Below, one piece after another: positions 1 through 64,000 of a stretch of 64,000 nt of DNA (its first letter is position 1; every line of letters starts with the position of its first letter). The position numbers and the translations under genes are program-made. The notes under the pieces were generated by a model. It saw only the letters and a program-made list of their open reading frames with translations, was not told the origin of the DNA and made no database searches. The stretch covers positions 1 through 64,000 of the forward strand of contig NZ_PABT01000052.1 in assembly GCF_002699205.1 (NCBI RefSeq), written 5' to 3'. The stretch is from Allomuricauda sp. Its GTDB lineage: Bacteria > Bacteroidota > Bacteroidia > Flavobacteriales > Flavobacteriaceae.

Positions 1-1
1 C

Positions 2-1153
2 AAAGAATTTCTAAAAAGATATTTTCCAACGATAAAAAAAGGCTTAAAATGGTTATTGGAGGAAAATGATGACAACAAAAATCTCTTCCCCGATGGTTTT
101 GGTATGATGGAGATACATGGCCTTGACAGTGAAATGATCGATGTCGCCTCCTATACACAAAGAGCTTTTGCCGATGCCGCCCTTATGGCCGAAGAATTGG
201 AAGAAACCGAATTGGCCCAGGATTATCAGAAATTGTCAGATCAGTTGAAAGAAAAAATAAACACTAAATTTTGGTCGGAGACTTTTCAATCCTATGCTGA
301 TTTTATCGGAACGGACCAGCAAGCACTAAAATTGATAGAAGATGCCTTGGTAAGGGCAGATACATTGAACAAACCTTGGGCGGTCGAGGAGCTTAAAGCC
401 ACCAAACAGCAGATTTTACACAATCCATCGGATAAACCCAGACCTTTTGTGTTATACCACAATTGGGTGGTAAACACTCCCATGGAAATGGGTATAGCCG
501 ATTCCACTAAAGCGATATTGGCTTTGGACAACGCTAAAAAGTTCACAAATCCTTTTGGAGTGTTCGTAACAGGTATTGATCGTGACGAGACCGCTGGGGC
601 AGACGCTGGCTCGTTTAAAGGAAGTAAGGTGTTTACCTACACCGGGGCCGTGATGACATTGCCCACAGGCGTACAGGCTGTTGCGGAAAACAATTATGGC
701 CGACCCGACCAAGCACTGGATTATTTGAAAAGAATGTCCCGCTCTTTTAGCTATGCTCTTCCAGGGAGCATCTATGAGGTTTCCCCTGACTATGGAATGA
801 TGACCCAAGCTTGGAACATATATGCCTTTGCTGTGCCCATTATAAACCAGTTCTTCGGAATTGAGCCGATGGCACACAAAAAAACAATTGTTATTGAACC
901 CCAAATGCCAAATGAATGGGATACAGCTTCATTGGAAAATGTAAAGGTAGGAGAGAACGAGATTTCTATATGGCATTCAGAATCAGAGGGATCCCATCAA
1001 ATTAAAATACAACAAACACGAGACTGGAAGATAAAACTTATTTTACCAGAGGGAGACTATGTAACAACAGAAGGAAATCCAAAAACAAGTACGGAAAACG
1101 GCAAGACCATACTCACTTTTTCTGATCAAATCATTGTGGTAACCAAAAGCTGA
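2..1153 (+). CDS. Six-hairpin glycosidase / glycogen-debranching-like protein, 3' part
   Basis: Only the C-terminal ~383 residues lie in the window; the frame is open to its left edge, so the TTG at 56 is not the true start. The protein reads as the end of an (alpha/alpha)6-barrel glycosidase of the amylo-alpha-1,6-glucosidase/GH78-like type: helices with acidic and aromatic residues (GLKWLLEEND, FPDGFGMMEI), a YEVSPDYGMMTQAWN stretch typical of the last barrel helices, then a short beta-rich C-terminal domain (from about residue 295) ending in VVTKS. It probably acts on oligosaccharides in the periplasm or cytoplasm; the substrate cannot be told without the N-terminus. recX follows after 6 nt, so the two may share a transcript. 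Family assignment is by general resemblance. Confidence 0.6.
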   Translation, partial: KEFLKRYFPTIKKGLKWLLEENDDNKNLFPDGFGMMEIHGLDSEMIDVASYTQRAFADAALMAEELEETELAQDYQKLSDQLKEKINTKFWSETFQSYADFIGTDQQALKLIEDALVRADTLNKPWAVEELKATKQQILHNPSDKPRPFVLYHNWVVNTPMEMGIADSTKAILALDNAKKFTNPFGVFVTGIDRDETAGADAGSFKGSKVFTYTGAVMTLPTGVQAVAENNYGRPDQALDYLKRMSRSFSYALPGSIYEVSPDYGMMTQAWNIYAFAVPIINQFFGIEPMAHKKTIVIEPQMPNEWDTASLENVKVGENEISIWHSESEGSHQIKIQQTRDWKIKLILPEGDYVTTEGNPKTSTENGKTILTFSDQIIVVTKS

Positions 1154-1159
1154 ACCAAA

Positions 1160-1645
1160 ATGAACTCACGGTTTTCTTCCAAAAAATTTTACTCGCTCCA
1201 AGAGGCCACAAAAAAAATGGAGCACTACTGCGCCTATCAAGAGCGCTGCCATAAGGAGGTTAGCGAAAAGCTGAAGGAGATGAACATGATTCCCGAGGCC
1301 ATTGACCAAATCCTTGGACACCTTATCCAAGAGAATTACCTCAACGAAGAGCGCTTTGCCAAAGCATTTGCCCGAGGCAAGTTCAATATAAAGAAGTGGG
1401 GCGCCAACCGTATTATCCGAGAACTGAAGTTTCGTGATGTTTCCCCTTACAACATAAAAAGTGCACTTTCAGAAATTACGAACGAGGATTACCTAAAAAC
1501 TTTTGATGAACTGGCCAGAAAACGTTTAAATCAAATCAAGGAAACCAACAACCTCAAAAAAAAGAAAAAATTGGTCGATTATCTTCTATACCGAGGATGG
1601 GAAAGCCATCTGGTATATGAAAAAGCCAATGAACTTATAAAATAA
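1160..1645 (+). CDS. recX: RecX family regulatory protein
   Basis: The 161-residue helical protein has the RecX three-helix repeat layout: a basic N-terminus, the first repeat around YCAYQERCHKEVSEKL, a second with LIQENYLNEERFAKAFARGKF, WGANRIIREL, and a third near LVDYLLYRGWESHLVYE. Known RecX proteins bind RecA filaments and limit recombinase activity in the cytoplasm. Length is typical for the family. The ATG at 1160 is 6 nt after the stop of the glycosidase gene. It converges with the cupin gene, with 5 nt between stops, so there is no room for an intergenic terminator. recA is not in the window. Confidence 0.88.
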   Translation: MNSRFSSKKFYSLQEATKKMEHYCAYQERCHKEVSEKLKEMNMIPEAIDQILGHLIQENYLNEERFAKAFARGKFNIKKWGANRIIRELKFRDVSPYNIKSALSEITNEDYLKTFDELARKRLNQIKETNNLKKKKKLVDYLLYRGWESHLVYEKANELIK

Positions 1646-1650
1646 GTACT

Positions 1651-2520
1651 TTATTTTTGAAGTAACAGCTTCTGTGTGCGGGTTACGGCTTGTTCATTTT
1701 TCCAATCAATCCATTTTTGTCCCTTCAGTTTACGCATAATGTTATCAAAATGTCGCATTACAAAGATGTTGTAAATGGCCTTTCCAAGATTTTTGGGCTT
1801 TCTGGCAATCGCCCTAAGGCTCATGGAAAAACCCGGGGTTATGTATTTCATATGGTGCCAATATCCCTCAGGGATATAAAGGATGTTACCGTGTTCCAAT
1901 TGTGCAATATACCCTTTGGCATGTTGAAGGGCCGGCCATTTTTCAAGATCTGGGTCGGCAAAGTCGATATCTTCCCGGGTAATCAAAGAGTGTGGAATCT
2001 TGTACAAAAATTTCGTTTCGTCCTGTGGAAAAAGAATACATTGCTTTTTCCCTTCAAAATGAAAGTGAAAAATATTGGCCAGATCAATATCGTAATGCAT
2101 AAAGGTATGCGAGTCTTCCCCTCCAAAAAAGAGCATGGGGAGCCCTTTCATCAGGCGTAGTCCAAAATCTGGATAGGAAAAGTCCTTTTGCAATTCGGGA
2201 ACTTCCTTTAGGATGTTCCATAGAAATATCCGGTATTTGGTGGGGCCACTTTTTAAGAGATCCACATAATCGGCCATCTTCATTTTGGCATGAGGTTCAT
2301 TGAAGCCTTCGTCGTGCTTAACGGGACGGTCATCATATAAAGGAACCTCCTTATGGCCCGCAATCTCTTTGATATAATCCAAGTTCCATTTGGAATATGC
2401 CGGCCAATCCTCAATAAAGCGTTCTATAACCACTGGCTTTTGAGGCTTGAAATATTTTTGGATAAACTCCTTCTTGGTCAGGGTTTTCTCCCGAGTTATC
2501 TGTTCAAGGTTCAGTTTCAA
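1651..2520 (-). CDS. Cupin-like (JmjC-fold) Fe(II)/2-oxoglutarate oxygenase family protein
   Basis: The 289-residue protein matches the bacterial cupin_8/JmjC-like group: an N-terminal KPVVIERFIEDWPA segment (residues ~29-41) typical of this family, then a double-stranded beta-helix. The metal-binding HxD is visible as H142-Y-D144, and the distal histidine as H222 or H223 in IPEGYWHHM. Family members hydroxylate protein side chains or other substrates using iron and 2-oxoglutarate; the target here is unknown. It has no signal peptide, so it is likely cytoplasmic. It lies 70 bp downstream of the BtuB-like receptor gene on the same strand and may be read through from it. Confidence 0.8.
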   Translation of the reverse strand: MKLNLEQITREKTLTKKEFIQKYFKPQKPVVIERFIEDWPAYSKWNLDYIKEIAGHKEVPLYDDRPVKHDEGFNEPHAKMKMADYVDLLKSGPTKYRIFLWNILKEVPELQKDFSYPDFGLRLMKGLPMLFFGGEDSHTFMHYDIDLANIFHFHFEGKKQCILFPQDETKFLYKIPHSLITREDIDFADPDLEKWPALQHAKGYIAQLEHGNILYIPEGYWHHMKYITPGFSMSLRAIARKPKNLGKAIYNIFVMRHFDNIMRKLKGQKWIDWKNEQAVTRTQKLLLQK

Positions 2521-2590
2521 GATTTCAATGAATTTGAAACCGTAAAGTTAATAAAAGGTTTAAATGCCTACAAAGGCAATTCTTTTGTGC

Positions 2591-4420
2591 CTATTTAAAA
2601 CTATAACGCAGACCGAAAAGCACATTACTTGGCGGCATTGGAACAAATCCAGACTCAATGTAATCCTCATCAAAAATATTGCTTGCAGTAATGGTAATCT
2701 CTGCCTGCTTTACTTTGACGGCCAATGAAGCATCCCAAACATTATACGTTTGCCCCGTAGTACGCTCCGCATACTTGTAAACTATATTTTGACGTACGTT
2801 TTTGAAAAATTGCGTACTTAAACGTGTGGTGTATTGGTGTTTAAGCGTATTTAAAGAGTAACGCGACAATTCTTCATTTTGATCTAAAATATTGTCATCC
2901 AAAAACGCATAGCCAACACTTAATGTTTGGATATAGTCCTTAAATTTAAAATTATAAACAGCGTCCAACTCCAAGCCTTTGGTGTTTACCTCGGTAATAT
3001 TTGTCGCCACAAACACATCCTCGGCAACATTGTTTCTTACATAATCTATTAGATTGTCCGCATCTCTATTAAAAACGGCAATACTAACATTGAATTTGGG
3101 TGTGGTATACTTTAACCCCAATTCTTGTGCAAGAGCTTCTTCTGGTTCCAAATTTGCATTACCACTGGTAACAGGGTCATTGTAATACAAATCGGTATAA
3201 GTGGGTATGCGGTACGTATAGCCAATATTACCATACACCTTGAAATTATCGGTAAGATCATAACCTATATCCAATCCAGGAAAAGCATGAAACTTAAAAT
3301 CTGAAAAATAGGTTAATGCTACGCCAGGGGTAATATCCAGTTTGTTGTCCGCAATGCTAAAACGATGTTCCAAAAACACATTGGACATGAAACGGTTTCG
3401 GTTACCCAAGTTGTTACTTCTAAGGTATATTTTAGAAAGTTCTACCCCCATACCGGTAATTCCTAATTTAGATGCATAAGAGGCATTGGTTTCCATGCCT
3501 ATCTTGTTGGAAATATGCATGTTCCTGAAAAAACTAGGTTCATTTCTTTTTAATAGAAACAAGTCTTGGTTACGTTTCCAATAGATTCTTGGTTGAATCT
3601 TCAGCTTGTTATTCTTAAAAGTTGTAGAAAACGCCAAAAGACTATTTTGGGTTTCCTCGTACTCGTTATACGCAGGATTGGTGGTATAAAAGTTCTCAGC
3701 CCCAAAATTACGTTCCAAAAAAGTAGCTGTCATTTCAATGGGTTGCGCATTTTTATTGAAGATGCTTTTTAGATAGTAATTACCATTATCGTAATCTGAG
3801 TTATATCTATAACCTGCAGATGTTACCCTTCCCACATGTATAATATGCGACGAATTTTTCATATCCGTACCAGCGGTTACGCTACCATTCAATTGTCCAA
3901 AAGAACCCGCTTCTACGTTCAAGGAAACGGAATTGTTCAAATTTTTCTTGGTAATGATATTGATGGCCCCAGCAAATGCGTTTTGTCCGAAAACCCGTGC
4001 TGCAGGGCCTTTTATAATTTCTATTCTTTCTATAACCTCTAATGGCAAAGCTGCGTTCATGGTATGGTGGCCCGTTTGTGCATCGTCCATTTTAACGCCA
4101 TCTATCAATAATAGGGTTTGGTCAAATCCACCCCCTCTTATATACAAATCTGCTTGGCTGCCACCTGTACCGCGTCTTCTAATATCTACGCCCGCAACTT
4201 GTTGCAATAAATCCGTAACATTAACCGCTGCACTATTTTTGATATCACTAGAGGTTATTATGTTTATCGTTCTAGAATTTTCCTTAAATGGAAGATTGAT
4301 CCGGTTCGCGGTTACTACTACTTCGCTCAACGAATCTACCTTTACAGCATCGTCATGTTGTGCCTGTACCTGAAAGGCACCGACAATTAAAATCGTGGAA
4401 AATAAAATTGATTTCTTCAT
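2591..4420 (-). CDS. TonB-dependent outer-membrane receptor, BtuB/vitamin-type
   Basis: A signal peptide (MKKSILFSTILIVGAFQVQA) is followed by a plug domain: TonB-box-like SEVVVTANR (~residues 32-40), then VTDLLQQVAGVDIRRRG, LYIRGGGFDQTLLLIDG and IERIEIIKGPA. A 22-strand barrel ends in the aromatic YSFK. At 609 residues it is short and lacks the carboxypeptidase-regulatory domain, like BtuB-type cobalamin/vitamin receptors rather than SusC. It imports a scarce small ligand with TonB-ExbBD energy. I see no cobalamin riboswitch in the 95-bp leader. The divergent MocR-type regulator at 4516 suggests ligand-responsive control and a ligand possibly linked to vitamin B6 or amines; that is inference only. 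Confidence 0.85.
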   Translation of the reverse strand: MKKSILFSTILIVGAFQVQAQHDDAVKVDSLSEVVVTANRINLPFKENSRTINIITSSDIKNSAAVNVTDLLQQVAGVDIRRRGTGGSQADLYIRGGGFDQTLLLIDGVKMDDAQTGHHTMNAALPLEVIERIEIIKGPAARVFGQNAFAGAINIITKKNLNNSVSLNVEAGSFGQLNGSVTAGTDMKNSSHIIHVGRVTSAGYRYNSDYDNGNYYLKSIFNKNAQPIEMTATFLERNFGAENFYTTNPAYNEYEETQNSLLAFSTTFKNNKLKIQPRIYWKRNQDLFLLKRNEPSFFRNMHISNKIGMETNASYASKLGITGMGVELSKIYLRSNNLGNRNRFMSNVFLEHRFSIADNKLDITPGVALTYFSDFKFHAFPGLDIGYDLTDNFKVYGNIGYTYRIPTYTDLYYNDPVTSGNANLEPEEALAQELGLKYTTPKFNVSIAVFNRDADNLIDYVRNNVAEDVFVATNITEVNTKGLELDAVYNFKFKDYIQTLSVGYAFLDDNILDQNEELSRYSLNTLKHQYTTRLSTQFFKNVRQNIVYKYAERTTGQTYNVWDASLAVKVKQAEITITASNIFDEDYIESGFVPMPPSNVLFGLRYSFK

Positions 4421-4471
4421 TATCTGAACTTGTAACGTATATTTTTAAGTCATTTAGATTAATGCTGTAAA

Positions 4472-4526
4472 AGTCCTAACTTTCCGGACGATTAAACTAG
4501 TCCACTTTTAAAACAATGAATAGTCC
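4472..4526. promoter_or_regulatory. AGTCC direct repeats between receptor and MocR genes
   Basis: AGTCC occurs at 4472-4476, 4499-4503 and 4522-4526 (the last inside the start of the MocR gene), with TCCGGA at 4483-4488 between the first two. TAAAAGT and ACTTTTA flank the first two in inverted orientation. MocR/GabR-type regulators are known to bind spaced direct repeats near their own promoter, so this is a plausible operator; it is not proven. Confidence 0.3.
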
Positions 4527-6012
4527 GGTTTCTGATTTGTTGGTACAGATAGTATCCATAGACAAGTCCATGGTACAGCCTGTATATGTGCAAGTGGCAC
4601 AGCAAATCGTGAACGCCATACAACGGGGCTATTTGGAAAAAGGCAGCAAATTGCCCGGGACGCGGGTTTTAAGTGGGTTATTGAACGTCCACCGCAATAC
4701 TGCCGTGGCCATCTATGATGAATTGGCCTCGCAGGGATGGGTAAACATTATTCCCAATAAAGGAACTTTTGTGGTGGTTCCGGAAAATTCCAATGTAAAA
4801 ATCAGAGCAAGTACCCAACACATCAATCAGGCATACGAGTATCCAAAAAGTCCAGGATTCCCGTTTCAACAATCTTTTCACCTGGCATCCACCAAGGAAG
4901 AGACCTCTTCTAAATACGCTATAAATGATGGTAAGCCCGATTTACGTTTACATCCCGTACACCAATTTTCAAGGTGGTATAGTGCTGCAATGAAACGAAA
5001 GCCATTGATCAACAAATGGAACAGAACAAGTGCATTAATCCCTTCCGTTTTCAGCACCCAACTATGCAATTATTTAAATGCCACACGAGGATTTCATATA
5101 AAACCAAACAATTTATTAAATACACGTAGTACGGAAATGAGCCTATATATCGTTTCACAGGTGCTAATTAATCCAGGTGATTTGGTACTGGTCGGGCAAC
5201 TGAGCAATTATGTGGCCAATATGATATTCCAGCAAGCGGGAGCAAAAATAAAAACAGTTCCCGTAGATGATGAAGGTTTGGATATTGGATACATAAATGA
5301 ACATGTTATACATGAGAACATTCGTTGCATATATGTTTGCTCCAACAGGGACTATCCCACCACAATAACCTTAAGCGCCAAAAGGAGGTTGCAGTTACTG
5401 CAATTGGCCAAAACCCATGGTTTTGCCATAATCGAGGACGATTTTGACCATGACTTTCAGTTTGAAGGAAGTTCCATGTTGCCCATGGCCAGTGCTGATG
5501 CCGATGGAAACGTTATTTATTTGGGCAAACTGGGCCAGTCTTTATTTCCGAGTTTTCATACGGGATTTGTCGTGGCTCCGGAACAGGTAATCACCGAAGT
5601 CAAAAATTATCTGCAATTATTGGATACCCAGGGAGATTTAATACAGGAACAAATGCTTTCTGAATTAATATCCGAAGGCGAAATATACCGGCTCAAGAAA
5701 AAAAATATAGTTACCTACAAACAACGTAGAGATGCTTTATGCACTTTATTAAAGCAGCACTTTGCCAATATCCTTGATTGGCAAATACCTTCTGGGGGGC
5801 TTGCCATGTGGTTACAATTCAGATCTCCGATATCACTAGTAAAACTGGCCGAAAAAGCAGAGCAATTAGATTTATTCTTACCTAAAACTATTCTCTATCA
5901 AGATAAAAATACCTGCGCCATTCGTTTCGGTCATGGACATCTAAACGAGGAAGAACTCAAAATCGTAATGGAAAAATTAAAACAAGCTTATCTGCAGGTA
6001 ATAGCTGCATAA
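4516..6012 (+). CDS. MocR-type GntR/aminotransferase-fold regulator with degenerate PLP site
   Basis: The 498-residue protein has an N-terminal GntR winged helix (residues ~18-88, with PVYVQVAQQIVNAIQRG and LPGTRVLSGLLNVHRNTA) fused to a fold-type-I aminotransferase domain (~130-495). The aspartates that contact PLP in this family are present (IEDDFDHDF, D308/D309). The usual Schiff-base lysine of the GTFSK motif is not: the sequence reads GKLGQSLFPS, with Gln341 at the lysine position, and the arginine normally four residues on is His. The domain therefore probably senses a ligand without a covalent PLP aldimine, or no longer binds PLP. It is divergent from the TonB receptor gene at 4420, its likely target, and is followed by a strong terminator. 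Confidence 0.88.
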   Translation: MNSPVSDLLVQIVSIDKSMVQPVYVQVAQQIVNAIQRGYLEKGSKLPGTRVLSGLLNVHRNTAVAIYDELASQGWVNIIPNKGTFVVVPENSNVKIRASTQHINQAYEYPKSPGFPFQQSFHLASTKEETSSKYAINDGKPDLRLHPVHQFSRWYSAAMKRKPLINKWNRTSALIPSVFSTQLCNYLNATRGFHIKPNNLLNTRSTEMSLYIVSQVLINPGDLVLVGQLSNYVANMIFQQAGAKIKTVPVDDEGLDIGYINEHVIHENIRCIYVCSNRDYPTTITLSAKRRLQLLQLAKTHGFAIIEDDFDHDFQFEGSSMLPMASADADGNVIYLGKLGQSLFPSFHTGFVVAPEQVITEVKNYLQLLDTQGDLIQEQMLSELISEGEIYRLKKKNIVTYKQRRDALCTLLKQHFANILDWQIPSGGLAMWLQFRSPISLVKLAEKAEQLDLFLPKTILYQDKNTCAIRFGHGHLNEEELKIVMEKLKQAYLQVIAA

Positions 6013-6018
6013 AACAGA

Positions 6019-6044
6019 AAAAGACCATTTAGAAATGGTCTTTT
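6019..6044 (+). terminator. Rho-independent terminator of the MocR gene
   Basis: A perfect 12-bp stem AAAAGACCATTT / AAATGGTCTTTT with a 2-nt spacer (AG) begins 7 nt after the MocR stop codon. The T run is short (TTTT), and the stem is fairly AT-rich. Confidence 0.75.
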
Positions 6045-6096
6045 AAAGCGTATCTTATGTTGGGGCAAAGGTTTTTTTATCTATTTACGATAATTT

Positions 6097-6112
6097 TTCC
6101 GCAGCTGCGGAA
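6097..6112. promoter_or_regulatory. Perfect 16-bp palindrome upstream of the glycosyltransferase gene
   Basis: TTCCGCAGCTGCGGAA is a perfect palindrome in otherwise AT-rich intergenic DNA, 47 bp before the ATG of the GT-C gene and 52 bp after the MocR terminator. With no loop and no T tail on the plus strand it looks more like a protein-binding site than a terminator. Confidence 0.35.
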
Positions 6113-6158
6113 TCTCTCAAAACATTCAAATTTATCTATATTGCAAAGATGATAATCA

Positions 6159-7658
6159 ATGGCCAAAAAGCTTTATACGACCGTGCTTAAAAAAATCAAC
6201 CCGCTTAGCTATCAAAATCTGGATTGGAAAACAGTTTTTTTCGTTTTGGTGATTGTGGCCATATTTGTTCGTTTTCCCTTCTTTTTCAGGGATTATATAG
6301 ATCGGGATGAGAGCACTTTTATCATCATGGGCCAATCATGGGCCAATGGCCATTTGCCCTATACCCAATTATGGGACCTTAAACCCCCCATCACTTTTCT
6401 ATATTTTGCCATTATCATCAAAATTTTCGGCAAAAGTTTCATCGCCATAAGGCTGTTCGGTTCCATCATGGTTGCTATCACTGCCCTCTTCACCTACGGG
6501 ATTGCCACAAAACTCACTACAAAAAAAGTTGCATTTTGGGTCTCTGTCTTTTGCGTATTTTTTCAAAGCTTGTTCGGCAGTTTGCAAGGGGTAATGTCCG
6601 AACATATCAGTATCCTATTTTTTGCTGCCGGAACTTATCTACTGTTTCTAAAAGAAAACCGAAGTTCTTTTTTCGGGATAGGGGTTCTTTTCGGGCTGTC
6701 CCTAATGTCCAAATTGAACATGGTGTACCCAATAACCTTTTTAGGTTTATATCTTTTGTGGGATGGCTATAACAAAAAACAAGTAATATGGCGAGCAAAA
6801 CATTTGTTTTGGATGACGCTAGGAGTAGTCCTCGTTATTTTATTGACCATATTGCCCTATTATTTTCAAAACGAAATCCAACTGTGCAGGCAATCCATCG
6901 TTGAGGCACCATTGGCATATTCCGGAGGAAAGTTTCATTCCCCACTAAACACTTTGCCCTTTGCAATAGTGATTTTAGGTCTGTTACTGAGTAGTTTTAT
7001 ATTTAAAATCATTGATTGGAAAGACAAAAAGATTCAAATTTTAACGGTTGTAATCGTTTGTATCCTTTTATCTTTTGTTCAGGCCGGAAAGGTGAACGGG
7101 CACTATTTGATCCAACTATATCCCTTTGTTTTGATTCCCTTAGGAATAGCCGTTGCAAAACTGCCGGCTATCCAGAAAAAGTATCATCCTTTAATTATTT
7201 TTCTTTTGATTTTAATTCCCGTGGAGTCATACCTTGAGTATGGAAATATCATATCCAATAAAATTAAAACGGGTACTTTTTTTAATGGGGAAGGCATTGA
7301 AGTGCCAACGTACATAACAGAGCATAATCTAGAAACCGAAAACATTTTTTTTACCGAATACCACATTGGATACTGGGTATTGGGAGAAGAACCGCCCACA
7401 AAAGCAGCCACACACCCAAGCAACATTACCCGTGAAGAAATGTTTCCATTTATGAACAACCCGAGAAAAACCGGAATGGAAGAGATCCAATACATTATGG
7501 AAGTTGTTCAACCAAAAACATTGGTGGCCAGGGAAGGAAAAGAAATTTTTGACAAAAAATTGGTAGACTACAATGCCTATATCGATTCTTACCTAGAAGA
7601 GCATTATCAGCTAACGGCAACTATTGGCAGGGGGCTTATTTATCAACGGTTAGAATAA
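6159..7658 (+). CDS. GT-C membrane glycosyltransferase (ArnT/PMT-like)
   Basis: The 499-residue polytopic protein has about 10-12 hydrophobic segments from residue 25 onward. The first external loop carries the acidic motif of this fold (RDYIDRDES, D48 and D50-E51 candidates), followed by GHLPYTQLWDLKPPITFLYF, characteristic of the ArnT/PMT/dolichyl-phosphate-mannosyltransferase clan. The C-terminal ~120 residues form a soluble domain. Such enzymes transfer a sugar from a polyprenyl-phosphate donor to lipid, protein or glycan on the outer face of the inner membrane; the acceptor is unknown. It stands alone, with a terminator on its left and a convergent neighbour one base away on its right. 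Confidence 0.82.
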   Translation: MAKKLYTTVLKKINPLSYQNLDWKTVFFVLVIVAIFVRFPFFFRDYIDRDESTFIIMGQSWANGHLPYTQLWDLKPPITFLYFAIIIKIFGKSFIAIRLFGSIMVAITALFTYGIATKLTTKKVAFWVSVFCVFFQSLFGSLQGVMSEHISILFFAAGTYLLFLKENRSSFFGIGVLFGLSLMSKLNMVYPITFLGLYLLWDGYNKKQVIWRAKHLFWMTLGVVLVILLTILPYYFQNEIQLCRQSIVEAPLAYSGGKFHSPLNTLPFAIVILGLLLSSFIFKIIDWKDKKIQILTVVIVCILLSFVQAGKVNGHYLIQLYPFVLIPLGIAVAKLPAIQKKYHPLIIFLLILIPVESYLEYGNIISNKIKTGTFFNGEGIEVPTYITEHNLETENIFFTEYHIGYWVLGEEPPTKAATHPSNITREEMFPFMNNPRKTGMEEIQYIMEVVQPKTLVAREGKEIFDKKLVDYNAYIDSYLEEHYQLTATIGRGLIYQRLE

Positions 7659-7659
7659 T

Positions 7660-8046
7660 TCATTTGGTGGGCCTGGTAATAAAATTGCACTGCATGCATT
7701 GGTACTTTCTAGGTTCAAAAAAGGGAAACAGTTTATAAAACACCGTACTTCTGGAGTAATATATTTCAGATTTGGCGGCTTTACAGTTGGGACAGACCAC
7801 TGGATTTCCAAATTCATCGGTTGCATAGTTTCTGACTTCATCAAAAATTTCCTTGGCCCGTTCTTTATCAGTGGAATACACCTGAAGTTTTACACCGCCA
7901 ACAGCCGTACTTATCAAAGGGTCGGAATTTATGGTGGCTTCGTCCCTTAAAAACACAGGGATGCCTTCGGCTTCCAATTTGCCCTTGATGATAACGGCAT
8001 CGGCTGGAAACTCAAAAGTACCCAAGGTGTAAAATTGCTTTTTCAT
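7660..8046 (-). CDS. DUF2007 domain protein with C-terminal zinc-ribbon
   Basis: The 128-residue cytoplasmic protein starts with FYTLGTFEFPADAVIIKGKLEAEGIP, typical of DUF2007 (putative signal-transducing family), covering residues ~5-70. The C-terminal part holds two cysteine pairs, CPNC (~89-92) and CMQC (~117-120), which would form a small zinc ribbon. The function of the family is not established. Its stop lies one base from the stop of the convergent glycosyltransferase gene. Confidence 0.78.
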   Translation of the reverse strand: MKKQFYTLGTFEFPADAVIIKGKLEAEGIPVFLRDEATINSDPLISTAVGGVKLQVYSTDKERAKEIFDEVRNYATDEFGNPVVCPNCKAAKSEIYYSRSTVFYKLFPFFEPRKYQCMQCNFITRPTK

Positions 8047-8191
8047 ATTGCCATATATCTTTTCAGCAAGTACAAAACTTGCTTCATTTCAACAGTTTAT
8101 GTACCAACTTTTGTGGAAATTTATCCATAACACAAATGTAGTACTTACCACGATTAAACAGTATCTTAGTTGTTCTTAAACCTTTACCAAA

Positions 8192-9988
8192 ATGAAACTT
8201 ATTTTTTCCATTTGTGCGTTTTTCATGGGTCTCATACTAATCGCACAGACCAATACCTATCAAATTTCTTTTGATAATGCTGTTCATCACGAGGCGGTGA
8301 TTGAGGCCTCCTTTCCCGATTTAATAATGGATACAGTTGAATTTCGGATGAGCAGGACTTCTCCCGGTCGCTATGCCCTGCATGAATTCGCGAAAAACGT
8401 CTACGGTTTTGAAGCTACGGATAGCAAAGGAAATGCATTGGCAATTCATCGCCCTAACCCTTATGCATGGCACGTTACTGGACATGATGGCACCATAAAT
8501 ATTAAATACACTTTGTTTGCCAATCGTGGTGGGGGAACATACTCACAAGTGGACGAAACGCATGCACACCTCAATATTCCGGCGACATTTATGTTTTCTC
8601 CAGATCTGAGCGAGCGAAAAATTGAGGTGACTTTTAATGTTAGGGAAGATTTGGATTGGAAGGTGGCCACCCAGCTTCCTTTGGTCTCTGGTACTACGTA
8701 TGCTGCTCCCAACCTTTATTATTTTATGGATAGCCCTACGGAAATAAGCAATTATATGCTCCATTCCTTTACGGTGGATGGGAAAAAAATCAATCTTGTG
8801 CTACACCACAATGGAACGGAAGAAGAGGCCGACACGTATTTTGAAAAAGTAAAAAAAGTGGTGCTTGCAGAAAAAGAGGTTTATGGTGAACTGCCCGAGT
8901 TTGATTATGGCAGTTACACATTTCTAGCCTGCTATATTCCCAATGCCTCCGGAGATGGTATGGAGCACCGAAACTCCACTGTTGTAACGAGTACACGTAG
9001 CTTGGCCAACGGAGGGATGGAACGTAATATAGGAACTGTTTCCCATGAATTTTTCCATGCTTGGAACGTCGAACGTATTCGCCCAAAAAGTTTGGAGCCT
9101 TTTGATTTTGAAGAAGCGAATATGAGCGGAGCCCTATGGTTTGCCGAAGGATTTACCAGTTATTACACGGGCCTGATTTTGTGTAGAGCTGGCCTTACTT
9201 CCCCTAAAGAATATGTAGAGGGTTTGGCGGGAACTTTCAATTATGTTTGGAACTCTCCTGCACTACAGTTTTTCAACCCCATTGAAATGAGCTTTCAGGC
9301 TCCTTTTGTGGATGCCGCAACCTCTGTTGATCCTGTTAACCGGGACAATACATTTATTTCGTATTATTCCTACGGAAGTGTTTTGGGCTTGGCTTTAGAC
9401 TTATCTCTAAGGGAAAAAGGTCTAAACCTAGATGATTTTATGAAACTCGTCTGGAAGAAATATGGTAAGACAGAAATTCCATATACCATCCAAAATCTCC
9501 ATGATGCCTTGGGCGAATACGCAGGAAAAGAATTTGGGGACCACTTCTTCAACAACTATATCTACAAAAGCGAAATGCCCGATTACAAAACGCTTATGGC
9601 ATCGGTAGGTGTACTATTGGAACAGCTTGAGCAAAAGCCTTATTTTGGAGCTTTCACATCTATGAGTGCAGATAAATCTGGCTATACCATACTGAGGAAC
9701 ACAAAAATGGGCAGTCCTGCCTACTTGGCGGGTCTGGATAACGGTGATGTTATTTTAAGCATCAATGACAAACCGTTTGACGAAGACCAAAAATTTGATG
9801 ATTACTTGAAACAATTCAACTTAGGGGAAAAGTTACAGGTTAAATTCACCCGATACGGAAAAGAAAAAAATACAGAGCTGATTTTAACACCAAGTCCGGA
9901 TTATTCGTTTAGTCTGATGGAGGACAAAGAGCAAAAACCATCAAAAAAAATGCTTGAGCAACGAAAAGAATGGCTAAAAGCGGAATAA
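8192..9988 (+). CDS. M61 glycyl-aminopeptidase family protein with PDZ domain
   Basis: A signal peptide (MKLIFSICAFFMGLILIAQ) precedes an N-terminal beta domain and a gluzincin catalytic domain. The zinc site is explicit: H285-E-F-F-H289 followed by AWNVERIRP, with the third ligand E319 in WFAEGFTSYY. A PDZ domain occupies roughly residues 495-580 (GSPAYLAGLDNGDVILSIND). M61 enzymes are metallo-aminopeptidases; with this signal it should work in the periplasm on short peptides. The size (598 aa) is normal for the family. It is a single-gene unit with a weak TATCTTAG element at about 8161. Confidence 0.92.
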   Translation: MKLIFSICAFFMGLILIAQTNTYQISFDNAVHHEAVIEASFPDLIMDTVEFRMSRTSPGRYALHEFAKNVYGFEATDSKGNALAIHRPNPYAWHVTGHDGTINIKYTLFANRGGGTYSQVDETHAHLNIPATFMFSPDLSERKIEVTFNVREDLDWKVATQLPLVSGTTYAAPNLYYFMDSPTEISNYMLHSFTVDGKKINLVLHHNGTEEEADTYFEKVKKVVLAEKEVYGELPEFDYGSYTFLACYIPNASGDGMEHRNSTVVTSTRSLANGGMERNIGTVSHEFFHAWNVERIRPKSLEPFDFEEANMSGALWFAEGFTSYYTGLILCRAGLTSPKEYVEGLAGTFNYVWNSPALQFFNPIEMSFQAPFVDAATSVDPVNRDNTFISYYSYGSVLGLALDLSLREKGLNLDDFMKLVWKKYGKTEIPYTIQNLHDALGEYAGKEFGDHFFNNYIYKSEMPDYKTLMASVGVLLEQLEQKPYFGAFTSMSADKSGYTILRNTKMGSPAYLAGLDNGDVILSINDKPFDEDQKFDDYLKQFNLGEKLQVKFTRYGKEKNTELILTPSPDYSFSLMEDKEQKPSKKMLEQRKEWLKAE

Positions 9989-10161
9989 ATGGTCAGTTAC
10001 AAACATGAAAGGTTTTTGAAGGGTATGTGACCGATTTGTGCGCCTAGACTGGGAAAGGTATCTTTTAATAAACTGTATCAAACGATGAAATAGAAACTGC
10101 CTTAATTAAGTGGTTTTGGCACCACCAATTCAGGGATAGGTCATAATTATATTATATGGTT

Positions 10162-10211
10162 ATTATTGTTTTTCGATAATTTAATTATATTTATTATCGA
10201 AAAACAATAAT
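10162..10211. promoter_or_regulatory. Paired-dyad operator (19-bp inverted repeat) before DUF2975/XRE operon
   Basis: The arm TTATTGTTTTTCGATAAT (10163-10180) is repeated perfectly inverted at 10193-10210, with one more A/T pair outside and a 12-bp AT spacer. Each arm is itself an imperfect dyad: TATTG-N5-CGATA on the left and TATCG-N5-CAATA on the right. The two dyads are centred 31 bp apart, about three helical turns. The right arm ends 5 bp before the DUF2975 start codon. This is what one expects for cooperative binding by the Cro/C1-type regulator encoded at 10771. Confidence 0.6.
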
Positions 10212-10215
10212 TTAA

Positions 10216-10767
10216 ATGAAAAAATCAATCACTTATTTAAAATATATCGTCAACTTTTTGTTGATTGCCCTTGCACTCGATATACTCTCAAAGGGTTTGA
10301 AATTTCCATTGATAATTCTGGCAAAATTCAATTTGATCCATGAATACACTCCCTCAGATTTCAATATTTTGGATATCATCTTACTTACCATCAATTTGAT
10401 TCTGTTAATGTATATGGGATGGTTACTATTAAAACTCAGGAAAACTGTGCATAACCCCGAATCGAAATCACTCTTTTCGAAAGAAAATAAATCGATTTTC
10501 AAAAAGGTAGGCAAAGGATTCATTTATTACTCCATTGCCATTTTTATTATACGAGTACTGGAACTTTATTCTGAGAACACCGATATTACCAACAATCCAA
10601 GCGCACACGATTTTGTTTATAGTTCAAACTATAGCCTAGGATATCATATGGGAGAGGCCATTGGTGGCAGAATTCCAGGATTGGTAATCGGGATATTTAT
10701 TTTGATTTTGGCCGACCTAATTCAAGATGGATATCATTTAAAGGAAGAAAACGACCTTACCATTTAA
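10216..10767 (+). CDS. DUF2975 family membrane protein
   Basis: The 183-residue protein has four hydrophobic segments (about residues 8-28, 48-74, 94-113, 148-172), matching the four-helix DUF2975 family. Nothing in it suggests catalysis. In many Firmicutes and Bacteroidota this family is encoded directly upstream of a small Cro/C1-type regulator, as here (3 nt to the next start). The inverted repeat at 10162-10211 ends 5 nt before its ATG, so operator and ribosome-binding region almost coincide and no clear Shine-Dalgarno sequence is visible. Function unknown; an inner-membrane role in stress or development has been guessed for the pair but is not established. Confidence 0.8.
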   Translation: MKKSITYLKYIVNFLLIALALDILSKGLKFPLIILAKFNLIHEYTPSDFNILDIILLTINLILLMYMGWLLLKLRKTVHNPESKSLFSKENKSIFKKVGKGFIYYSIAIFIIRVLELYSENTDITNNPSAHDFVYSSNYSLGYHMGEAIGGRIPGLVIGIFILILADLIQDGYHLKEENDLTI

Positions 10768-10770
10768 AAT

Positions 10771-10977
10771 ATGGCCATAATAATAAACTTGGACGCAGTG
10801 TTGGTTAAACGTGGGATGAAAAGCAATGAACTTGCCCAAAAAATTGGGATAACCACGGCCAATTTGTCTATTCTGAAAACGGGAAAAGCCAAGGCAATTC
10901 GGTTTTCCACACTTGAAGCCATCTGTAGAGCGTTGGATTGCCAACCTGGGGATATATTGGAATATTCGGAAGAATAG
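10771..10977 (+). CDS. Small Cro/C1-type (XRE) transcriptional regulator
   Basis: The whole 68-residue protein is one helix-turn-helix domain of the YozG-like type: KRGMKSNELAQKIGITTANLSILKTGKAKAIRFSTLEAICRALDCQPGDILEY in outline, with the recognition helix around residues 27-36. It starts 3 nt after the DUF2975 stop, so the two are co-transcribed. It most likely autoregulates through the paired dyads at 10162-10211. Confidence 0.88.
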   Translation: MAIIINLDAVLVKRGMKSNELAQKIGITTANLSILKTGKAKAIRFSTLEAICRALDCQPGDILEYSEE

Positions 10978-10990
10978 GTTCCTAACTATA

Positions 10991-11680
10991 CTAGTTTGCA
11001 ATAATAAACCCAACTACTTTTTTGATACCTCTTTCTTCCTCAAGGTCAATATTATTTTTCTTTATGTAGTCTTCTATTTCGTTCTCCATTGAATCAAATA
11101 ACTTCGCAAACTTCTTACGCTTTGTCGGCATTTTCTCGATTGGTCCATCTTTGTCCAACTTGATAAAAAACGTTTCACTGGCCTTTGTAAAATAGGCATC
11201 CTTGCTTTTTGAAAAATTATCTGTCGCCTCCCTTCCTTCAACGAAACGTTTTCTTTGTTTCTTGTATACGGATACCCTATCGGTTGTTACCAATTCAACA
11301 TAATATCCTGGCATTCTCTCCTCTTGATTGTAAAGCGTAGTATACGTAAGGCCACTGTCTCTAAAAACAATCTTGTAATCCCGTCTGGAATTGTCCAAGA
11401 CCAATATTTTATCTTCGGCAATCTGCACCTCTATTTCATCATCTTTGGCATTGTATCTGGCCAAATAGAGTTTTTCATCAGGATATAGCATGGCGGGCAT
11501 AAAATCATCGTTCATATAAGGCGTACCGTCCACACCCACATATTCATTATAAATCTCTCCCCTATTTTTTTGCACCTGCAGATTAACCTCCACAGTCCGG
11601 ACTACCTCTGGAGTAATATTTTGTCCTATAACAGCCCATGGGAGTATAGCAACAGTCACAAAGAAGAAAGCGATTTTCAT
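10991..11680 (-). CDS. Exported protein of unknown function
   Basis: I chose the internal ATG at 11680, because MKIAFFFVTVAILPWAVIGQ is a clean signal peptide; a start at 11701 adds seven residues (MVNYVFS). The mature part (~210 residues) is rich in charged residues and beta-strand-like stretches (residues ~60-140 numbered from this start), with a lysine-rich helical C-terminus (FSKSKDAYFTKASETFFIKLDKDG, then KRKKFAKLFDSMENEIEDYIKKNN). I do not recognise a family. It is convergent with the XRE regulator gene and monocistronic. Confidence 0.65.
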   Translation of the reverse strand: MKIAFFFVTVAILPWAVIGQNITPEVVRTVEVNLQVQKNRGEIYNEYVGVDGTPYMNDDFMPAMLYPDEKLYLARYNAKDDEIEVQIAEDKILVLDNSRRDYKIVFRDSGLTYTTLYNQEERMPGYYVELVTTDRVSVYKKQRKRFVEGREATDNFSKSKDAYFTKASETFFIKLDKDGPIEKMPTKRKKFAKLFDSMENEIEDYIKKNNIDLEEERGIKKVVGFIIAN

Positions 11681-11883
11681 ACTAAAAACGTAATTAACCA
11701 AGGTTATCTTCAGCTATTCTTCACAAGCATATGCCCAAATTTGCCCGTAAATCAAGCTTCATTTCCTACAAGTTATTGATTTTAATCACTCTAAGAAAAA
11801 ACGCGCCCATTAAAATTACACATTAGAAGTCAAAATATGATTCTTTAATTTTGGGCGATTCATATTTTCGAATATCACAAAAA

Positions 11884-11909
11884 AAAAGCCGCTCAGTTGA
11901 GCGGCTTTT
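11884..11909 (-). terminator. Rho-independent terminator of atpDC
   Basis: A 12-bp perfect stem AAAAGCCGCTCA / TGAGCGGCTTTT with a 2-nt spacer lies 20 bp beyond the atpC stop. The T run on the minus strand is seven long. Confidence 0.85.
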
Positions 11910-11928
11910 GAGAATGAATTCATTTATT

Positions 11929-12207
11929 TTAATCAGCCAAAACAATAACTTTATTGTCCTTCATCTCCACTGTTCCGCTTGTAATTGCCAACACGGTTTC
12001 TCCATTGTTTCCTTTGGAAAATTTGTCCTCAAAATCCTCATCAATGGTAATGTCCCCCTGCAATTTAACGTTACCTGCTTGTAATAGAGATACAATCGGT
12101 GCGTGGTTTTCCAACATTTGGAACTCACCATTTACACCTGGAAGAGTAACCGCGGTTACATCGCCTGAGAATAAAGTAGCTTCGGGTGATACGATTTCTA
12201 AATACAT
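11929..12207 (-). CDS. atpC: F1Fo ATP synthase epsilon subunit (beta-sandwich domain)
   Basis: Starting at the ATG at 12207 gives MYLEIVSPEATLFSGDVTAVTLPGV..., the canonical start of the epsilon N-terminal beta-sandwich; the longer frame to 12261 adds 18 residues encoded by repetitive spacer DNA and is unlikely. At 93 residues it consists of the beta-sandwich only (GEFQMLENHAPIVSLLQAG is the conserved core) and lacks the C-terminal helical hairpin that inhibits the enzyme in E. coli. Short epsilon subunits of this kind are usual in Bacteroidota. It follows atpD on the same strand after a 74-nt spacer. Confidence 0.93.
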   Translation of the reverse strand: MYLEIVSPEATLFSGDVTAVTLPGVNGEFQMLENHAPIVSLLQAGNVKLQGDITIDEDFEDKFSKGNNGETVLAITSGTVEMKDNKVIVLAD

Positions 12208-12214
12208 ATTTATT

Positions 12215-12265
12215 AGTATTGAGATATGAGATATAAGTATTGAGATAATTCTACTCCTCAATACT
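12215..12265. repeat. AGTATTGAG repeats in the atpD-atpC spacer
   Basis: AGTATTGAG occurs at 12215-12223 and 12236-12244, and its inverse CTCAATACT at 12257-12265. In the mRNA either direct copy can pair with the inverse one to form a 9-bp stem, the closer pair with a 12-nt loop. The sequence between is a loose ATTGAGATATGAG minisatellite. Confidence 0.6.
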
Positions 12266-12281
12266 GGCCTCCCAATTCTGT

Positions 12282-13802
<1,521 letters not shown>

Positions 13803-13845
13803 TTATAATTGAATACACGGAAAATAACCGCTATTTTTTCGGCTG

Positions 13846-13853
13846 CAAAGATA
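13846..13853 (-). promoter_or_regulatory. -7 element of the atpDC promoter
   Basis: On the minus strand TATCTTTG followed by CAGCC matches the Bacteroidota -7 consensus TAnnTTTG; it lies 56 bp before the atpD start codon. No clear -33 TTG is visible. Confidence 0.6.
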
Positions 13854-13902
13854 TGCTTTTACATTTTTATTCAGAAACCGATTTCAGTTTTTTTTAAATA
13901 AA

Positions 13903-13929
13903 AAAGGCGTTGGAAAACCCAACGCCTTT
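13903..13929 (-). terminator. Rho-independent terminator of the 920-residue TonB receptor gene
   Basis: A perfect 11-bp stem AAAGGCGTTGG / CCAACGCCTTT with a 5-nt loop begins 22 bp past the receptor stop, with a T6 run on the minus strand. Confidence 0.85.
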
Positions 13930-13951
13930 ACTTTTTCTTATTTACTGCTTT

Positions 13952-16714
13952 TTAAGGATTTATACTCCATGATAGATAGTAAATGGAACCTACATATCCA
14001 GTTCCGATTGCAGTATAGTATTCATCTCCCAATATATTGGACCCACCTGCTTTGAAAACTGACTTAATGGATGGCACTGAATAGTTGATCTGGGCATCCA
14101 ACACGGTATATGCCGGAATGTCGCCATCAGCAAAAGAGGCTTCCCAATAATAACTGTCACTCCATCTGTAGTTTATGTTAAATCCAAAGTTCTTGAAAAG
14201 TTCCGTATTACCAAAAGACGCTTTTACCTTATGTTTGGGTGTATTGAAATTAGTCCTTAAATCTGGGTATTTACCCTCATCGATATCCAAATCGGCATAG
14301 GTATAGTTAACACCTAGATCAAAATCTCCTAGTTTGTAATCCAGACCTACTGTTCCCCCATAAGAATTAACGTCAGCCTCTGAGTTGGTATAGGTTTGAT
14401 AGACTTGATAATCATCATTGCTAAGAGCGGCCAAGGACAAGCCTCCGTCTCCTGCCTCACCATATAATGGGACGGCCACCGTAGTGTTTGCTAAGAAATT
14501 GGTGTAACTATTGTAATACCCACTCAAATCAATTGTTAATTTACCTAATTGAGCCCTGTATCCAGCTTCAAAAGCCGTAATTTCTTCTGGTTTCACCAAG
14601 GGTGTCTCCACTGCTTCAGGTGCGCCTGCAAGCAATGAACTTATCGAATACGCATTTTCATAGGCTTCGCGACCAACAATTTCCACGGTAGCAGGCTGAC
14701 CGTACTCCTCCTGACCAGCTTGACTAACGCTAATTGTTCTGACATCCCTATCTAAGTTATCTGGTGCTGAACCTACCAATATAGCAGAACCTGCATCTAA
14801 TCCTATAAACAAATCCTGGGTGGTCGGGTTTCTAAATCCCTGTTGAACTGAGACCCTTAGATTATGGTTTCTTTCTTCCCCAAGGGTATAGGCAAACGAT
14901 ACTCTTGGTGAAAGGAATCCATCAAAAAATTCATTTTTATCATAACGGGCAGAACCTGTGAACTTCAAACGGTCGTCCAAAAATTTCTTTTGCACTTGAA
15001 GGTAAGCTCCATATTCGTTGTACTTAATGGGACCATCAATATCGGTAAAAATTGTCCCTTGGGAATTCAGTTCATATTCCCTAAACGAGCCTCCAATTTG
15101 GATATCTGCCCAATCATCTATCAAATGGGCCAAATTATAGTTACCATTGACATGACGGAACTTGGTTTTATCAATAAACTTGGCGCCAGTGGTCAAATCC
15201 CCGTCATTGATTACTTTGTTGAATGCGTTTTCGAAAGCAGTGGTTCCCGGAACCAACCTTCCTTGGTCTGCGGCTTGTCTACCAGCAATATGTGCTTGCT
15301 CGGAAGCTTGTTCCGGAGTTAACCCTCCAGCCTGGATACCTCCAAGGTATGTTGGGATGTAAGCACTTGCATAATCTGTGAACCATTGCGTATCTGACTT
15401 CCAGGCCCTATTCACATTAATTGCAGCAAAACGCGTGTCGTAGGCATCCCCTGAATTTTCTGAAACGATATACCCCCTGATAAAGAAGTTATCGTTTTTG
15501 ATTTCCAATCTATGCTGTTGCATGGTAAAACCGCTAACCGCATAACGGTTGGCACCTTGATAAATGGTTGTTCCACGACCAATTCGACTGTTCAAAATAA
15601 TTTCGAAATCATCCGCAAAAGGTCGGTAATGCACTGCAAAATCCGATTTTACACTTTCTGCTCCATAATCTGCCAAATCGGCCTCATCATAACCTGTCCT
15701 CGAAATTAATGCGGAACCAACTGTTCCCGTAGGAAAACCAGCAGCAGCATCAAAATCCAAAACTGTTGAAACTTCATCTCCATACACATTTAATCCGTCA
15801 TAGGCCGGGTTGGAACGATCTGCTCCTGGATTATTTAAATCCACTCGGCTATTGGCATGCCAATCTTCACCTGTCATAACAGACAAGTTGGCTTTAACGG
15901 CCAATTTATCACTAAATGCATGTGCTGCACGTACACCAAAATCTTTGTAAAAATTAGTTCCTGCTGCATCTTGGGTGGTTACCCCTCCTTTAGCGTATGC
16001 ACTTATTCCCTGAAAATCGAATGGGTTTTTACTGGTCATAAACAGTATACCGTTGAAAGCACCTGCTCCATAAAGTGCAGAAGATGCACCTGGAAGGATC
16101 TCTACGCTCTGAACATCCAATTCGGACATACCCACTAGGTTACCCAGTACAAAATTAAGCCCAGGGGCGGTGTTGTCCATTCCATCTACCAACTGCAAGA
16201 ACCTGTTATTGGCAAAAGTTGCAAAACCTCTGGTGTTCACTGACTGAAATGTCAAACTGTTGGTGTTGATGTCCACGCCCTTCAAGTTTTGCAGTCCACC
16301 ATAAAAAGATTCTGCGGTTGTGTTCTTAATTTCCCTAAGTCCAAATCGTTCTACGGATACAGGGGACTCAAAAATACGTTCCGGTGTTCTCGATGCCGAT
16401 ATCACGATTTCGTCCAGCAGCGTGTTGGCTTCGGAGAGCGTAATGGATAACGTCTGGTTGTTTGAAGTTACATTCGCTGTAAAATCAGAAAAGCCAATAC
16501 TGGAAAATTGAAGCTGAAAAGGAGGCTCTTCATCAGTATTAAATGTAAAATTTCCGTCAAAGTCCGTAGTGGTTCCTTCTGCCTTACCTACTAGAACCAC
16601 ATTGGCCCCAGGTATAGGTTCATTGTTTTCATCAACTACTTTTCCCTTTACGGTAGTTTGACCATAAGTAGCCAAACCAAGCAGCATTAGGGAAACAAAC
16701 ATAAGTCTTTTCAT
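13952..16714 (-). CDS. TonB-dependent receptor with carboxypeptidase-regulatory-like domain
   Basis: The 920-residue outer-membrane protein has a signal peptide (MKRLMFVSLMLLGLATYGQ), a CarboxypepD_reg-like beta-sandwich (residues ~20-100: GKVVDENNEPIPGANVVLVG), a plug with SRTPERIFESPVSVE and a ~700-residue barrel ending in YLSWSINP. The plug lacks the SusC-type signature and no susD partner is adjacent. The central part of the plug (ILPGASSALYGAGAFNGILFM) is well kept, so it should be a functional gated channel. The ligand is unknown. Single-gene unit with its own terminator. Confidence 0.88.
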   Translation of the reverse strand: MKRLMFVSLMLLGLATYGQTTVKGKVVDENNEPIPGANVVLVGKAEGTTTDFDGNFTFNTDEEPPFQLQFSSIGFSDFTANVTSNNQTLSITLSEANTLLDEIVISASRTPERIFESPVSVERFGLREIKNTTAESFYGGLQNLKGVDINTNSLTFQSVNTRGFATFANNRFLQLVDGMDNTAPGLNFVLGNLVGMSELDVQSVEILPGASSALYGAGAFNGILFMTSKNPFDFQGISAYAKGGVTTQDAAGTNFYKDFGVRAAHAFSDKLAVKANLSVMTGEDWHANSRVDLNNPGADRSNPAYDGLNVYGDEVSTVLDFDAAAGFPTGTVGSALISRTGYDEADLADYGAESVKSDFAVHYRPFADDFEIILNSRIGRGTTIYQGANRYAVSGFTMQQHRLEIKNDNFFIRGYIVSENSGDAYDTRFAAINVNRAWKSDTQWFTDYASAYIPTYLGGIQAGGLTPEQASEQAHIAGRQAADQGRLVPGTTAFENAFNKVINDGDLTTGAKFIDKTKFRHVNGNYNLAHLIDDWADIQIGGSFREYELNSQGTIFTDIDGPIKYNEYGAYLQVQKKFLDDRLKFTGSARYDKNEFFDGFLSPRVSFAYTLGEERNHNLRVSVQQGFRNPTTQDLFIGLDAGSAILVGSAPDNLDRDVRTISVSQAGQEEYGQPATVEIVGREAYENAYSISSLLAGAPEAVETPLVKPEEITAFEAGYRAQLGKLTIDLSGYYNSYTNFLANTTVAVPLYGEAGDGGLSLAALSNDDYQVYQTYTNSEADVNSYGGTVGLDYKLGDFDLGVNYTYADLDIDEGKYPDLRTNFNTPKHKVKASFGNTELFKNFGFNINYRWSDSYYWEASFADGDIPAYTVLDAQINYSVPSIKSVFKAGGSNILGDEYYTAIGTGYVGSIYYLSWSINP

Positions 16715-16869
16715 TTGCTATGGATTAGAGTTAATTTAGTTTATGTGCTTGTTAAGTATCAATGGGGAAGATACATTTTTTTTTATTTCAATTATACAAA
16801 TTTGAAAAAAATTATGCATGCATAATACTTTTTTGGTAAAAAATAATACCTAAATATACGTTTTCAATA

Positions 16870-16897
16870 AAAAAGGCGCTGATTTCAGCGCCTTTTT
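16870..16897 (-). terminator. Rho-independent terminator of glmS
   Basis: A 13-bp stem built on AAAAGGCGCTGA / TCAGCGCCTTTT with a two-base spacer lies 27 bp beyond the glmS stop, with a T run on the minus strand. Confidence 0.85.
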
Positions 16898-16923
16898 CCA
16901 ATTAACTCAATATTTTTTATGTA

Positions 16924-18771
16924 TTACTCCACTGTAACCGATTTAGCCAAATTTCTTGGTTGATCTACATTACAACCTCTCATAACGGCAATATGGTATG
17001 ATAACAATTGTAGTGGAATCGTTGTTAGCAATGGAGATAGACTTTCTGGTGTATCCGGAACCTCAATTACATGGTCCGCCAATTCCTTAACGGTCTCATC
17101 ACCTTCAGTAACAATTGCAATGATCTTCCCCTTTCTCGACTTAATTTCCTGAATATTACTGACCACCTTGTCGTAGTGTCCTTTTTTTGTAGCAATCACC
17201 ACAACGGGCATTTGCTCATCAATCAGGGCAATGGGTCCATGCTTCATTTCGGCTGCGGGATAACCTTCAGCGTGGATATAACTGATTTCTTTTAATTTAA
17301 GCGCACCTTCCAAAGCTACCGGGAAATTATATCCCCTTCCTAAATACAGACAATTGGCTGAATCTTTATAGGTTTCGGAAATTTGCTCTACCAACGCATT
17401 GGAGAGCAATGCTTTTTCCACTTTTGCCGGTATGGCCTCAAGCTCTGCCAAATATTCGTGATACTTGGACTGGGAAAGGGTTCCTTTTTCCTGGGCCAAT
17501 TTCAACGCTATCAAGGTCAATACTGTAATTTGTGTGGTAAATGCCTTTGTTGAAGCCACTCCAATTTCCGGACCTGCATGGGTATATGCCCCTGCATGGG
17601 TTTCCCTGGCAATGGACGAACCTACCACATTACACACGCCGAATACAAACGCACCCTTTTCTTTTGCAAGTTTTATTGCGGCCAATGTGTCCGCGGTTTC
17701 TCCGGATTGCGATATGGCGATCAGAACATCATTCTCGGTAATTACCGGATTTCGATACCTAAATTCAGAGGCATACTCCACCTCGACCGGTATCCTGGCC
17801 ATATCTTCAAAAATATACTCTGCCACCAATCCAGCGTGCCATGATGTTCCACAGGCAACAATAATGATTCTCTGGGCATTAAGGAATTTTTCAAGGTTTT
17901 GGTCAATCCCAGCCATTCTAACAATTCCCTTATCGGCCAACAAACGCCCTCGATAAGTGTCCATTATAGCTTTGGGCTGCTCATAAATTTCTTTGAGCAT
18001 GAAATGATCGTACCCTCCTTTTTCAATTTCCTCCAGGTTGAGCTGAAGTTCCAAAATGTTTGGATAGGCAATAGCATCATCCTTTATTTTTCGAAGCTTG
18101 ATTTCCTTTCCTATTCTTACGATTGCCATTTCCTCATCTTCCAGATAAACGGCATTGTTCGTAAATTCAATGAAGGGAGAGGCATCGGAAGCAATGAAGT
18201 ATTCGTTTTCGCCAATTCCTATGGCAAGCGGACTACCCAATTTTGCCACCACAATTTCATCAGGCTTGTTCTTATCAAAAACAGCAATGGCGTATGCTCC
18301 TACAACTTGGTTCAATGCAATTTGAACTGCTTTACCGAGCTTTACCCCTTCTTTTTTCTTTACTTCTTCGATTAGGTTGATAAGCACCTCTGTATCTGTG
18401 TCGGATTCAAAAGTGTAACCTCTCTTTACCAAGGCCTGCTTAATGGATTCATAATTTTCAATGATTCCATTATGTATGATGACCAAATCACCGGAATTGG
18501 AATAATGTGGATGGGAATTTACATCGTTAGGGACACCATGTGTCGCCCATCGTGTATGGCCTAAACCCAACTTCCCTTTTGTGGGAATAGTGTTTTCGAC
18601 CTTGTTTTTTAAATCTTCTACTTTTCCTTTTGTTTTGGTCAGATGGATATTCTCTCCATCGAACAGGGTCACTCCCGCACTGTCGTATCCTCTATACTCC
18701 AGTCTTTGCAAACCTTTTATAATAATTGGATAGGCATCTCTATGTCCAATATATCCTACTATTCCACACAT
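16924..18771 (-). CDS. glmS: Glutamine--fructose-6-phosphate aminotransferase (isomerizing)
   Basis: The 615-residue protein begins MCGIVGYIG, exposing the catalytic Cys2 of the N-terminal glutamine amidotransferase domain (to ~225, with GHTRWATHG). Two SIS sugar-isomerase domains follow (~290-430 with SQSGETADT, and ~465-605), and it ends DQPRNLAKSVTVE with the usual C-terminal tail. It makes glucosamine-6-phosphate from fructose-6-phosphate and glutamine, the first step to UDP-GlcNAc for peptidoglycan and LPS. The leader (about 40 nt from the putative promoter) is far too short for a glmS ribozyme. Confidence 0.98.
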   Translation of the reverse strand: MCGIVGYIGHRDAYPIIIKGLQRLEYRGYDSAGVTLFDGENIHLTKTKGKVEDLKNKVENTIPTKGKLGLGHTRWATHGVPNDVNSHPHYSNSGDLVIIHNGIIENYESIKQALVKRGYTFESDTDTEVLINLIEEVKKKEGVKLGKAVQIALNQVVGAYAIAVFDKNKPDEIVVAKLGSPLAIGIGENEYFIASDASPFIEFTNNAVYLEDEEMAIVRIGKEIKLRKIKDDAIAYPNILELQLNLEEIEKGGYDHFMLKEIYEQPKAIMDTYRGRLLADKGIVRMAGIDQNLEKFLNAQRIIIVACGTSWHAGLVAEYIFEDMARIPVEVEYASEFRYRNPVITENDVLIAISQSGETADTLAAIKLAKEKGAFVFGVCNVVGSSIARETHAGAYTHAGPEIGVASTKAFTTQITVLTLIALKLAQEKGTLSQSKYHEYLAELEAIPAKVEKALLSNALVEQISETYKDSANCLYLGRGYNFPVALEGALKLKEISYIHAEGYPAAEMKHGPIALIDEQMPVVVIATKKGHYDKVVSNIQEIKSRKGKIIAIVTEGDETVKELADHVIEVPDTPESLSPLLTTIPLQLLSYHIAVMRGCNVDQPRNLAKSVTVE

Positions 18772-18811
18772 AAGCTTTATTTTAGTTAACGACCATTGGG
18801 GGGGTGGTCAT

Positions 18812-18819
18812 CAAATTTA
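18812..18819 (-). promoter_or_regulatory. -7 element of the glmS promoter
   Basis: On the minus strand TAAATTTG fits TAnnTTTG; it ends 40 bp before the glmS start codon. Confidence 0.5.
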
Positions 18820-18895
18820 GAATGTATACGTTAAAATATGTAGTTCTGGTTGTTTAAAACGATAAACGTTCGAAAAACCACGATAAATTCAAAGT

Positions 18896-20716
18896 TTAAT
18901 TCGCTTTGGTGTAATAAATTTCCAATTTGAGTTTCTTCTCCTCTTCTTCGGGAGTAACATTACTTCCATAGAGAACAGTACCTAAAGGGCTAATAGTAGC
19001 ACCAATAGGGTAGTCAATTCCCTGCATATCACTGTCAATCGCCTCTTGGACACCGGTAAGTGCAATATTTGGAGTCAATGTCAGTCCCAACCTCGCATTG
19101 GTAGAATCCCTAACGATAATATTGTTTATATGCTCCGTGATACGAATGGTGTACTTTACACCCAAATCATTTTCAGTTTCCAATATACCATCATGACTTG
19201 GGAAATATCTTAACGAATTTGCAGTCGAATTATAGGTACCATCTTCATTGTTGGCATCGTAAAGGGGTTGGTTGGTTTCAGCATTGTAGAGGTAAAGGCG
19301 TGGTGGCTCAACAACAGAGGCCCCCAATGTTTCACGGTCCACATAGAACACCAAATTGGCCTCATTGATCACCCAATTGTTCTGTTTTATCTGATTGATT
19401 ATTTCCTCACCACCATTCTCCATTTCGTCAAACAATCTTACCTCTGCCAAGGTAGCCCCTCCTTTTACGTATATTCTAGAGGCATTTTCTCCATTATCCA
19501 GTGCATTTTCAATTTCCGCAGGAAGCATCTCATTCTCAAAAACATTTACTGCGTTTCCAGTAACTCCCCCTGTGGAACCACTCACCAACAGATTCAAGAT
19601 AAAACTCTTTTCCGCTGTCACAATTTCCTCTTCCTCAGAATCGTAATCATTATACTCATAGGTGATGGTTATGTTTGCCTGGGTCAAATCCAATAAAAAC
19701 ATCAATTGATCCATATCGGTTCCGGACAAATGGATTCCCCTAAGAAAATTTTTAAAATTGGATTGGCTCAACAACTCGGGCTGGCCTTCTTTGTCCAAAA
19801 TGTTCTCTTGAAAAAAATCGGGATCCAAGGGCACACGAATACCTGGGTTCAGTCTACTTGTTATTTCTTCAGATTCATCTATATCTTCAGTATCGGGGTC
19901 ATCCTCATTTTCACGAAACAACAATTCTTCGTTATCAATGGTGACCTCCCCATCAAAAAGGGTTTCTCCTATAAATGCTGAAAAATCTTGATTGGAATAA
20001 TACTCTTGGGCTTCCTGAAAATTGGAATTGGGGTCTAAATCACGTAGAAAATAATTAGATCTCGAAACCACCAAGTTAAAGGTCTGCGTACGATCTCCGT
20101 AAATACTGTCCAAATCAAACTTTTTGGGATAGGCATTAGCAACAAAGTCATCCCCTGTCCCGTCTTCATTGGGGTCAAACGGATTTGAGCCAAGTATTCT
20201 TTCCTGATTATCCGTCACACCATCTCCATCCCAATCCGAATTCGGGTCGGTCACATCGTCCCCACTTTCAAATTCATCATCAACACCATCACCATCGGTA
20301 TCGGACGAAGGAGGGGTTTCAAAAGGAATGTACAAATAAACTTCCTTCACCGTTTCGTTCTCCTCCACCGTGGACGCGGTATCATCTGAATCCGCTTGAT
20401 CTTCCGTGGCTTGGCTCAAATCACCAAAAGTAGGTGATGTTGTGGTCAATGTAAGTTGGGATATAATACTGGCCTTGCGTTTGCCATAAACGGGATCGTC
20501 AAAGGTTCCCAACTGATATAAGGGCAGCCTATTGGTCTGTACCGCAGTAATTCCTTTATTGTAGACAAAAACGTCGTACTCCACTTTACCTGTACTGAAG
20601 GGCTGTCCTGCAATGACTCCCTCGCCAATGGTGTCCAATTCATCCTCACAAGAGGCGATCAGTAAAAGCAAAGTTCCAACTAACGCTGAAACTTTGGTAA
20701 TCTTGGAAAATCTCAT
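18896..20716 (-). CDS. DUF4270 lipoprotein with calcium-binding TSP3-like repeats
   Basis: The signal ends in a lipobox LLLLIASC, with lipidated Cys23, so the mature 584 residues are membrane-anchored, probably at the cell surface. DUF4270 spans most of the protein. Inserted at about residues 135-195 is an acidic block with three DxDxDG-like motifs ([18 protein letters not shown] and [10 protein letters not shown]), typical of thrombospondin type-3/dockerin-like calcium sites. Function of DUF4270 is not known. It starts 5 nt after the glycogen-synthase-like gene, so it is the second gene of that operon; this pairing is common in flavobacteria. Confidence 0.85.
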
Positions 20717-20721
20717 TCAAT

Positions 20722-21531
20722 CTATTTTAAAACCTCTGTGTTATAGAAATTTGTGTATGCTTCCTCTGCTTCCTGAAGCGGAACATAGGGCAAAACAGGT
20801 ACGGAAAGATTATCAATATGGTTTTTCAAGTCCTCTGACAATTCCTCCGCGGCTAAAATAACCGCATCGGAATGATCTACGGCAACCTTTAACAAATTAT
20901 TATATTCGGGATGGGCCAACGATGAAATTTCTTCTTTATCAATGCCGTCGAAGGCAATCTTATCGATCATGGCACTGTCTAGCTCTCCTTCAAAATCCTT
21001 ACCATAAACCGATGTAACTATCCTGCTTTCAGAAAACAAAGGTTCGTCCGCATAATATTTTCTCAAGTAAAGGGGCACCATGGATGCCATCCAGCCATGC
21101 ACATGTATTATGTCCGGTGACCAATTCAATTTTTTTACCGTTTCCACCACTCCTTTTGCAAAGAAAATGGCCCGTTCGTCATTATCCGGAAACAAGTTTC
21201 CGTCAGCATCGGTAAACGTGGCCTTTCTTTTAAAATATTCATCGTTGTCAATAAAATAAACCTGTATTCGCTCCTTAGGTATGGATGCAACCTTTATAAT
21301 CAAGGGCATATCCATATCGTTGATCACCAAGTTCATTCCCGATAAACGTATCACCTCATGTAATTGATGCCTTCTTTCATTAATATTTCCATACCTTGGC
21401 ATAAATATCCGTATTTGCCCGCCATTGCTATTTACCATTCTAGGCGCTTCGTAAGACATTAGGGAAACAGGATTCTCTGGGAGGTAGGGAACTAATTCAG
21501 AAGATACAAACAATACCTTTTTACCATTCAT
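20722..21531 (-). CDS. Glycogen/starch synthase-like protein (GT5 N-terminal Rossmann domain only)
   Basis: With the ATG at 21531 the protein is 269 residues and begins MNGKKVLFVSSELVPYLPENP; the longer frame to 21570 crosses the promoter. It corresponds to the N-terminal half of glycogen synthases (conserved DIIHVHGWMAS around residue 125, and the ADP-glucose-synthase-like RIFMPRYGNINERRHQLHEV at ~45-64). The second Rossmann domain with the nucleotide-sugar site is missing. This single-domain form is widespread in Flavobacteriia, but whether it synthesises glycogen alone is doubtful. It heads an operon with the DUF4270 gene and is divergent from panC. Confidence 0.85.
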   Translation of the reverse strand: MNGKKVLFVSSELVPYLPENPVSLMSYEAPRMVNSNGGQIRIFMPRYGNINERRHQLHEVIRLSGMNLVINDMDMPLIIKVASIPKERIQVYFIDNDEYFKRKATFTDADGNLFPDNDERAIFFAKGVVETVKKLNWSPDIIHVHGWMASMVPLYLRKYYADEPLFSESRIVTSVYGKDFEGELDSAMIDKIAFDGIDKEEISSLAHPEYNNLLKVAVDHSDAVILAAEELSEDLKNHIDNLSVPVLPYVPLQEAEEAYTNFYNTEVLK

Positions 21532-21567
21532 AAAAACTTTCTTTTGTTTATCCGAAAAACATAATTG

Positions 21568-21575
21568 CAAAAGTA
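21568..21575 (-). promoter_or_regulatory. -7 element for the glycogen-synthase-like/DUF4270 operon
   Basis: TACTTTTG followed by CAAT on the minus strand fits TAnnTTTG, 36 bp upstream of the chosen ATG. It lies inside the longer reading frame and so supports the shorter start. Confidence 0.55.
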
Positions 21576-21606
21576 CAAAAATTATGCTGATTAGCAGTAT
21601 TTATAG

Positions 21607-21614
21607 TATTTTTG
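21607..21614 (+). promoter_or_regulatory. -7 element of the panC promoter
   Basis: TATTTTTG followed by CACC fits the TAnnTTTG consensus, 19 bp before the panC ATG at 21634; transcription would start within about 15 nt of the start codon. Confidence 0.55.
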
Positions 21615-21633
21615 CACCCTTTTGTACTTGTAT

Positions 21634-22482
21634 ATGATAATATTCGACCGTAAAAAAGAGCTAAACGCCTTCACTTTGGAAAAGCGTAAAAAAGACTGCA
21701 CCATTGGTCTTGTACCCACTATGGGCGCACTTCACTCAGGTCATATTTCATTGGTAAAAAAAGCCCTGTCAGAAAATGATTTGGTGGTCGTGAGCATATT
21801 TGTCAACCCTACACAATTCGACAAAAAAGATGACCTTGAGAAATATCCGCGTACTTTTGAGCAAGATATCGATCTATTGAAAAAGGTTTCGAACAACATT
21901 GTGGTATTCGCACCTGCCGTCGATGAAATTTATGAAAGCAATGTCAAGTCAGCATCATACGATTTTGATGGTTTGGACAAAGTAATGGAAGGTGAGTTCA
22001 GGACCGGCCATTTTGATGGTGTGGGCACCATTGTGGAACTTTTATTAAAAACGGTCTCACCGGACAAAGCCTATTTTGGGGAAAAAGACTTCCAACAGTT
22101 GCAGATCATACGAAAAATGGTCGAAACCAAGAATTTGCCCTATACCATAGTAGGTTGTCCCATTGAAAGGGAACCCCATGGTCTGGCCATGAGTTCCCGG
22201 AATGAAAGACTGTCAAAAAACACCCGCGAACAAGCAGGTTTCATACACGCTACGTTACAAGCTGCCAAAGCCAAATTTGGCACGAATAGTGTATTAGAAA
22301 TAAAGGATTGGGTAAAATACGAATTTGAGAACCATCCCTTGTTTGATCTAGAATATTTTGAAATTGCTGACGAGGACACATTGACTCCGGCATTAAAAAT
22401 ACTGGACAACCAAAAATATAGGGCGTTTATTGCCGTTTACGCAGAAGGCGTACGCCTAATTGATAATCTAAGATTGAATTGA
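21634..22482 (+). CDS. panC: Pantoate--beta-alanine ligase
   Basis: The start at 21634 gives MIIFDRKKELNAF; an upstream in-frame start at 21622 adds only MYLY and overlaps the promoter region. The 282-residue protein shows the cytidylyltransferase-fold signature GALHSGH (H34, H37), the KDDLEKYPR loop, GEKDFQQLQIIRKMV and MSSRNERLS. It joins pantoate and beta-alanine with ATP to make pantothenate, for coenzyme A. panD, which supplies beta-alanine, follows after 12 nt. Confidence 0.97.
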   Translation: MIIFDRKKELNAFTLEKRKKDCTIGLVPTMGALHSGHISLVKKALSENDLVVVSIFVNPTQFDKKDDLEKYPRTFEQDIDLLKKVSNNIVVFAPAVDEIYESNVKSASYDFDGLDKVMEGEFRTGHFDGVGTIVELLLKTVSPDKAYFGEKDFQQLQIIRKMVETKNLPYTIVGCPIEREPHGLAMSSRNERLSKNTREQAGFIHATLQAAKAKFGTNSVLEIKDWVKYEFENHPLFDLEYFEIADEDTLTPALKILDNQKYRAFIAVYAEGVRLIDNLRLN

Positions 22483-22490
22483 TAATTTTG
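22483..22490 (+). promoter_or_regulatory. Possible -7 element immediately before panD
   Basis: TAATTTTG-CACC fits TAnnTTTG but ends only 4 bp before the panD ATG, overlapping the end of the panC unit. If used, the transcript would be leaderless or nearly so. It may equally be chance in AT-rich DNA. Confidence 0.25.
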
Positions 22491-22494
22491 CACC

Positions 22495-22845
22495 ATGCAA
22501 GTAGAAGTTGTAAAATCTAAAATACACCGGGTAAAAGTTACAGGAGCTGACCTTAACTATATTGGTAGCATCACCATTGACGAAGATCTTATGGATGCCG
22601 CCAACATTATTCGGGGCGAAAAAGTGCAGATTGTTAACAACAACAATGGTGAGCGATTGGAAACTTACGCCATTCCGGGGCCAAGGGGCTCTGGAGAGTT
22701 GACCCTAAACGGTGCCGCCGCCAGAAAGGTGGCCGTTGGAGACGTGTTGATCCTTATCACCTACGCTTGGATGGATATCGAAGAGGCAAAAACATTTAAC
22801 CCCGCATTGGTATTCCCAAACGAGGAAACCAATCTACTCAAGTAA
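22495..22845 (+). CDS. panD: Aspartate 1-decarboxylase
   Basis: The 116-residue proenzyme has the self-cleavage site G24-S25 in [18 protein letters not shown]; cleavage gives the N-terminal pyruvoyl group on the alpha chain. [18 protein letters not shown] and [11 protein letters not shown] are also typical. It turns L-aspartate into beta-alanine for panC. Length is normal for the family. Confidence 0.97.
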
Positions 22846-22848
22846 ATT

Positions 22849-23814
22849 TTGGGCAATTCCCTGAAAAAATTTCTTAAGATATTCGTGCCCATTGCCTTTG
22901 GGCTGTTTCTTGTATGGTACTCCTATAACTCCACAACACCCACAGAACGCGAGCAGATCATCCACTATATTTCCAACGCAAGCCCATTTTGGGTAACTAT
23001 TTCCATAGTCATCGGAATATTGAGCCATGTTTCCAGGGCCATACGTTGGAACTGCCTTTTGGAACCGATGGGCTACAAACCCAAGGTTACGAACAACGTC
23101 TTTATAGTACTTATTTCCTATTTTGCGAATTTGGGCATACCCCGTTCAGGTGAGATCCTTAGGGCCACCGCACTTACCACCTATGAAAATGTGCCTTTTG
23201 AAAAAGGTTTTGGAACAATTGTCACCGAAAGGGTCATAGATCTTTTGATGCTACTCATCATTATCATGATAACATTGGTGCTTCAAACTGACTTCATTTT
23301 TAGTTTTTTGGAAGAAAAAGGAGTGAATATTATCGGAGCCATTGGAATCTTGGCCATTGGGATAGTAGGTTTGTTTGCAGGCTCCTTCATCATCCGTAAA
23401 TCCAAATCGCCTTTGGCCTTGAAGCTGAAAGGGTTTTTAAACGGGCTACAGGACGGCGTCCTCAGTGTCTTCAAAATGAAAAACAAGTGGCCGTTCATCT
23501 TCCACACGCTATTTATATGGGCCGCCTATTTTGGTATGTTCTGGGTCATCAAGCACACCGTGGAAGAAACCGCCGCACTATCCTTGGGCCAACTATTGGT
23601 CGCCTTTGTTGCAGGAGCTTTCGCCATGTCCACCACCAACGGGGGCATAGGCCTATATCCCATAGCCGTTAGTGCCGCATTGGGCATCTATGGTATCAGT
23701 TCAATTTCGGGGGATGCCTTCGGTTGGATCATGTGGATAGCACAAACCCTGATGGTGGTCGTTTTTGGTACAATATCCTTCATTGTATTGCCGTTATTGA
23801 ATAGAAATCGGTAA
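22849..23814 (+). CDS. Lysylphosphatidylglycerol-synthase-TM-like / flippase-like membrane protein
   Basis: The 321-residue polytopic protein has about seven to eight membrane segments and the family features HVSRAIRWNCLLEPMGY (~60-76), YFANLGIPRSGEILRA (~90-105) and a C-terminal TTNGGIGLYPIAV block. It resembles the TM domain of MprF and other UPF0104 proteins, which move or modify lipids at the inner membrane; it has no synthase domain, so it would be a flippase-like protein at most. No ATG is available near the start: TTG at 22849, 3 nt after the panD stop, is my choice. Confidence 0.82.
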   Translation: MGNSLKKFLKIFVPIAFGLFLVWYSYNSTTPTEREQIIHYISNASPFWVTISIVIGILSHVSRAIRWNCLLEPMGYKPKVTNNVFIVLISYFANLGIPRSGEILRATALTTYENVPFEKGFGTIVTERVIDLLMLLIIIMITLVLQTDFIFSFLEEKGVNIIGAIGILAIGIVGLFAGSFIIRKSKSPLALKLKGFLNGLQDGVLSVFKMKNKWPFIFHTLFIWAAYFGMFWVIKHTVEETAALSLGQLLVAFVAGAFAMSTTNGGIGLYPIAVSAALGIYGISSISGDAFGWIMWIAQTLMVVVFGTISFIVLPLLNRNR

Positions 23815-23839
23815 GCCCCTACCACGAAAAACTTAACCA

Positions 23840-24982
23840 ATGAAAAAATGGCTATTTTTACTGATAGGCTTCACGTGCTTGAACCTCAGTGCCCAAGTAA
23901 AAAAAGAAATCTTTGAATCCTTTAAACTACAGGAGCGTAGGGACGTCTCCTACTATTTCCCAGAAAATTATACTGAAGAAAAATCATACCCATTGATTGT
24001 GGTATTGGATGCCGAATACCTGTTTGACCTTGTTGTGGCCAATGTAAAGTTCCAGAGTCGGTTCGATCGCATGCCCGAAGCCATAGTAGTTGGTGTCCAT
24101 CAATTACAAAACGACCTAAGATGGGAAGATTGTGACTACAAAGACGTATCTGGCCTACCCACGGAAAAAGGTAAAATGTTCTACGAATTTTTGGGGACAG
24201 AAATTATACCCTACCTGGAGACCACCTACAATATCGCACCCTTTAAAATGTTTGTCGGCTACGATATTACCGCCAATTTTGGCAACTATTTCCTATTCAA
24301 GGACCGCTCCTTCTTCAATTCTTACATTAACATTTCCCCGGTAATGGCTACTGAAATGGAAAGTAGGGTGCCCGCTAGATTATCGGAATTGGACCAAACA
24401 ATATTTTATAATTTGATTGTGGAAAAACAGCCTTCAGAAGATAGACAGCGTATCCTTCAAATGAACCACAGTATCAACTCCATTACTAGAGAATCCTTGC
24501 ATTACTTTTTTGATGAGTATGAAAGTGCAGACCACACCTCCATTGCCGCTTATGGGATAAGCAAAGCATTTGATAACGTGTTCAGCATCTATAGGCCCAT
24601 TACACCTGCGGAATACAAATCCGATATTCTAACATCAGAGGAACCTGTTTTCAACTATTTGGAGAATCGTTACGATACCATTGAGGACCTGTTCGGTTTT
24701 GAAAAACCAGTGGAACTCAATGATATCATGGCCATTTACGCTGCCTGCCTCAAAAAGGAGGACTACGAATCCCTGAAACCTTTGTCCGATCTGTGTAAAA
24801 AAGAATTTCCAGATACTATGATGGGCTTTTATTTTGAAGGAGAGTACTACGAGTTTATTGGAGAGCCCAAAAAAGCGTTCAAAACATTTGAAAAAGCCTT
24901 TCAATTAGAGGAAATCGACTTTTTGACCAAGGATTTGGCCCTCGAAAAGATTGATGCACTCAAAGCAGACTTCGGGTATTAG
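23840..24982 (+). CDS. Esterase-fold (PF00756-like) exported protein lacking the nucleophile serine, with C-terminal helical repeat
   Basis: A signal peptide (MKKWLFLLIGFTCLNLSAQ) is followed by an alpha/beta-hydrolase domain of the esterase-D type (VSYYFPENYTEEKSYPLIVVLDAEYLFD, ~residues 34-61). At the nucleophile elbow, where relatives have GHSxGG, this protein reads VGYDITANFG, so Asp142 occupies the serine position. The histidine of the triad seems kept (ADHTSI, H232). The last ~80 residues (from about 300) look like a TPR-type helical hairpin (FYFEGEYYEFIGEPKKAFKTF). It is most likely a periplasmic pseudo-esterase or uses different chemistry. It sits between the pan genes and radA, 25 nt after the flippase gene. 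Confidence 0.8.
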   Translation: MKKWLFLLIGFTCLNLSAQVKKEIFESFKLQERRDVSYYFPENYTEEKSYPLIVVLDAEYLFDLVVANVKFQSRFDRMPEAIVVGVHQLQNDLRWEDCDYKDVSGLPTEKGKMFYEFLGTEIIPYLETTYNIAPFKMFVGYDITANFGNYFLFKDRSFFNSYINISPVMATEMESRVPARLSELDQTIFYNLIVEKQPSEDRQRILQMNHSINSITRESLHYFFDEYESADHTSIAAYGISKAFDNVFSIYRPITPAEYKSDILTSEEPVFNYLENRYDTIEDLFGFEKPVELNDIMAIYAACLKKEDYESLKPLSDLCKKEFPDTMMGFYFEGEYYEFIGEPKKAFKTFEKAFQLEEIDFLTKDLALEKIDALKADFGY

Positions 24983-24996
24983 ATAGAACTTTCTCG

Positions 24997-25049
24997 ATTA
25001 TTGGAAAATTTGGATTATTTACTGTCAAAAATCCAAATTTTCCAGTAAT
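24997..25049. other. Long AT-rich inverted repeat between esterase gene and radA
   Basis: A 14-bp perfect stem (25003-25016 with 25030-25043, GGAAAATTTGGATT and its complement) extends outward to about 20 bp with one G:T wobble; the loop is 13 nt. It starts 15 bp after the esterase stop codon. A run of T after the stem is absent on both strands, so it is a weak terminator candidate, a mRNA 3'-end stabiliser or a remnant of a small mobile repeat. Confidence 0.55.
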
Positions 25050-25078
25050 TCAAATACCTAACCGACCATCAAAATCCA

Positions 25079-25086
25079 TATCTTTA
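25079..25086 (+). promoter_or_regulatory. -7 element of the radA promoter
   Basis: TATCTTTA resembles TAnnTTTG and lies 21 bp before the radA start codon, downstream of the inverted repeat. Confidence 0.4.
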
Positions 25087-25107
25087 GGCCTTCACCCAAA
25101 ATTAGGA

Positions 25108-26466
25108 ATGGCCAAGATCAAAACAGCATTTTTTTGCCAAAACTGTGGAACCCAGTTCCCAAAATGGATTGGGCAATGTTCATCCTGCAAAGAATGGAAC
25201 ACCATTGTCGAAGAGGTGGTACAAAAAGAGGATAAAAAAAGTTGGAAGGCCGATAAGGTCGCCAAACAAGCCAACAAACCACTTCGGGTTTCCGAGATTA
25301 CACAAGAAAAAGAACTCAGACTTGACACCTTGGACCAGGAGTTCAACAGAGTGCTGGGTGGTGGTCTTGTCCCCGGTTCACTAACATTGCTCGGAGGGGA
25401 ACCCGGTATAGGGAAGAGTACCTTGTTGCTTCAAATTGCACTCAAACTTCCCTACAAAATCCTATATGTCTCAGGCGAGGAAAGCCAACGGCAGATAAAA
25501 ATGCGTGCCGATCGGATCCAACCCAACAGTGAAAATTGCTATATCCTTACCGAAACCAAAACCCAGAACATCTTTCAGCAGATTTCAACCATCGAGCCTG
25601 ATTTGGTCGTAATAGATTCCATCCAGACACTGCATACCGATTATATTGAATCTGCGGCCGGGAGCATCTCCCAAATCCGTGAATGTACCGCAGAGCTCAT
25701 CAAATTTGCAAAAGAGAGCCACACACCTGTTATTTTAGTGGGGCACATTACCAAAGATGGCACCATTGCAGGGCCCAAGATATTGGAACACATGGTGGAT
25801 ACCGTACTCCAGTTTGAAGGGGACCGAAACTACGTATACCGAATTCTTCGTTCCCTAAAAAACAGATTTGGCTCCACTGCCGAACTGGGGATCTACGAAA
25901 TGCAGGGTAGTGGACTGCGCGAAGTGAACAACCCATCCGAAGTGCTGATCTCCAAAAGTGAGGAAGACCTCAGCGGTACGGCCATTGCTGCCACTGTTGA
26001 AGGTATGCGCCCTTTGCTGATTGAAATCCAGGCCTTGGTAAGTACGGCGGTTTATGGCACTCCACAACGCTCCGCCACAGGATTCAATGCCAAAAGACTG
26101 AATATGCTCTTGGCTGTCCTAGAAAAGCGGGCTGGTTTCAAATTGGGTGCAAAAGATGTTTTTTTGAACATTACCGGAGGAATCTCCGTGGACGATCCTG
26201 CAACTGATTTGGCAGTAATAGCGGCCATTTTATCCAGTAACTCTGATATCCCCATTGAAAAAGGAGTCTGTTTTGCCGCAGAAGTAGGACTTGCTGGTGA
26301 AATTAGGCCCGTGCAACGCGTGGATCAACGTATCCTTGAGGCTGAAAAATTGGGTTTCTCCACCATATTTGTTTCCAAAAGCAACAAAATAGGTTTAAAA
26401 AAGACAGGGATACAGGTACAAAAAGTGTCCAAGATCGAAGATGTAATCGGTCATCTATTTGGTTGA
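25108..26466 (+). CDS. radA: DNA repair protein RadA (branch-migration helicase)
   Basis: The 452-residue protein has an N-terminal C4 zinc finger (C10, C13, C24, C27), a RecA-like ATPase with Walker A GGEPGIGKST (96-105), the RadA-specific LKNRFGST motif (~250) and a C-terminal Lon-protease-like domain (ISVDDPATDLAVIAAILSS). RadA processes recombination intermediates with RecA. The start at 25108 fits the zinc finger, which begins ten residues in. It converges with the aldo/keto reductase gene with a single base between stops. Confidence 0.97.
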   Translation: MAKIKTAFFCQNCGTQFPKWIGQCSSCKEWNTIVEEVVQKEDKKSWKADKVAKQANKPLRVSEITQEKELRLDTLDQEFNRVLGGGLVPGSLTLLGGEPGIGKSTLLLQIALKLPYKILYVSGEESQRQIKMRADRIQPNSENCYILTETKTQNIFQQISTIEPDLVVIDSIQTLHTDYIESAAGSISQIRECTAELIKFAKESHTPVILVGHITKDGTIAGPKILEHMVDTVLQFEGDRNYVYRILRSLKNRFGSTAELGIYEMQGSGLREVNNPSEVLISKSEEDLSGTAIAATVEGMRPLLIEIQALVSTAVYGTPQRSATGFNAKRLNMLLAVLEKRAGFKLGAKDVFLNITGGISVDDPATDLAVIAAILSSNSDIPIEKGVCFAAEVGLAGEIRPVQRVDQRILEAEKLGFSTIFVSKSNKIGLKKTGIQVQKVSKIEDVIGHLFG

Positions 26467-26467
26467 T

Positions 26468-27508
26468 TTATGGTGCTGGATTTGGAATAACCTTATGAAC
26501 TTCTTCAATACCTTCCAAAACCGCATCGGAAAGGTTGATATCTATACTTGCTATGTTCTCCTTGAGCTGCTCCATTGTTGTTGCACCGATAATAGTACTG
26601 GTCAAAAAAGGTCTGGTATTTACAAAGGCCAATGCCATTTGGGCCATGCTCAAACCGTGCTCTTTGGCCAATTGAGCATACTTTTCAGTAGCCTGTACAG
26701 CAGTATTTCCACTATATCTCCCGTAATTGGGAAATAAGGTCACCCTTGCCTTTCTTGGTGGAATTTCAGTCAAGTATTTACCGCTCAACACTCCAAAACC
26801 TAAAGGTGAATATGCCAGTAACCCTATCTGTTCCCGCATGGAAATCTCCGAAAGTCCGACTTCAAAAAGCCTGTTCAAAAGATTGTATGGATTTTGTATG
26901 GTACGCATACGAGGCAGATCCTGGTGTACTTTGCTTTCTTCCAGATAGCGCATAGTTCCCCACGGTGTCTCATTGGAAAGTCCAACATGGCGAATCTTGC
27001 CTTCCGCAATCAAATCACGAAGGGTTTCCAAAACTTGGTGGATATTATCATCCCAAACATCAACGGCATGGGCATTGTATCCACGTTGACCAAAATAGTT
27101 GGTATTCCTTTCCGGCCAATGGAGTTGGTACAGATCAATATAATCAGTTTGCAAACGCTTTAAACTGCCCTCCACCGCACTGACTATTGCTTCCTTACTG
27201 AATCCGGTGCTGCGAATGTGGTTGGCAACCTCCCCTGGACCAGCAATTTTGGAGGCCAGTACCACCCTATCCCGATTTCCTGTTTTTTTGAACCAGTTTC
27301 CAATAAACTCTTCGGTTACAGCGTATAACTCTTTCTTGGCAGGTACTGGGTACAATTCGGCAGTATCAAAAAAGTTCACACCTTGGTCCAGAGCATAGTC
27401 CATTTGTTCATGGGCCTCATCCTCATTGTTCTGGCGACCCCAAGTCATAGTGCCCAAACATATTTTACTGATGCGGATATCTGTATGTGGAATTCTGGTG
27501 TATTTCAT
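26468..27508 (-). CDS. Aldo/keto reductase (Tas-like)
   Basis: The 346-residue (alpha/beta)8-barrel protein has the complete catalytic tetrad: D48, Y53, K87 and H130 (FFDTAELYP, ASKIAG, YQLHWPE). The NADPH-binding C-terminal segment (STIIGATTMEQLKENI) is present. The ~30-residue insertions relative to short AKRs match the Tas/YghZ group. It should reduce a small carbonyl compound with NADPH in the cytosol; the substrate is not known. Monocistronic. Confidence 0.92.
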   Translation of the reverse strand: MKYTRIPHTDIRISKICLGTMTWGRQNNEDEAHEQMDYALDQGVNFFDTAELYPVPAKKELYAVTEEFIGNWFKKTGNRDRVVLASKIAGPGEVANHIRSTGFSKEAIVSAVEGSLKRLQTDYIDLYQLHWPERNTNYFGQRGYNAHAVDVWDDNIHQVLETLRDLIAEGKIRHVGLSNETPWGTMRYLEESKVHQDLPRMRTIQNPYNLLNRLFEVGLSEISMREQIGLLAYSPLGFGVLSGKYLTEIPPRKARVTLFPNYGRYSGNTAVQATEKYAQLAKEHGLSMAQMALAFVNTRPFLTSTIIGATTMEQLKENIASIDINLSDAVLEGIEEVHKVIPNPAP

Positions 27509-27567
27509 CTTGATAATTTATGGCGGTCAAAGGTACAGAAACAATAATATCAGCCTTTATGACAATG

Positions 27568-28332
27568 TTATTTTTCAACCTCCAACAGAATGGGACAATG
27601 GTCACTATGTTTGGCTTCGGACAGAATTACCGAACGCTTAAGTCTGTCTTCCAAAGGTTCAGCAACCATACCATAATCCAAACGCCACCCCTTATTATTG
27701 GCCCGTGCATTGGCTCGGTAACTCCACCAAGTGTAATTATCGGGTTCTTTGTTGAAATGTCTGAAGCTATCTATAAAACCGCTTTTAATAAAATTACCTA
27801 TCCACTCCCGTTCCACGGGCAAAAATCCGGATACATTCTTGTTCCTGACCGGGTCGTGGATATCAATCGCTTCATGACAAATATTATAATCTCCCAACAC
27901 AATCAAATTGGGACGTTCCTTACGAAGTTCATCCGCATATTTTTGAAAGTCGGCCATATACATCAGTTTATGATCTAAACGGGCCAAATTGGTTCCTGAA
28001 GGCAAGTACATACTCATCACGGAAAGATCTCCAAAATCGGCTCGGATATTCCTCCCTTCAAAATCCATATAATCGATACCCGTACCAAATTCAACATGGT
28101 CAGGCTTGTTTTTACAAAGTAAAGCCACGCCGCTGTATCCTTTTTTCTGTGCACTGAACCAATAGTTGTACGAATACCCCGCTTTTTCAAAAACTGAAGT
28201 ATCCACTTGTTCCTCCATGGCCTTGGTCTCTTGCAAGCAGACCACATCTGGACTTACAGATTCCAACCATTCCGCAAAACCTTTTTTCAAGGCTGCCCTA
28301 ATTCCATTTACATTATAGGATACAATTTTCAT
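27568..28332 (-). CDS. xth: Exodeoxyribonuclease III (AP endonuclease)
   Basis: I start at 28332 (MKIVSYNVNGIRAAL); a start at 28350 only adds MDKIEL. The 254-residue protein has all endonuclease/exonuclease/phosphatase motifs: N7, E35 in CLQETK, DYNICHEAID, the WSYR segment and SDHCPI. It cleaves DNA at abasic sites and trims 3' ends. It has no signal peptide, unlike the exported homologue at 48503. Confidence 0.95.
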   Translation of the reverse strand: MKIVSYNVNGIRAALKKGFAEWLESVSPDVVCLQETKAMEEQVDTSVFEKAGYSYNYWFSAQKKGYSGVALLCKNKPDHVEFGTGIDYMDFEGRNIRADFGDLSVMSMYLPSGTNLARLDHKLMYMADFQKYADELRKERPNLIVLGDYNICHEAIDIHDPVRNKNVSGFLPVEREWIGNFIKSGFIDSFRHFNKEPDNYTWWSYRANARANNKGWRLDYGMVAEPLEDRLKRSVILSEAKHSDHCPILLEVEK

Positions 28333-28464
28333 GAGTTCAATTTTGTCCAAAAATAGCTATTGTGGGCGGCTCCCTAAAATTGAATTGACCAATAGATCTA
28401 TTGATGAAAGGAATCCTAGACTTTTTCTTGATATTTTCCCGTAATTTTAGGACAAATTTCCAGC

Positions 28465-29028
28465 ATGACCGCACTTGTTTTGATTGATGTCCAACGAGGC
28501 CTTCAAGAAACAACCTTTTATGGCACCGAACGAAACAACCCACAAGCAGAAGAAAATTGCGGTAGGCTACTGAATCATTTCAGGAAAAAACAATGGCCCA
28601 TTTTTCACATAAAACATAATTCCACAAATATCAGCTCACCTTTGCACCCCAGTAAAATGGGAAACGATTTTCACCCTGCGGTGCAACCCACTATCAACGA
28701 ACCAGTGTTTGAAAAAACAGTGAACAGCGCTTTTATTGGAACCGATTTGGAAAATCGATTAAGAACAAGGGGCATATCCAACTTGGTGATTGCTGGACTT
28801 ACCCTTGAACATTGTATTTCAACTTCGGTTCGGATGGCCTCGAATTTGGGTTTCAACGTGGTTCTGGTGCCTGATGCCACTGCCGCCTTTGATAAAATTG
28901 GACATGACGGCAATAAATACAGCGCCGATATTATTTTTTATGCAGAATTGGCCAGCTTAAAGGATGAATTTGCCACGATCAAAGACACCGAAACAATACT
29001 AAACAAACTAGATAAATCATATAAATGA
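28465..29028 (+). CDS. Isochorismatase-family cysteine hydrolase
   Basis: The 187-residue alpha/beta protein has the catalytic triad of this family: D8 (LVLIDVQRG), K84 (VFEKTVNSAF) and C117 (GLTLEHCISTSVR), with the usual cis-peptide region before the cysteine. Relatives include nicotinamidases, isochorismatase and other amidohydrolases; substrate cannot be read. Its stop codon overlaps the start of the TonB receptor gene by 4 nt (ATGA), so the two are translationally coupled and probably belong to one uptake pathway. Confidence 0.88.
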   Translation: MTALVLIDVQRGLQETTFYGTERNNPQAEENCGRLLNHFRKKQWPIFHIKHNSTNISSPLHPSKMGNDFHPAVQPTINEPVFEKTVNSAFIGTDLENRLRTRGISNLVIAGLTLEHCISTSVRMASNLGFNVVLVPDATAAFDKIGHDGNKYSADIIFYAELASLKDEFATIKDTETILNKLDKSYK

Positions 29029-31097
29029 ACTTAAAATTAAAAGGACTCCCACTACTTCTCACATTTCTTTCAACTATTCAATTCTTTGCGCAGGACACAC
29101 CTAAAGACTCCATTACCCAGTTGGATGAGATTATTTTGACCCAAGATGCCCTTCCTAAAAAAGCAACTGGAATCACCTTGTCATCAAAAATATCCACCCA
29201 AACTTTTGAACGGTTCAACCCTACGGACATCCCAGCTGCCATAAACCAAATTTCAGGAGTGTACATACTATCCGGAGCGATCAATACCAACCGTATCACC
29301 ATTAGAGGTATTGGAGCTAGAACACCCTACGGAACAAACAAGCTCCGTATGTACTTTAACGGGATTCCCGTGACCAATGGTACCGGCTCTTCGACCATTG
29401 AGGCCTACGATTTTGAAAACCTAGGCTCCATTGAGGTCATAAAAGGCCCAAAAGCCAGTGCTTATGGATCCAATCTTGGCGGCGCCATTTTATTGGAGAC
29501 CAAAGCCTCTAAAACAGATGAGACCAAACTCAACAATTCATTGTCAATAGGCTCTTACAATATGTTCAAGGACAATTTGACATTTTCACATTCGGAAGAC
29601 GGGTTCAATATGAGCTTAAGCTATAATCATTTAGAAACGGATGGTTATCGCCAGAACAGCCAATTCCAACGAGATGGTGTATTGCTGACCTCCCAGTTCC
29701 GAACCGGGCAAAAAAGCAGCATGGCTCTTTTAGTCAATTATATTGATTATACCGCACATATACCAAGTTCCATCAACCAGACAGATTTTGAAGAAGATCC
29801 TACCAGGGCTCCATCCAATTGGCTGGAATCCCAAGGTTACGAGGCGAACAAATATGTGTTGACAGGTTTGTCCCATACCTATCAATTTTCGGAACGATTC
29901 CAAAACACCACCAGTATTTTCTATACCTATTTGGACCATTATGAGCCAAGACCTTTTGATATTTTGGATGAGTTTACCAATGGGTTTGGTTTTAGAACCG
30001 TTTTTGAAGGTGATTTTGGCAAGGCCCAATTTACTTTTGGGAGTGAATTCTATAAAGATGAATATCATTGGGGAACTTTTGAAAATCTTTATGAAGAAAA
30101 CAATGGCAATGGCAGTTTACAAGGTGCGCAACTGAGCGACAACACGGAGTTCAGAAGACAATTCAACTTATTTGGAACTCTGACCTATTCATTTTCCGAT
30201 AAATTTTCCGCCCAGTTGGGGCTTAATCTCAACAAGACCCATTACGATTTTAACGACCTATATAACCAAGGCGAGGCCAACACATCCGCTGTTCGGGATT
30301 TTGATGTTATTTTACTGCCCAATCTGGGTGTGAACTATCAACTTAAGAATGGGAATATCTACGCCAATGTCAGTAGAGGTTTTTCCAATCCAAGTTTAGA
30401 AGAGACACTGACCCCAGGGGGAATCATCAACCCGGATATTGCACAAGAAACAGGTATAAATTATGAGTTGGGGAGTGAGTGGTCGCTGTTTCAAAAGAGA
30501 CTTACGGCCAACATTGCCCTATACCGAATGAACGTAAAAAATCTTTTGGTGGCCCAACGTGTAGGAGAGGACCAATACATAGGAAGAAACGCGGGAAAAA
30601 CTCGTCATCAAGGCTTGGAACTGGACCTACAGTATTTGGGGAAATTATCCTCTAGCATTACATTTTCACCTTATTTAAGTTATACCTTGAACGACCATAG
30701 TTTTGTGGATTTTGTGGATGGGGACAACGATTATTCGGGCAATCCGCTTACGGGTGTTCCTAAACATCGAATCAGTTCAGGCATCGATCTTAAACACGAC
30801 AATGGACTCCAATTAAACTTGACCCATCAATTTGTGGACGAAATTCCATTGACAGATGCCAACTCGACCAGTAGCGACTCTTTTAATGTTTTTCATGCTA
30901 AGTTGGCATTTAAAACTTCAATTTCATCCCAGATCAATTTGGGACTCAACGTAGGGGTCAACAATGTTTTTGATAGCAACTATGCGCAATCTGTATTGAT
31001 CAATGCCGTTGGTTTTGGTGGAGCTCAACCGAGATATTATTATCCGGGAAATGGCCGAAACTATTTTGGGGGAATAAAACTGTCCTACCTATTTTAA
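29025..31097 (+). CDS. TonB-dependent receptor (FecA/siderophore-like)
   Basis: The 690-residue outer-membrane protein has a signal peptide, a plug with DSITQLDEIILTQDALPKKA and ITIRGIGARTPYG (~90-102), IEVIKGPKASAYGS and a barrel ending in KLSYLF. It has no N-terminal carboxypeptidase-regulatory domain, which fits iron-chelate or small-metabolite receptors. It is translationally coupled to the upstream cysteine hydrolase and 16 nt from the downstream GyrI-like gene. Iron import via a catechol compound would fit a hydrolase of the isochorismatase fold, but that is a guess. Confidence 0.87.
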   Translation: MNLKLKGLPLLLTFLSTIQFFAQDTPKDSITQLDEIILTQDALPKKATGITLSSKISTQTFERFNPTDIPAAINQISGVYILSGAINTNRITIRGIGARTPYGTNKLRMYFNGIPVTNGTGSSTIEAYDFENLGSIEVIKGPKASAYGSNLGGAILLETKASKTDETKLNNSLSIGSYNMFKDNLTFSHSEDGFNMSLSYNHLETDGYRQNSQFQRDGVLLTSQFRTGQKSSMALLVNYIDYTAHIPSSINQTDFEEDPTRAPSNWLESQGYEANKYVLTGLSHTYQFSERFQNTTSIFYTYLDHYEPRPFDILDEFTNGFGFRTVFEGDFGKAQFTFGSEFYKDEYHWGTFENLYEENNGNGSLQGAQLSDNTEFRRQFNLFGTLTYSFSDKFSAQLGLNLNKTHYDFNDLYNQGEANTSAVRDFDVILLPNLGVNYQLKNGNIYANVSRGFSNPSLEETLTPGGIINPDIAQETGINYELGSEWSLFQKRLTANIALYRMNVKNLLVAQRVGEDQYIGRNAGKTRHQGLELDLQYLGKLSSSITFSPYLSYTLNDHSFVDFVDGDNDYSGNPLTGVPKHRISSGIDLKHDNGLQLNLTHQFVDEIPLTDANSTSSDSFNVFHAKLAFKTSISSQINLGLNVGVNNVFDSNYAQSVLINAVGFGGAQPRYYYPGNGRNYFGGIKLSYLF

Positions 31098-31113
31098 AAC
31101 GTTATTTATATTT

Positions 31114-31599
31114 ATGACACCTAGAATCGAAACATTGCCCAGTATCAAATTGGTAGGTCAAAAAACGACTATTTCTTTGATCAACGACAAAACCAGGGAA
31201 CTTTGGCAAAGCTTCTCCCCAAGAAAAAAGGAAATAAAAAACTTGGCAAGTCAAGATCTATATTCCGTTGAAATCTATCCAGGTCCGGAATACTTTCAGC
31301 ATTTTGACCCCACCCAAGAATTTGAAAAGTGGGCGGCCGTTGCCGTATCGGATTTTGATGAAATCCCGGAAGGCATGGATGATCTAACCATCCCTTCGGG
31401 AGAATACGCTGTATTTCACTACAAAGGAAAACCAAGTGAAGTCATGGAAACATTCAAGTACATTTATGGCGAGTGGTTCCCAACTTCTGGATTCACTATC
31501 GATGATAGGCCCCACTTTGCAGTAATGGGAAGTAAATACAACGGTGAGCATCCCGAATCCGAGGAGGAGTTTTGGATTCCCATTAAAGCTAAACAATGA
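31114..31599 (+). CDS. GyrI-like / AraC effector-binding-domain protein
   Basis: The 161-residue protein is a stand-alone SOUL/GyrI-like small-molecule-binding domain: two similar halves with LVGQKTTISLINDKTRELWQSF, YFQHFDPTQEFEKWAAVAVSDFDEIPEGM, and the EYAVFHYKGKPSEVMETFKYIYGEWFP block that is diagnostic. Similar domains sense or sequester small ligands. It is the third gene of the hydrolase-receptor unit and may bind the same ligand in the cytoplasm. Confidence 0.85.
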   Translation: MTPRIETLPSIKLVGQKTTISLINDKTRELWQSFSPRKKEIKNLASQDLYSVEIYPGPEYFQHFDPTQEFEKWAAVAVSDFDEIPEGMDDLTIPSGEYAVFHYKGKPSEVMETFKYIYGEWFPTSGFTIDDRPHFAVMGSKYNGEHPESEEEFWIPIKAKQ

Positions 31600-31620
31600 G
31601 CAATGTTTGGGAATCATTTC

Positions 31621-31690
31621 CGTCACCCTGAATTCAGTTCAGGGGTCACATCTTTTTTATAATGTGATGCTGAAACAATTTCAGCATAGC
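31621..31690. repeat. REP-like double hairpin
   Basis: CCCTGAA-N5-TTCAGGG (31626-31632 with 31638-31644) is followed by ATGCTGAAA-CAA-TTTCAGCAT (31667-31687), with TCACAT/ATGTGA pairing between them. This style of GTCACCCTGAA... element is a common intergenic palindromic repeat in flavobacterial genomes. It lies between the GyrI-like stop and the sdpR operator and may also end transcription. Confidence 0.5.
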
Positions 31691-31742
31691 CAATTTATTC
31701 TAAACACCTGTATATCAATATTTATTTTGCGCTTTTAAATAA

Positions 31743-31764
31743 TATTTAGATATTTGTCTAAATA
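31743..31764. promoter_or_regulatory. ArsR-type operator of sdpR-sdpI
   Basis: TATTTAGA-N6-TCTAAATA is a perfect 8-bp dyad of the kind bound by ArsR-family repressors, 14 bp before the sdpR ATG. Another CTAAATA half-site follows at 31766-31772. Confidence 0.6.
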
Positions 31765-31778
31765 ACTAAATATAAGAA

Positions 31779-32039
31779 ATGAACAAGCTGTTCAAGGCCC
31801 TTAATGATGAAACGCGTAGGCAGATCGTGGAACTGCTCAAGGAAAAGGACATGAACGCTGGTGAAATTGCCGAACGGTTTCAGATTTCCAAACCTAGTAT
31901 TTCACACCATTTGGACATTTTAAAACAAGCCAATCTGGTCACCAGCGAAAAAAAAGGACAGTTTGTGGAGTATTCCCTCAACACCACCATATTGGAAGAT
32001 TTGCTCAACTGGATACTAACCTTAAAAAATAAATCATGA
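31779..32039 (+). CDS. ArsR-family autorepressor (SdpR-like)
   Basis: The 86-residue winged-helix protein has ALNDETRRQIVELLKEKDMNAGEIAERF with recognition helix FQISKPSISHHLDILKQA (~33-50). It lacks metal-binding cysteines, which fits SdpR rather than arsenic sensors. It overlaps the downstream sdpI gene by 4 nt (ATGA), the standard SdpR-SdpI arrangement, where the membrane protein sequesters the repressor when a toxin or signal is present. Confidence 0.9.
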   Translation: MNKLFKALNDETRRQIVELLKEKDMNAGEIAERFQISKPSISHHLDILKQANLVTSEKKGQFVEYSLNTTILEDLLNWILTLKNKS

Positions 32040-32677
32040 ACCTAAAAAAAGAACTCCCATTGATTGGGATCGTTTTGCTCCCTTTCCTGTATTTGGCCTA
32101 TGTATGGAACCAATTGCCCGCACAAGTGCCATTGCATTATAATATCAAGGGCGAGGTGGATCGCTACGGGGATAAATCGGAACTTATCTTAATCCCGATT
32201 ATGACTTCCTTATTGATTTATGTGATTTTTTCGGTGGTCCCCTACATCGACCCAAAAAAACAAATCCAAAAAATGGGGAAGAAATACCACACGCTAAAAA
32301 GGGTCATTACCACCTTTATGTCAATTTTGGCCCTGTTTATCATATACAACGCAAAAAACCAATCTTTTGCCAATCCCAACTATATTTTGATGTTGTGCGG
32401 TATACTTTTCATCATATTTGGAAATTATTTCAAGACTCTCAAGACCAATTATTTTATTGGCATCAGGACACCTTGGACGCTGGAAAACGAAAACATTTGG
32501 AAAGAGACCCACAAACTTGGTGGCAAAATCTGGTTTATTGGTGGTTTTATCATCATTTTATCCAGCCTTACTTATAATGAACAGACCAATTTCATCATTT
32601 TTATGATCACTATCGCGATAATGGTTTTGGTTCCGGTGATCTATTCATATTTATTGTTCAGAAAGCAGAAAGGGTAG
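32036..32677 (+). CDS. SdpI family membrane protein (DUF1648)
   Basis: The 213-residue protein has six hydrophobic segments. The N-terminal LPLIGIVLLPFLYLAYVWNQLPAQVPLHYNIKGEVD is DUF1648; the following YFIGIRTPWTLENENIWKETHKLGGKIW motif is diagnostic of SdpI. In B. subtilis SdpI confers immunity to the SdpC toxin and controls SdpR. No sdpABC toxin genes are present nearby, so the function here is probably sensing of cell-envelope stress or of a foreign peptide. Confidence 0.88.
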   Translation: MNLKKELPLIGIVLLPFLYLAYVWNQLPAQVPLHYNIKGEVDRYGDKSELILIPIMTSLLIYVIFSVVPYIDPKKQIQKMGKKYHTLKRVITTFMSILALFIIYNAKNQSFANPNYILMLCGILFIIFGNYFKTLKTNYFIGIRTPWTLENENIWKETHKLGGKIWFIGGFIIILSSLTYNEQTNFIIFMITIAIMVLVPVIYSYLLFRKQKG

Positions 32678-32754
32678 CTTTTAATCAAATAAAGGATAGG
32701 CTTTCCCAAGGGTTTCGAACTAATCCGTATCTTAGTTCACCTATTTCAAAATGA

Positions 32755-33270
32755 ATGATGAGGAAACTTGTTCCATTTATTTTATTACTTCTGATATTTT
32801 CTTGTGCAGAACAAGCTAAGAAGGATGTGAGTTCCATTGACCCTGTTAACTGGAATAATCGTATGGCCAATATTGCTAAAAAGGATTCCCTGTTGGAAGG
32901 TATCTCCTATCTTTCCGTGTATTCCGAAATTTATAGTGAGACCGAACACCGGACACACAACCTTACCAGTACCATCAGTATGCGGAACACCAACCTGACC
33001 GACACCATTTATATCACTAAAGCGGAATATTTTGATACCAAAGGCAACCCCATCAGGACTTATTTTGATCAGCCCATCTACATAAAGCCAATGGAAACGG
33101 TAGAAATCGTGATTGATGAGAAAGATCAATCTGGTGGTACCGGGGCCAATTTTCTTTTTCAATGGTCGATAAAACCCGATTCCCACGAACCCTATTTTGA
33201 AGGAGTGATGATTTCCACATCCGGGCAACAAGGGCTATCCTTTACCACCCAAGGACGAAGAGTAGAATAA
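32755..33270 (+). CDS. DUF3124 lipoprotein
   Basis: The 171-residue protein has a lipoprotein signal (MMRKLVPFILLLLIFSC, Cys17; an ATG three bases downstream is an alternative start). The mature domain has SYLSVYSEIYSETEHRTHNLTSTISMRN and YIKPMETVEIVIDEKDQSGGTGANFLFQW, as in DUF3124. This is a beta-rich, periplasm-facing domain of unknown function. A TATCTTAG box lies at ~32728. Monocistronic. Confidence 0.8.
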   Translation: MMRKLVPFILLLLIFSCAEQAKKDVSSIDPVNWNNRMANIAKKDSLLEGISYLSVYSEIYSETEHRTHNLTSTISMRNTNLTDTIYITKAEYFDTKGNPIRTYFDQPIYIKPMETVEIVIDEKDQSGGTGANFLFQWSIKPDSHEPYFEGVMISTSGQQGLSFTTQGRRVE

Positions 33271-33336
33271 CCCACTTGGGCAATAAATATCATAGTTTTA
33301 ATCCTCCAATTATAGTATCTTGTATATCAATTTTGG

Positions 33337-33350
33337 AACCTATATAGGTT
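33337..33350. promoter_or_regulatory. Perfect palindrome in the fhs leader
   Basis: AACCTATATAGGTT is a perfect 14-bp palindrome, extended to GGAACC...GGTTTCC with one mismatch, 24 bp before the fhs ATG. It may be an operator or form a small hairpin in the leader. Confidence 0.3.
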
Positions 33351-33374
33351 TCCCATGCACATAAAAACCACACT

Positions 33375-35042
33375 ATGACCGATTTACAAATCGCCAAAGG
33401 TATTTCATTGAAACACATTTCTACCATTGCAGAAAAATTTGGAATCGCCCCTGAGAACATTGAAATGTTCGGAAAATACAAAGCAAAACTTCCCCTGAAA
33501 GCCATAAATAGAGAAAAAGCCAAGAATAGCAACCTTATTTTAGTATCGGCCATTTCCCCAACCCCTGCCGGAGAAGGAAAAACTACCATGTCCATAGGCC
33601 TTTCAGAGGGGTTGAACCGATTGGGCAAAAAAACGACGGTAGTTTTACGTGAACCGTCCTTGGGCCCTGTTTTTGGAATAAAAGGAGGTGCCACGGGTGG
33701 TGGTTATTCCCAAGTTTTGCCCATGGAGGACATTAATTTGCACTTTACCGGGGATTTTTCCGCCATTGAAAAAGCACACAACCTATTATCTGCCATTATT
33801 GACAACAATATTCAGAGTAAGACCAATTCCTTGCTCCTAGACCCTAGAACCATAGGTTGGAAACGGGTAATGGACATGAACGACCGTTCCCTGCGCCACG
33901 TAATCGTAGGTCTTGGTGGTACTACTTCTGGAGTGCCAAGGGAAACGGGGTTTGATATTACAGCTGCTTCCGAAATTATGGCCATACTCTGTCTGGCAGA
34001 AAGTTTAAGTGATCTAAAAAAGCGATTGGGGAATATTTTTGTGGGATATACTTACGACAAAAAACCTATTTACGCCAAAGACCTAAAAGCGGAAGGAGCC
34101 ATGGCCGCTTTGCTAAAAGATGCCATTAAACCCAATTTGGTACAGACCATTGAGGGCAACCCGGCCATAATCCATGGTGGACCTTTTGCCAACATCGCAC
34201 AGGGAACCAACTCGGTAATCGCTACTTTAATGGGCATGTCACATTCAGATTATACCGTGACAGAAGCAGGATTTGGATTTGATCTGGGAGCTGAGAAATT
34301 CTTCGATATCAAGTGCCAAAGTGCTGGACTGAAACCGAAGGCGGTTGTACTTACCACTACCGTTCGTGCTTTGAAATACCATGGTGGGGCAGATTTAAAA
34401 TCATTGACAGAACCAGACGTAGCTGATTTAAAAAAAGGACTTCCAAACCTAGAGAAGCACATAGAAAACATTGCCAAGTTCAAAATGGTCCCCGTAATAG
34501 CCATCAACAAATTTGTTTCCGACACCGATGACGAGATTGCGGCAATTCAAGAATTTGCAGCTTCCAAAGGTATCCGAATTGCTGTTGCTGATGTTTGGGG
34601 CAAAGGTGGTAAAGGCGCGGAAGATTTGGCCAAAGCCGTAATCGACATTGTTGAATCCAAAGCATCAGCATTTCAACCACTTTATGACTGGAGATCCAGT
34701 GTAAAGGATAAAATTGCCACAATTGCCACAGAAATTTATGGTGCGGAGTACGTGGATTATACTGCCAAGGCCAAAGCGGATCTTAGGAAAATTGCAGACC
34801 TAGGTTTGGATCAGCTGCCCGTTTGCATTGCCAAGACCCAAAAATCCTTATCGGACAACCCAAAACTGTTGGGCAGGCCCAAAGATTTTATCATCACCGT
34901 TCGGGAGATTGAGATTGCGGTCGGAGCAGGCTTCCTGGTTCCTATTACAGGCAACATTATGCGTATGCCCGGACTGCCTTCCCATCCTTCATCCGAAGGA
35001 ATCGACATCAATGATGATGGGGAAATTACCGGTTTATTCTAA
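33375..35042 (+). CDS. fhs: Formate--tetrahydrofolate ligase
   Basis: The 555-residue protein has the ATP-binding loop PTPAGEGKTT (62-71), LREPSLGPVFGIKGGATGGGYSQV, and NLVQTIEGNPAIIHGGPFANIAQGTNS, all highly conserved in the family. It forms 10-formyl-THF from formate, ATP and THF, feeding purine and fMet-tRNA synthesis. Length is the family standard. It is convergent with the glycyl-tRNA synthetase gene, with three bases between stops. Confidence 0.98.
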   Translation: MTDLQIAKGISLKHISTIAEKFGIAPENIEMFGKYKAKLPLKAINREKAKNSNLILVSAISPTPAGEGKTTMSIGLSEGLNRLGKKTTVVLREPSLGPVFGIKGGATGGGYSQVLPMEDINLHFTGDFSAIEKAHNLLSAIIDNNIQSKTNSLLLDPRTIGWKRVMDMNDRSLRHVIVGLGGTTSGVPRETGFDITAASEIMAILCLAESLSDLKKRLGNIFVGYTYDKKPIYAKDLKAEGAMAALLKDAIKPNLVQTIEGNPAIIHGGPFANIAQGTNSVIATLMGMSHSDYTVTEAGFGFDLGAEKFFDIKCQSAGLKPKAVVLTTTVRALKYHGGADLKSLTEPDVADLKKGLPNLEKHIENIAKFKMVPVIAINKFVSDTDDEIAAIQEFAASKGIRIAVADVWGKGGKGAEDLAKAVIDIVESKASAFQPLYDWRSSVKDKIATIATEIYGAEYVDYTAKAKADLRKIADLGLDQLPVCIAKTQKSLSDNPKLLGRPKDFIITVREIEIAVGAGFLVPITGNIMRMPGLPSHPSSEGIDINDDGEITGLF

Positions 35043-35045
35043 CCC

Positions 35046-36587
35046 TTAAATTTTCTGTAGCCAATAACGCATATCCACTTCTTTGGAGATGATATCTTTC
35101 ACCTCTGAAAGCTTCACACGGCTTTGTTCCATAGTATCACGATGGCGAATGGTAACCGTATCGTCCTCCAATGTTTGATGGTCAACGGTAACACAAAAAG
35201 GTGTTCCTGCCGCATCTTGACGACGATAGCGACGGCCTACAGCATCCTTTTCGTCATAATCCACATTGAAATCCCATTTTAGCTCATCCACCAATTTTTG
35301 GGCTACCTCTGGAAGTCCATCACGTTTCAACAAGGGAAGAACGGCCACTTTATATGGCGCAAGAACGGCCGGGATTTTTAGCACAGTCCGTGTTGAACCA
35401 TTTTCCAATTCCTCCTCTTGCAGCGAATTGGAGAACACTGCCAGGAACATACGATCTAGTCCTATGGAAGTTTCCAATACATAAGGAGTGTAGCTCTTAT
35501 TTTCTTCGTGGTCGAAATACTGAAGCTTCTTGCCCGAATATTCCTCATGCTTGCCCAGGTCAAAATCGGTACGGGAATGAATTCCTTCCAATTCCTTAAA
35601 TCCGAATGGGAACCTGAATTCGATATCGGCAGCTGCATCGGCGTAGTGGGCCAATTTTTCATGGTCGTGAAAACGGTAGTTCTCCTCACCCATACCCAAA
35701 GAAAGGTGCCATTTCATACGTTTTTCCTTCCAAGCTTCGTACCACTCCTTTTGAGTTCCCGGTTTTATAAAGAATTGCATTTCCATCTGTTCAAATTCCC
35801 TCATCCGGAAAATAAACTGACGGGCCACAATCTCGTTACGGAAAGCTTTACCAGTTTGGGCGATCCCAAACGGAATTTTCATACGTCCCGTTTTCTGAAC
35901 ATTCAAAAAGTTGACAAATATACCTTGTGCGGTCTCAGGTCGAAGATACAGGTCCATGGCACTATCTGCTGAAGCACCCAACTTGGTTCCGAACATCAGA
36001 TTGAACTGTTTAACATCGGTCCAATTTTTGGAACCTGAAAGCGGACATGCAATCTCCAATTCCTCGATCAAGGCTTTTACGTCGGCCAAATCTTCGTTTT
36101 CCAAAGATTTACCCATTCGTTTTAATATGGAATCTGCCTTGGCCCGATAATCTACCACCCTTTGGTTGGTGGAAAGGAACTGCTCTTTATCAAAGCTATC
36201 GCCAAATCTCTTGGCCGCTTTTTTTACTTCTTTCTCAATCTTGGCTTCAATCTTAGCGACATAATCTTCGATAAGAACGTCGGCACGGTATCTTTTCTTG
36301 GAATCCTTGTTATCTATCAACGGATCATTGAAGGCATCCACGTGGCCAGAGGCCTTCCATGTGGTAGGATGCATAAATATGGCGGCATCAATACCCACAA
36401 TGTTCTCGTTGAGCTGTACCATGGCCTTCCACCAATATTCGCGAATGTTTCTCTTTAGCTCTGCACCGTTCTGACCGTAGTCGTAAACTGCGCTAAGTCC
36501 ATCATAAATCTCACTGGATTGAAATACATATCCGTACTCCTTTGCGTGTGAGATAACCTTCTTAAAAATGTCTTCCTGATTTGCCAT
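35046..36587 (-). CDS. glyS: Glycine--tRNA ligase (alpha2 type, class II)
   Basis: The 513-residue protein is the eukaryote/archaeal-like alpha2 glycyl-tRNA synthetase: motif 1 region near FKKVISHAKEYGYVFQSSEIYDG, LYLRPETAQGIFVNFLNV, motif 2 with FRNEIVARQFIFRMREFEQMEM, motif 3 GLDRMF, and a C-terminal anticodon-binding domain (APYKVAVLPLLKRDGLPEVAQ). It charges tRNA-Gly. The N-terminal MANQEDIFKK start is natural and the size is usual for Bacteroidota. Confidence 0.97.
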   Translation of the reverse strand: MANQEDIFKKVISHAKEYGYVFQSSEIYDGLSAVYDYGQNGAELKRNIREYWWKAMVQLNENIVGIDAAIFMHPTTWKASGHVDAFNDPLIDNKDSKKRYRADVLIEDYVAKIEAKIEKEVKKAAKRFGDSFDKEQFLSTNQRVVDYRAKADSILKRMGKSLENEDLADVKALIEELEIACPLSGSKNWTDVKQFNLMFGTKLGASADSAMDLYLRPETAQGIFVNFLNVQKTGRMKIPFGIAQTGKAFRNEIVARQFIFRMREFEQMEMQFFIKPGTQKEWYEAWKEKRMKWHLSLGMGEENYRFHDHEKLAHYADAAADIEFRFPFGFKELEGIHSRTDFDLGKHEEYSGKKLQYFDHEENKSYTPYVLETSIGLDRMFLAVFSNSLQEEELENGSTRTVLKIPAVLAPYKVAVLPLLKRDGLPEVAQKLVDELKWDFNVDYDEKDAVGRRYRRQDAAGTPFCVTVDHQTLEDDTVTIRHRDTMEQSRVKLSEVKDIISKEVDMRYWLQKI

Positions 36588-36623
36588 TGGGCAAAAATAG
36601 AATTTTACCCAAAAAGAAGTGTG

Positions 36624-37520
36624 CTATTTTAGCTGAAATTCGGTGGAAGCCAACAATCTTTCGTCCTCAAAGACATTTAGGGTGTAAATTCCCTCTTCCA
36701 AAGACCCTTCCGGTACCGTAATCGCATCACAAACACTGATTTCTTTGCCCGTGTAAACAATCTCCACCTTTTTACTATAGGTGTTTCCACTCACCGAAAT
36801 GGTATTGGCGTTGTCCTCTATAATCGACATATTGGGATCTAAAAATTGAAAGTACAATACTTTGATGTCCCCTTCGGAGTTGGGATCGCTCAAAATGGTG
36901 ACACACCCCCTCAACTTTTCGATTACGGAAGCCTTATTGGTTTTTATGGGTCTGCCCGCCCTCAATCTAAACCCGCTGCCTTCGGCATCCTGCAGCTTTA
37001 AATAGCTTTTTATTCGAAGTTCCCTTGTAAGCTCCTGGTTGGTCTCGCGCAGTAAAGATTCTGTGCGTTGCATATTACTGGCCTTGCCTCGTAGTTCTTC
37101 CAACTGCTTTAGGGTTTCATCATACTTGCTGGCCAATAAACTATTGTTGTATCGTAGAAAGTTGTTCTTGAGCTTGAGGCTATCAAAACGAAGTTCCAGT
37201 TTACGGAGCTCCTTTCTGGTCTCCTTCAATTTGGTGATACTGAAGTTCAATCTCCCCACCGAATCAAGTAGTTGTTGCACCCTAAAACGAGAAGTTTGCA
37301 ACTCTATTTCGTTTACTTCATTAAGGCCTGATAGACGGTCAACTTCGGCCCTCATCAAGGTAAGGTCTTTTACCAAAAGTGATTTTTCCTCTTCCAAATA
37401 AATCATTTGGTTTTTGGATTGCGCATAGCTGTAATAAAAGGCAATAAGAATCCCCACTATTACCGCTGCCATAGCGGCAAAAATAATTTTGTAGTTAAAA
37501 TTGCTATCTTGGGAGTTCAT
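36624..37520 (-). CDS. Membrane-anchored coiled-coil protein of unknown function
   Basis: The 298-residue protein has one transmembrane helix (residues ~11-30), then a long heptad-rich coiled coil (~38-165, e.g. ETRKELRKLELRFDSLKLK and LLRETNQELTRELRIK), and a globular beta domain (~175-298: RAGRPIKTNKASVIEKLRGCVTILSD ... VYTGKEISVCDAITVPEGSLEEGIYTLNVFEDERLLASTEF). The C-terminal domain may be periplasmic. I do not recognise a named family; homologues in flavobacteria are carried as hypothetical proteins. It is divergent from comF with 35 bp between starts. Confidence 0.75.
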   Translation of the reverse strand: MNSQDSNFNYKIIFAAMAAVIVGILIAFYYSYAQSKNQMIYLEEEKSLLVKDLTLMRAEVDRLSGLNEVNEIELQTSRFRVQQLLDSVGRLNFSITKLKETRKELRKLELRFDSLKLKNNFLRYNNSLLASKYDETLKQLEELRGKASNMQRTESLLRETNQELTRELRIKSYLKLQDAEGSGFRLRAGRPIKTNKASVIEKLRGCVTILSDPNSEGDIKVLYFQFLDPNMSIIEDNANTISVSGNTYSKKVEIVYTGKEISVCDAITVPEGSLEEGIYTLNVFEDERLLASTEFQLK

Positions 37521-37555
37521 GGGGTTGACGGACTACACTAAAAAATTTATAAGAT

Positions 37556-38266
37556 TTGACACCAAAAAGGTTGGCTAAGATAATAAACGAGATTAACAAC
37601 ATCCTATTGCCAAGGGTATGTTTTGGATGTAATACGCAATTATTTAGTGGAGAGCGGATTTTATGTGCAGTTTGTCGACATGATTTGCCACTCACCGATC
37701 ATAACTACCTGGAAGAAAACACAGTGGACCGTATATTTTATGGGAGAATTCCCATAAAAAAGGCAGCTTCTTTCGTTTTTTTCTCAAAAAAAAGTATTGT
37801 AAAAAATTTGCTTCATTGGCTCAAATACAAAAATCAAGAACAAATTGGAGGTTTTTTTGGAGATTGGTGCGGCTCACTTTTAAGGGAAAGTGGACATCTC
37901 AACCATATTGATGCGGTTATTCCCGTTCCTCTGCATCCCAAAAGGCTAAAAAAGCGTGGCTACAATCAAGTGGAGTTGTTTGCCCGTACCGTTGCCATAA
38001 ATCTCGGAGCCGAATATTGCGATGATTGGTTGATAAAAGTAAAGAATACAAAAACCCAGACCAAAAAAAGAAAGGAAATGCGATGGGAAAACTCAAAAGA
38101 TGCTTTTCAACTTAAGACATCAACCCCCCGAAAATATAAAAATGTTCTTTTGGTAGATGATGTTATCACCTCGGGATCTACCATTGAATCCTGTGCCCGA
38201 GCACTTTCCCAACAAAAGGATCTGGGGATTTATGTGTTGAGTATGGCCGTGGTGAAAGAGGGTTAA
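37556..38266 (+). CDS. comF: ComF family phosphoribosyltransferase-like protein
   Basis: The 236-residue protein has an N-terminal zinc finger (C22, C25, C37, C40: CFGC...CAVC) and a phosphoribosyltransferase domain with the PRPP loop VLLVDDVITSGST (~200-212). ComF helps natural DNA uptake, acting with the competence helicase and ssDNA-binding proteins. No ATG lies upstream of the cysteines, so I take TTG at 37556 as start. Confidence 0.9.
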   Translation: MTPKRLAKIINEINNILLPRVCFGCNTQLFSGERILCAVCRHDLPLTDHNYLEENTVDRIFYGRIPIKKAASFVFFSKKSIVKNLLHWLKYKNQEQIGGFFGDWCGSLLRESGHLNHIDAVIPVPLHPKRLKKRGYNQVELFARTVAINLGAEYCDDWLIKVKNTKTQTKKRKEMRWENSKDAFQLKTSTPRKYKNVLLVDDVITSGSTIESCARALSQQKDLGIYVLSMAVVKEG

Positions 38267-38331
38267 ATTTTATTAATGCATTGTCCCAGTTTTCAAATTA
38301 GTTGTTTCTTTGTTCCACATTGTTTTTAGGC

Positions 38332-39951
38332 ATGGTGTACTTAAAAAAATTGTTGGGACTTCTATTTTTTACCTTTATGGCCCTTGCCCTTTGGCAATGT
38401 GCCAAGCGAGGCTCTCCCAGTGGTGGCCCTAAGGATATAACACCGCCCAAGCTGGTAAGGGCGGAACCGGAAAACTTTACTACCAACTTTAAAGCAAAAA
38501 AAATACGCCTATATTTTGATGAACTTATAAAACTACAGGATGTCCAGAACCAATTGGTGGTTTCCCCTCCCTTTAAGAATGCTGCTGAAATAAGTCCTCA
38601 AGGGACACCAAGCAAATATGTGGAGGTCATAATTAAGGATACGCTTAGGGAAAATACCACATATACCATTAATTTTGGACAAAGTATTCAAGACAATAAT
38701 GAGGGAAACCCCAATAGCTTTTTGAGTTATGTGTTCTCCACAGGGGACTATCTTGATTCCCTGACCCTGTCCGGGGCGGTAAAAGATGCCATTAACAGAA
38801 AGGCAGATGAATTTATAAGTGTAATGCTCTACGAAATGGACAGCACCTATAATGATTCCACGATTTACAAAGAACCTCCATTGTATATTACCAATACAGG
38901 GGATAGTTTACCTTTTTTTGAATTGAAAAACCTTAAAGCTGGAAAATATGCGTTGTTCGGTCTAAAGGATGTAAACAAAAACAATATGTTCGACCAAGCC
39001 CAGGATAAAATCGGGTTTATAGAAGATACCATTACAATTCCGACGGATTCCATCTACTTGTTGAACCTCTTTCAGGAACAGTTAAATTACAAAGCTTCCG
39101 TGCCCAGCTTAGTGGCCAAAAACAAAATAATTTTCGGTTTTCAAGGAGATTATGGGGATATCAATATTGAAACTTTGACCTCTCTTCCCGACTCTGTTAA
39201 AACCACTATTTTGAAAGAAAGGGACAAGGACACCTTGAATTATTGGCTTACCCCCACTGATTTGGACTCAATAATTTTTGTAGTGAAAAATGACAAGGTA
39301 CAGGCAATCGATACCTTTACCGTGAAAATGCGCGACCTTCCATTGGATTCTTTAAAACTAGCAACTTCCACAAGTGGGAAGTTTAATTTCGAGGACACTT
39401 TCAGTATTTTGGCCAATACCCCTATCGTAGCGGTGGACACCAGTAACATATCGTTGAATGTTAGCGATTCCATTCCTGCGACATACACCTATGTACTGGA
39501 CACTTTAAAAAATAAAATCGATTTTGATTTTGAAGTGGAGCCGAATCAAAGTTATTCTTTTTCGTTTTTACCTGGGGCCATAACCGATTTTTTTGGAACT
39601 CAAAATGATACATTGGCCTATAATTTATCCACTGGAAGTTTTGCCGATTATGGCAACCTTAGAATGGTTCTAGGGGGTGACGTCACCTATCCTGTAATTG
39701 TACAACTGACCAACGAAAAAGGGGAGGTACAGCGGGAAATCATTGCCAGTGAATCCCAAATCTTCGAATTCAACAATTTAGATCCCGGCAACTATGTGGC
39801 CCGTGTGATATTGGATAAAAATGGGAATGGTAAATTGGATACCGGTAATTACCTTAAAAAAATCCAACCTGAAAAGGTAAGTTATTATCCAGGAGTTATT
39901 GAAATTAGGGCCAACTGGGAAAAGGAGGAAACTTTTATACTATCAAACTAA
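38332..39951 (+). CDS. Ig-like (Big_5/SbsA-type) surface lipoprotein
   Basis: Starting at 38332 gives MVYLKKLLGLLFFTFMALALWQC, with lipobox Cys23; a start at 38302 adds ten residues and no signal feature. The mature protein starts AKRGSPSGGPKDITPPKLVRAEPEN, followed by the Big_5 Ig-like fold (RLYFDELIKLQDVQNQLVVSPP) and further beta domains to the end. The family is common next to comF in flavobacteria and likely acts at the outer-membrane surface. Function unknown. Its end overlaps the convergent omega-amidase gene by 17 bp. Confidence 0.82.
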   Translation: MVYLKKLLGLLFFTFMALALWQCAKRGSPSGGPKDITPPKLVRAEPENFTTNFKAKKIRLYFDELIKLQDVQNQLVVSPPFKNAAEISPQGTPSKYVEVIIKDTLRENTTYTINFGQSIQDNNEGNPNSFLSYVFSTGDYLDSLTLSGAVKDAINRKADEFISVMLYEMDSTYNDSTIYKEPPLYITNTGDSLPFFELKNLKAGKYALFGLKDVNKNNMFDQAQDKIGFIEDTITIPTDSIYLLNLFQEQLNYKASVPSLVAKNKIIFGFQGDYGDINIETLTSLPDSVKTTILKERDKDTLNYWLTPTDLDSIIFVVKNDKVQAIDTFTVKMRDLPLDSLKLATSTSGKFNFEDTFSILANTPIVAVDTSNISLNVSDSIPATYTYVLDTLKNKIDFDFEVEPNQSYSFSFLPGAITDFFGTQNDTLAYNLSTGSFADYGNLRMVLGGDVTYPVIVQLTNEKGEVQREIIASESQIFEFNNLDPGNYVARVILDKNGNGKLDTGNYLKKIQPEKVSYYPGVIEIRANWEKEETFILSN

Positions 39952-40711
39952 AATTGTCCCTGTCTTCCAAAAACCTTAGTTTTTTCCTCGTGGATTCAAT
40001 ATGTTCCTTGTGCAATGTGGCATATATTATCTCTTCTTCTTCGGAAAAACCTATTTTTTGCCCAAGAGCATCGTAAACCGCGGAATGTCCCGTATATTCA
40101 TAATCCATTCCATCCAAACCTACCCGGTTGACCCCAATACAATAGGCCATGTTTTCGATGGCCCTTGCTCTTAATAATGTGTCCCACGCATTGATTCTTT
40201 TCTTGGGCCAATTGGCAACATACACCAATATATCATAATCCTCCATGTTTCTGGCCCAAACTGGAAATCTCAGATCATAACAGATCATCGGGCAAATCTT
40301 GAATCCTTTATATTCCAAGATCAGTTTTTGATTACCCGCTTCATATACCTCATCTTCACCTGCCAAGGTAAACGTATGTTTTTTGTCGTAGGTCTCAACT
40401 CTACCCTCCGGTGAAACAAAAAACAATCGGTTGAAAAATTTATCCTGCTCGTGAAAAACGATGCTGCCCATCAATGCTACTTGGTTTTCCCGAGCTAACC
40501 CTTGCATCCATTTTACAGTGACATTCCCTTCGGATATATCAATATTTTGAGGTTCCATGGTAAAACCGGTCGTGAACATTTCGGGCAATATGATCAAATC
40601 GATATCCTCTGAAATGGAATTTATCTTCCCTTCAAACATTTCCCGGTTTCCTTCGGGGTCTTCCCAGAGCAAATCAGATTGAATGAGAGCAATGTCCAAA
40701 GTGGCTTGCAT
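39935..40711 (-). CDS. Nitrilase-superfamily omega-amidase (YafV-like)
   Basis: The 258-residue protein carries the nitrilase triad: E44 (IILPEMFTTGF), K110 (ETYDKKHTF) and C144 (CPMICYDLRFP). The close match to omega-amidases suggests hydrolysis of alpha-ketoglutaramate/succinamate-like compounds, i.e. metabolite repair after transamination of glutamine. It begins directly at the end of the ankyrin gene (0 nt between) so the two are one transcript. Confidence 0.9.
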   Translation of the reverse strand: MQATLDIALIQSDLLWEDPEGNREMFEGKINSISEDIDLIILPEMFTTGFTMEPQNIDISEGNVTVKWMQGLARENQVALMGSIVFHEQDKFFNRLFFVSPEGRVETYDKKHTFTLAGEDEVYEAGNQKLILEYKGFKICPMICYDLRFPVWARNMEDYDILVYVANWPKKRINAWDTLLRARAIENMAYCIGVNRVGLDGMDYEYTGHSAVYDALGQKIGFSEEEEIIYATLHKEHIESTRKKLRFLEDRDNFSLIV

Positions 40712-41188
40712 CTAATACTTTTTTAAAAGTTCTACCATTTCACTGTTTCCCTGTTCTAGAGCAAGGTCCATAGCGGTATTGCCCCGAGCGTCTTTTACAG
40801 CTGTATCCGCCCCATGTTTTAGGAGAAGTTCAGCAATATCTATTCGGTTAAACGTTACGGCATAGATAAGGCAAGTGGCGCCCATGGCATTTTTTTGGCT
40901 CACATTGGCCCCTGCTTTTATCAATTTTTCAGCGATACCGGTAAACCCCTTGAAACAAACACCCATTAACGCCGTGTTGCCCGAACCGTCCAAAGCATCC
41001 ACCCTCGCTCCCTTGTCCAACAAAAGAGTTACAATATTTTCATGTCCATAATAGGCTGCCAACAACAGCGGAGTAGAGCCTCGTTGATCCCTAATTTCCA
41101 ATAAATTGGGGTTGTTTTCCAACAGGTCCCGTACAGCTTCAAAATTCCCTGTCCTTATTTGATCGAAGAGTTTTTCTTTATTGTTCAT
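40712..41188 (-). CDS. Ankyrin-repeat protein
   Basis: The 158-residue protein is built of about four ankyrin repeats (e.g. RGSTPLLLAAYYGHENIVTLLLDKGARVDALDG, in outline; repeats begin near residues 35, 68, 101 and 134). No signal peptide. It lies downstream of katG on the same strand, separated by a terminator-like hairpin. Ankyrin proteins next to catalases (ankB-type) are known from Pseudomonas, where they are needed for full catalase activity, so a helper role is plausible. Confidence 0.9.
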   Translation of the reverse strand: MNNKEKLFDQIRTGNFEAVRDLLENNPNLLEIRDQRGSTPLLLAAYYGHENIVTLLLDKGARVDALDGSGNTALMGVCFKGFTGIAEKLIKAGANVSQKNAMGATCLIYAVTFNRIDIAELLLKHGADTAVKDARGNTAMDLALEQGNSEMVELLKKY

Positions 41189-41212
41189 AGCTATTCCGAA
41201 AGTTATAAAAAA

Positions 41213-41240
41213 ACTGCCACAACAGTATTGTCATGGCAGT
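41213..41240 (-). terminator. Terminator/attenuator between katG and the ankyrin gene
   Basis: A 7-bp stem ACTGCCA / TGGCAGT closing a 14-nt loop with a T7 run on the minus strand lies 48 bp after the katG stop. It would reduce or end transcription before the ankyrin gene. Confidence 0.6.
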
Positions 41241-41288
41241 CTTTGTTATTAATTTTCCTTTTCTATTTTTCTACGTTGATTGGATGGA

Positions 41289-43529
<2,241 letters not shown>

Positions 43530-43608
43530 TTATATTTTTTCAGCTTAATAAAAATACGAAAATGCATTCTTTAAATATAGATTTTTAATATTAAAACATT
43601 ATTTGATT

Positions 43609-43623
43609 ATAGTAAATTTCTAT
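43609..43623. promoter_or_regulatory. ATAG-N7-CTAT dyad, possible OxyR half-operator
   Basis: ATAGTAAATTTCTAT matches the outer ATAG-N7-CTAT shape of one OxyR half-site. It is 107 bp from katG and in the divergent region shared with the SYLF gene. The inner T and A of the OxyR consensus do not match. Confidence 0.25.
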
Positions 43624-43726
43624 TATATGTAGAGAAATGGATCATCAAAAACCATTGTTCCCAAACTATAGGCTTTCCTTAACAGTAATTGGGAACCCTT
43701 TTCCCTACTAAAGGGCATTCTTTATT

Positions 43727-43734
43727 TAATTTTG
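43727..43734 (+). promoter_or_regulatory. -7 element of the SYLF gene promoter
   Basis: TAATTTTG fits TAnnTTTG; it ends 20 bp before the ATG at 43755. Confidence 0.5.
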
Positions 43735-43754
43735 TAACACTAAAATTTGAACTG

Positions 43755-44285
43755 ATGAAATTATATAAGGTATTTGCCCTAATCGGCATTCTATTGATGG
43801 GAACCAATGCTGTGGCACAAAACAGCAAAGACAGAAAAATTATGGCCGACGCTGAAAAGGCCAAAACAACCTTATTGGAAACCAGTCCGGATTTGGAAGG
43901 TTTTTTTGAGAAATCTGCAGGCTACGTTATTTTCCCCAATGTTGGCAAAGGCGGGTTTATTATCGGTGGAGCATCGGGCAATGGAGTAGTTTATGAAAAT
44001 GGTGAAGCCGTAGGCATGGCAAACCTTAAAAAACTAAATATTGGATTGCAAGCTGGTGGACAAGCTATCATTGAGGTTATTTTCTTTGAAACCGATGTGG
44101 ACCTGCAACGGTTTAAAACGGAAAAGTTCCAGTTTGCAGCGGAAACATCTGCAGTGGCACTAAAATCCGGGATTGCCTTTGAGGCCAAATACAAAGATGG
44201 CGTAGCTGTTTTTGCCCTACCTAAAGCCGGTCTTATGGCCGATGCCTCGGTTGGCGGACAAAAATTCAAGTACACGGCTTTCTAA
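43755..44285 (+). CDS. SYLF (YSC84-like) lipid-binding domain protein
   Basis: The ATG at 43755 gives a proper signal peptide (MKLYKVFALIGILLMGTNAVAQ); the longer frame to 43689 runs through the promoter. The mature ~154-residue protein has the SYLF features FFEKSAGYVIFPNVGKGGFIIGGASGNGVVYENG and an alternating hydrophobic beta-barrel-like C-terminal half. Family members bind phosphoinositide-type lipids in eukaryotes; bacterial ones are exported with no firm role. Divergent from katG, so co-regulation under stress is possible. Confidence 0.88.
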   Translation: MKLYKVFALIGILLMGTNAVAQNSKDRKIMADAEKAKTTLLETSPDLEGFFEKSAGYVIFPNVGKGGFIIGGASGNGVVYENGEAVGMANLKKLNIGLQAGGQAIIEVIFFETDVDLQRFKTEKFQFAAETSAVALKSGIAFEAKYKDGVAVFALPKAGLMADASVGGQKFKYTAF

Positions 44286-44290
44286 ACAGT

Positions 44291-45655
44291 TTACTCCCTA
44301 ACCCCTGGGGAAAAATCCTCGGGGGCGTTTTGGGGCAGTTTTATCGTTTCTGCTTCCCCTGTATCATTATATATGGTCCATTCGTTAAAAGTATAGACAG
44401 GGTTCCCTTTCAAAACATCCAGATTACGAACGGCCCTACCATCTTCAAATTCGTGGTTGGTTCCCGTTCCATCTTCGCCTATAGCTCCAAAGACATCAAT
44501 TATGGCTCCGAAGGGATCTACCAATTCCAGATTATCATCTCCATTGGAATCTGCTGGGCTGTTTGTGGACACTCCCAAGTCTGGAGCAAACCCATAGACC
44601 AGTTCAAATTCTTCTGCATTGGGCGATATGACCAACGTACTTTCTGGACCAATAATCAAACCGGATAAATCAATAGTGGAGCTAACCTCGGTATTATCGT
44701 TAGTGTATCGTCGGAGTGTCCATAAATTTAAATCCAATGGTTCGGATGCGGAGTTGTACAATTCCACAAAACGTGCTTTTGAATTGTTGTCGGGGTCTGC
44801 CAACTCAGAAATAAAAATCTGATTGGAAGTAAACTCCGTGATAATCTCTGGGCAACGTTCTTCTGTAAAGTTCACATCTTCCAAAGTACGGATTATCAAT
44901 TGTGGTGTATCTCCATCCCTTACCAGAACCGCGGTTATTTTTCCATTTGTTATTGGTATTGGTTCGTCTTGAAAATCTGCATAACCACTATTCAAAAGAA
45001 CAATTTCGTTTTCTTCGCAGTCCATAAGGGTTCGCTCGGTCTCTTCGGTGGATACTGCATAAGTTTGCTCTAGATCTTCTTCCGAAAACTCCAATGATTC
45101 AACCTCGACCAATACGTTTGATGGTATGCTCTCCATTTCAGGGATGGTAGCAATCACAGGTTCAAGGGTCCCCTCACTGTCACAGGACAAGAAAAGATGG
45201 CCAAAAACCTTTCCCCTCGGCAATCTTCCAATGGATAAATTGCCGAATGAGGAGAAAACACCTCCCAATCTAAGTGTACTTCCTTTTTTGCCAAGGTATA
45301 GCTCCCTTAGCTTAACCATTACCTTGCTTCCAACAGGAAATAACAAATGTGATTCCCTTAAATCAATTTCGAGTTGAAGTCCATACGATGGTTTTTCCAT
45401 GGCATCTTGCAAAAAGAGAACATTGTAAAAATTTCCGGCCCTGTCGGAAGAAATCACATAACCCTCCAATATTAGATCATCATAAATCTGTATCACTTCA
45501 TCCTGCGACAAAGAATCCAATTCCGAAAAAGTGATATTGGGTTCAATATCAGTAGTGCAACTTTCTGCTATAGTATCAAAATCTCTACCGTCCACACAGC
45601 AGATAAACATGAACAATCCAGTTATTCCAAAGGTTTTTAAAAGTATATTTTTCAT
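44291..45655 (-). CDS. DUF5689 / lamin-tail-domain surface lipoprotein
   Basis: The 454-residue protein has a signal peptide ending near C19-C20 (FMFICC), giving a likely lipoprotein. DUF5689 (OB-like, residues ~40-260) is followed by a lamin-tail domain (~275-400: NQIFISELADPDNNSKARFVELYNSASEPLDLNLWTLRRY). Both are typical of flavobacterial surface proteins linked to TonB receptors and extracellular nucleases. It begins 10 nt after the stop of the TonB receptor gene, so both form one operon. Confidence 0.85.
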   Translation of the reverse strand: MKNILLKTFGITGLFMFICCVDGRDFDTIAESCTTDIEPNITFSELDSLSQDEVIQIYDDLILEGYVISSDRAGNFYNVLFLQDAMEKPSYGLQLEIDLRESHLLFPVGSKVMVKLRELYLGKKGSTLRLGGVFSSFGNLSIGRLPRGKVFGHLFLSCDSEGTLEPVIATIPEMESIPSNVLVEVESLEFSEEDLEQTYAVSTEETERTLMDCEENEIVLLNSGYADFQDEPIPITNGKITAVLVRDGDTPQLIIRTLEDVNFTEERCPEIITEFTSNQIFISELADPDNNSKARFVELYNSASEPLDLNLWTLRRYTNDNTEVSSTIDLSGLIIGPESTLVISPNAEEFELVYGFAPDLGVSTNSPADSNGDDNLELVDPFGAIIDVFGAIGEDGTGTNHEFEDGRAVRNLDVLKGNPVYTFNEWTIYNDTGEAETIKLPQNAPEDFSPGVRE

Positions 45656-45665
45656 AGGGAGATGA

Positions 45666-48401
45666 TTAAAAGCTTATGGCCAAATTCAAAAAATAGGTTC
45701 TTCCGTAGCTGTACCAATACTTCGGGGCAAAGGAGGGTGAGCCGCTTAGATTGTCCTGCTTTAGTTGTCCATAGTTTCCGTTCCTGCTCTGTTCATATCC
45801 GCCGGTACGGAAAACCGTATCAAAGAGGTTATTTACACTGGCGAACACACTAATGTATTTTCCGCCGAGCAACCACGACTTGCCCCCGACCAAATTGAGT
45901 AAATAGATATCTTCCAAACTCCTTTGCTTTAATAATTTTGCCACATTCTCCTTTGTCGCTTCAGGGAAAGGTTCTGCAGTTTCCGGATCTATTAAAAAAC
46001 TAGAGGTTCTGGTAATCGTGGAAATATTGATATAATTATTGGTGAGATAATTAGTGGTTGCACTTACCCACCAGTATTTTGGAGCTCTGTAAGACACTCC
46101 CAGGGCAAAAGCAGTTTGAGGGCCCTGTGCCAGTTTTAAATCTTTTAAGGTGGCAACGCCCAAGTCTATATTTCCTTCCAGATTGATCAGCTCTTCCTCA
46201 GCTCCTGCGGTATCAAAATTTATTTTTACCGATGGGTCACTTGCATAAACATACTGACCTACATTTCCTGCTGCGGTCAATTTTACGCTGGATGACACTT
46301 CATATTCAAAACCAAACTCAATCCCTTTGTGTAGTCTGTCCAGGCCAGTAATTACTTCTTGCACAAAATCGGAACCCAAACCTGAGTCCACAAAAAAGAA
46401 ATTGATGTCCGTCGTGTTTTGAAACCTGGTGTAGAATGCACTTATGCGCCCCGTTAAGCTTGGCAATCTGACAAAATAGCTTACATCTAGACTACTGATG
46501 TTCTCTTTTTGAATCTCTGGAACTATTTCGTTGTTTTCCCTTGGGTTTACAAAGATGTTTTGCACAATGGGCGGTTTTTCAATCATTGCTGCATTGGCCT
46601 TGAACCAATGCCGACCTGTCAAAAAATAGGTGAACCCTCCTTTATAGGATAGGCTGGACAATGAAACCTTTTCACCAGTTCCAAAGGAATTTTCCAAATA
46701 ACGTTCGTTTTTGAACAAGCCATCCCGCTGTACATTAAAATTAGAATAAGAAGCAGACACAAAACCATCCCATTTGTTGGAAGTTAGTTTTGCCTGGGCA
46801 AAACCTTCCATTTTAGAGGCATGTATATTGTAATGATAACTAAACTTTTCTCCTGCTGTTTTCTGTACATTACCATCAACATCGTTTAATGTATTGGAAA
46901 AAGTATCCATGTCCTCGTGGAAGCTGGCACCCAACAAATCTTGAATCTCCCCGTAATTTTCTGATAATGTAGATTTATAGTTTCCACCGAAACCTAGTTT
47001 TATGAGATTGTTCAATGTATAATCAAAACTGGTTGACGCTATGTAGGTTTTGTCCCGAGCAATATCATCATAAAGTAGATAGGCCGCTTTGTCATCATTA
47101 TTGGCATTGGCAGCATACAATTGTCCCCAATCCATTTGCGGATTTTCCAAAAAGGATTCTTTTGCAAGGTTGGCGTTTATAAAGTCTGCCCCTATGGAAC
47201 TATTGATATGATAACTTGGTAAATACCTGTAATAAGTTGGGTCTGGGTTTGGGGCGTTGTAATATCCCAACCGGCTTCTTGAATTGATTCCTGTTTGATA
47301 TGCCGCACCAACATTCCAATTCAGTTTTTTCTTCTCCATGGCATAATTGAGCAGAAATAGTGGCTCAAAAACCTCACGTTCCCTCGAATTTCTGACATTT
47401 CCGTCCTGTTCACCCCAATAGGGATTGTATTGGCTACCCATCAACTCATAAACTTCTTCTGTTAAAGCAGCAGAACGTCCACGTCTATTCCGGGCCAAAA
47501 TTGACGTGAAGGTGATACTGTTCTGTGGGTTGAATTGATACTCGAGGGCGCCGAAAGCGGAATAAGCATCATACAGTGTGCCTTCCACAAAGCCTTCTTT
47601 GGCCCAGCGCCGTGAAACGGATACCGAATAGGCCAATCCACTTTCTTGTTTTCCCGAATTACAGGTTGCCATGAGTCTTCCCCGATACGTACGATTGGAT
47701 AGTGATGAGGACAACCGAATTCCAGGGCGCATACCAGAGGGTCTTGTGCTGATGTTGGTATTGCCCATAATTCCTCCGAACGTATAAGGGTTTATGGATA
47801 AGCTATTGGTGAATTCCTGATTCCGAACCACATCGTTCAACCCGCCCCAATTGTTCCATTGTGGTCTCCCATCATAAAACTTGTTCATGGGAACACCATT
47901 GATCAGTACCTCGCCATTACTTGAATCATAACCGCGAACTTTAAAAAAGGCTTGTCCAAAATCGAAAGCTGCTCGGTTAAGGAAAATATCCCTTGTTGAC
48001 TGTAGCAATCCCATGGAACTGGAAACGGATTCAAAGTCATCCGAAAGGTCGCTGTCGGTCAACGAAATTAAGTTGTCCACTTGCTCATGCGCAATATCGC
48101 GTTCCAGATAAATGGTGCCCAAATCAATTGGATTTCCTTCCAAATAGAGCGAGAATCGCTTCAGAACAAAATCCAAAGCGGAAATATGGAGCATTTGTTC
48201 GCCTGTTTTGGATAGATTCAGTTCAAACTTTCCGTTTGCATCCGTTATAAATTTTTGGGAAGTACTTTCAAGTGAAAGTATGGCTTTTGAAATAGGTACA
48301 TCCGAACCCATTTCCATTAATTGCCCTGTAATGCGTGTACTTTGTTGTCCATAATGCAGTTTGCAACAACAGAGTATAGCCAGGAAGCTGACTAGTCTCA
48401 T
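45666..48401 (-). CDS. TonB-dependent receptor, DUF5689-partnered, with regulatory-like domain
   Basis: The 911-residue outer-membrane protein has a signal peptide, a CarboxypepD_reg-like domain (~25-105), a plug (VRGYDSSNGEVLINGVPMNKFYDG, ~150-190) and a barrel ending in TYFLNLAISF. It resembles the receptor at 50114 in its plug (INGVPMN...NWGGLND against INGVPVN...NWAGLSD), so the two are paralogues. It is co-transcribed with the DUF5689/LTD lipoprotein and divergent (101 bp) from an exported endonuclease/phosphatase, which suggests uptake of nucleic-acid or phosphate-ester breakdown products. Confidence 0.87.
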   Translation of the reverse strand: MRLVSFLAILCCCKLHYGQQSTRITGQLMEMGSDVPISKAILSLESTSQKFITDANGKFELNLSKTGEQMLHISALDFVLKRFSLYLEGNPIDLGTIYLERDIAHEQVDNLISLTDSDLSDDFESVSSSMGLLQSTRDIFLNRAAFDFGQAFFKVRGYDSSNGEVLINGVPMNKFYDGRPQWNNWGGLNDVVRNQEFTNSLSINPYTFGGIMGNTNISTRPSGMRPGIRLSSSLSNRTYRGRLMATCNSGKQESGLAYSVSVSRRWAKEGFVEGTLYDAYSAFGALEYQFNPQNSITFTSILARNRRGRSAALTEEVYELMGSQYNPYWGEQDGNVRNSREREVFEPLFLLNYAMEKKKLNWNVGAAYQTGINSRSRLGYYNAPNPDPTYYRYLPSYHINSSIGADFINANLAKESFLENPQMDWGQLYAANANNDDKAAYLLYDDIARDKTYIASTSFDYTLNNLIKLGFGGNYKSTLSENYGEIQDLLGASFHEDMDTFSNTLNDVDGNVQKTAGEKFSYHYNIHASKMEGFAQAKLTSNKWDGFVSASYSNFNVQRDGLFKNERYLENSFGTGEKVSLSSLSYKGGFTYFLTGRHWFKANAAMIEKPPIVQNIFVNPRENNEIVPEIQKENISSLDVSYFVRLPSLTGRISAFYTRFQNTTDINFFFVDSGLGSDFVQEVITGLDRLHKGIEFGFEYEVSSSVKLTAAGNVGQYVYASDPSVKINFDTAGAEEELINLEGNIDLGVATLKDLKLAQGPQTAFALGVSYRAPKYWWVSATTNYLTNNYINISTITRTSSFLIDPETAEPFPEATKENVAKLLKQRSLEDIYLLNLVGGKSWLLGGKYISVFASVNNLFDTVFRTGGYEQSRNGNYGQLKQDNLSGSPSFAPKYWYSYGRTYFLNLAISF

Positions 48402-48502
48402 AGCTTATTGTAGGTTAATTAAGAAAAAAGGGGTTGTAATTGCTGTACAAACTGCGAAAAAGCAAACAATTCTACTTATTTTAGCTACAAATTCAAAATA
48501 AA

Positions 48503-49543
48503 ATGCGATTATTAATATGCCTACTTGTATTAATATCGACCTCTCTTTGTGGACAAAAGTCCAAAACATACACTTTAAGAACGATTGCTTTTTACAACTG
48601 TGAAAACCTGTTCGATACGGTAAATGACTCCCTTATTTTTGATGATGACCGCACCCCGGAAGGGCGGTACCATTGGACGCAGGAGCGTTACCTTCAAAAA
48701 ATCGAGAATTTATCCAAAGTAATTTCCAAAATTGGTTTTGAAACGTCCAAAACCTCTCCAGATATTATTGGTCTCTGCGAAGTTGAAAACAGGGATGTTC
48801 TTGAAGATTTGGTGCAACACCCAAATTTAAGGGACAAGGATTATGGCATTGTCCATTTTGATTCTCCTGATGCCAGAGGAATTGATGTGGCCCTAATTTA
48901 CAAGAAGGCTTCTTTTATTCCGTCGTCTTTTAAAAGCCATAGATTATTATTGTTCGACGAATTGAGTGAAAGGAAATACACCCGTGATCAATTGGTGGTC
49001 GGTGGCACCATGGACCAAGAAGAAGTCCATTTTATTGTGAACCATTGGCCATCCCGAAGGGGTGGGGCTGCCAGTAGCCAACCTTTTCGGGTAAGGGCGG
49101 CCTTGCTCAATAAGCGCATCATAGATTCCATTCAAAAATTGGATTTGGATGCCAAAATTATTGCCATGGGCGACCTAAACGATGACCCTATCGATGATAG
49201 TTTGAAAAAAATATTGAAAACCAAGGGCAAAACCCGACAATTGGATAGCACGAATCTTTACAACCCCATGGAAGCCATGTTTAAAAAAGGGGTGGGTTCG
49301 TTGGCCTATCGGGATCAATGGAACTTGTTCGACCAAATGTTTATGACTGCCAACTTGGTGACCACAGACCGAAAAGGGCTTTCATTTTGGAAAGCGGGCA
49401 TTTTTGCCCCCCCGTTTATCCGAACGGACAAAGGAAGGTTCAAGGGTTATCCGCTACGCACCTATTCTGGCGGCACCCACACGGCCGGGTACAGCGACCA
49501 TTTTCCTGCCTATTTGTTTTTGTTGAAGGAGAAAGTAGAGTGA
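48503..49543 (+). CDS. Exported endonuclease/exonuclease/phosphatase-family enzyme
   Basis: The 346-residue protein has a signal peptide (MRLLICLLVLISTSLCGQ) followed by the complete EEP fold: FYNCENLFD, GLCEVENRD (catalytic Glu), SPDARGIDVALIY, NHWPSRRGG (His), MGDLNDDP (Asp-Asn) and YSDHFP (Asp-His). Family members cleave phosphodiesters or phosphomonoesters with Mg2+. Exported versions degrade extracellular DNA, RNA or sugar phosphates. It lies opposite the DUF5689-linked TonB receptor and probably feeds it. Confidence 0.9.
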   Translation: MRLLICLLVLISTSLCGQKSKTYTLRTIAFYNCENLFDTVNDSLIFDDDRTPEGRYHWTQERYLQKIENLSKVISKIGFETSKTSPDIIGLCEVENRDVLEDLVQHPNLRDKDYGIVHFDSPDARGIDVALIYKKASFIPSSFKSHRLLLFDELSERKYTRDQLVVGGTMDQEEVHFIVNHWPSRRGGAASSQPFRVRAALLNKRIIDSIQKLDLDAKIIAMGDLNDDPIDDSLKKILKTKGKTRQLDSTNLYNPMEAMFKKGVGSLAYRDQWNLFDQMFMTANLVTTDRKGLSFWKAGIFAPPFIRTDKGRFKGYPLRTYSGGTHTAGYSDHFPAYLFLLKEKVE

Positions 49544-49567
49544 GACTCCCGCTTTCTCGGGAATGAC
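49541..49567. repeat. REP-like hairpin after the endonuclease gene
   Basis: TGAGACTCCCG-CTTTCT-CGGGAATGAC contains the stem TCCCG/CGGGA and starts at the stop codon of the endonuclease gene. GACTCCCGCTTTCTCGGGAATGAC-type elements are dispersed palindromes in many flavobacterial genomes. Confidence 0.45.
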
Positions 49568-49580
49568 AATCATAGTGCCT

Positions 49581-50018
49581 TTAAGCAAACCACTGCCCCC
49601 AAGGGATACGGCTCAAAATCAACAATAGGCCCAATCCGTAAAAAATGGATATGGTTTTGAACTTTCTAACGCTTTCCATCAACTTTTTGTGACGGGACCA
49701 CCCCATAGTAATCAGTACCAAAGCTATAATATTGATAAACGGATGCTCTACGGCAAGCAAACGTGCAGGAGCATTAAGCCCTCCCATGCCCAAAGTCTGA
49801 ATTGCCTTAAGTCCATTCGTTGATGTGAGGAACAATAACAGCCCCACCAAAAGCTGTATATGGCTCAAGATAAGTGCAAAAAGGCTTATTCGAAGATCTT
49901 TGTGAAGTGTGAAGTCTTTTTTGCCCAACCAGCCCGCTATGGCATTGATGACGGCAATTACTAAAACGGCCAATACTACATAGGCCAAATAAGAGTGTAG
50001 GTTCTTGATGATTTCCAT
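49581..50018 (-). CDS. Four-helix membrane protein (cytochrome-b-like, uncharacterised)
   Basis: The 145-residue protein has four hydrophobic segments (~10-30, 45-68, 85-105, 122-142) with histidines at or near the helices (H8, H40, H54, H90, H108). Homologues in flavobacteria are often labelled cytochrome B, and the histidine placement would suit haem, but I cannot confirm it. It lies between the endonuclease gene and a TonB receptor and looks monocistronic. Confidence 0.7.
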   Translation of the reverse strand: MEIIKNLHSYLAYVVLAVLVIAVINAIAGWLGKKDFTLHKDLRISLFALILSHIQLLVGLLLFLTSTNGLKAIQTLGMGGLNAPARLLAVEHPFINIIALVLITMGWSRHKKLMESVRKFKTISIFYGLGLLLILSRIPWGQWFA

Positions 50019-50064
50019 TAGGTATAGTTTGTTCGGTTAAAAATACGGAATTTTAAACATAAAA

Positions 50065-50090
50065 AAACCCCTCACAAAAAGGAGGGGTTT
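50065..50090 (-). terminator. Rho-independent terminator of the 931-residue TonB receptor gene
   Basis: A perfect 9-bp stem AAACCCCTC / GAGGGGTTT with an 8-nt loop lies 24 bp past the receptor stop, with a T7 run on the minus strand. Confidence 0.85.
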
Positions 50091-50113
50091 TAATATATTA
50101 ATTCTATTTCGAA

Positions 50114-52909
50114 TTAGAATCTGTAACGCAAACCTAAGTTCCAAGTTCTTCCGAAGCCCCAGTACACATTGTTGGCCACATTAACTCCGTTCCATGTCTC
50201 ATCTCCAGCTTCTGCTTCTCTATTGGAAGTAGCTTCTGAAATATAAATTTCATCGAACACGTTGTTCACGTTCAACCTAAGATTAATGTATTTGGTTTTT
50301 TCCTTACCAAGAGTCATTCTGTATGACAGTCCTGCATCAATCAAATCGTAAGCCGGCAATTTCAATTGGAAATCACCTCCATCAGGAAGTCCATCAGAAT
50401 CTTGGTCCTGCAAGTCCAATACATCAAATTGTGCATAAAGATCTGCAGCGTGGTACCAGCTTGCATCGAAGAACAAGTTCTCTACTGGTTCAATAGTAGC
50501 GCCCAATCTCCATGTTGTTTGTGCAGCATCATCTACTTTTTGACCATCCAAGATCACAGTAGCTTCACCTACAACATTCTGACTTTCATCATATACTGTC
50601 CCAAGTGGGTTACCGGAATATTCCCAGTTACCCAAAGATAACATACCTGTAAATGTCAAGAATGAAGTTGGACGTGCAGTGAAGTCCAATTCAGCACCCA
50701 TGTGTACCTGCTCAACACCGTCGTAGTTCGCAGTACCAGAGAAAAGCTGATTTCCAAATTCATCGGTGATACTAACACCGTCGCTCAAGTATCTGTCGGC
50801 CCATGAAGTTCTATACAAGTTAACGTTAGCACTGAAGTATTGACTTCTGAAGCCATATCCAACTTCCAATCCAAAAATTTTCTCGTTCTGGTGATCCTCA
50901 TTGATATCATTCACATAGTTCAAGAAAATACCATCAAATATGGGTTGCTTGGAATAGTACCCAACATTACCAAATACATTGTGCTTTTCATCAATGTTGT
51001 AGTTTAAACCACCCTTGATGTTACCACCAATGATATTTACCCAATCAGATTTTTGCTCTGGATCGGAATCCAAGTAGTTAAAGTAATCGATTCTTTGGAA
51101 CCCTTGATTTGAGAACCCTCCTTGAATAAAGGCTGATATCTTGTCGTTCTTATACTCAACTTGTCCAAAACCGCCAAGCCAGTTTACCTTACCATCATTG
51201 TAATAATCGATTTTGGTTTCATCGTCAACATTCTTGAATACATTCCAAATATTTCCAATGGTTGGGGCATATGTGTCAGTGGTAAAATTATATGTGTTGT
51301 TAATATCATCATTGTCCACATAAACATCTGCACCCATAAGGTCCACCAATCTTCTGTAGTGGATACCTTTATACATTCTGGCATCTACACCTACATCAAA
51401 GGCCCAGTTGTCATTCAAATCGTTATGGAAGTTGATAATGGTACCGTACCAGTTGTGGGAGTTCATGGAAGAACGTTGTGAGATACCATTTTCAGAACTA
51501 AAAATGTGGTCGCCATCGTCTTCAAATCCATAACTATATTGTCCACCGTTTACGTACATACCTTGATAAGAAGCATCGCCTCCTCCAGTGTATCCAGTTC
51601 TTTGATCTCCAAATGCTGGAATATTGGCACCTTGGTTCCAGGCAACAATATCATCAAAACGGACGTGTCCGTTAGCATCTTTAAATTGTCCATAGTAAGA
51701 AGGACTGCCATTGATTCTACCAATAGAACCTATAGAACCACCACGACCTAGTGAAGCATAAACAACTGAAGACAACGTAGATTTGTCAGAGATTTTCCAA
51801 TCCCAGTTGATCATGGCTTTTGGTTTGTGGTAGAAGTTTCCTGAGAAGGTGTCTTCTTTACCGTCTCTATAACCGTAGTCGGAATTATAACGGATGTTAG
51901 GATCAACACCGTTGTTTCCGTATGCTATATAGTTACTGATGGATTCAGCGTAACCTCTTTGAAAGTGTTGCTGAGGAGCACCAGTCACCATAAATTGAAA
52001 ATCGTGCTTATCGTTAGGTCTGTACCCAATGGCCACAAAATAGTTGTACGCTTCGAATGGAGTTCCTTGAACATAACCATCACCCGCGGTACGACCAAAC
52101 AATGCACTTACAGAAAGTCCATTTTCCATAAGACCCGTATTATAACCCATTGTGGTCTTCAAGTAGTCGTTGTTACCTACTGTAGCGGCAACAGTACCAC
52201 CTTCTTTAAGATCAGCAGCTTTTGTGATTACGTTGATGGTACCACCCACAGATGAGATGGCCAATTTGGAGGAACCTAGACCTCTTTGTACCTGCATGGC
52301 AGAAGTTACATCGGAAAGTCCAGCCCAGTTACTCCAATATACCCATCCGTTTTCCATATCGTTAACAGGTACACCGTTGATCATTACCGCCGTGTTTCTT
52401 TGGTCAAAACCACGAACATTGATTCTGGAATCACCAAAACCACCCCCTTGTTTTGTTACATAGATAGATGGTGTTGATCTCAAGATTTCCGGAAACTCTT
52501 GAGAACCCAGTTTTTCAACAATTTCCGAGGCTTTAATTGTAGAAACAGCCACAGGAGTTTCCCTCTCTTTTGCAATATCCATTACCCCTGTCACAACAAC
52601 TTCACCTAATTGTTCAGCATCCGGCATCAATGTAATTGTGCCAATATTTCCGGTGGAAGTAAATGGAATTTCCTGTTTTAAAAATCCAATGTAGGACACC
52701 ACCAATGTTCCAGAGCTTTGGCTTACTTCCAAAGTAAAGTTTCCGTCAAAATCAGTAGATGTTCCTGTGCTGGTCCCTTTGACCATTACTGTAGCGCCTG
52801 GAAGTGGGCCGCCCATGTCGCCATCGGTTACCGTACCAGTAAGAGTTCCCTGTGAAAATGCCATTGCAGAAATGAAGATAGCTGCAAAAGCCAAGTAGAT
52901 TCTTTTCAT
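50114..52909 (-). CDS. TonB-dependent receptor with carboxypeptidase-regulatory-like domain
   Basis: The 931-residue protein has a signal peptide (MKRIYLAFAAIFISAMAFSQ), a regulatory-like beta-sandwich (~22-100: GTVTDGDMGGPLPGATVMVKG), a plug with EVVVTGVMDIAKERETPVAVST and NVRGFDQRNTAVMINGVPVNDM, and a long barrel ending in WNLGLRYRF. It is a paralogue of the 45666 receptor. No susD gene adjoins. Ligand unknown. Its own terminator and a 172-bp upstream spacer make it a single-gene unit. Confidence 0.88.
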   Translation of the reverse strand: MKRIYLAFAAIFISAMAFSQGTLTGTVTDGDMGGPLPGATVMVKGTSTGTSTDFDGNFTLEVSQSSGTLVVSYIGFLKQEIPFTSTGNIGTITLMPDAEQLGEVVVTGVMDIAKERETPVAVSTIKASEIVEKLGSQEFPEILRSTPSIYVTKQGGGFGDSRINVRGFDQRNTAVMINGVPVNDMENGWVYWSNWAGLSDVTSAMQVQRGLGSSKLAISSVGGTINVITKAADLKEGGTVAATVGNNDYLKTTMGYNTGLMENGLSVSALFGRTAGDGYVQGTPFEAYNYFVAIGYRPNDKHDFQFMVTGAPQQHFQRGYAESISNYIAYGNNGVDPNIRYNSDYGYRDGKEDTFSGNFYHKPKAMINWDWKISDKSTLSSVVYASLGRGGSIGSIGRINGSPSYYGQFKDANGHVRFDDIVAWNQGANIPAFGDQRTGYTGGGDASYQGMYVNGGQYSYGFEDDGDHIFSSENGISQRSSMNSHNWYGTIINFHNDLNDNWAFDVGVDARMYKGIHYRRLVDLMGADVYVDNDDINNTYNFTTDTYAPTIGNIWNVFKNVDDETKIDYYNDGKVNWLGGFGQVEYKNDKISAFIQGGFSNQGFQRIDYFNYLDSDPEQKSDWVNIIGGNIKGGLNYNIDEKHNVFGNVGYYSKQPIFDGIFLNYVNDINEDHQNEKIFGLEVGYGFRSQYFSANVNLYRTSWADRYLSDGVSITDEFGNQLFSGTANYDGVEQVHMGAELDFTARPTSFLTFTGMLSLGNWEYSGNPLGTVYDESQNVVGEATVILDGQKVDDAAQTTWRLGATIEPVENLFFDASWYHAADLYAQFDVLDLQDQDSDGLPDGGDFQLKLPAYDLIDAGLSYRMTLGKEKTKYINLRLNVNNVFDEIYISEATSNREAEAGDETWNGVNVANNVYWGFGRTWNLGLRYRF

Positions 52910-53081
52910 TTAATTCAGTGTTTAAGTGTTTAATTAGCCCTGCAAATGTGATTTATTTTTAACACACTCCCATTAAGCCAAAGTTAAAATCAAGCAAATG
53001 TAATTAACACTAAATTAACAAACAAAATTGACTGGCCAACAATTGTTTATGGTTTTCCCAACGATTTGAAAAGATGGCAAT

Positions 53082-54719
53082 TTACCCCTTAAAATAATGC
53101 AAAAGGTTCAATGTGGAACTATCGTGATCACTGAGTGTTGAATTTTCAATATCGGTCAAAATATTTTTGGCCAATTGCTTTCCAAGCTCCACCCCCCATT
53201 GATCGTAACTAAAAATATTCCATACGACCCCTTGTACAAATATCTTATGCTCGTAAAGTGCGATTAGCGCACCGAGACTTTTGGGTGTAAGTTTTTCAAT
53301 CAATATGGTATTGGTGGGTTTATTGCCCTCAAATATTTTAAAAGGAAGTAATTTTTGAAGTTCTTCACCGGCCAATCCTTGGGATTGGAGTTCATGTCTC
53401 ACCTCCTCCTCGGTTTTACCGTTCATCAAGGCCTCGGTCTGGGCAAAAAAATTCGCCATCAATTTATTGTGATGCCCCACATCTCCGTGCAACGATTTTC
53501 TGTAACCGATAAAATCCGTTGGAATCAATTTTGTTCCCTGGTGTATCAGTTGAAAAAAAGCATGTTGTGAATTGGTCCCCGGTTCACCCCAAATTATGGT
53601 TCCGGTCTCATAGCCCACTCTATTGCCCGACCTATCCATACTTTTACCGTTGCTCTCCATGATACCTTGCTGCAAGTATGCGGAAAAACGGTGCAGGTAT
53701 TGGGTATAAGGGATGATGGCCTCGGTCTCTGCGCCGTAAAAGTTGTTGTACCACACACTGAGCAGTGCCAATATTACCGGAATATTTTCTTCAAAAGGAG
53801 TTTCTTTAAAATGGGTGTCCATTTCGTTGGCTCCAGATAAAAGTGCTTCGAAATTATCATACCCTACGGAAAGTGCAATGGACAGTCCAACCGCACTCCA
53901 AAGCGAGAATCGACCACCGACCCAATCCCACATTGGGAATACATTTTCATTTGCAATACCAAATTCCTCGATTTTTTCAAGGTTGGTGGATACGGCCACA
54001 AAATGGTCTGCTACGTCTTTTTCCGATGCGCTTTGTAAAAACCATTTTTTTATGGTCAGTGCATTGGACAACGTTTCTTGGGTAGTAAATGATTTTGATA
54101 CTATTACGAACAATGTGGTCTCCGGGTCAAGCTCCTTCAATACTTCGTGAACGAGATCACCATCCACATTGCTTACAAAATGGGTCTTTAAATTATTTTG
54201 ATAAAATTTGAGTGCTTCGGTCACCATCACAGGGCCCAAATCCGACCCTCCGATACCAATATTCACGATATCGGTAAAAGCTTTGCCGGTATGTCCTTTT
54301 CGTTTCCCTGAGATTACAGCTTCGGAAAAGGATTTTATTTTCTCCTTGACCTCAAAAACCTCATCTACAATGTTTACACCATCTACAAAAATCTCCTCAC
54401 CTTTTTTCGCCCGCAATGCGGTATGCAAAACCGCACGTCCTTCTGTTTGATTGATGAGTTCCCCTCCAAAATATCCTTTTATGGCATCTTTTAAACCTGT
54501 TTCCTCTGCCAGTTCCAAAAGCAGCTCCAACGTTTTGTCGGTAACCCTATTCTTTGAATAGTCCACCAAAAAATCGTTCCAACGGATGGAAAATTTTTTG
54601 CCACGGGCCTCTTCTTTTAAAAAGAGTTCCCTTAAGTGAACGTCTTTTGTTTCTTGGTAATGTTGCCGTAGTTTTTTCCAGGCTTCAGTTGTTGTTGGGT
54701 TGATTGTGGGTAGTGCCAT
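53082..54719 (-). CDS. pgi: Glucose-6-phosphate isomerase
   Basis: The 545-residue protein has both SIS domains and the PGI signatures [10 protein letters not shown] (~150-160) and the C-terminal [16 protein letters not shown], with the substrate-loop region [19 protein letters not shown]. It interconverts glucose-6-phosphate and fructose-6-phosphate; the product is also the substrate of glmS at 16924. The start codon overlaps the stop of the upstream M23 peptidase gene by one base, so it is the last gene of the DUF3108-TDO-M23-pgi operon. Confidence 0.97.
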
Positions 54720-55999
54720 TATTGGGTGTACGATATTAATGTTTCTTCGGGTTCTACAGGTGTTTGTTCAATAAGCTCAATGCAGTCCAATTGATCTCGT
54801 AACGGCTGAATGTATGCCAAATAGTCGGCTCGCAGCGAATCTGCTATGGGCTCAGCAGATGGAAGTTCTTCCTTAAACGGGTCCACTTGTCTGCCATTTT
54901 TCCAAAAACGGTAACAAACGTGCGGCCCTCCCGTGTTTCCTGTCATTCCGATCCAACCAATTACATCTCCTTGACGCACAAAGTCCCCTTTCTTTACATT
55001 TTGAGCCTTCATGTGCAGGTATTGGGTACTGTAGGTGTCGTTGTGCCTGATCTTTACGTATTTCCCATTCCCCCCCCTTCTGGTCGATTCGGTCACTATT
55101 CCATCCGCCGTGGCCACAATGGGCGTGCCGATTGGAGCCGCAAAATCAGTTCCTTTGTGGGGTCTTACCTTATAACCGTAGTAAGCAATCCTTCTCTTTA
55201 GGTTGTACCGAGACGACAACCGATATTTGAATTTAACAGGTGCCCTTAAAAAGGTGCTTCGCAGGTTATTGGCGTCTTGGTCAAAATACTCCAAGATATT
55301 GTGGGTCGAATCTGATATATAAGGGAAAGCATAAATGGGTTTTCCCTTATGCTCAAAATAAGCCGCCTTTATTGAACCAATACCGGCATATATACTATCA
55401 TTTATATAGCGCTCATCAAAAATCACCTTGAACTTGTCGCCTTTGTCCAATCGTCCAAAATCGATGGTCCAAGCATATATATCCGAAAGCATAAAAGTCA
55501 AGTTGTAATCAACTCCCAAGGTATCAATGGACATTGACAGACTATGTTCTATAATCCCTCCAATCTCACGCTCCCTCAGGGTAACTTTCTTCTTGTCCTT
55601 GTATGCCACTACGGAATCGCGCAGATCGACCACTGTATAGTTAATTTTATCGTTTTGATAAATAAATACCTTGGCAACTTCAGAGGTGTCCTTTGATTTA
55701 AGAATAATATATGGTTTGCCCACCATTATTTTGCGAACATCGAAGGTGTCCCTATAATTTTCCGATACAGCGGCAATTTTTGGATAATCCACATTGTTCT
55801 TGAGCATCAGCTCACCAAAACTATCGCCGTTACGGACCGTATCATGAACTACTTTGAATTCATCAAGATTAAATCCGTAATGCAGCTCGGGAAGTTTCTC
55901 TATCGGTTCTGCCTTTGCTACTTCCTCAACCGGTTCTTTTGTTTGCTTGCATGATCCCAGCATCGCCAGTATCAAAATTGCCCCAATGATTTTATGCAT
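54719..55999 (-). CDS. M23 (LytM) peptidoglycan endopeptidase-like lipoprotein with HxC site
   Basis: The 426-residue protein has a lipoprotein signal ([17 protein letters not shown], Cys17), an OapA/LysM-like N-terminal region (~45-110: [17 protein letters not shown]), and a C-terminal LytM domain. The first zinc motif HxxxD is intact (H281, D285 in [10 protein letters not shown]), as is H329 in QYLHMKA. The canonical HxH is H360-V-C362, so a cysteine takes the usual zinc-ligand place. It should cut peptide cross-links at the cell wall. It is coupled to pgi downstream and tryptophan dioxygenase upstream. Confidence 0.9.
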
Positions 56000-56006
56000 T
56001 TTTCTT

Positions 56007-56981
56007 TTATTCCTTGTATTCTTTGTTCGCTGGATTAAAAATATGGTCCACCCATTGTTTTCCCCAATTTTCCAATTCGTCTTCCGAATACAAAGTTGGG
56101 AAAAATATTATTTTCTGGAAACTTGGCGGCAAATACTCCTTCCAATTGGTTCCTCCGGTTGCCTCCATCTCCTTGCCTTCCTTGGACAAATACCTATGGG
56201 CCGACCCCATGTGCATCAATGGCCAATTTACATTGGCATTCAAATCTAACTCTTTTAACGCTGAAATCAGCTCTTCATTGTTCTTGGAAGCATCGGGCAG
56301 TTGTAGGTATTTGTGGTATATGGTACTGTTCTTCACTTGGTTGGCAATACGTAAAAGTCTTGGTGTATACCTCACTTCAAATTGTTTCAGGGTCAACGTT
56401 TTTTCCCCGGTTTCCACATCGGTCGCCCCTTTTTTCCAGTATACGTGTTCAAACAAATCTTCGATACTGTCTTTTGAAGAAAATGAATCCCTTTGGGACG
56501 AATGCACCAAATTTTCCAATGGGGTAGCATAAAACTCAATCATCCTATATTGTACCGACTGAAATCCACTTGCGGGCAACAAGGCCATTCGGTACCTAAG
56601 AAACTGTTCCCGCTCCATCCCTTTTATCATAATACTGAAGGACGATATAAGCGCTTTGAAATAACTATTGATGCGGCGTGCCTTTTCTATAAAAAACTGA
56701 AGATCTTGGGATCTGTCCTCTACTATTTGTTTCTGTTCGTGAAGGATAAGTTTGAAGTAGAGCTCGGTAATCTGGTGGTACATGATGAAGATTTCTTCAT
56801 CTGGAAAATGCGTTCTCGGAATTTGAAGACTGAGCAAGGTGTCCAAATGGATATAATCCCAATAAGTAAGGTACCGTTGATAAAGAAGGCCGTCCAAATA
56901 GGAACTTAGGTCTTGGCCCGAATTTTTGAATTTTTCCTCTAACTTGTTTATCTGGGAAACAATTTTTGCATCCTTATCCAT
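56007..56981 (-). CDS. Tryptophan 2,3-dioxygenase family protein
   Basis: The 324-residue helical protein has the family features: distal histidine H69 in FIMYHQITELYFKL, the FLRYRMALLPASGFQSVQYR block (R in the substrate pocket), and proximal haem-histidine candidate H262 in MGSAHRYL followed by TGGT (~275-278). The canonical enzyme converts tryptophan to N-formylkynurenine. No other kynurenine-pathway gene is in the window; it sits in an operon with DUF3108, M23 peptidase and pgi. Confidence 0.88.
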   Translation of the reverse strand: MDKDAKIVSQINKLEEKFKNSGQDLSSYLDGLLYQRYLTYWDYIHLDTLLSLQIPRTHFPDEEIFIMYHQITELYFKLILHEQKQIVEDRSQDLQFFIEKARRINSYFKALISSFSIMIKGMEREQFLRYRMALLPASGFQSVQYRMIEFYATPLENLVHSSQRDSFSSKDSIEDLFEHVYWKKGATDVETGEKTLTLKQFEVRYTPRLLRIANQVKNSTIYHKYLQLPDASKNNEELISALKELDLNANVNWPLMHMGSAHRYLSKEGKEMEATGGTNWKEYLPPSFQKIIFFPTLYSEDELENWGKQWVDHIFNPANKEYKE

Positions 56982-56991
56982 TAACTCCCGT

Positions 56992-57783
56992 TTACTCTTT
57001 CATTATTATTTTAAATTGGTTCTTTAGCCCATTGTAGCCATCTAAATCCGCTTTTAAAGATCCTACGGCCAGATCCGCTTTTATCCGGATGGGAATTTTG
57101 TTCCAGTCGTTGGAAACCCATAGGGTCAAACTTTCTTTTTCCTTAAAAACACGACCGGACTGAACCAACGGCCTAAATTTAAGACATTCCACCTTTCCAA
57201 ACTTCGTCCTGAGGATTTCTTTCCCCAAATATTTTAGTTGGAACTTAAAAACCCCGTCGTCATCAAACAGCATATCCAAATCAATGGATTCCCCTACTTC
57301 AAATTCTTCGAGATTATAATTGCTCCTTAAAAAATAGGCGGCGGAAATCAAATCTTGTATTTGATCATGGATGGGTATGTTCATTTTTTTGCTGTTCTTG
57401 TTATCCTTTAGAACAGCAGTTTTCTGTTTATAGTCGAAATCAATCTCTATATCCTTGGTATACCCCCCCTCATCAATTTTCCGAATGAATCTATATGGTC
57501 TTCCGTGTTCGCGGTCGAAATAACTTTCGTAAGTGTCGTCCACTTTAAAAAAAATGCTGGCAAAACCTGTGGTTTTTCCTCTACCAACAGCATGGTAAAC
57601 AGGTACACCGTTCAATGTTTCCGAAGTCAGGTGCATGGTCGCGTAACTTGCATTTAGAATCCCATAATGTATCCTAAACTTTAGCCACTCACCTGGTTTA
57701 AATGCTGGTTTTGTACTTTGACCTATGACCGGTGTTGCCAAAAGAAGCAAAAACAAGGGCATCAGTATCTTTTTCATAGACAA
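56992..57783 (-). CDS. DUF3108 exported protein
   Basis: The 263-residue protein has a signal peptide (MKKILMPLFLLLLATPVIGQ; an ATG at 57777 would trim two residues) and the DUF3108 beta-rich domain (FKPGEWLKFRIHYGILNASYATMHL; WVSNDWNKIPIRIKADLAVGSLKADL at the end). Function is unknown; the fold suggests a periplasmic beta-barrel-like lipid or ligand binder. It is the first gene of a four-gene operon and lies 10 nt before the tryptophan dioxygenase gene. A TAATTTTA -7-like box on the minus strand is at 57795-57802. Confidence 0.83.
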   Translation of the reverse strand: MSMKKILMPLFLLLLATPVIGQSTKPAFKPGEWLKFRIHYGILNASYATMHLTSETLNGVPVYHAVGRGKTTGFASIFFKVDDTYESYFDREHGRPYRFIRKIDEGGYTKDIEIDFDYKQKTAVLKDNKNSKKMNIPIHDQIQDLISAAYFLRSNYNLEEFEVGESIDLDMLFDDDGVFKFQLKYLGKEILRTKFGKVECLKFRPLVQSGRVFKEKESLTLWVSNDWNKIPIRIKADLAVGSLKADLDGYNGLKNQFKIIMKE

Positions 57784-57874
57784 TTTTATTGGTATAAAAT
57801 TAGTAAAATCACTTTAGGGGCCATGCTGTTTATATATACTTAAACAAAACTTATTCCAAAATAGTATAAACAAA

Positions 57875-57902
57875 AAAAGCCCAGTCTCGAGACTGGGCTT
57901 TT
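57875..57902 (-). terminator. Perfect-palindrome terminator
   Basis: Arms AAAAGCCCAGTCTC and GAGACTGGGCTTTT form a loop-less 14-bp palindrome centred at 57888/57889, with a T7 run on the minus strand. It lies downstream of the patatin gene and ends the small RNA candidate. Confidence 0.85.
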
Positions 57903-57977
57903 CCTAAATAACCAACCAAACTTTAAATTATGAAAAACCAATACTTAAAGTTATAAGGGAACCACCCCTTATGTGGG
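57875..57977 (-). ncRNA. Candidate structured small RNA (~100 nt)
   Basis: On the minus strand a -7-like element (TATCTTTA, 57987-57980) would start a transcript near 57975-57977. It would fold into a 7-bp hairpin ATAAGGG-6 nt-CCCTTAT (57953-57972), then directly an 8-bp stem AACTTTAA/TTAAAGTT (57945-57952 with 57919-57926, 18-nt loop), a short linker, and the palindromic terminator at 57875-57902. No ORF of useful length lies in it (the plus strand has only an eight-codon ATG frame). The gap between patatin and DUF3108 genes (330 bp) holds little else. It could belong to a known flavobacterial RNA family such as Flavo-1; I cannot verify that. Confidence 0.5.
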
Positions 57978-57979
57978 TG

Positions 57980-57987
57980 TAAAGATA
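57980..57987 (-). promoter_or_regulatory. -7 element of the small RNA candidate
   Basis: TATCTTTA followed by CACCC on the minus strand resembles the Bacteroidota -7 consensus (TAnnTTTG). Confidence 0.45.
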
Positions 57988-57991
57988 CATC

Positions 57992-58013
57992 ACACTTTTG
58001 TAGGAAAAAGTGT
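57992..58013. promoter_or_regulatory. Dyad at the -33 region of the small RNA candidate
   Basis: ACACTTTT-N6-AAAAGTGT is a perfect 8-bp inverted repeat that would cover the -17 to -38 region of the RNA promoter. It may be an operator; on the plus strand it is followed by T5, so a weak terminator is the alternative. Confidence 0.3.
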
Positions 58014-58113
58014 TTTTAACGGACTTTAACTAAACCCCTGTTATTTTAATCATTTTTACTGATTTTTTTGACAAATTATTAAGATAATCGGCCGTTTTGA
58101 TAAAGGGATATCA

Positions 58114-60384
58114 TCAAAACCAATACCCAACACTCACGAAAAAATTACCGTCATCTATCTCTGGCGACCAGGAATAGTACAATTGAATCGGTCCCAAGAA
58201 AGACTCAAAGCCATAACCCACACCATAACCCGAAAAAGTTGGTGCCTCAAACCAAGTTCCCGTTCGAAAAAGGTCATCGGCAACATTGGCATAATTGACA
58301 GAAAAAAGTAAATGATGCTTTGGTGCCATACGATAATCCAAATTTCCATAACCTTTTACATAACTGTTGCCGGGAATGCTCAGAAAATCATATCCAAAAA
58401 AAGGCACAAAATTATTCGCAAAGTTGTTTCCAAAACCCCCGAGAATAAAATCAAAGGAGGTTACTTTTGAAGTCCCCAATTTTGCCCCCCCTTCGGTCTC
58501 AAGGTTTAGACTTAGATTATGGAACAAGGAAAATACCCCTCCCAGTTTGGCCCTCGCAACGGCAAATTCAGAGAAGTTTTCGTTATAATCTGATGAAAAA
58601 GCGTAAAAATGGATATCACCATCAAACAGTAATCCCTTGGTCGGAAAGTATTTATCGTCATAGGTGTCCAATTTGATTTGGGAAAAAGCGCTGAAATAGT
58701 TCGAGTTCTCAAAAGTGGTCCTTTGGTTTGAGACAGAAGACCCAATTTCAGCATCCTCCTCAATTTGGCTCAATGTCCTCGTACTATAGTTCAAGTATTT
58801 ATGCTCTGCCCCAACAGTGAACGCAAACTCTTCTTGAAGAACGGTTTGCAGGTATATTTGATTGGTAAGGTCCGTTACATCAATATTAATTCTTTGGATA
58901 TTGGGGTCGTTAGCCACATCAAAATTGTCCCTGATCAAGGAAAAATCAGCATCAGCATCAAAATTGGACAACTTAGAATTTATGCCAAAACTCCAGTAAT
59001 AGCCCTTATCCATGTAATATTGCATGTTGTACCTAATATGGTCTCCAAGTATAAAATCGAAGGAGGCCACATCGTCCTTCATTAAAAAATTTTTTCTGGT
59101 GAGGTTGATAAGGGCAGCACTTTTGTACAGATCATCGTAGTGGGCGGACATTTTAATGTACATCTTGGTCTGTTTTTCCTTGAGCTTTAAAACCAAATCC
59201 GTTCCCAGGCCATTGGATACAAGATCGTATCTGATCGCTCTAAAGTTTCCTGTGGCAGAAAGATTGTTTATGCCTTGTCTTAAATCTTCAAAAGAGATTT
59301 TTTCCGCTAGGTTGAACCTTAATTTACCTTTGATATAGCCTCTTGTATATCTGTCGTTTCCCTTAATAATCAATCGATTGACAATTAGACTGTCCACCGT
59401 TTTGATACTGCCGTTTTGATTCGCCCCGCCATTTTGAGCTTGGGCTATCTGAATCAACTCGTCCATTTTGTCCTTTGCAGATGCTTCACCGATTTCCACG
59501 ATTTCGCTTCCTTTTTCAAAATCGATCACGGAAAAATTCTCAATATCCGGCCGTATATAAATATCCGTTTTCTTCGATTTTTCCCTCATATCGTTCACCG
59601 TGCGGTAATTATTGATCTGGAGAAGAATTTCTGTAGCCGATGAAAGTGATTCCCGGGTGGCCAGATCGTGTTGCACATCAACCCCAATAATAATATCCGC
59701 ACCCATGGCTTTTACATGATTGATGGGGTAGTTGTTCACAACACCCCCGTCGATCAAAATTTGACCGTCTATTTCGGCCGGTTCAAACAATGATGGAAAT
59801 GTTCCACTGGCCACAATTGCTTCTGGAAGATACCCTTTATCCAATAAGATTTCCTCTCCCGTTTCCACATTGGTGGCCACACACAAAAATGGTATGGGCA
59901 ATTTGCTGAAATCCTGAACATCTTTTACATGAAAAAGTAACTGCACCAAAAGATTATAGATGTTTTGTCCTCCCGAAATCGCTTGTGGAAACGACACCTT
60001 AAAATCATCGAAGGGCAGTGAAAGCGCATACCGTTCCGAGTCTTCTTTCTCGTAAAATGTTTTAGCGCTTCGCGGGACATTGTCCTGAATCAAATTGGTA
60101 AAATCTATGCTCCTGAAAATGGAGTCCAACTGTTGGGCGGAGTAGCCTGATGCATACAGCGCACCAACTATGGCTCCCATACTTGTGCCCCCGATGTAAT
60201 CAATTTTAACGCCGGCTTCCTCAATGACCTTTAGCACCCCAATATGGGCCAAACCCTTGGCTCCACCACCACTTAGCACAAGGCCTACCTTGGGCGGTTC
60301 GCTGTCGGAAACATTTTGGGCCATGCCCACAGCGCCCAGTAAAGCAATTAAAACTGTTGTAATGATGATGGTCCTTTTTCCCAT
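58114..60384 (-). CDS. Patatin-like phospholipase with POTRA and BamA-type barrel
   Basis: The 756-residue protein has a signal peptide (to about residue 22), a patatin domain with oxyanion loop SGGGAKG (38-44), nucleophile S68 in GGTSMG and D212 in ILIDGGVVNNYP, one POTRA-like domain (~330-405: IKGNDRYTRGYIKGKLRFN), and a 16-strand beta-barrel ending in SVGYWF. This is the PlpD/type Vd autotransporter-like architecture: an outer-membrane-bound lipase. It likely hydrolyses phospholipid or lipid at the cell surface. It starts 3 nt after the uvrC stop. Confidence 0.92.
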   Translation of the reverse strand: MGKRTIIITTVLIALLGAVGMAQNVSDSEPPKVGLVLSGGGAKGLAHIGVLKVIEEAGVKIDYIGGTSMGAIVGALYASGYSAQQLDSIFRSIDFTNLIQDNVPRSAKTFYEKEDSERYALSLPFDDFKVSFPQAISGGQNIYNLLVQLLFHVKDVQDFSKLPIPFLCVATNVETGEEILLDKGYLPEAIVASGTFPSLFEPAEIDGQILIDGGVVNNYPINHVKAMGADIIIGVDVQHDLATRESLSSATEILLQINNYRTVNDMREKSKKTDIYIRPDIENFSVIDFEKGSEIVEIGEASAKDKMDELIQIAQAQNGGANQNGSIKTVDSLIVNRLIIKGNDRYTRGYIKGKLRFNLAEKISFEDLRQGINNLSATGNFRAIRYDLVSNGLGTDLVLKLKEKQTKMYIKMSAHYDDLYKSAALINLTRKNFLMKDDVASFDFILGDHIRYNMQYYMDKGYYWSFGINSKLSNFDADADFSLIRDNFDVANDPNIQRINIDVTDLTNQIYLQTVLQEEFAFTVGAEHKYLNYSTRTLSQIEEDAEIGSSVSNQRTTFENSNYFSAFSQIKLDTYDDKYFPTKGLLFDGDIHFYAFSSDYNENFSEFAVARAKLGGVFSLFHNLSLNLETEGGAKLGTSKVTSFDFILGGFGNNFANNFVPFFGYDFLSIPGNSYVKGYGNLDYRMAPKHHLLFSVNYANVADDLFRTGTWFEAPTFSGYGVGYGFESFLGPIQLYYSWSPEIDDGNFFVSVGYWF

Positions 60385-60387
60385 TGC

Positions 60388-62181
60388 TTACTTATGAAAA
60401 GTATTATAAATTTTTCTTGCCTTGGATGCTCCAACGGATGCGGTTAAATTTTCCAAGGATGCTTCTTTGATTCGCTTTACGGATTTAAACTGTTTTAACA
60501 ACTGTTGTGCAGTTTTTTCTCCAATTCCCTCAATATTGACCAACTCTGAACCAATAGCACCTTTGCTTCTTTTGTTCCTATGATGCGTGATTCCAAACCG
60601 GTGTGCCTCGTTTCTAAGCTGTTGGATTATTTTTAGGGTTTCCGACCTTTTGTCCAAATAAAGTGGGACGGGGTCGTCCGGAAAATAAATTTCCTCCAAA
60701 CGCTTGGCAATACCAATAATGGCAATTTTTCCCCGAAGTCCCAAAACTTCCAAACTTTTTAACGCAGAGGACAATTGGCCTTTTCCTCCATCTATTACAA
60801 TAAGTTGGGGCAAGGGTTCTTCTTCGCTGAGCAACCTTTTATATCTTCTAAAGACCACTTCTTCCATGCTGGCAAAATCATCTGGGCCCTCTACCGTTTT
60901 TATATTGAAATGGCGATAGTCTTTTTTTGAAGGTTTTCCGTCCTTAAAAACAACACATGCGGCAACGGGATTACTTCCTTGGATATTGGAATTGTCAAAA
61001 CACTCAATATGCCGTGGTTCCACAGAAAGCCGTAAATCCGATTTCATTTGCCCCATTATCCTTTTGGTATGTCGGTCTGGATCGGTAATTTTTATTTGTT
61101 TCAACCTATCCTGCCGATAAAACCTTGCATTGCGCTCCGAGAGGTCCAAAATCCTACGTTTGTCCCCCAACTTGGGAAGGGTTACCTTTAAATCATTGTC
61201 CACCGTGACAGGGAATGGTAGATACACCTCCTTGGATTGGGACTTGAACCGCTGTCTGATTTCGGTTATGGCCAATTGCAATAATTCTTCATCGGTTTCT
61301 TCCAACTTCTTTTTTATCTCCATCGTGTGCGACCTAATGATGGCTCCATGGGAAATTTGTAAAAAGTTCACATAGGCATATGCCTCATCAGAAATAATGG
61401 TGAACACATCCACATTATTGATTTTTGGGTTCACCACCGTGGATTTTACCTGATAATTCTCGAGGATATCAATTTTATCCTTGACGCGCTGGGCTTTTTC
61501 GAATTCCATTTTTTCAGCAAAATCATTCATTTGCTGTTTGAAGGTCCGGATGGAACTTTTCAGGTTTCCTTTGATAATTTGTCTGATTTCCTCAATCTGG
61601 CCATTGTACGCCTTCTCGCTCTGGAGTCCTTCGCAAGGCCCCAAACAATTGCCCAAATGATAATCCAGACATACTTTATATTTTCCGGCTGCTATCTTTT
61701 CTTGCGTGAGATCATAGTTGCAAGTACGCAACGGATATAGGCTCTTCACCAGGTCCAAAAGGGTCCTAACCGTTTTCATACTGGTGTAGGGCCCGAAATA
61801 TTCCGAACCGTCCTTAATAAGTTTTCGTGTGGAGAACACTCGTGGGAAACGTTCATTCTTAATGCATATCCAAGGATAGGACTTATCATCTTTCAGCAGT
61901 ACATTGTACCTTGGCAACAACTTTTTTATCAAATTGTTCTCCAATAAAAGGGCATCGGATTCGGTGGCCACAACAATGTGCTTTATGGAATGTATTTTTT
62001 TTACCAGCACCCTTGTTTTGCCATACTCCTGCTTTTTGTTGAAATAAGAAGAAACCCTTTTTTTTAGGTTCTTGGCCTTCCCGACATAAAGAATCTTGCC
62101 ATCAATATCATAAAATTGATATACCCCGGGACTATTGGGCAGCGCACTCAATTGTACTTTTAACGATACTGGTTTGGACAT
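60388..62181 (-). CDS. uvrC: UvrABC system protein C
   Basis: The 597-residue protein has an N-terminal GIY-YIG nuclease domain (PGVYQFYDIDGKILYVGKA, ~18-36), the CXXXCXXXC-like segment CLDYHLGNCLGPCEG (~168-182), a UVR motif (~205-240: IRTFKQQMNDFAEKMEFEKAQRVKDKI), an RNase H-like second nuclease domain (VIDGGKGQ, with D/D/H residues), and tandem HhH at the C-terminus. It makes both incisions of nucleotide excision repair. A TAAATTTG promoter element lies 38 bp upstream on the minus strand. Confidence 0.98.
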   Translation of the reverse strand: MSKPVSLKVQLSALPNSPGVYQFYDIDGKILYVGKAKNLKKRVSSYFNKKQEYGKTRVLVKKIHSIKHIVVATESDALLLENNLIKKLLPRYNVLLKDDKSYPWICIKNERFPRVFSTRKLIKDGSEYFGPYTSMKTVRTLLDLVKSLYPLRTCNYDLTQEKIAAGKYKVCLDYHLGNCLGPCEGLQSEKAYNGQIEEIRQIIKGNLKSSIRTFKQQMNDFAEKMEFEKAQRVKDKIDILENYQVKSTVVNPKINNVDVFTIISDEAYAYVNFLQISHGAIIRSHTMEIKKKLEETDEELLQLAITEIRQRFKSQSKEVYLPFPVTVDNDLKVTLPKLGDKRRILDLSERNARFYRQDRLKQIKITDPDRHTKRIMGQMKSDLRLSVEPRHIECFDNSNIQGSNPVAACVVFKDGKPSKKDYRHFNIKTVEGPDDFASMEEVVFRRYKRLLSEEEPLPQLIVIDGGKGQLSSALKSLEVLGLRGKIAIIGIAKRLEEIYFPDDPVPLYLDKRSETLKIIQQLRNEAHRFGITHHRNKRSKGAIGSELVNIEGIGEKTAQQLLKQFKSVKRIKEASLENLTASVGASKARKIYNTFHK

Positions 62182-62531
62182 AGAAGTTCTAAAAAAATGA
62201 ACTGTACGGATTTTACAACAAATTTATATTTTAATTGCGGGGTTTCCTGTTAAACTTGATCAATTACCGTTCTGTATTGATATTTGATTGTTTTCAGACC
62301 ACGAAACTTTAATAGAAGACCAAAATCAAAATTTTACTGATTTGGGATGCCATAGGCCTGGATTGGGTTTTTTCCACAAAAAAACTATGGAAAAACCATA
62401 TTCGTGTGACACAAATGCACGCCACTTTGTTAAACAGTTACTAAAATCCATGTATTTCATCGATAAAATGTGCATTTCATAGTAAATTTTTAGATTGTTT
62501 TACTTACATTTAACCATATAAAAACAATCCA
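62182..62531. other. Non-coding interval upstream of uvrC
   Basis: 350 bp between the uvrC start and the small ORF. It holds the uvrC -7 element (62219-62226, minus) and a plus-strand hairpin around 62366-62397 (GGTTTTTTCCA pairing with TGGAAAAACC, one bulge), with an alternative inner hairpin TATGG-AAAAA-CCATA. A 64-codon plus-strand frame at 62288-62482 looks like chance. Nothing else is recognised. Confidence 0.4.
62219..62226 (-). promoter_or_regulatory. -7 element of uvrC promoter
   Basis: TAAATTTG on the minus strand fits TAnnTTTG and ends 37 bp before the uvrC ATG. Confidence 0.5.
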
Positions 62532-62621
62532 ATGGAAAATTATATCATTGTTTTGGGAATGTACTTGATTTTGATGCTTTTCTTCAAAATATTCTTCTCT
62601 GTTGCCACAAAAGGAGAGTAA
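62532..62621 (+). CDS. Putative 29-residue single-pass membrane microprotein
   Basis: ATG at 62532 opens a 29-codon frame MENYIIVLGMYLILMLFFKI..., ending KGE before TAA at 62619. About 22 of the residues form one uninterrupted hydrophobic helix (residues ~4-25) with a charged tail, which suits a small inner-membrane protein of the KdpF/CcoQ size class; no kdp or cytochrome oxidase gene is nearby. A TACATTTA -7-like element is at 62505-62512. It lies 46 nt upstream of the 5-formyl-THF cyclo-ligase gene. It is a low-confidence call because a short AT-rich frame of this type can arise by chance. Confidence 0.35.
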   Translation: MENYIIVLGMYLILMLFFKIFFSVATKGE

Positions 62622-62667
62622 ATATAAATAGTACCCCCAAACGACCCTCTAAATCTTCAACATTAAA

Positions 62668-63231
62668 ATGTTGAAACGTGAACTACGAAAAAAATACAAA
62701 GATCTGAGAGCTGGCATGTCCCATGTTCAAGCTTCGGATTACAGTTTGATTTTGGCAAATAGTTTACTCCAAATCCCTATCTGGGATTTTTTTTATTACC
62801 ACACCTTTTTGAGCATGGAAGACAAAGTTGAAGTGGAAACACTTCCTTTGATCACACTACTGCAGGGAAAGGATAAAAACATTGTGGTTCCGAAGGTTTC
62901 TGGAAAACATTCAATGGAAAACTATTTACTTACCGATAGTATTACCATCAAAAAAAGTTCCTATGGTGTTCCCGAACCTGTGGACGGCATAGAAATACCT
63001 GAAAAAAAAATTGATGTGGTTTTTGTTCCCCTACTGGCTTTTGACACCTTGGGCAACCGGGTTGGGTACGGAAAAGGGTATTATGATGCCTTTTTGAACA
63101 AATGCAGGAAGGAAACCGTAAAAATTGGCCTATCCTTTTTTAGTGCGGAAAAAGAGCCAATAACCGATATCAATGAAAATGACGTGAAATTGGATTTTTG
63201 CGTTACTCCGGAAAAGATTTATGAATTCTGA
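62668..63231 (+). CDS. 5-formyltetrahydrofolate cyclo-ligase
   Basis: The 187-residue protein shows the family signature VPLLAFDTLGNRVGYGKGYYDAFL (~125-148), the N-terminal LKRELRKKYKDLRAGMS and the ATP-binding-basic segment (KRELRKKY). It converts 5-formyl-THF to 5,10-methenyl-THF with ATP, salvaging folate; it works on the same pool as fhs at 33375. The end overlaps the convergent lspA gene by 13 bp. Confidence 0.95.
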   Translation: MLKRELRKKYKDLRAGMSHVQASDYSLILANSLLQIPIWDFFYYHTFLSMEDKVEVETLPLITLLQGKDKNIVVPKVSGKHSMENYLLTDSITIKKSSYGVPEPVDGIEIPEKKIDVVFVPLLAFDTLGNRVGYGKGYYDAFLNKCRKETVKIGLSFFSAEKEPITDINENDVKLDFCVTPEKIYEF

Positions 63232-63872
63232 TCTATATCCGTTTGTTCATGTGCTTCACCCTGCTTTGGAAATGCCTTTTTGTTGAACACAATTAAAATA
63301 CCTACCCCTGTACTTATCGCAGTATCGGCAATATTGAACACAGGCTCGAAAAAACGGAAGCGTTGGCCTCCCCAAGCTGGCACCCATTCAGGCCAAGTAG
63401 TATCCACCAAAGGAAAATAAAGCATATCCACCACCTTACCATGAAACAAGCTCCCGTATGTTTCATCGGCAAATAGTGTGGCAACCTGTCCATTACTGTG
63501 ATCAAAAATAACCCCATAGAAAACAGAGTCAATAATATTCCCCACAGCACCCGCAAATATCAAAGAAACGGCCAATACCAAGGTTTTTGGTGATTGTTTT
63601 TTAATTATGTCCCAAAGCCAATACCCTATTCCGAAAACAGCAAAAATCCTGAAAATGGTCAAAATTAATTTCCCAACGGGTTCCGAGATCGGTAATAGGT
63701 CACTCAATTTAGTCCCCCACGCTGCACCTTCATTTTCAATAAAGAGAATTTTGAACCAACTGAAAACATCATGTGACTCACCTAGTACAAAACTGGTTTT
63801 TATGTAGATTTTACTTATTTGATCTACAAGTAGAATCAAAATGATAATAATAAGGGACTTTTTTAAACTCAT
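63219..63872 (-). CDS. lspA: Lipoprotein signal peptidase (signal peptidase II)
   Basis: The 217-residue protein has four membrane helices, with catalytic aspartates D115 (AGAVGNIIDSVFYG) and D183 (FNIADTAIS). It is longer than the E. coli enzyme because of an insertion of about 50 residues between the two Asp motifs (~121-172), normal for Bacteroidota. It matures the lipoproteins of the cell, including those at 18896, 32755, 38332, 44291 and 54719. A TATTTTTG -7 element lies at 63892-63899 (minus). Confidence 0.96.
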   Translation of the reverse strand: MSLKKSLIIIILILLVDQISKIYIKTSFVLGESHDVFSWFKILFIENEGAAWGTKLSDLLPISEPVGKLILTIFRIFAVFGIGYWLWDIIKKQSPKTLVLAVSLIFAGAVGNIIDSVFYGVIFDHSNGQVATLFADETYGSLFHGKVVDMLYFPLVDTTWPEWVPAWGGQRFRFFEPVFNIADTAISTGVGILIVFNKKAFPKQGEAHEQTDIDQNS

Positions 63873-63891
63873 GCTTTAACTAAAAGGGTTG

Positions 63892-63899
63892 CAAAAATA
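63892..63899 (-). promoter_or_regulatory. -7 element of lspA promoter
   Basis: TATTTTTG followed by CAACCC on the minus strand fits TAnnTTTG; it lies 19 bp before the lspA start and 6 bp past the stop of the gene at the right edge. Confidence 0.55.
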
Positions 63900-63905
63900 T
63901 GGATA

Positions 63906-64000
63906 TTATTTTGTTTTAGTGAGGAAGATATCACCTTCTACCGTCTTCAGGATAAAATGGTTGTATCCAAAGGGAATTATCTCCTTTTCTACATTCCCAT
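63906..64000 (-). CDS. C-terminal end of an unidentified protein (partial)
   Basis: Reading the minus strand in from the right edge gives an open frame of 30 residues, ...EKEIIPFGYNHFILKTVE and GDIFLTKTK, then TAA at 63906. The rest is outside the window. The run of alternating hydrophobic residues suggests a beta-strand C-terminus. Too little is present to name it. Confidence 0.45.
   Translation of the reverse strand, partial: GNVEKEIIPFGYNHFILKTVEGDIFLTKTK

Follow-up and report, generated by a model that had tools for sequence, protein, structure and literature searches.

Between a patatin gene and a gene for a DUF3108 protein, the DNA analysed here (a window of 64,000 nucleotides from an Allomuricauda genome) carries a compact stretch of hairpins, which raises the question of whether it encodes an RNA of its own and, if so, what that RNA does. 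A preliminary description of the window had proposed a discrete regulatory RNA or an RNA derived from the 3' UTR of the patatin gene. All features that it named were found on the minus strand where it had placed them, and the locus is made up as follows.

57872..57974, minus strand: RNA gene of ~100 nt; the match of covariance model R2 spans 57973-57878
57987-57975, minus strand: box TATCTTTACACCC, read from the sequence
57980..57987, minus strand: -7 box TATCTTTA of the Bacteroidota primary sigma factor type; TAnnTTTG in many homologues
57953..57972, minus strand: hairpin 1, ATAAGGG-GTGGTT-CCCTTAT, 7 bp; 4/7 pairs changed on both sides
57919..57952, minus strand: hairpin 2, AACTTTAA(GU)...(AU)TTAAAGTT, 8 bp, abutting hairpin 1; 3' arm within the seed
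57899..57937, minus strand: putative seed TTTTTCATAATTTAAAGTTTGGTTGGTTATTTAGGAAAA, complementary to SusC translation initiation regions; 23/26 invariant columns
57872..57902, minus strand: intrinsic terminator, 14-bp palindromic stem plus T7; 5/9 modelled pairs compensatory
58015..58030, minus strand: direct repeat GTTAAAGTCCGTTAAA with 10-bp period upstream of the promoter, candidate activator site; read directly
57841..57860, minus strand: TTTGGAATAAGTTTTGTTTA, sigma54-like (GG-N10-GT) putative promoter of the DUF3108 gene, separate from the RNA; 56/82 representatives
56992..57783, minus strand: gene for the DUF3108 protein (PF11306), constant downstream neighbour; downstream in 207/221 loci

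The 5' end of the RNA gene (~57974-57972) was placed from the promoter box and the onset of conservation. The terminator contains a perfect 28-nt palindrome, AAAAGCCCAGTCTCGAGACTGGGCTTTT (57902-57875, minus strand), which enters the T7 run at 57878-57872; with 16 pairs it has the most among 17 terminator-like sites in 50000-64000 (runner-up, 11). This palindrome had been described as loop-less, which is impossible for an RNA, and the predicted fold has a UCGA loop. Hairpin 2 lies where it had been described as an 8-bp stem, and its extent had to be revised to 10 predicted outer pairs (one G-U) plus 3 inner pairs. The whole RNA is predicted to fold at -40.7 kcal/mol, compared with a mean of -22.8 kcal/mol for dinucleotide shuffles (z -5.4), and none of 200 shuffles was as good. 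Without the terminator, the z score was only -1.85 and 11 of 200 shuffles folded equally well; this part of the molecule is unremarkable against shuffles, and the case for an RNA therefore rests on comparison. Folding is insufficient by itself and, at the level of sequence, it is conservation and covariation that settle the reading as an RNA.

For this comparison, 82 representatives were drawn from 167 distinct RNAs at 228 places. The GTGGTT loop was present together with GGTTGGTTATTTA in 53 of them, and after exclusion of 12 (mostly with indels) the covariation set comprised 41 sequences. Across this set 98.0% of 1058 cells were paired (99.7% in the terminator), and both sides of a pair had changed in 85 cells, compared with 20.2 +/- 6.4 in shuffles. 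Compensatory pairs, which the preliminary description had suggested looking for, were found in hairpin 1 (4/7) and the terminator (5/9), and all six slid-partner controls collapsed. Hairpin 2 barely varied, with 8 of its 10 pairs invariant and the outermost pair unpaired in 11 of the 41 sequences; no homologous intergenic region that conserves neither stem occurred among the 41. The loop of hairpin 1 is GTGGTT or GTGGTG in most homologues. A few homologues have extra nucleotides between stems 1 and 2, which the preliminary description had seen as able to stack coaxially. In some of the most divergent homologues (L079, L080, L107 and L109) the left arm of stem 2 is lost, with most of the right arm and the linker kept, so that what is constrained seems to be the sequence TTTTCATAATTTAAAGTTT(T)GGTTGGTTA and not the stem itself. 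Alignment A1, built from 77 of the 82 representatives (L086, L107, L109, L274 and L280 excluded), has 23 of its 26 invariant columns within the seed stretch. An RNAalifold model of A1 (R1) gave a spurious 4-pair structure and was discarded.

A TAnnTTT[G/A] box stands directly upstream in 76 of the 82 representatives; TAnnTTTG is the sigmaA -7 box in Flavobacterium psychrophilum, according to the part of the source drawn on here (PMC9723704). The promoter box, the compensatory changes in hairpin 1 and the terminator, and conservation far outside the genus bear out the proposal of a discrete regulatory RNA, and the RNA gene is almost certainly real. The gene, its structure, its conservation and its complementarity to SusC starts are all legible in the DNA. 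Farther upstream a GTTAAAG(-N3-GTTAAA) motif or GTTAAA recurs in most of the 82 representatives, and this recurrent repeat suggests a dedicated activator as the trigger. In the own genome the GTTAAAG repeat pattern was not enriched (14 sites vs 47 for the reversed pattern), and as a regulon marker it defined no regulon there.

A BLAST search with a 171-nt segment found the RNA in all 71 genus genomes (84-100% identity) and gave matches, some of them short, in 105 of 397 family genomes at E<=1e-4. At least one family match that was read (L110) is not the RNA. In 24 family genomes of other genera, identity was 95-100% over the aligned 75-104 nt, running from hairpin 1 into the linker or terminator. 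Covariance model R2 matched 166 of 397 family genomes and 105 of 237 genera, its weak matches (about 30-45 bits) being a mix of orthologues, paralogues and some false or chance matches; 18 regions, chiefly weak or extra matches, were read. Matches were found in 35 of 296 genomes of the order sample (34 in the own family) and 28 of 395 of the phylum sample (26 in the own family). Those outside the family (G618, G764, G1001) looked on inspection like AT-rich sequence plus a terminator and were unconvincing; the RNA thus seems to be characteristic of Flavobacteriaceae. Hosts among the pattern-scan matches listed include Allomuricauda/Flagellimonas, Maribacter, Zobellia, Arenibacter, Cellulophaga, Robiginitalea, Kordia, Galbibacter and Capnocytophaga. 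BLAST and the covariance model agree on one full copy in the own genome, which has one further RNA-like site that shares just the 17-nt seed core. Tandem copies ~280-530 nt apart were seen at L084, L087, L145, L178, L091 and L174 (Kordia and Cerina among the named hosts), and a 2.6-Mb genome (G093) carries three dispersed copies (L089, L106, L424), with DUF3108 found at none of the three.

Plasmids and phages gave no blastn match to the RNA and viral contigs gave 0 exact pattern matches, and a mobile or phage origin was unsupported by these searches. The comparison with Rfam that had been proposed at the outset was carried out and assigned no family: in the window, Rfam 15 (4227 families) gave 0 matches at the curated gathering score, and on seven loci all 18 matches at E<=1 were below gathering, including BTnc231 with 29.5 bits (gathering 80.4) on both strands of one locus (L001). 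Among the papers listed in the literature searches, none was seen to describe the RNA.

What the RNA might act on was assessed from the energy predicted by RNAduplex for the seed against positions -40..+20 of each gene, a score that ignores accessibility and takes the first ATG of each frame as the start. The SusC set of the own genome consisted of 30 of the 34 genes over the cut-off, minus one with an internal stop (L132), giving 29, and that of a second genome (G659) of 30 of 40. In the own genome, SusC starts averaged -16.85 kcal/mol compared with -12.63 kcal/mol for 360 other genes (P 2.1e-9, AUC 0.83); in G659 the values were -16.38 and -11.60 for 257 others (P 3.3e-8, AUC 0.80). None of 100 shuffled seeds per genome matched the real seed, reaching AUCs of at most 0.72 in the own genome, where they were scored on a third of the background, and 0.61 in G659. 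The excess was confined to the -40..+20 window and absent from seven other windows in each genome. It persisted when SusC genes were compared only with MK-starting, signal-peptide-like or long genes (P 3.2e-5 to 3.2e-6), and the linker part scored against the 5' UTR alone separated SusC too (P 1.3e-8 and 5.8e-11). The SusC leaders do not closely resemble one another, with a median best ungapped identity of 0.52 and 0.53 in the two genomes, and the predicted pairing spans the mRNA from about -25 to about +5. Neither loop 1 nor the left arm of stem 2 showed a SusC preference, and the reversed seed showed a slight one (P 0.065).

Of the 30 best-scoring sites, only 9 in the own-genome sample and 14 in G659 belonged to SusC genes, and the highest-ranking single site of the own-genome sample (L308 on C27; -23.2 kcal/mol; leader ...attaactaaccaacaaaatttagaattATG) is not SusC. 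Either the RNA has a broad range of targets, then, or the score is noisy. By eye, the product of L308 is a solute-symporter-like protein. The own genome showed no excess of long near-perfect antisense matches (4 sites, not counting the RNA, vs 3 control sites). Across 60 family genomes the antisense pattern gave 41 sites vs 8 control sites, but no fewer than 14 of these are the seed of the RNA itself, and L274 and L280 turned out to be divergent copies; the count was therefore not used as evidence of targets. No co-evolution of seed and leader was seen, three seed variants performing about equally in both genomes.

The mechanism that best fits these observations, and that we consider probable, is that of a trans-acting sRNA controlling SusC. 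In the scheme that we infer for its transcription, pairing in the cell, pairing order, repressive action and trigger, an RNA of ~100 nt would be transcribed from its own primary-sigma promoter and ended by the intrinsic terminator, with hairpin 1 and the terminator serving as structural parts. The near-invariant UUUUCAUAAUUUAAAGUUUGGUUGGUUA (hairpin 2 loop and 3' arm, single-stranded linker) would act as an antisense seed whose targets are translation initiation regions that carry an AACYAACC-like leader directly ahead of the AUG, chiefly those of SusC-type TonB-linked outer-membrane transporters. Pairing would begin at the unpaired GGUUGGUUAUUUAGG linker and then open hairpin 2, and the resulting duplex over about -25 to +5 of the mRNA would block ribosome entry; the outcome is most likely lowered SusC translation. 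The tight linkage to DUF3108 is left unexplained by this trans-acting model.

That linkage speaks for a cis-acting leader or attenuator, in which the hairpins and terminator would lie in a long 5' UTR of DUF3108 and control read-through. A DUF3108 gene follows the RNA on the same strand in 207 of 221 loci, within 350 nt in 199 of the 207, and is present in 19 of 20 further divergent loci. The 221 loci exclude L066 and L266 (repeats of the own copy), L264 duplicates the place of L106, and two genome collections overlap in species, so that 221 loci do not equal 221 species. At the DUF3108 start the seed energy averages -13.5 (n 75), slightly better than with shuffled seeds (-11.3), but compared with background genes (-12.6) this start does not stand out as a target, and the constant part of the RNA is the seed. 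Furthermore, of nine loci without DUF3108 nearby, which include dispersed copies (one Capnocytophaga-type genome) and the tandem pair L087, eight keep the promoter box and all nine the T run.

Also against an attenuator, a separate promoter-like element, TTTGGAAYA-N4-TTGTTTA, lies between the terminator and DUF3108 in 56 of 82 representatives (vs 15 of 1640 shuffles), and the terminator is 5 to 210 nt away from it. The element is a putative sigma54 promoter: its GG-N10-G spacing is that of the sigma54 type, although the -12 element, usually GC in such promoters, reads GT in 53 of 55 sequences. The flanks ACAATAC...AAGTAATTGT of the element (57841-57860, minus strand) are also conserved. Promoters of the sigma54 type drive genes for chaperones, envelope stress and gliding in F. 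psychrophilum, and one RNA, Rfp36, is among those listed (PMC9723704). DUF3108 would then be a separate unit, possibly stress-induced, and we regard an attenuator as unlikely.

Somewhat less likely still is that the RNA binds a protein, for instance an RRM protein such as RbpB, rather than mRNAs, with GGUU-type repeats as the sites. GGUGGUU, UUGGUUUUU and GGUUGGUUA do recur in loop 1, loop 2 and the linker, and the FopS RNAs of Bacteroides thetaiotaomicron are reported to bind RbpB (PMC11697453). However, start-codon-specific complementarity to SusC is not predicted by such a role; protein binding and base pairing are compatible with each other.

The patatin 3' UTR, the second origin considered in the preliminary description, would make the RNA a fragment with no independent transcript. 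Patatin is upstream in 147 loci, within 400 nt on the same strand in 92, including all 31 genus loci read; because it is always near in these, the genus alone is uninformative on this question. In the 55 other loci, however, it is farther off, mostly by about 1.4-1.8 kb, with room for another gene, and the RNA promoter is still kept; with the box present in 76 of 82 representatives, this origin is highly improbable. The patatin gene of the window (58114-60384, minus strand) encodes a patatin domain fused to an Omp85_2 beta-barrel domain, which we take to be a secretion-type architecture. Equally hard to credit is a conserved DNA element or a small protein (a plus-strand MKNQYLKL frame, for which the plus strand resembles a leader plus ATGAAAAAC, or a minus-strand frame open from TTG), given the compensatory changes in two helices, the mere complementarity of the plus strand to the seed, and minus-strand frames that differ among five homologues, several with stops.

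Returning to the trans-acting sRNA, its seed core also occurs in other settings. The exact 17-mer TTTGGTTGGTTATTTAG followed by a terminator is found in the own genome outside the window (locus L005, G000:C8:86635-86651, minus strand), 28.7 kb away, between genes for glycerol-3-phosphate dehydrogenase and a sulfate permease (Pfam). A second 17-mer site stands beside the dehydrogenase gene in three relatives as well (L432, L433, L438; 15.6-29 kb), and a second RNA-like 3' end with the exact 17-mer was thus kept in all four genomes searched. Exact copies stand out at two per genome in 4/4 genomes; with two mismatches allowed, the 17-mer was not commoner than its reversed control in the four genomes (56 vs 67 sites). 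The gene ahead of the seed core in L438 and L433, at a distance of 34-36 nt, encodes a lipoprotein-like product of about 300 aa that belongs to no Pfam family; no comparable open frame was found ahead of L005 in the own genome. Hsp20 genes (Pfam HSP20) in L416, L419 and L420 have a seed-core variant plus terminator 34-41 nt past the stop codon. Finally, an sRNA candidate with a GTGGTT loop and the seed GGTTGGTTAGTTA lies behind a canonical TTTGGCAC-N5-TTGC sigma54 promoter in L423, L428 and L430, with near-canonical variants in L421 and L427; it is possibly related to Rfp36-type RNAs.

These sites suggest a shared seed word wired to stress signals, a lead rather than a result. In its fullest form, which we put forward tentatively and with less than even confidence, a Flavobacteriaceae seed word around GGUUGGUUA (often with UUUUCAUAAU before it and a terminator after it) would be common to differently controlled RNAs, namely the DUF3108-linked sRNA with its primary-sigma promoter, the sRNA with the sigma54-type promoter, and the 3' ends of mRNAs for Hsp20 and lipoprotein-like proteins. 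As a group they would make up a lineage-specific envelope-stress circuit that shuts off the synthesis of SusC-type outer-membrane proteins upon protein misfolding, comparable to the sigmaE-MicA/RybB circuit in enterobacteria.

Most of what is known about post-transcriptional control in Bacteroidota comes from Bacteroides. Flavobacteriaceae are major marine polysaccharide degraders, and the almost invariant core of the RNA spans many of their genera. If the proposed function is true, translational control of glycan uptake by sRNAs would not be a gut speciality, and a mostly single-copy sRNA would offer a test case for such control. It would also represent a new RNA family for Rfam and might explain why AACYAACC-like leaders recur in SusC mRNAs.

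Among known sRNAs, the enterobacterial MicA, RybB and OmrA/B turn down outer-membrane protein synthesis at the start codon; they belong to another phylum and are work-alikes only, with no homology claimed. GibS of B. thetaiotaomicron, as far as described in the part of the source consulted (PMC7366714), is likewise trans-acting and pairs with translation initiation regions, but it is 145 nt long, has a non-canonical PM2 promoter and a seed in its 5' portion, and acts on metabolic targets. Rfp18 and other "indep TR" RNAs of F. psychrophilum resemble the present RNA as structured sRNAs conserved across Flavobacterium with predicted pairing to several mRNAs, by the account excerpted from PMC9723704. 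Rfp18 is reported to pair through its third stem-loop with metalloprotease mRNAs, two of which fall in the deletion mutant (PMC9723704), whereas here the third stem-loop is the terminator. The orthologue may well be among the 45 non-antisense RNAs of the Rfp1-89 set (PMC9723704).

The closest parallel is FopS, which represses SusC translation by pairing at the start codon and is reported as deposited in Rfam; the comparison follows its description in the part of PMC11697453 drawn on. Both are Bacteroidota sRNAs, mostly intergenic, with an intrinsic terminator, a canonical primary-sigma promoter (here TAnnTTT[G/A] in 76/82) and a seed complementary to the SusC translation start, in the present case by in silico prediction (PMC11697453). 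In contrast, FopS occurs in 12-15 copies per genome, compared with one full copy here, and is about 65-70 nt long with a single-stranded 5' seed followed by the terminator, whereas the RNA described here is predicted to have ~100 nt, two hairpins before the terminator and an internal seed (PMC11697453). FopS also belongs to Bacteroidaceae, the present RNA to Flavobacteriaceae and to a fixed locus beside DUF3108 (PMC11697453). As it has neither the multicopy nor the open-5'-seed architecture, the RNA was not classed as FopS; judged against that description, it most likely works like FopS and differs from it in architecture and copy number.
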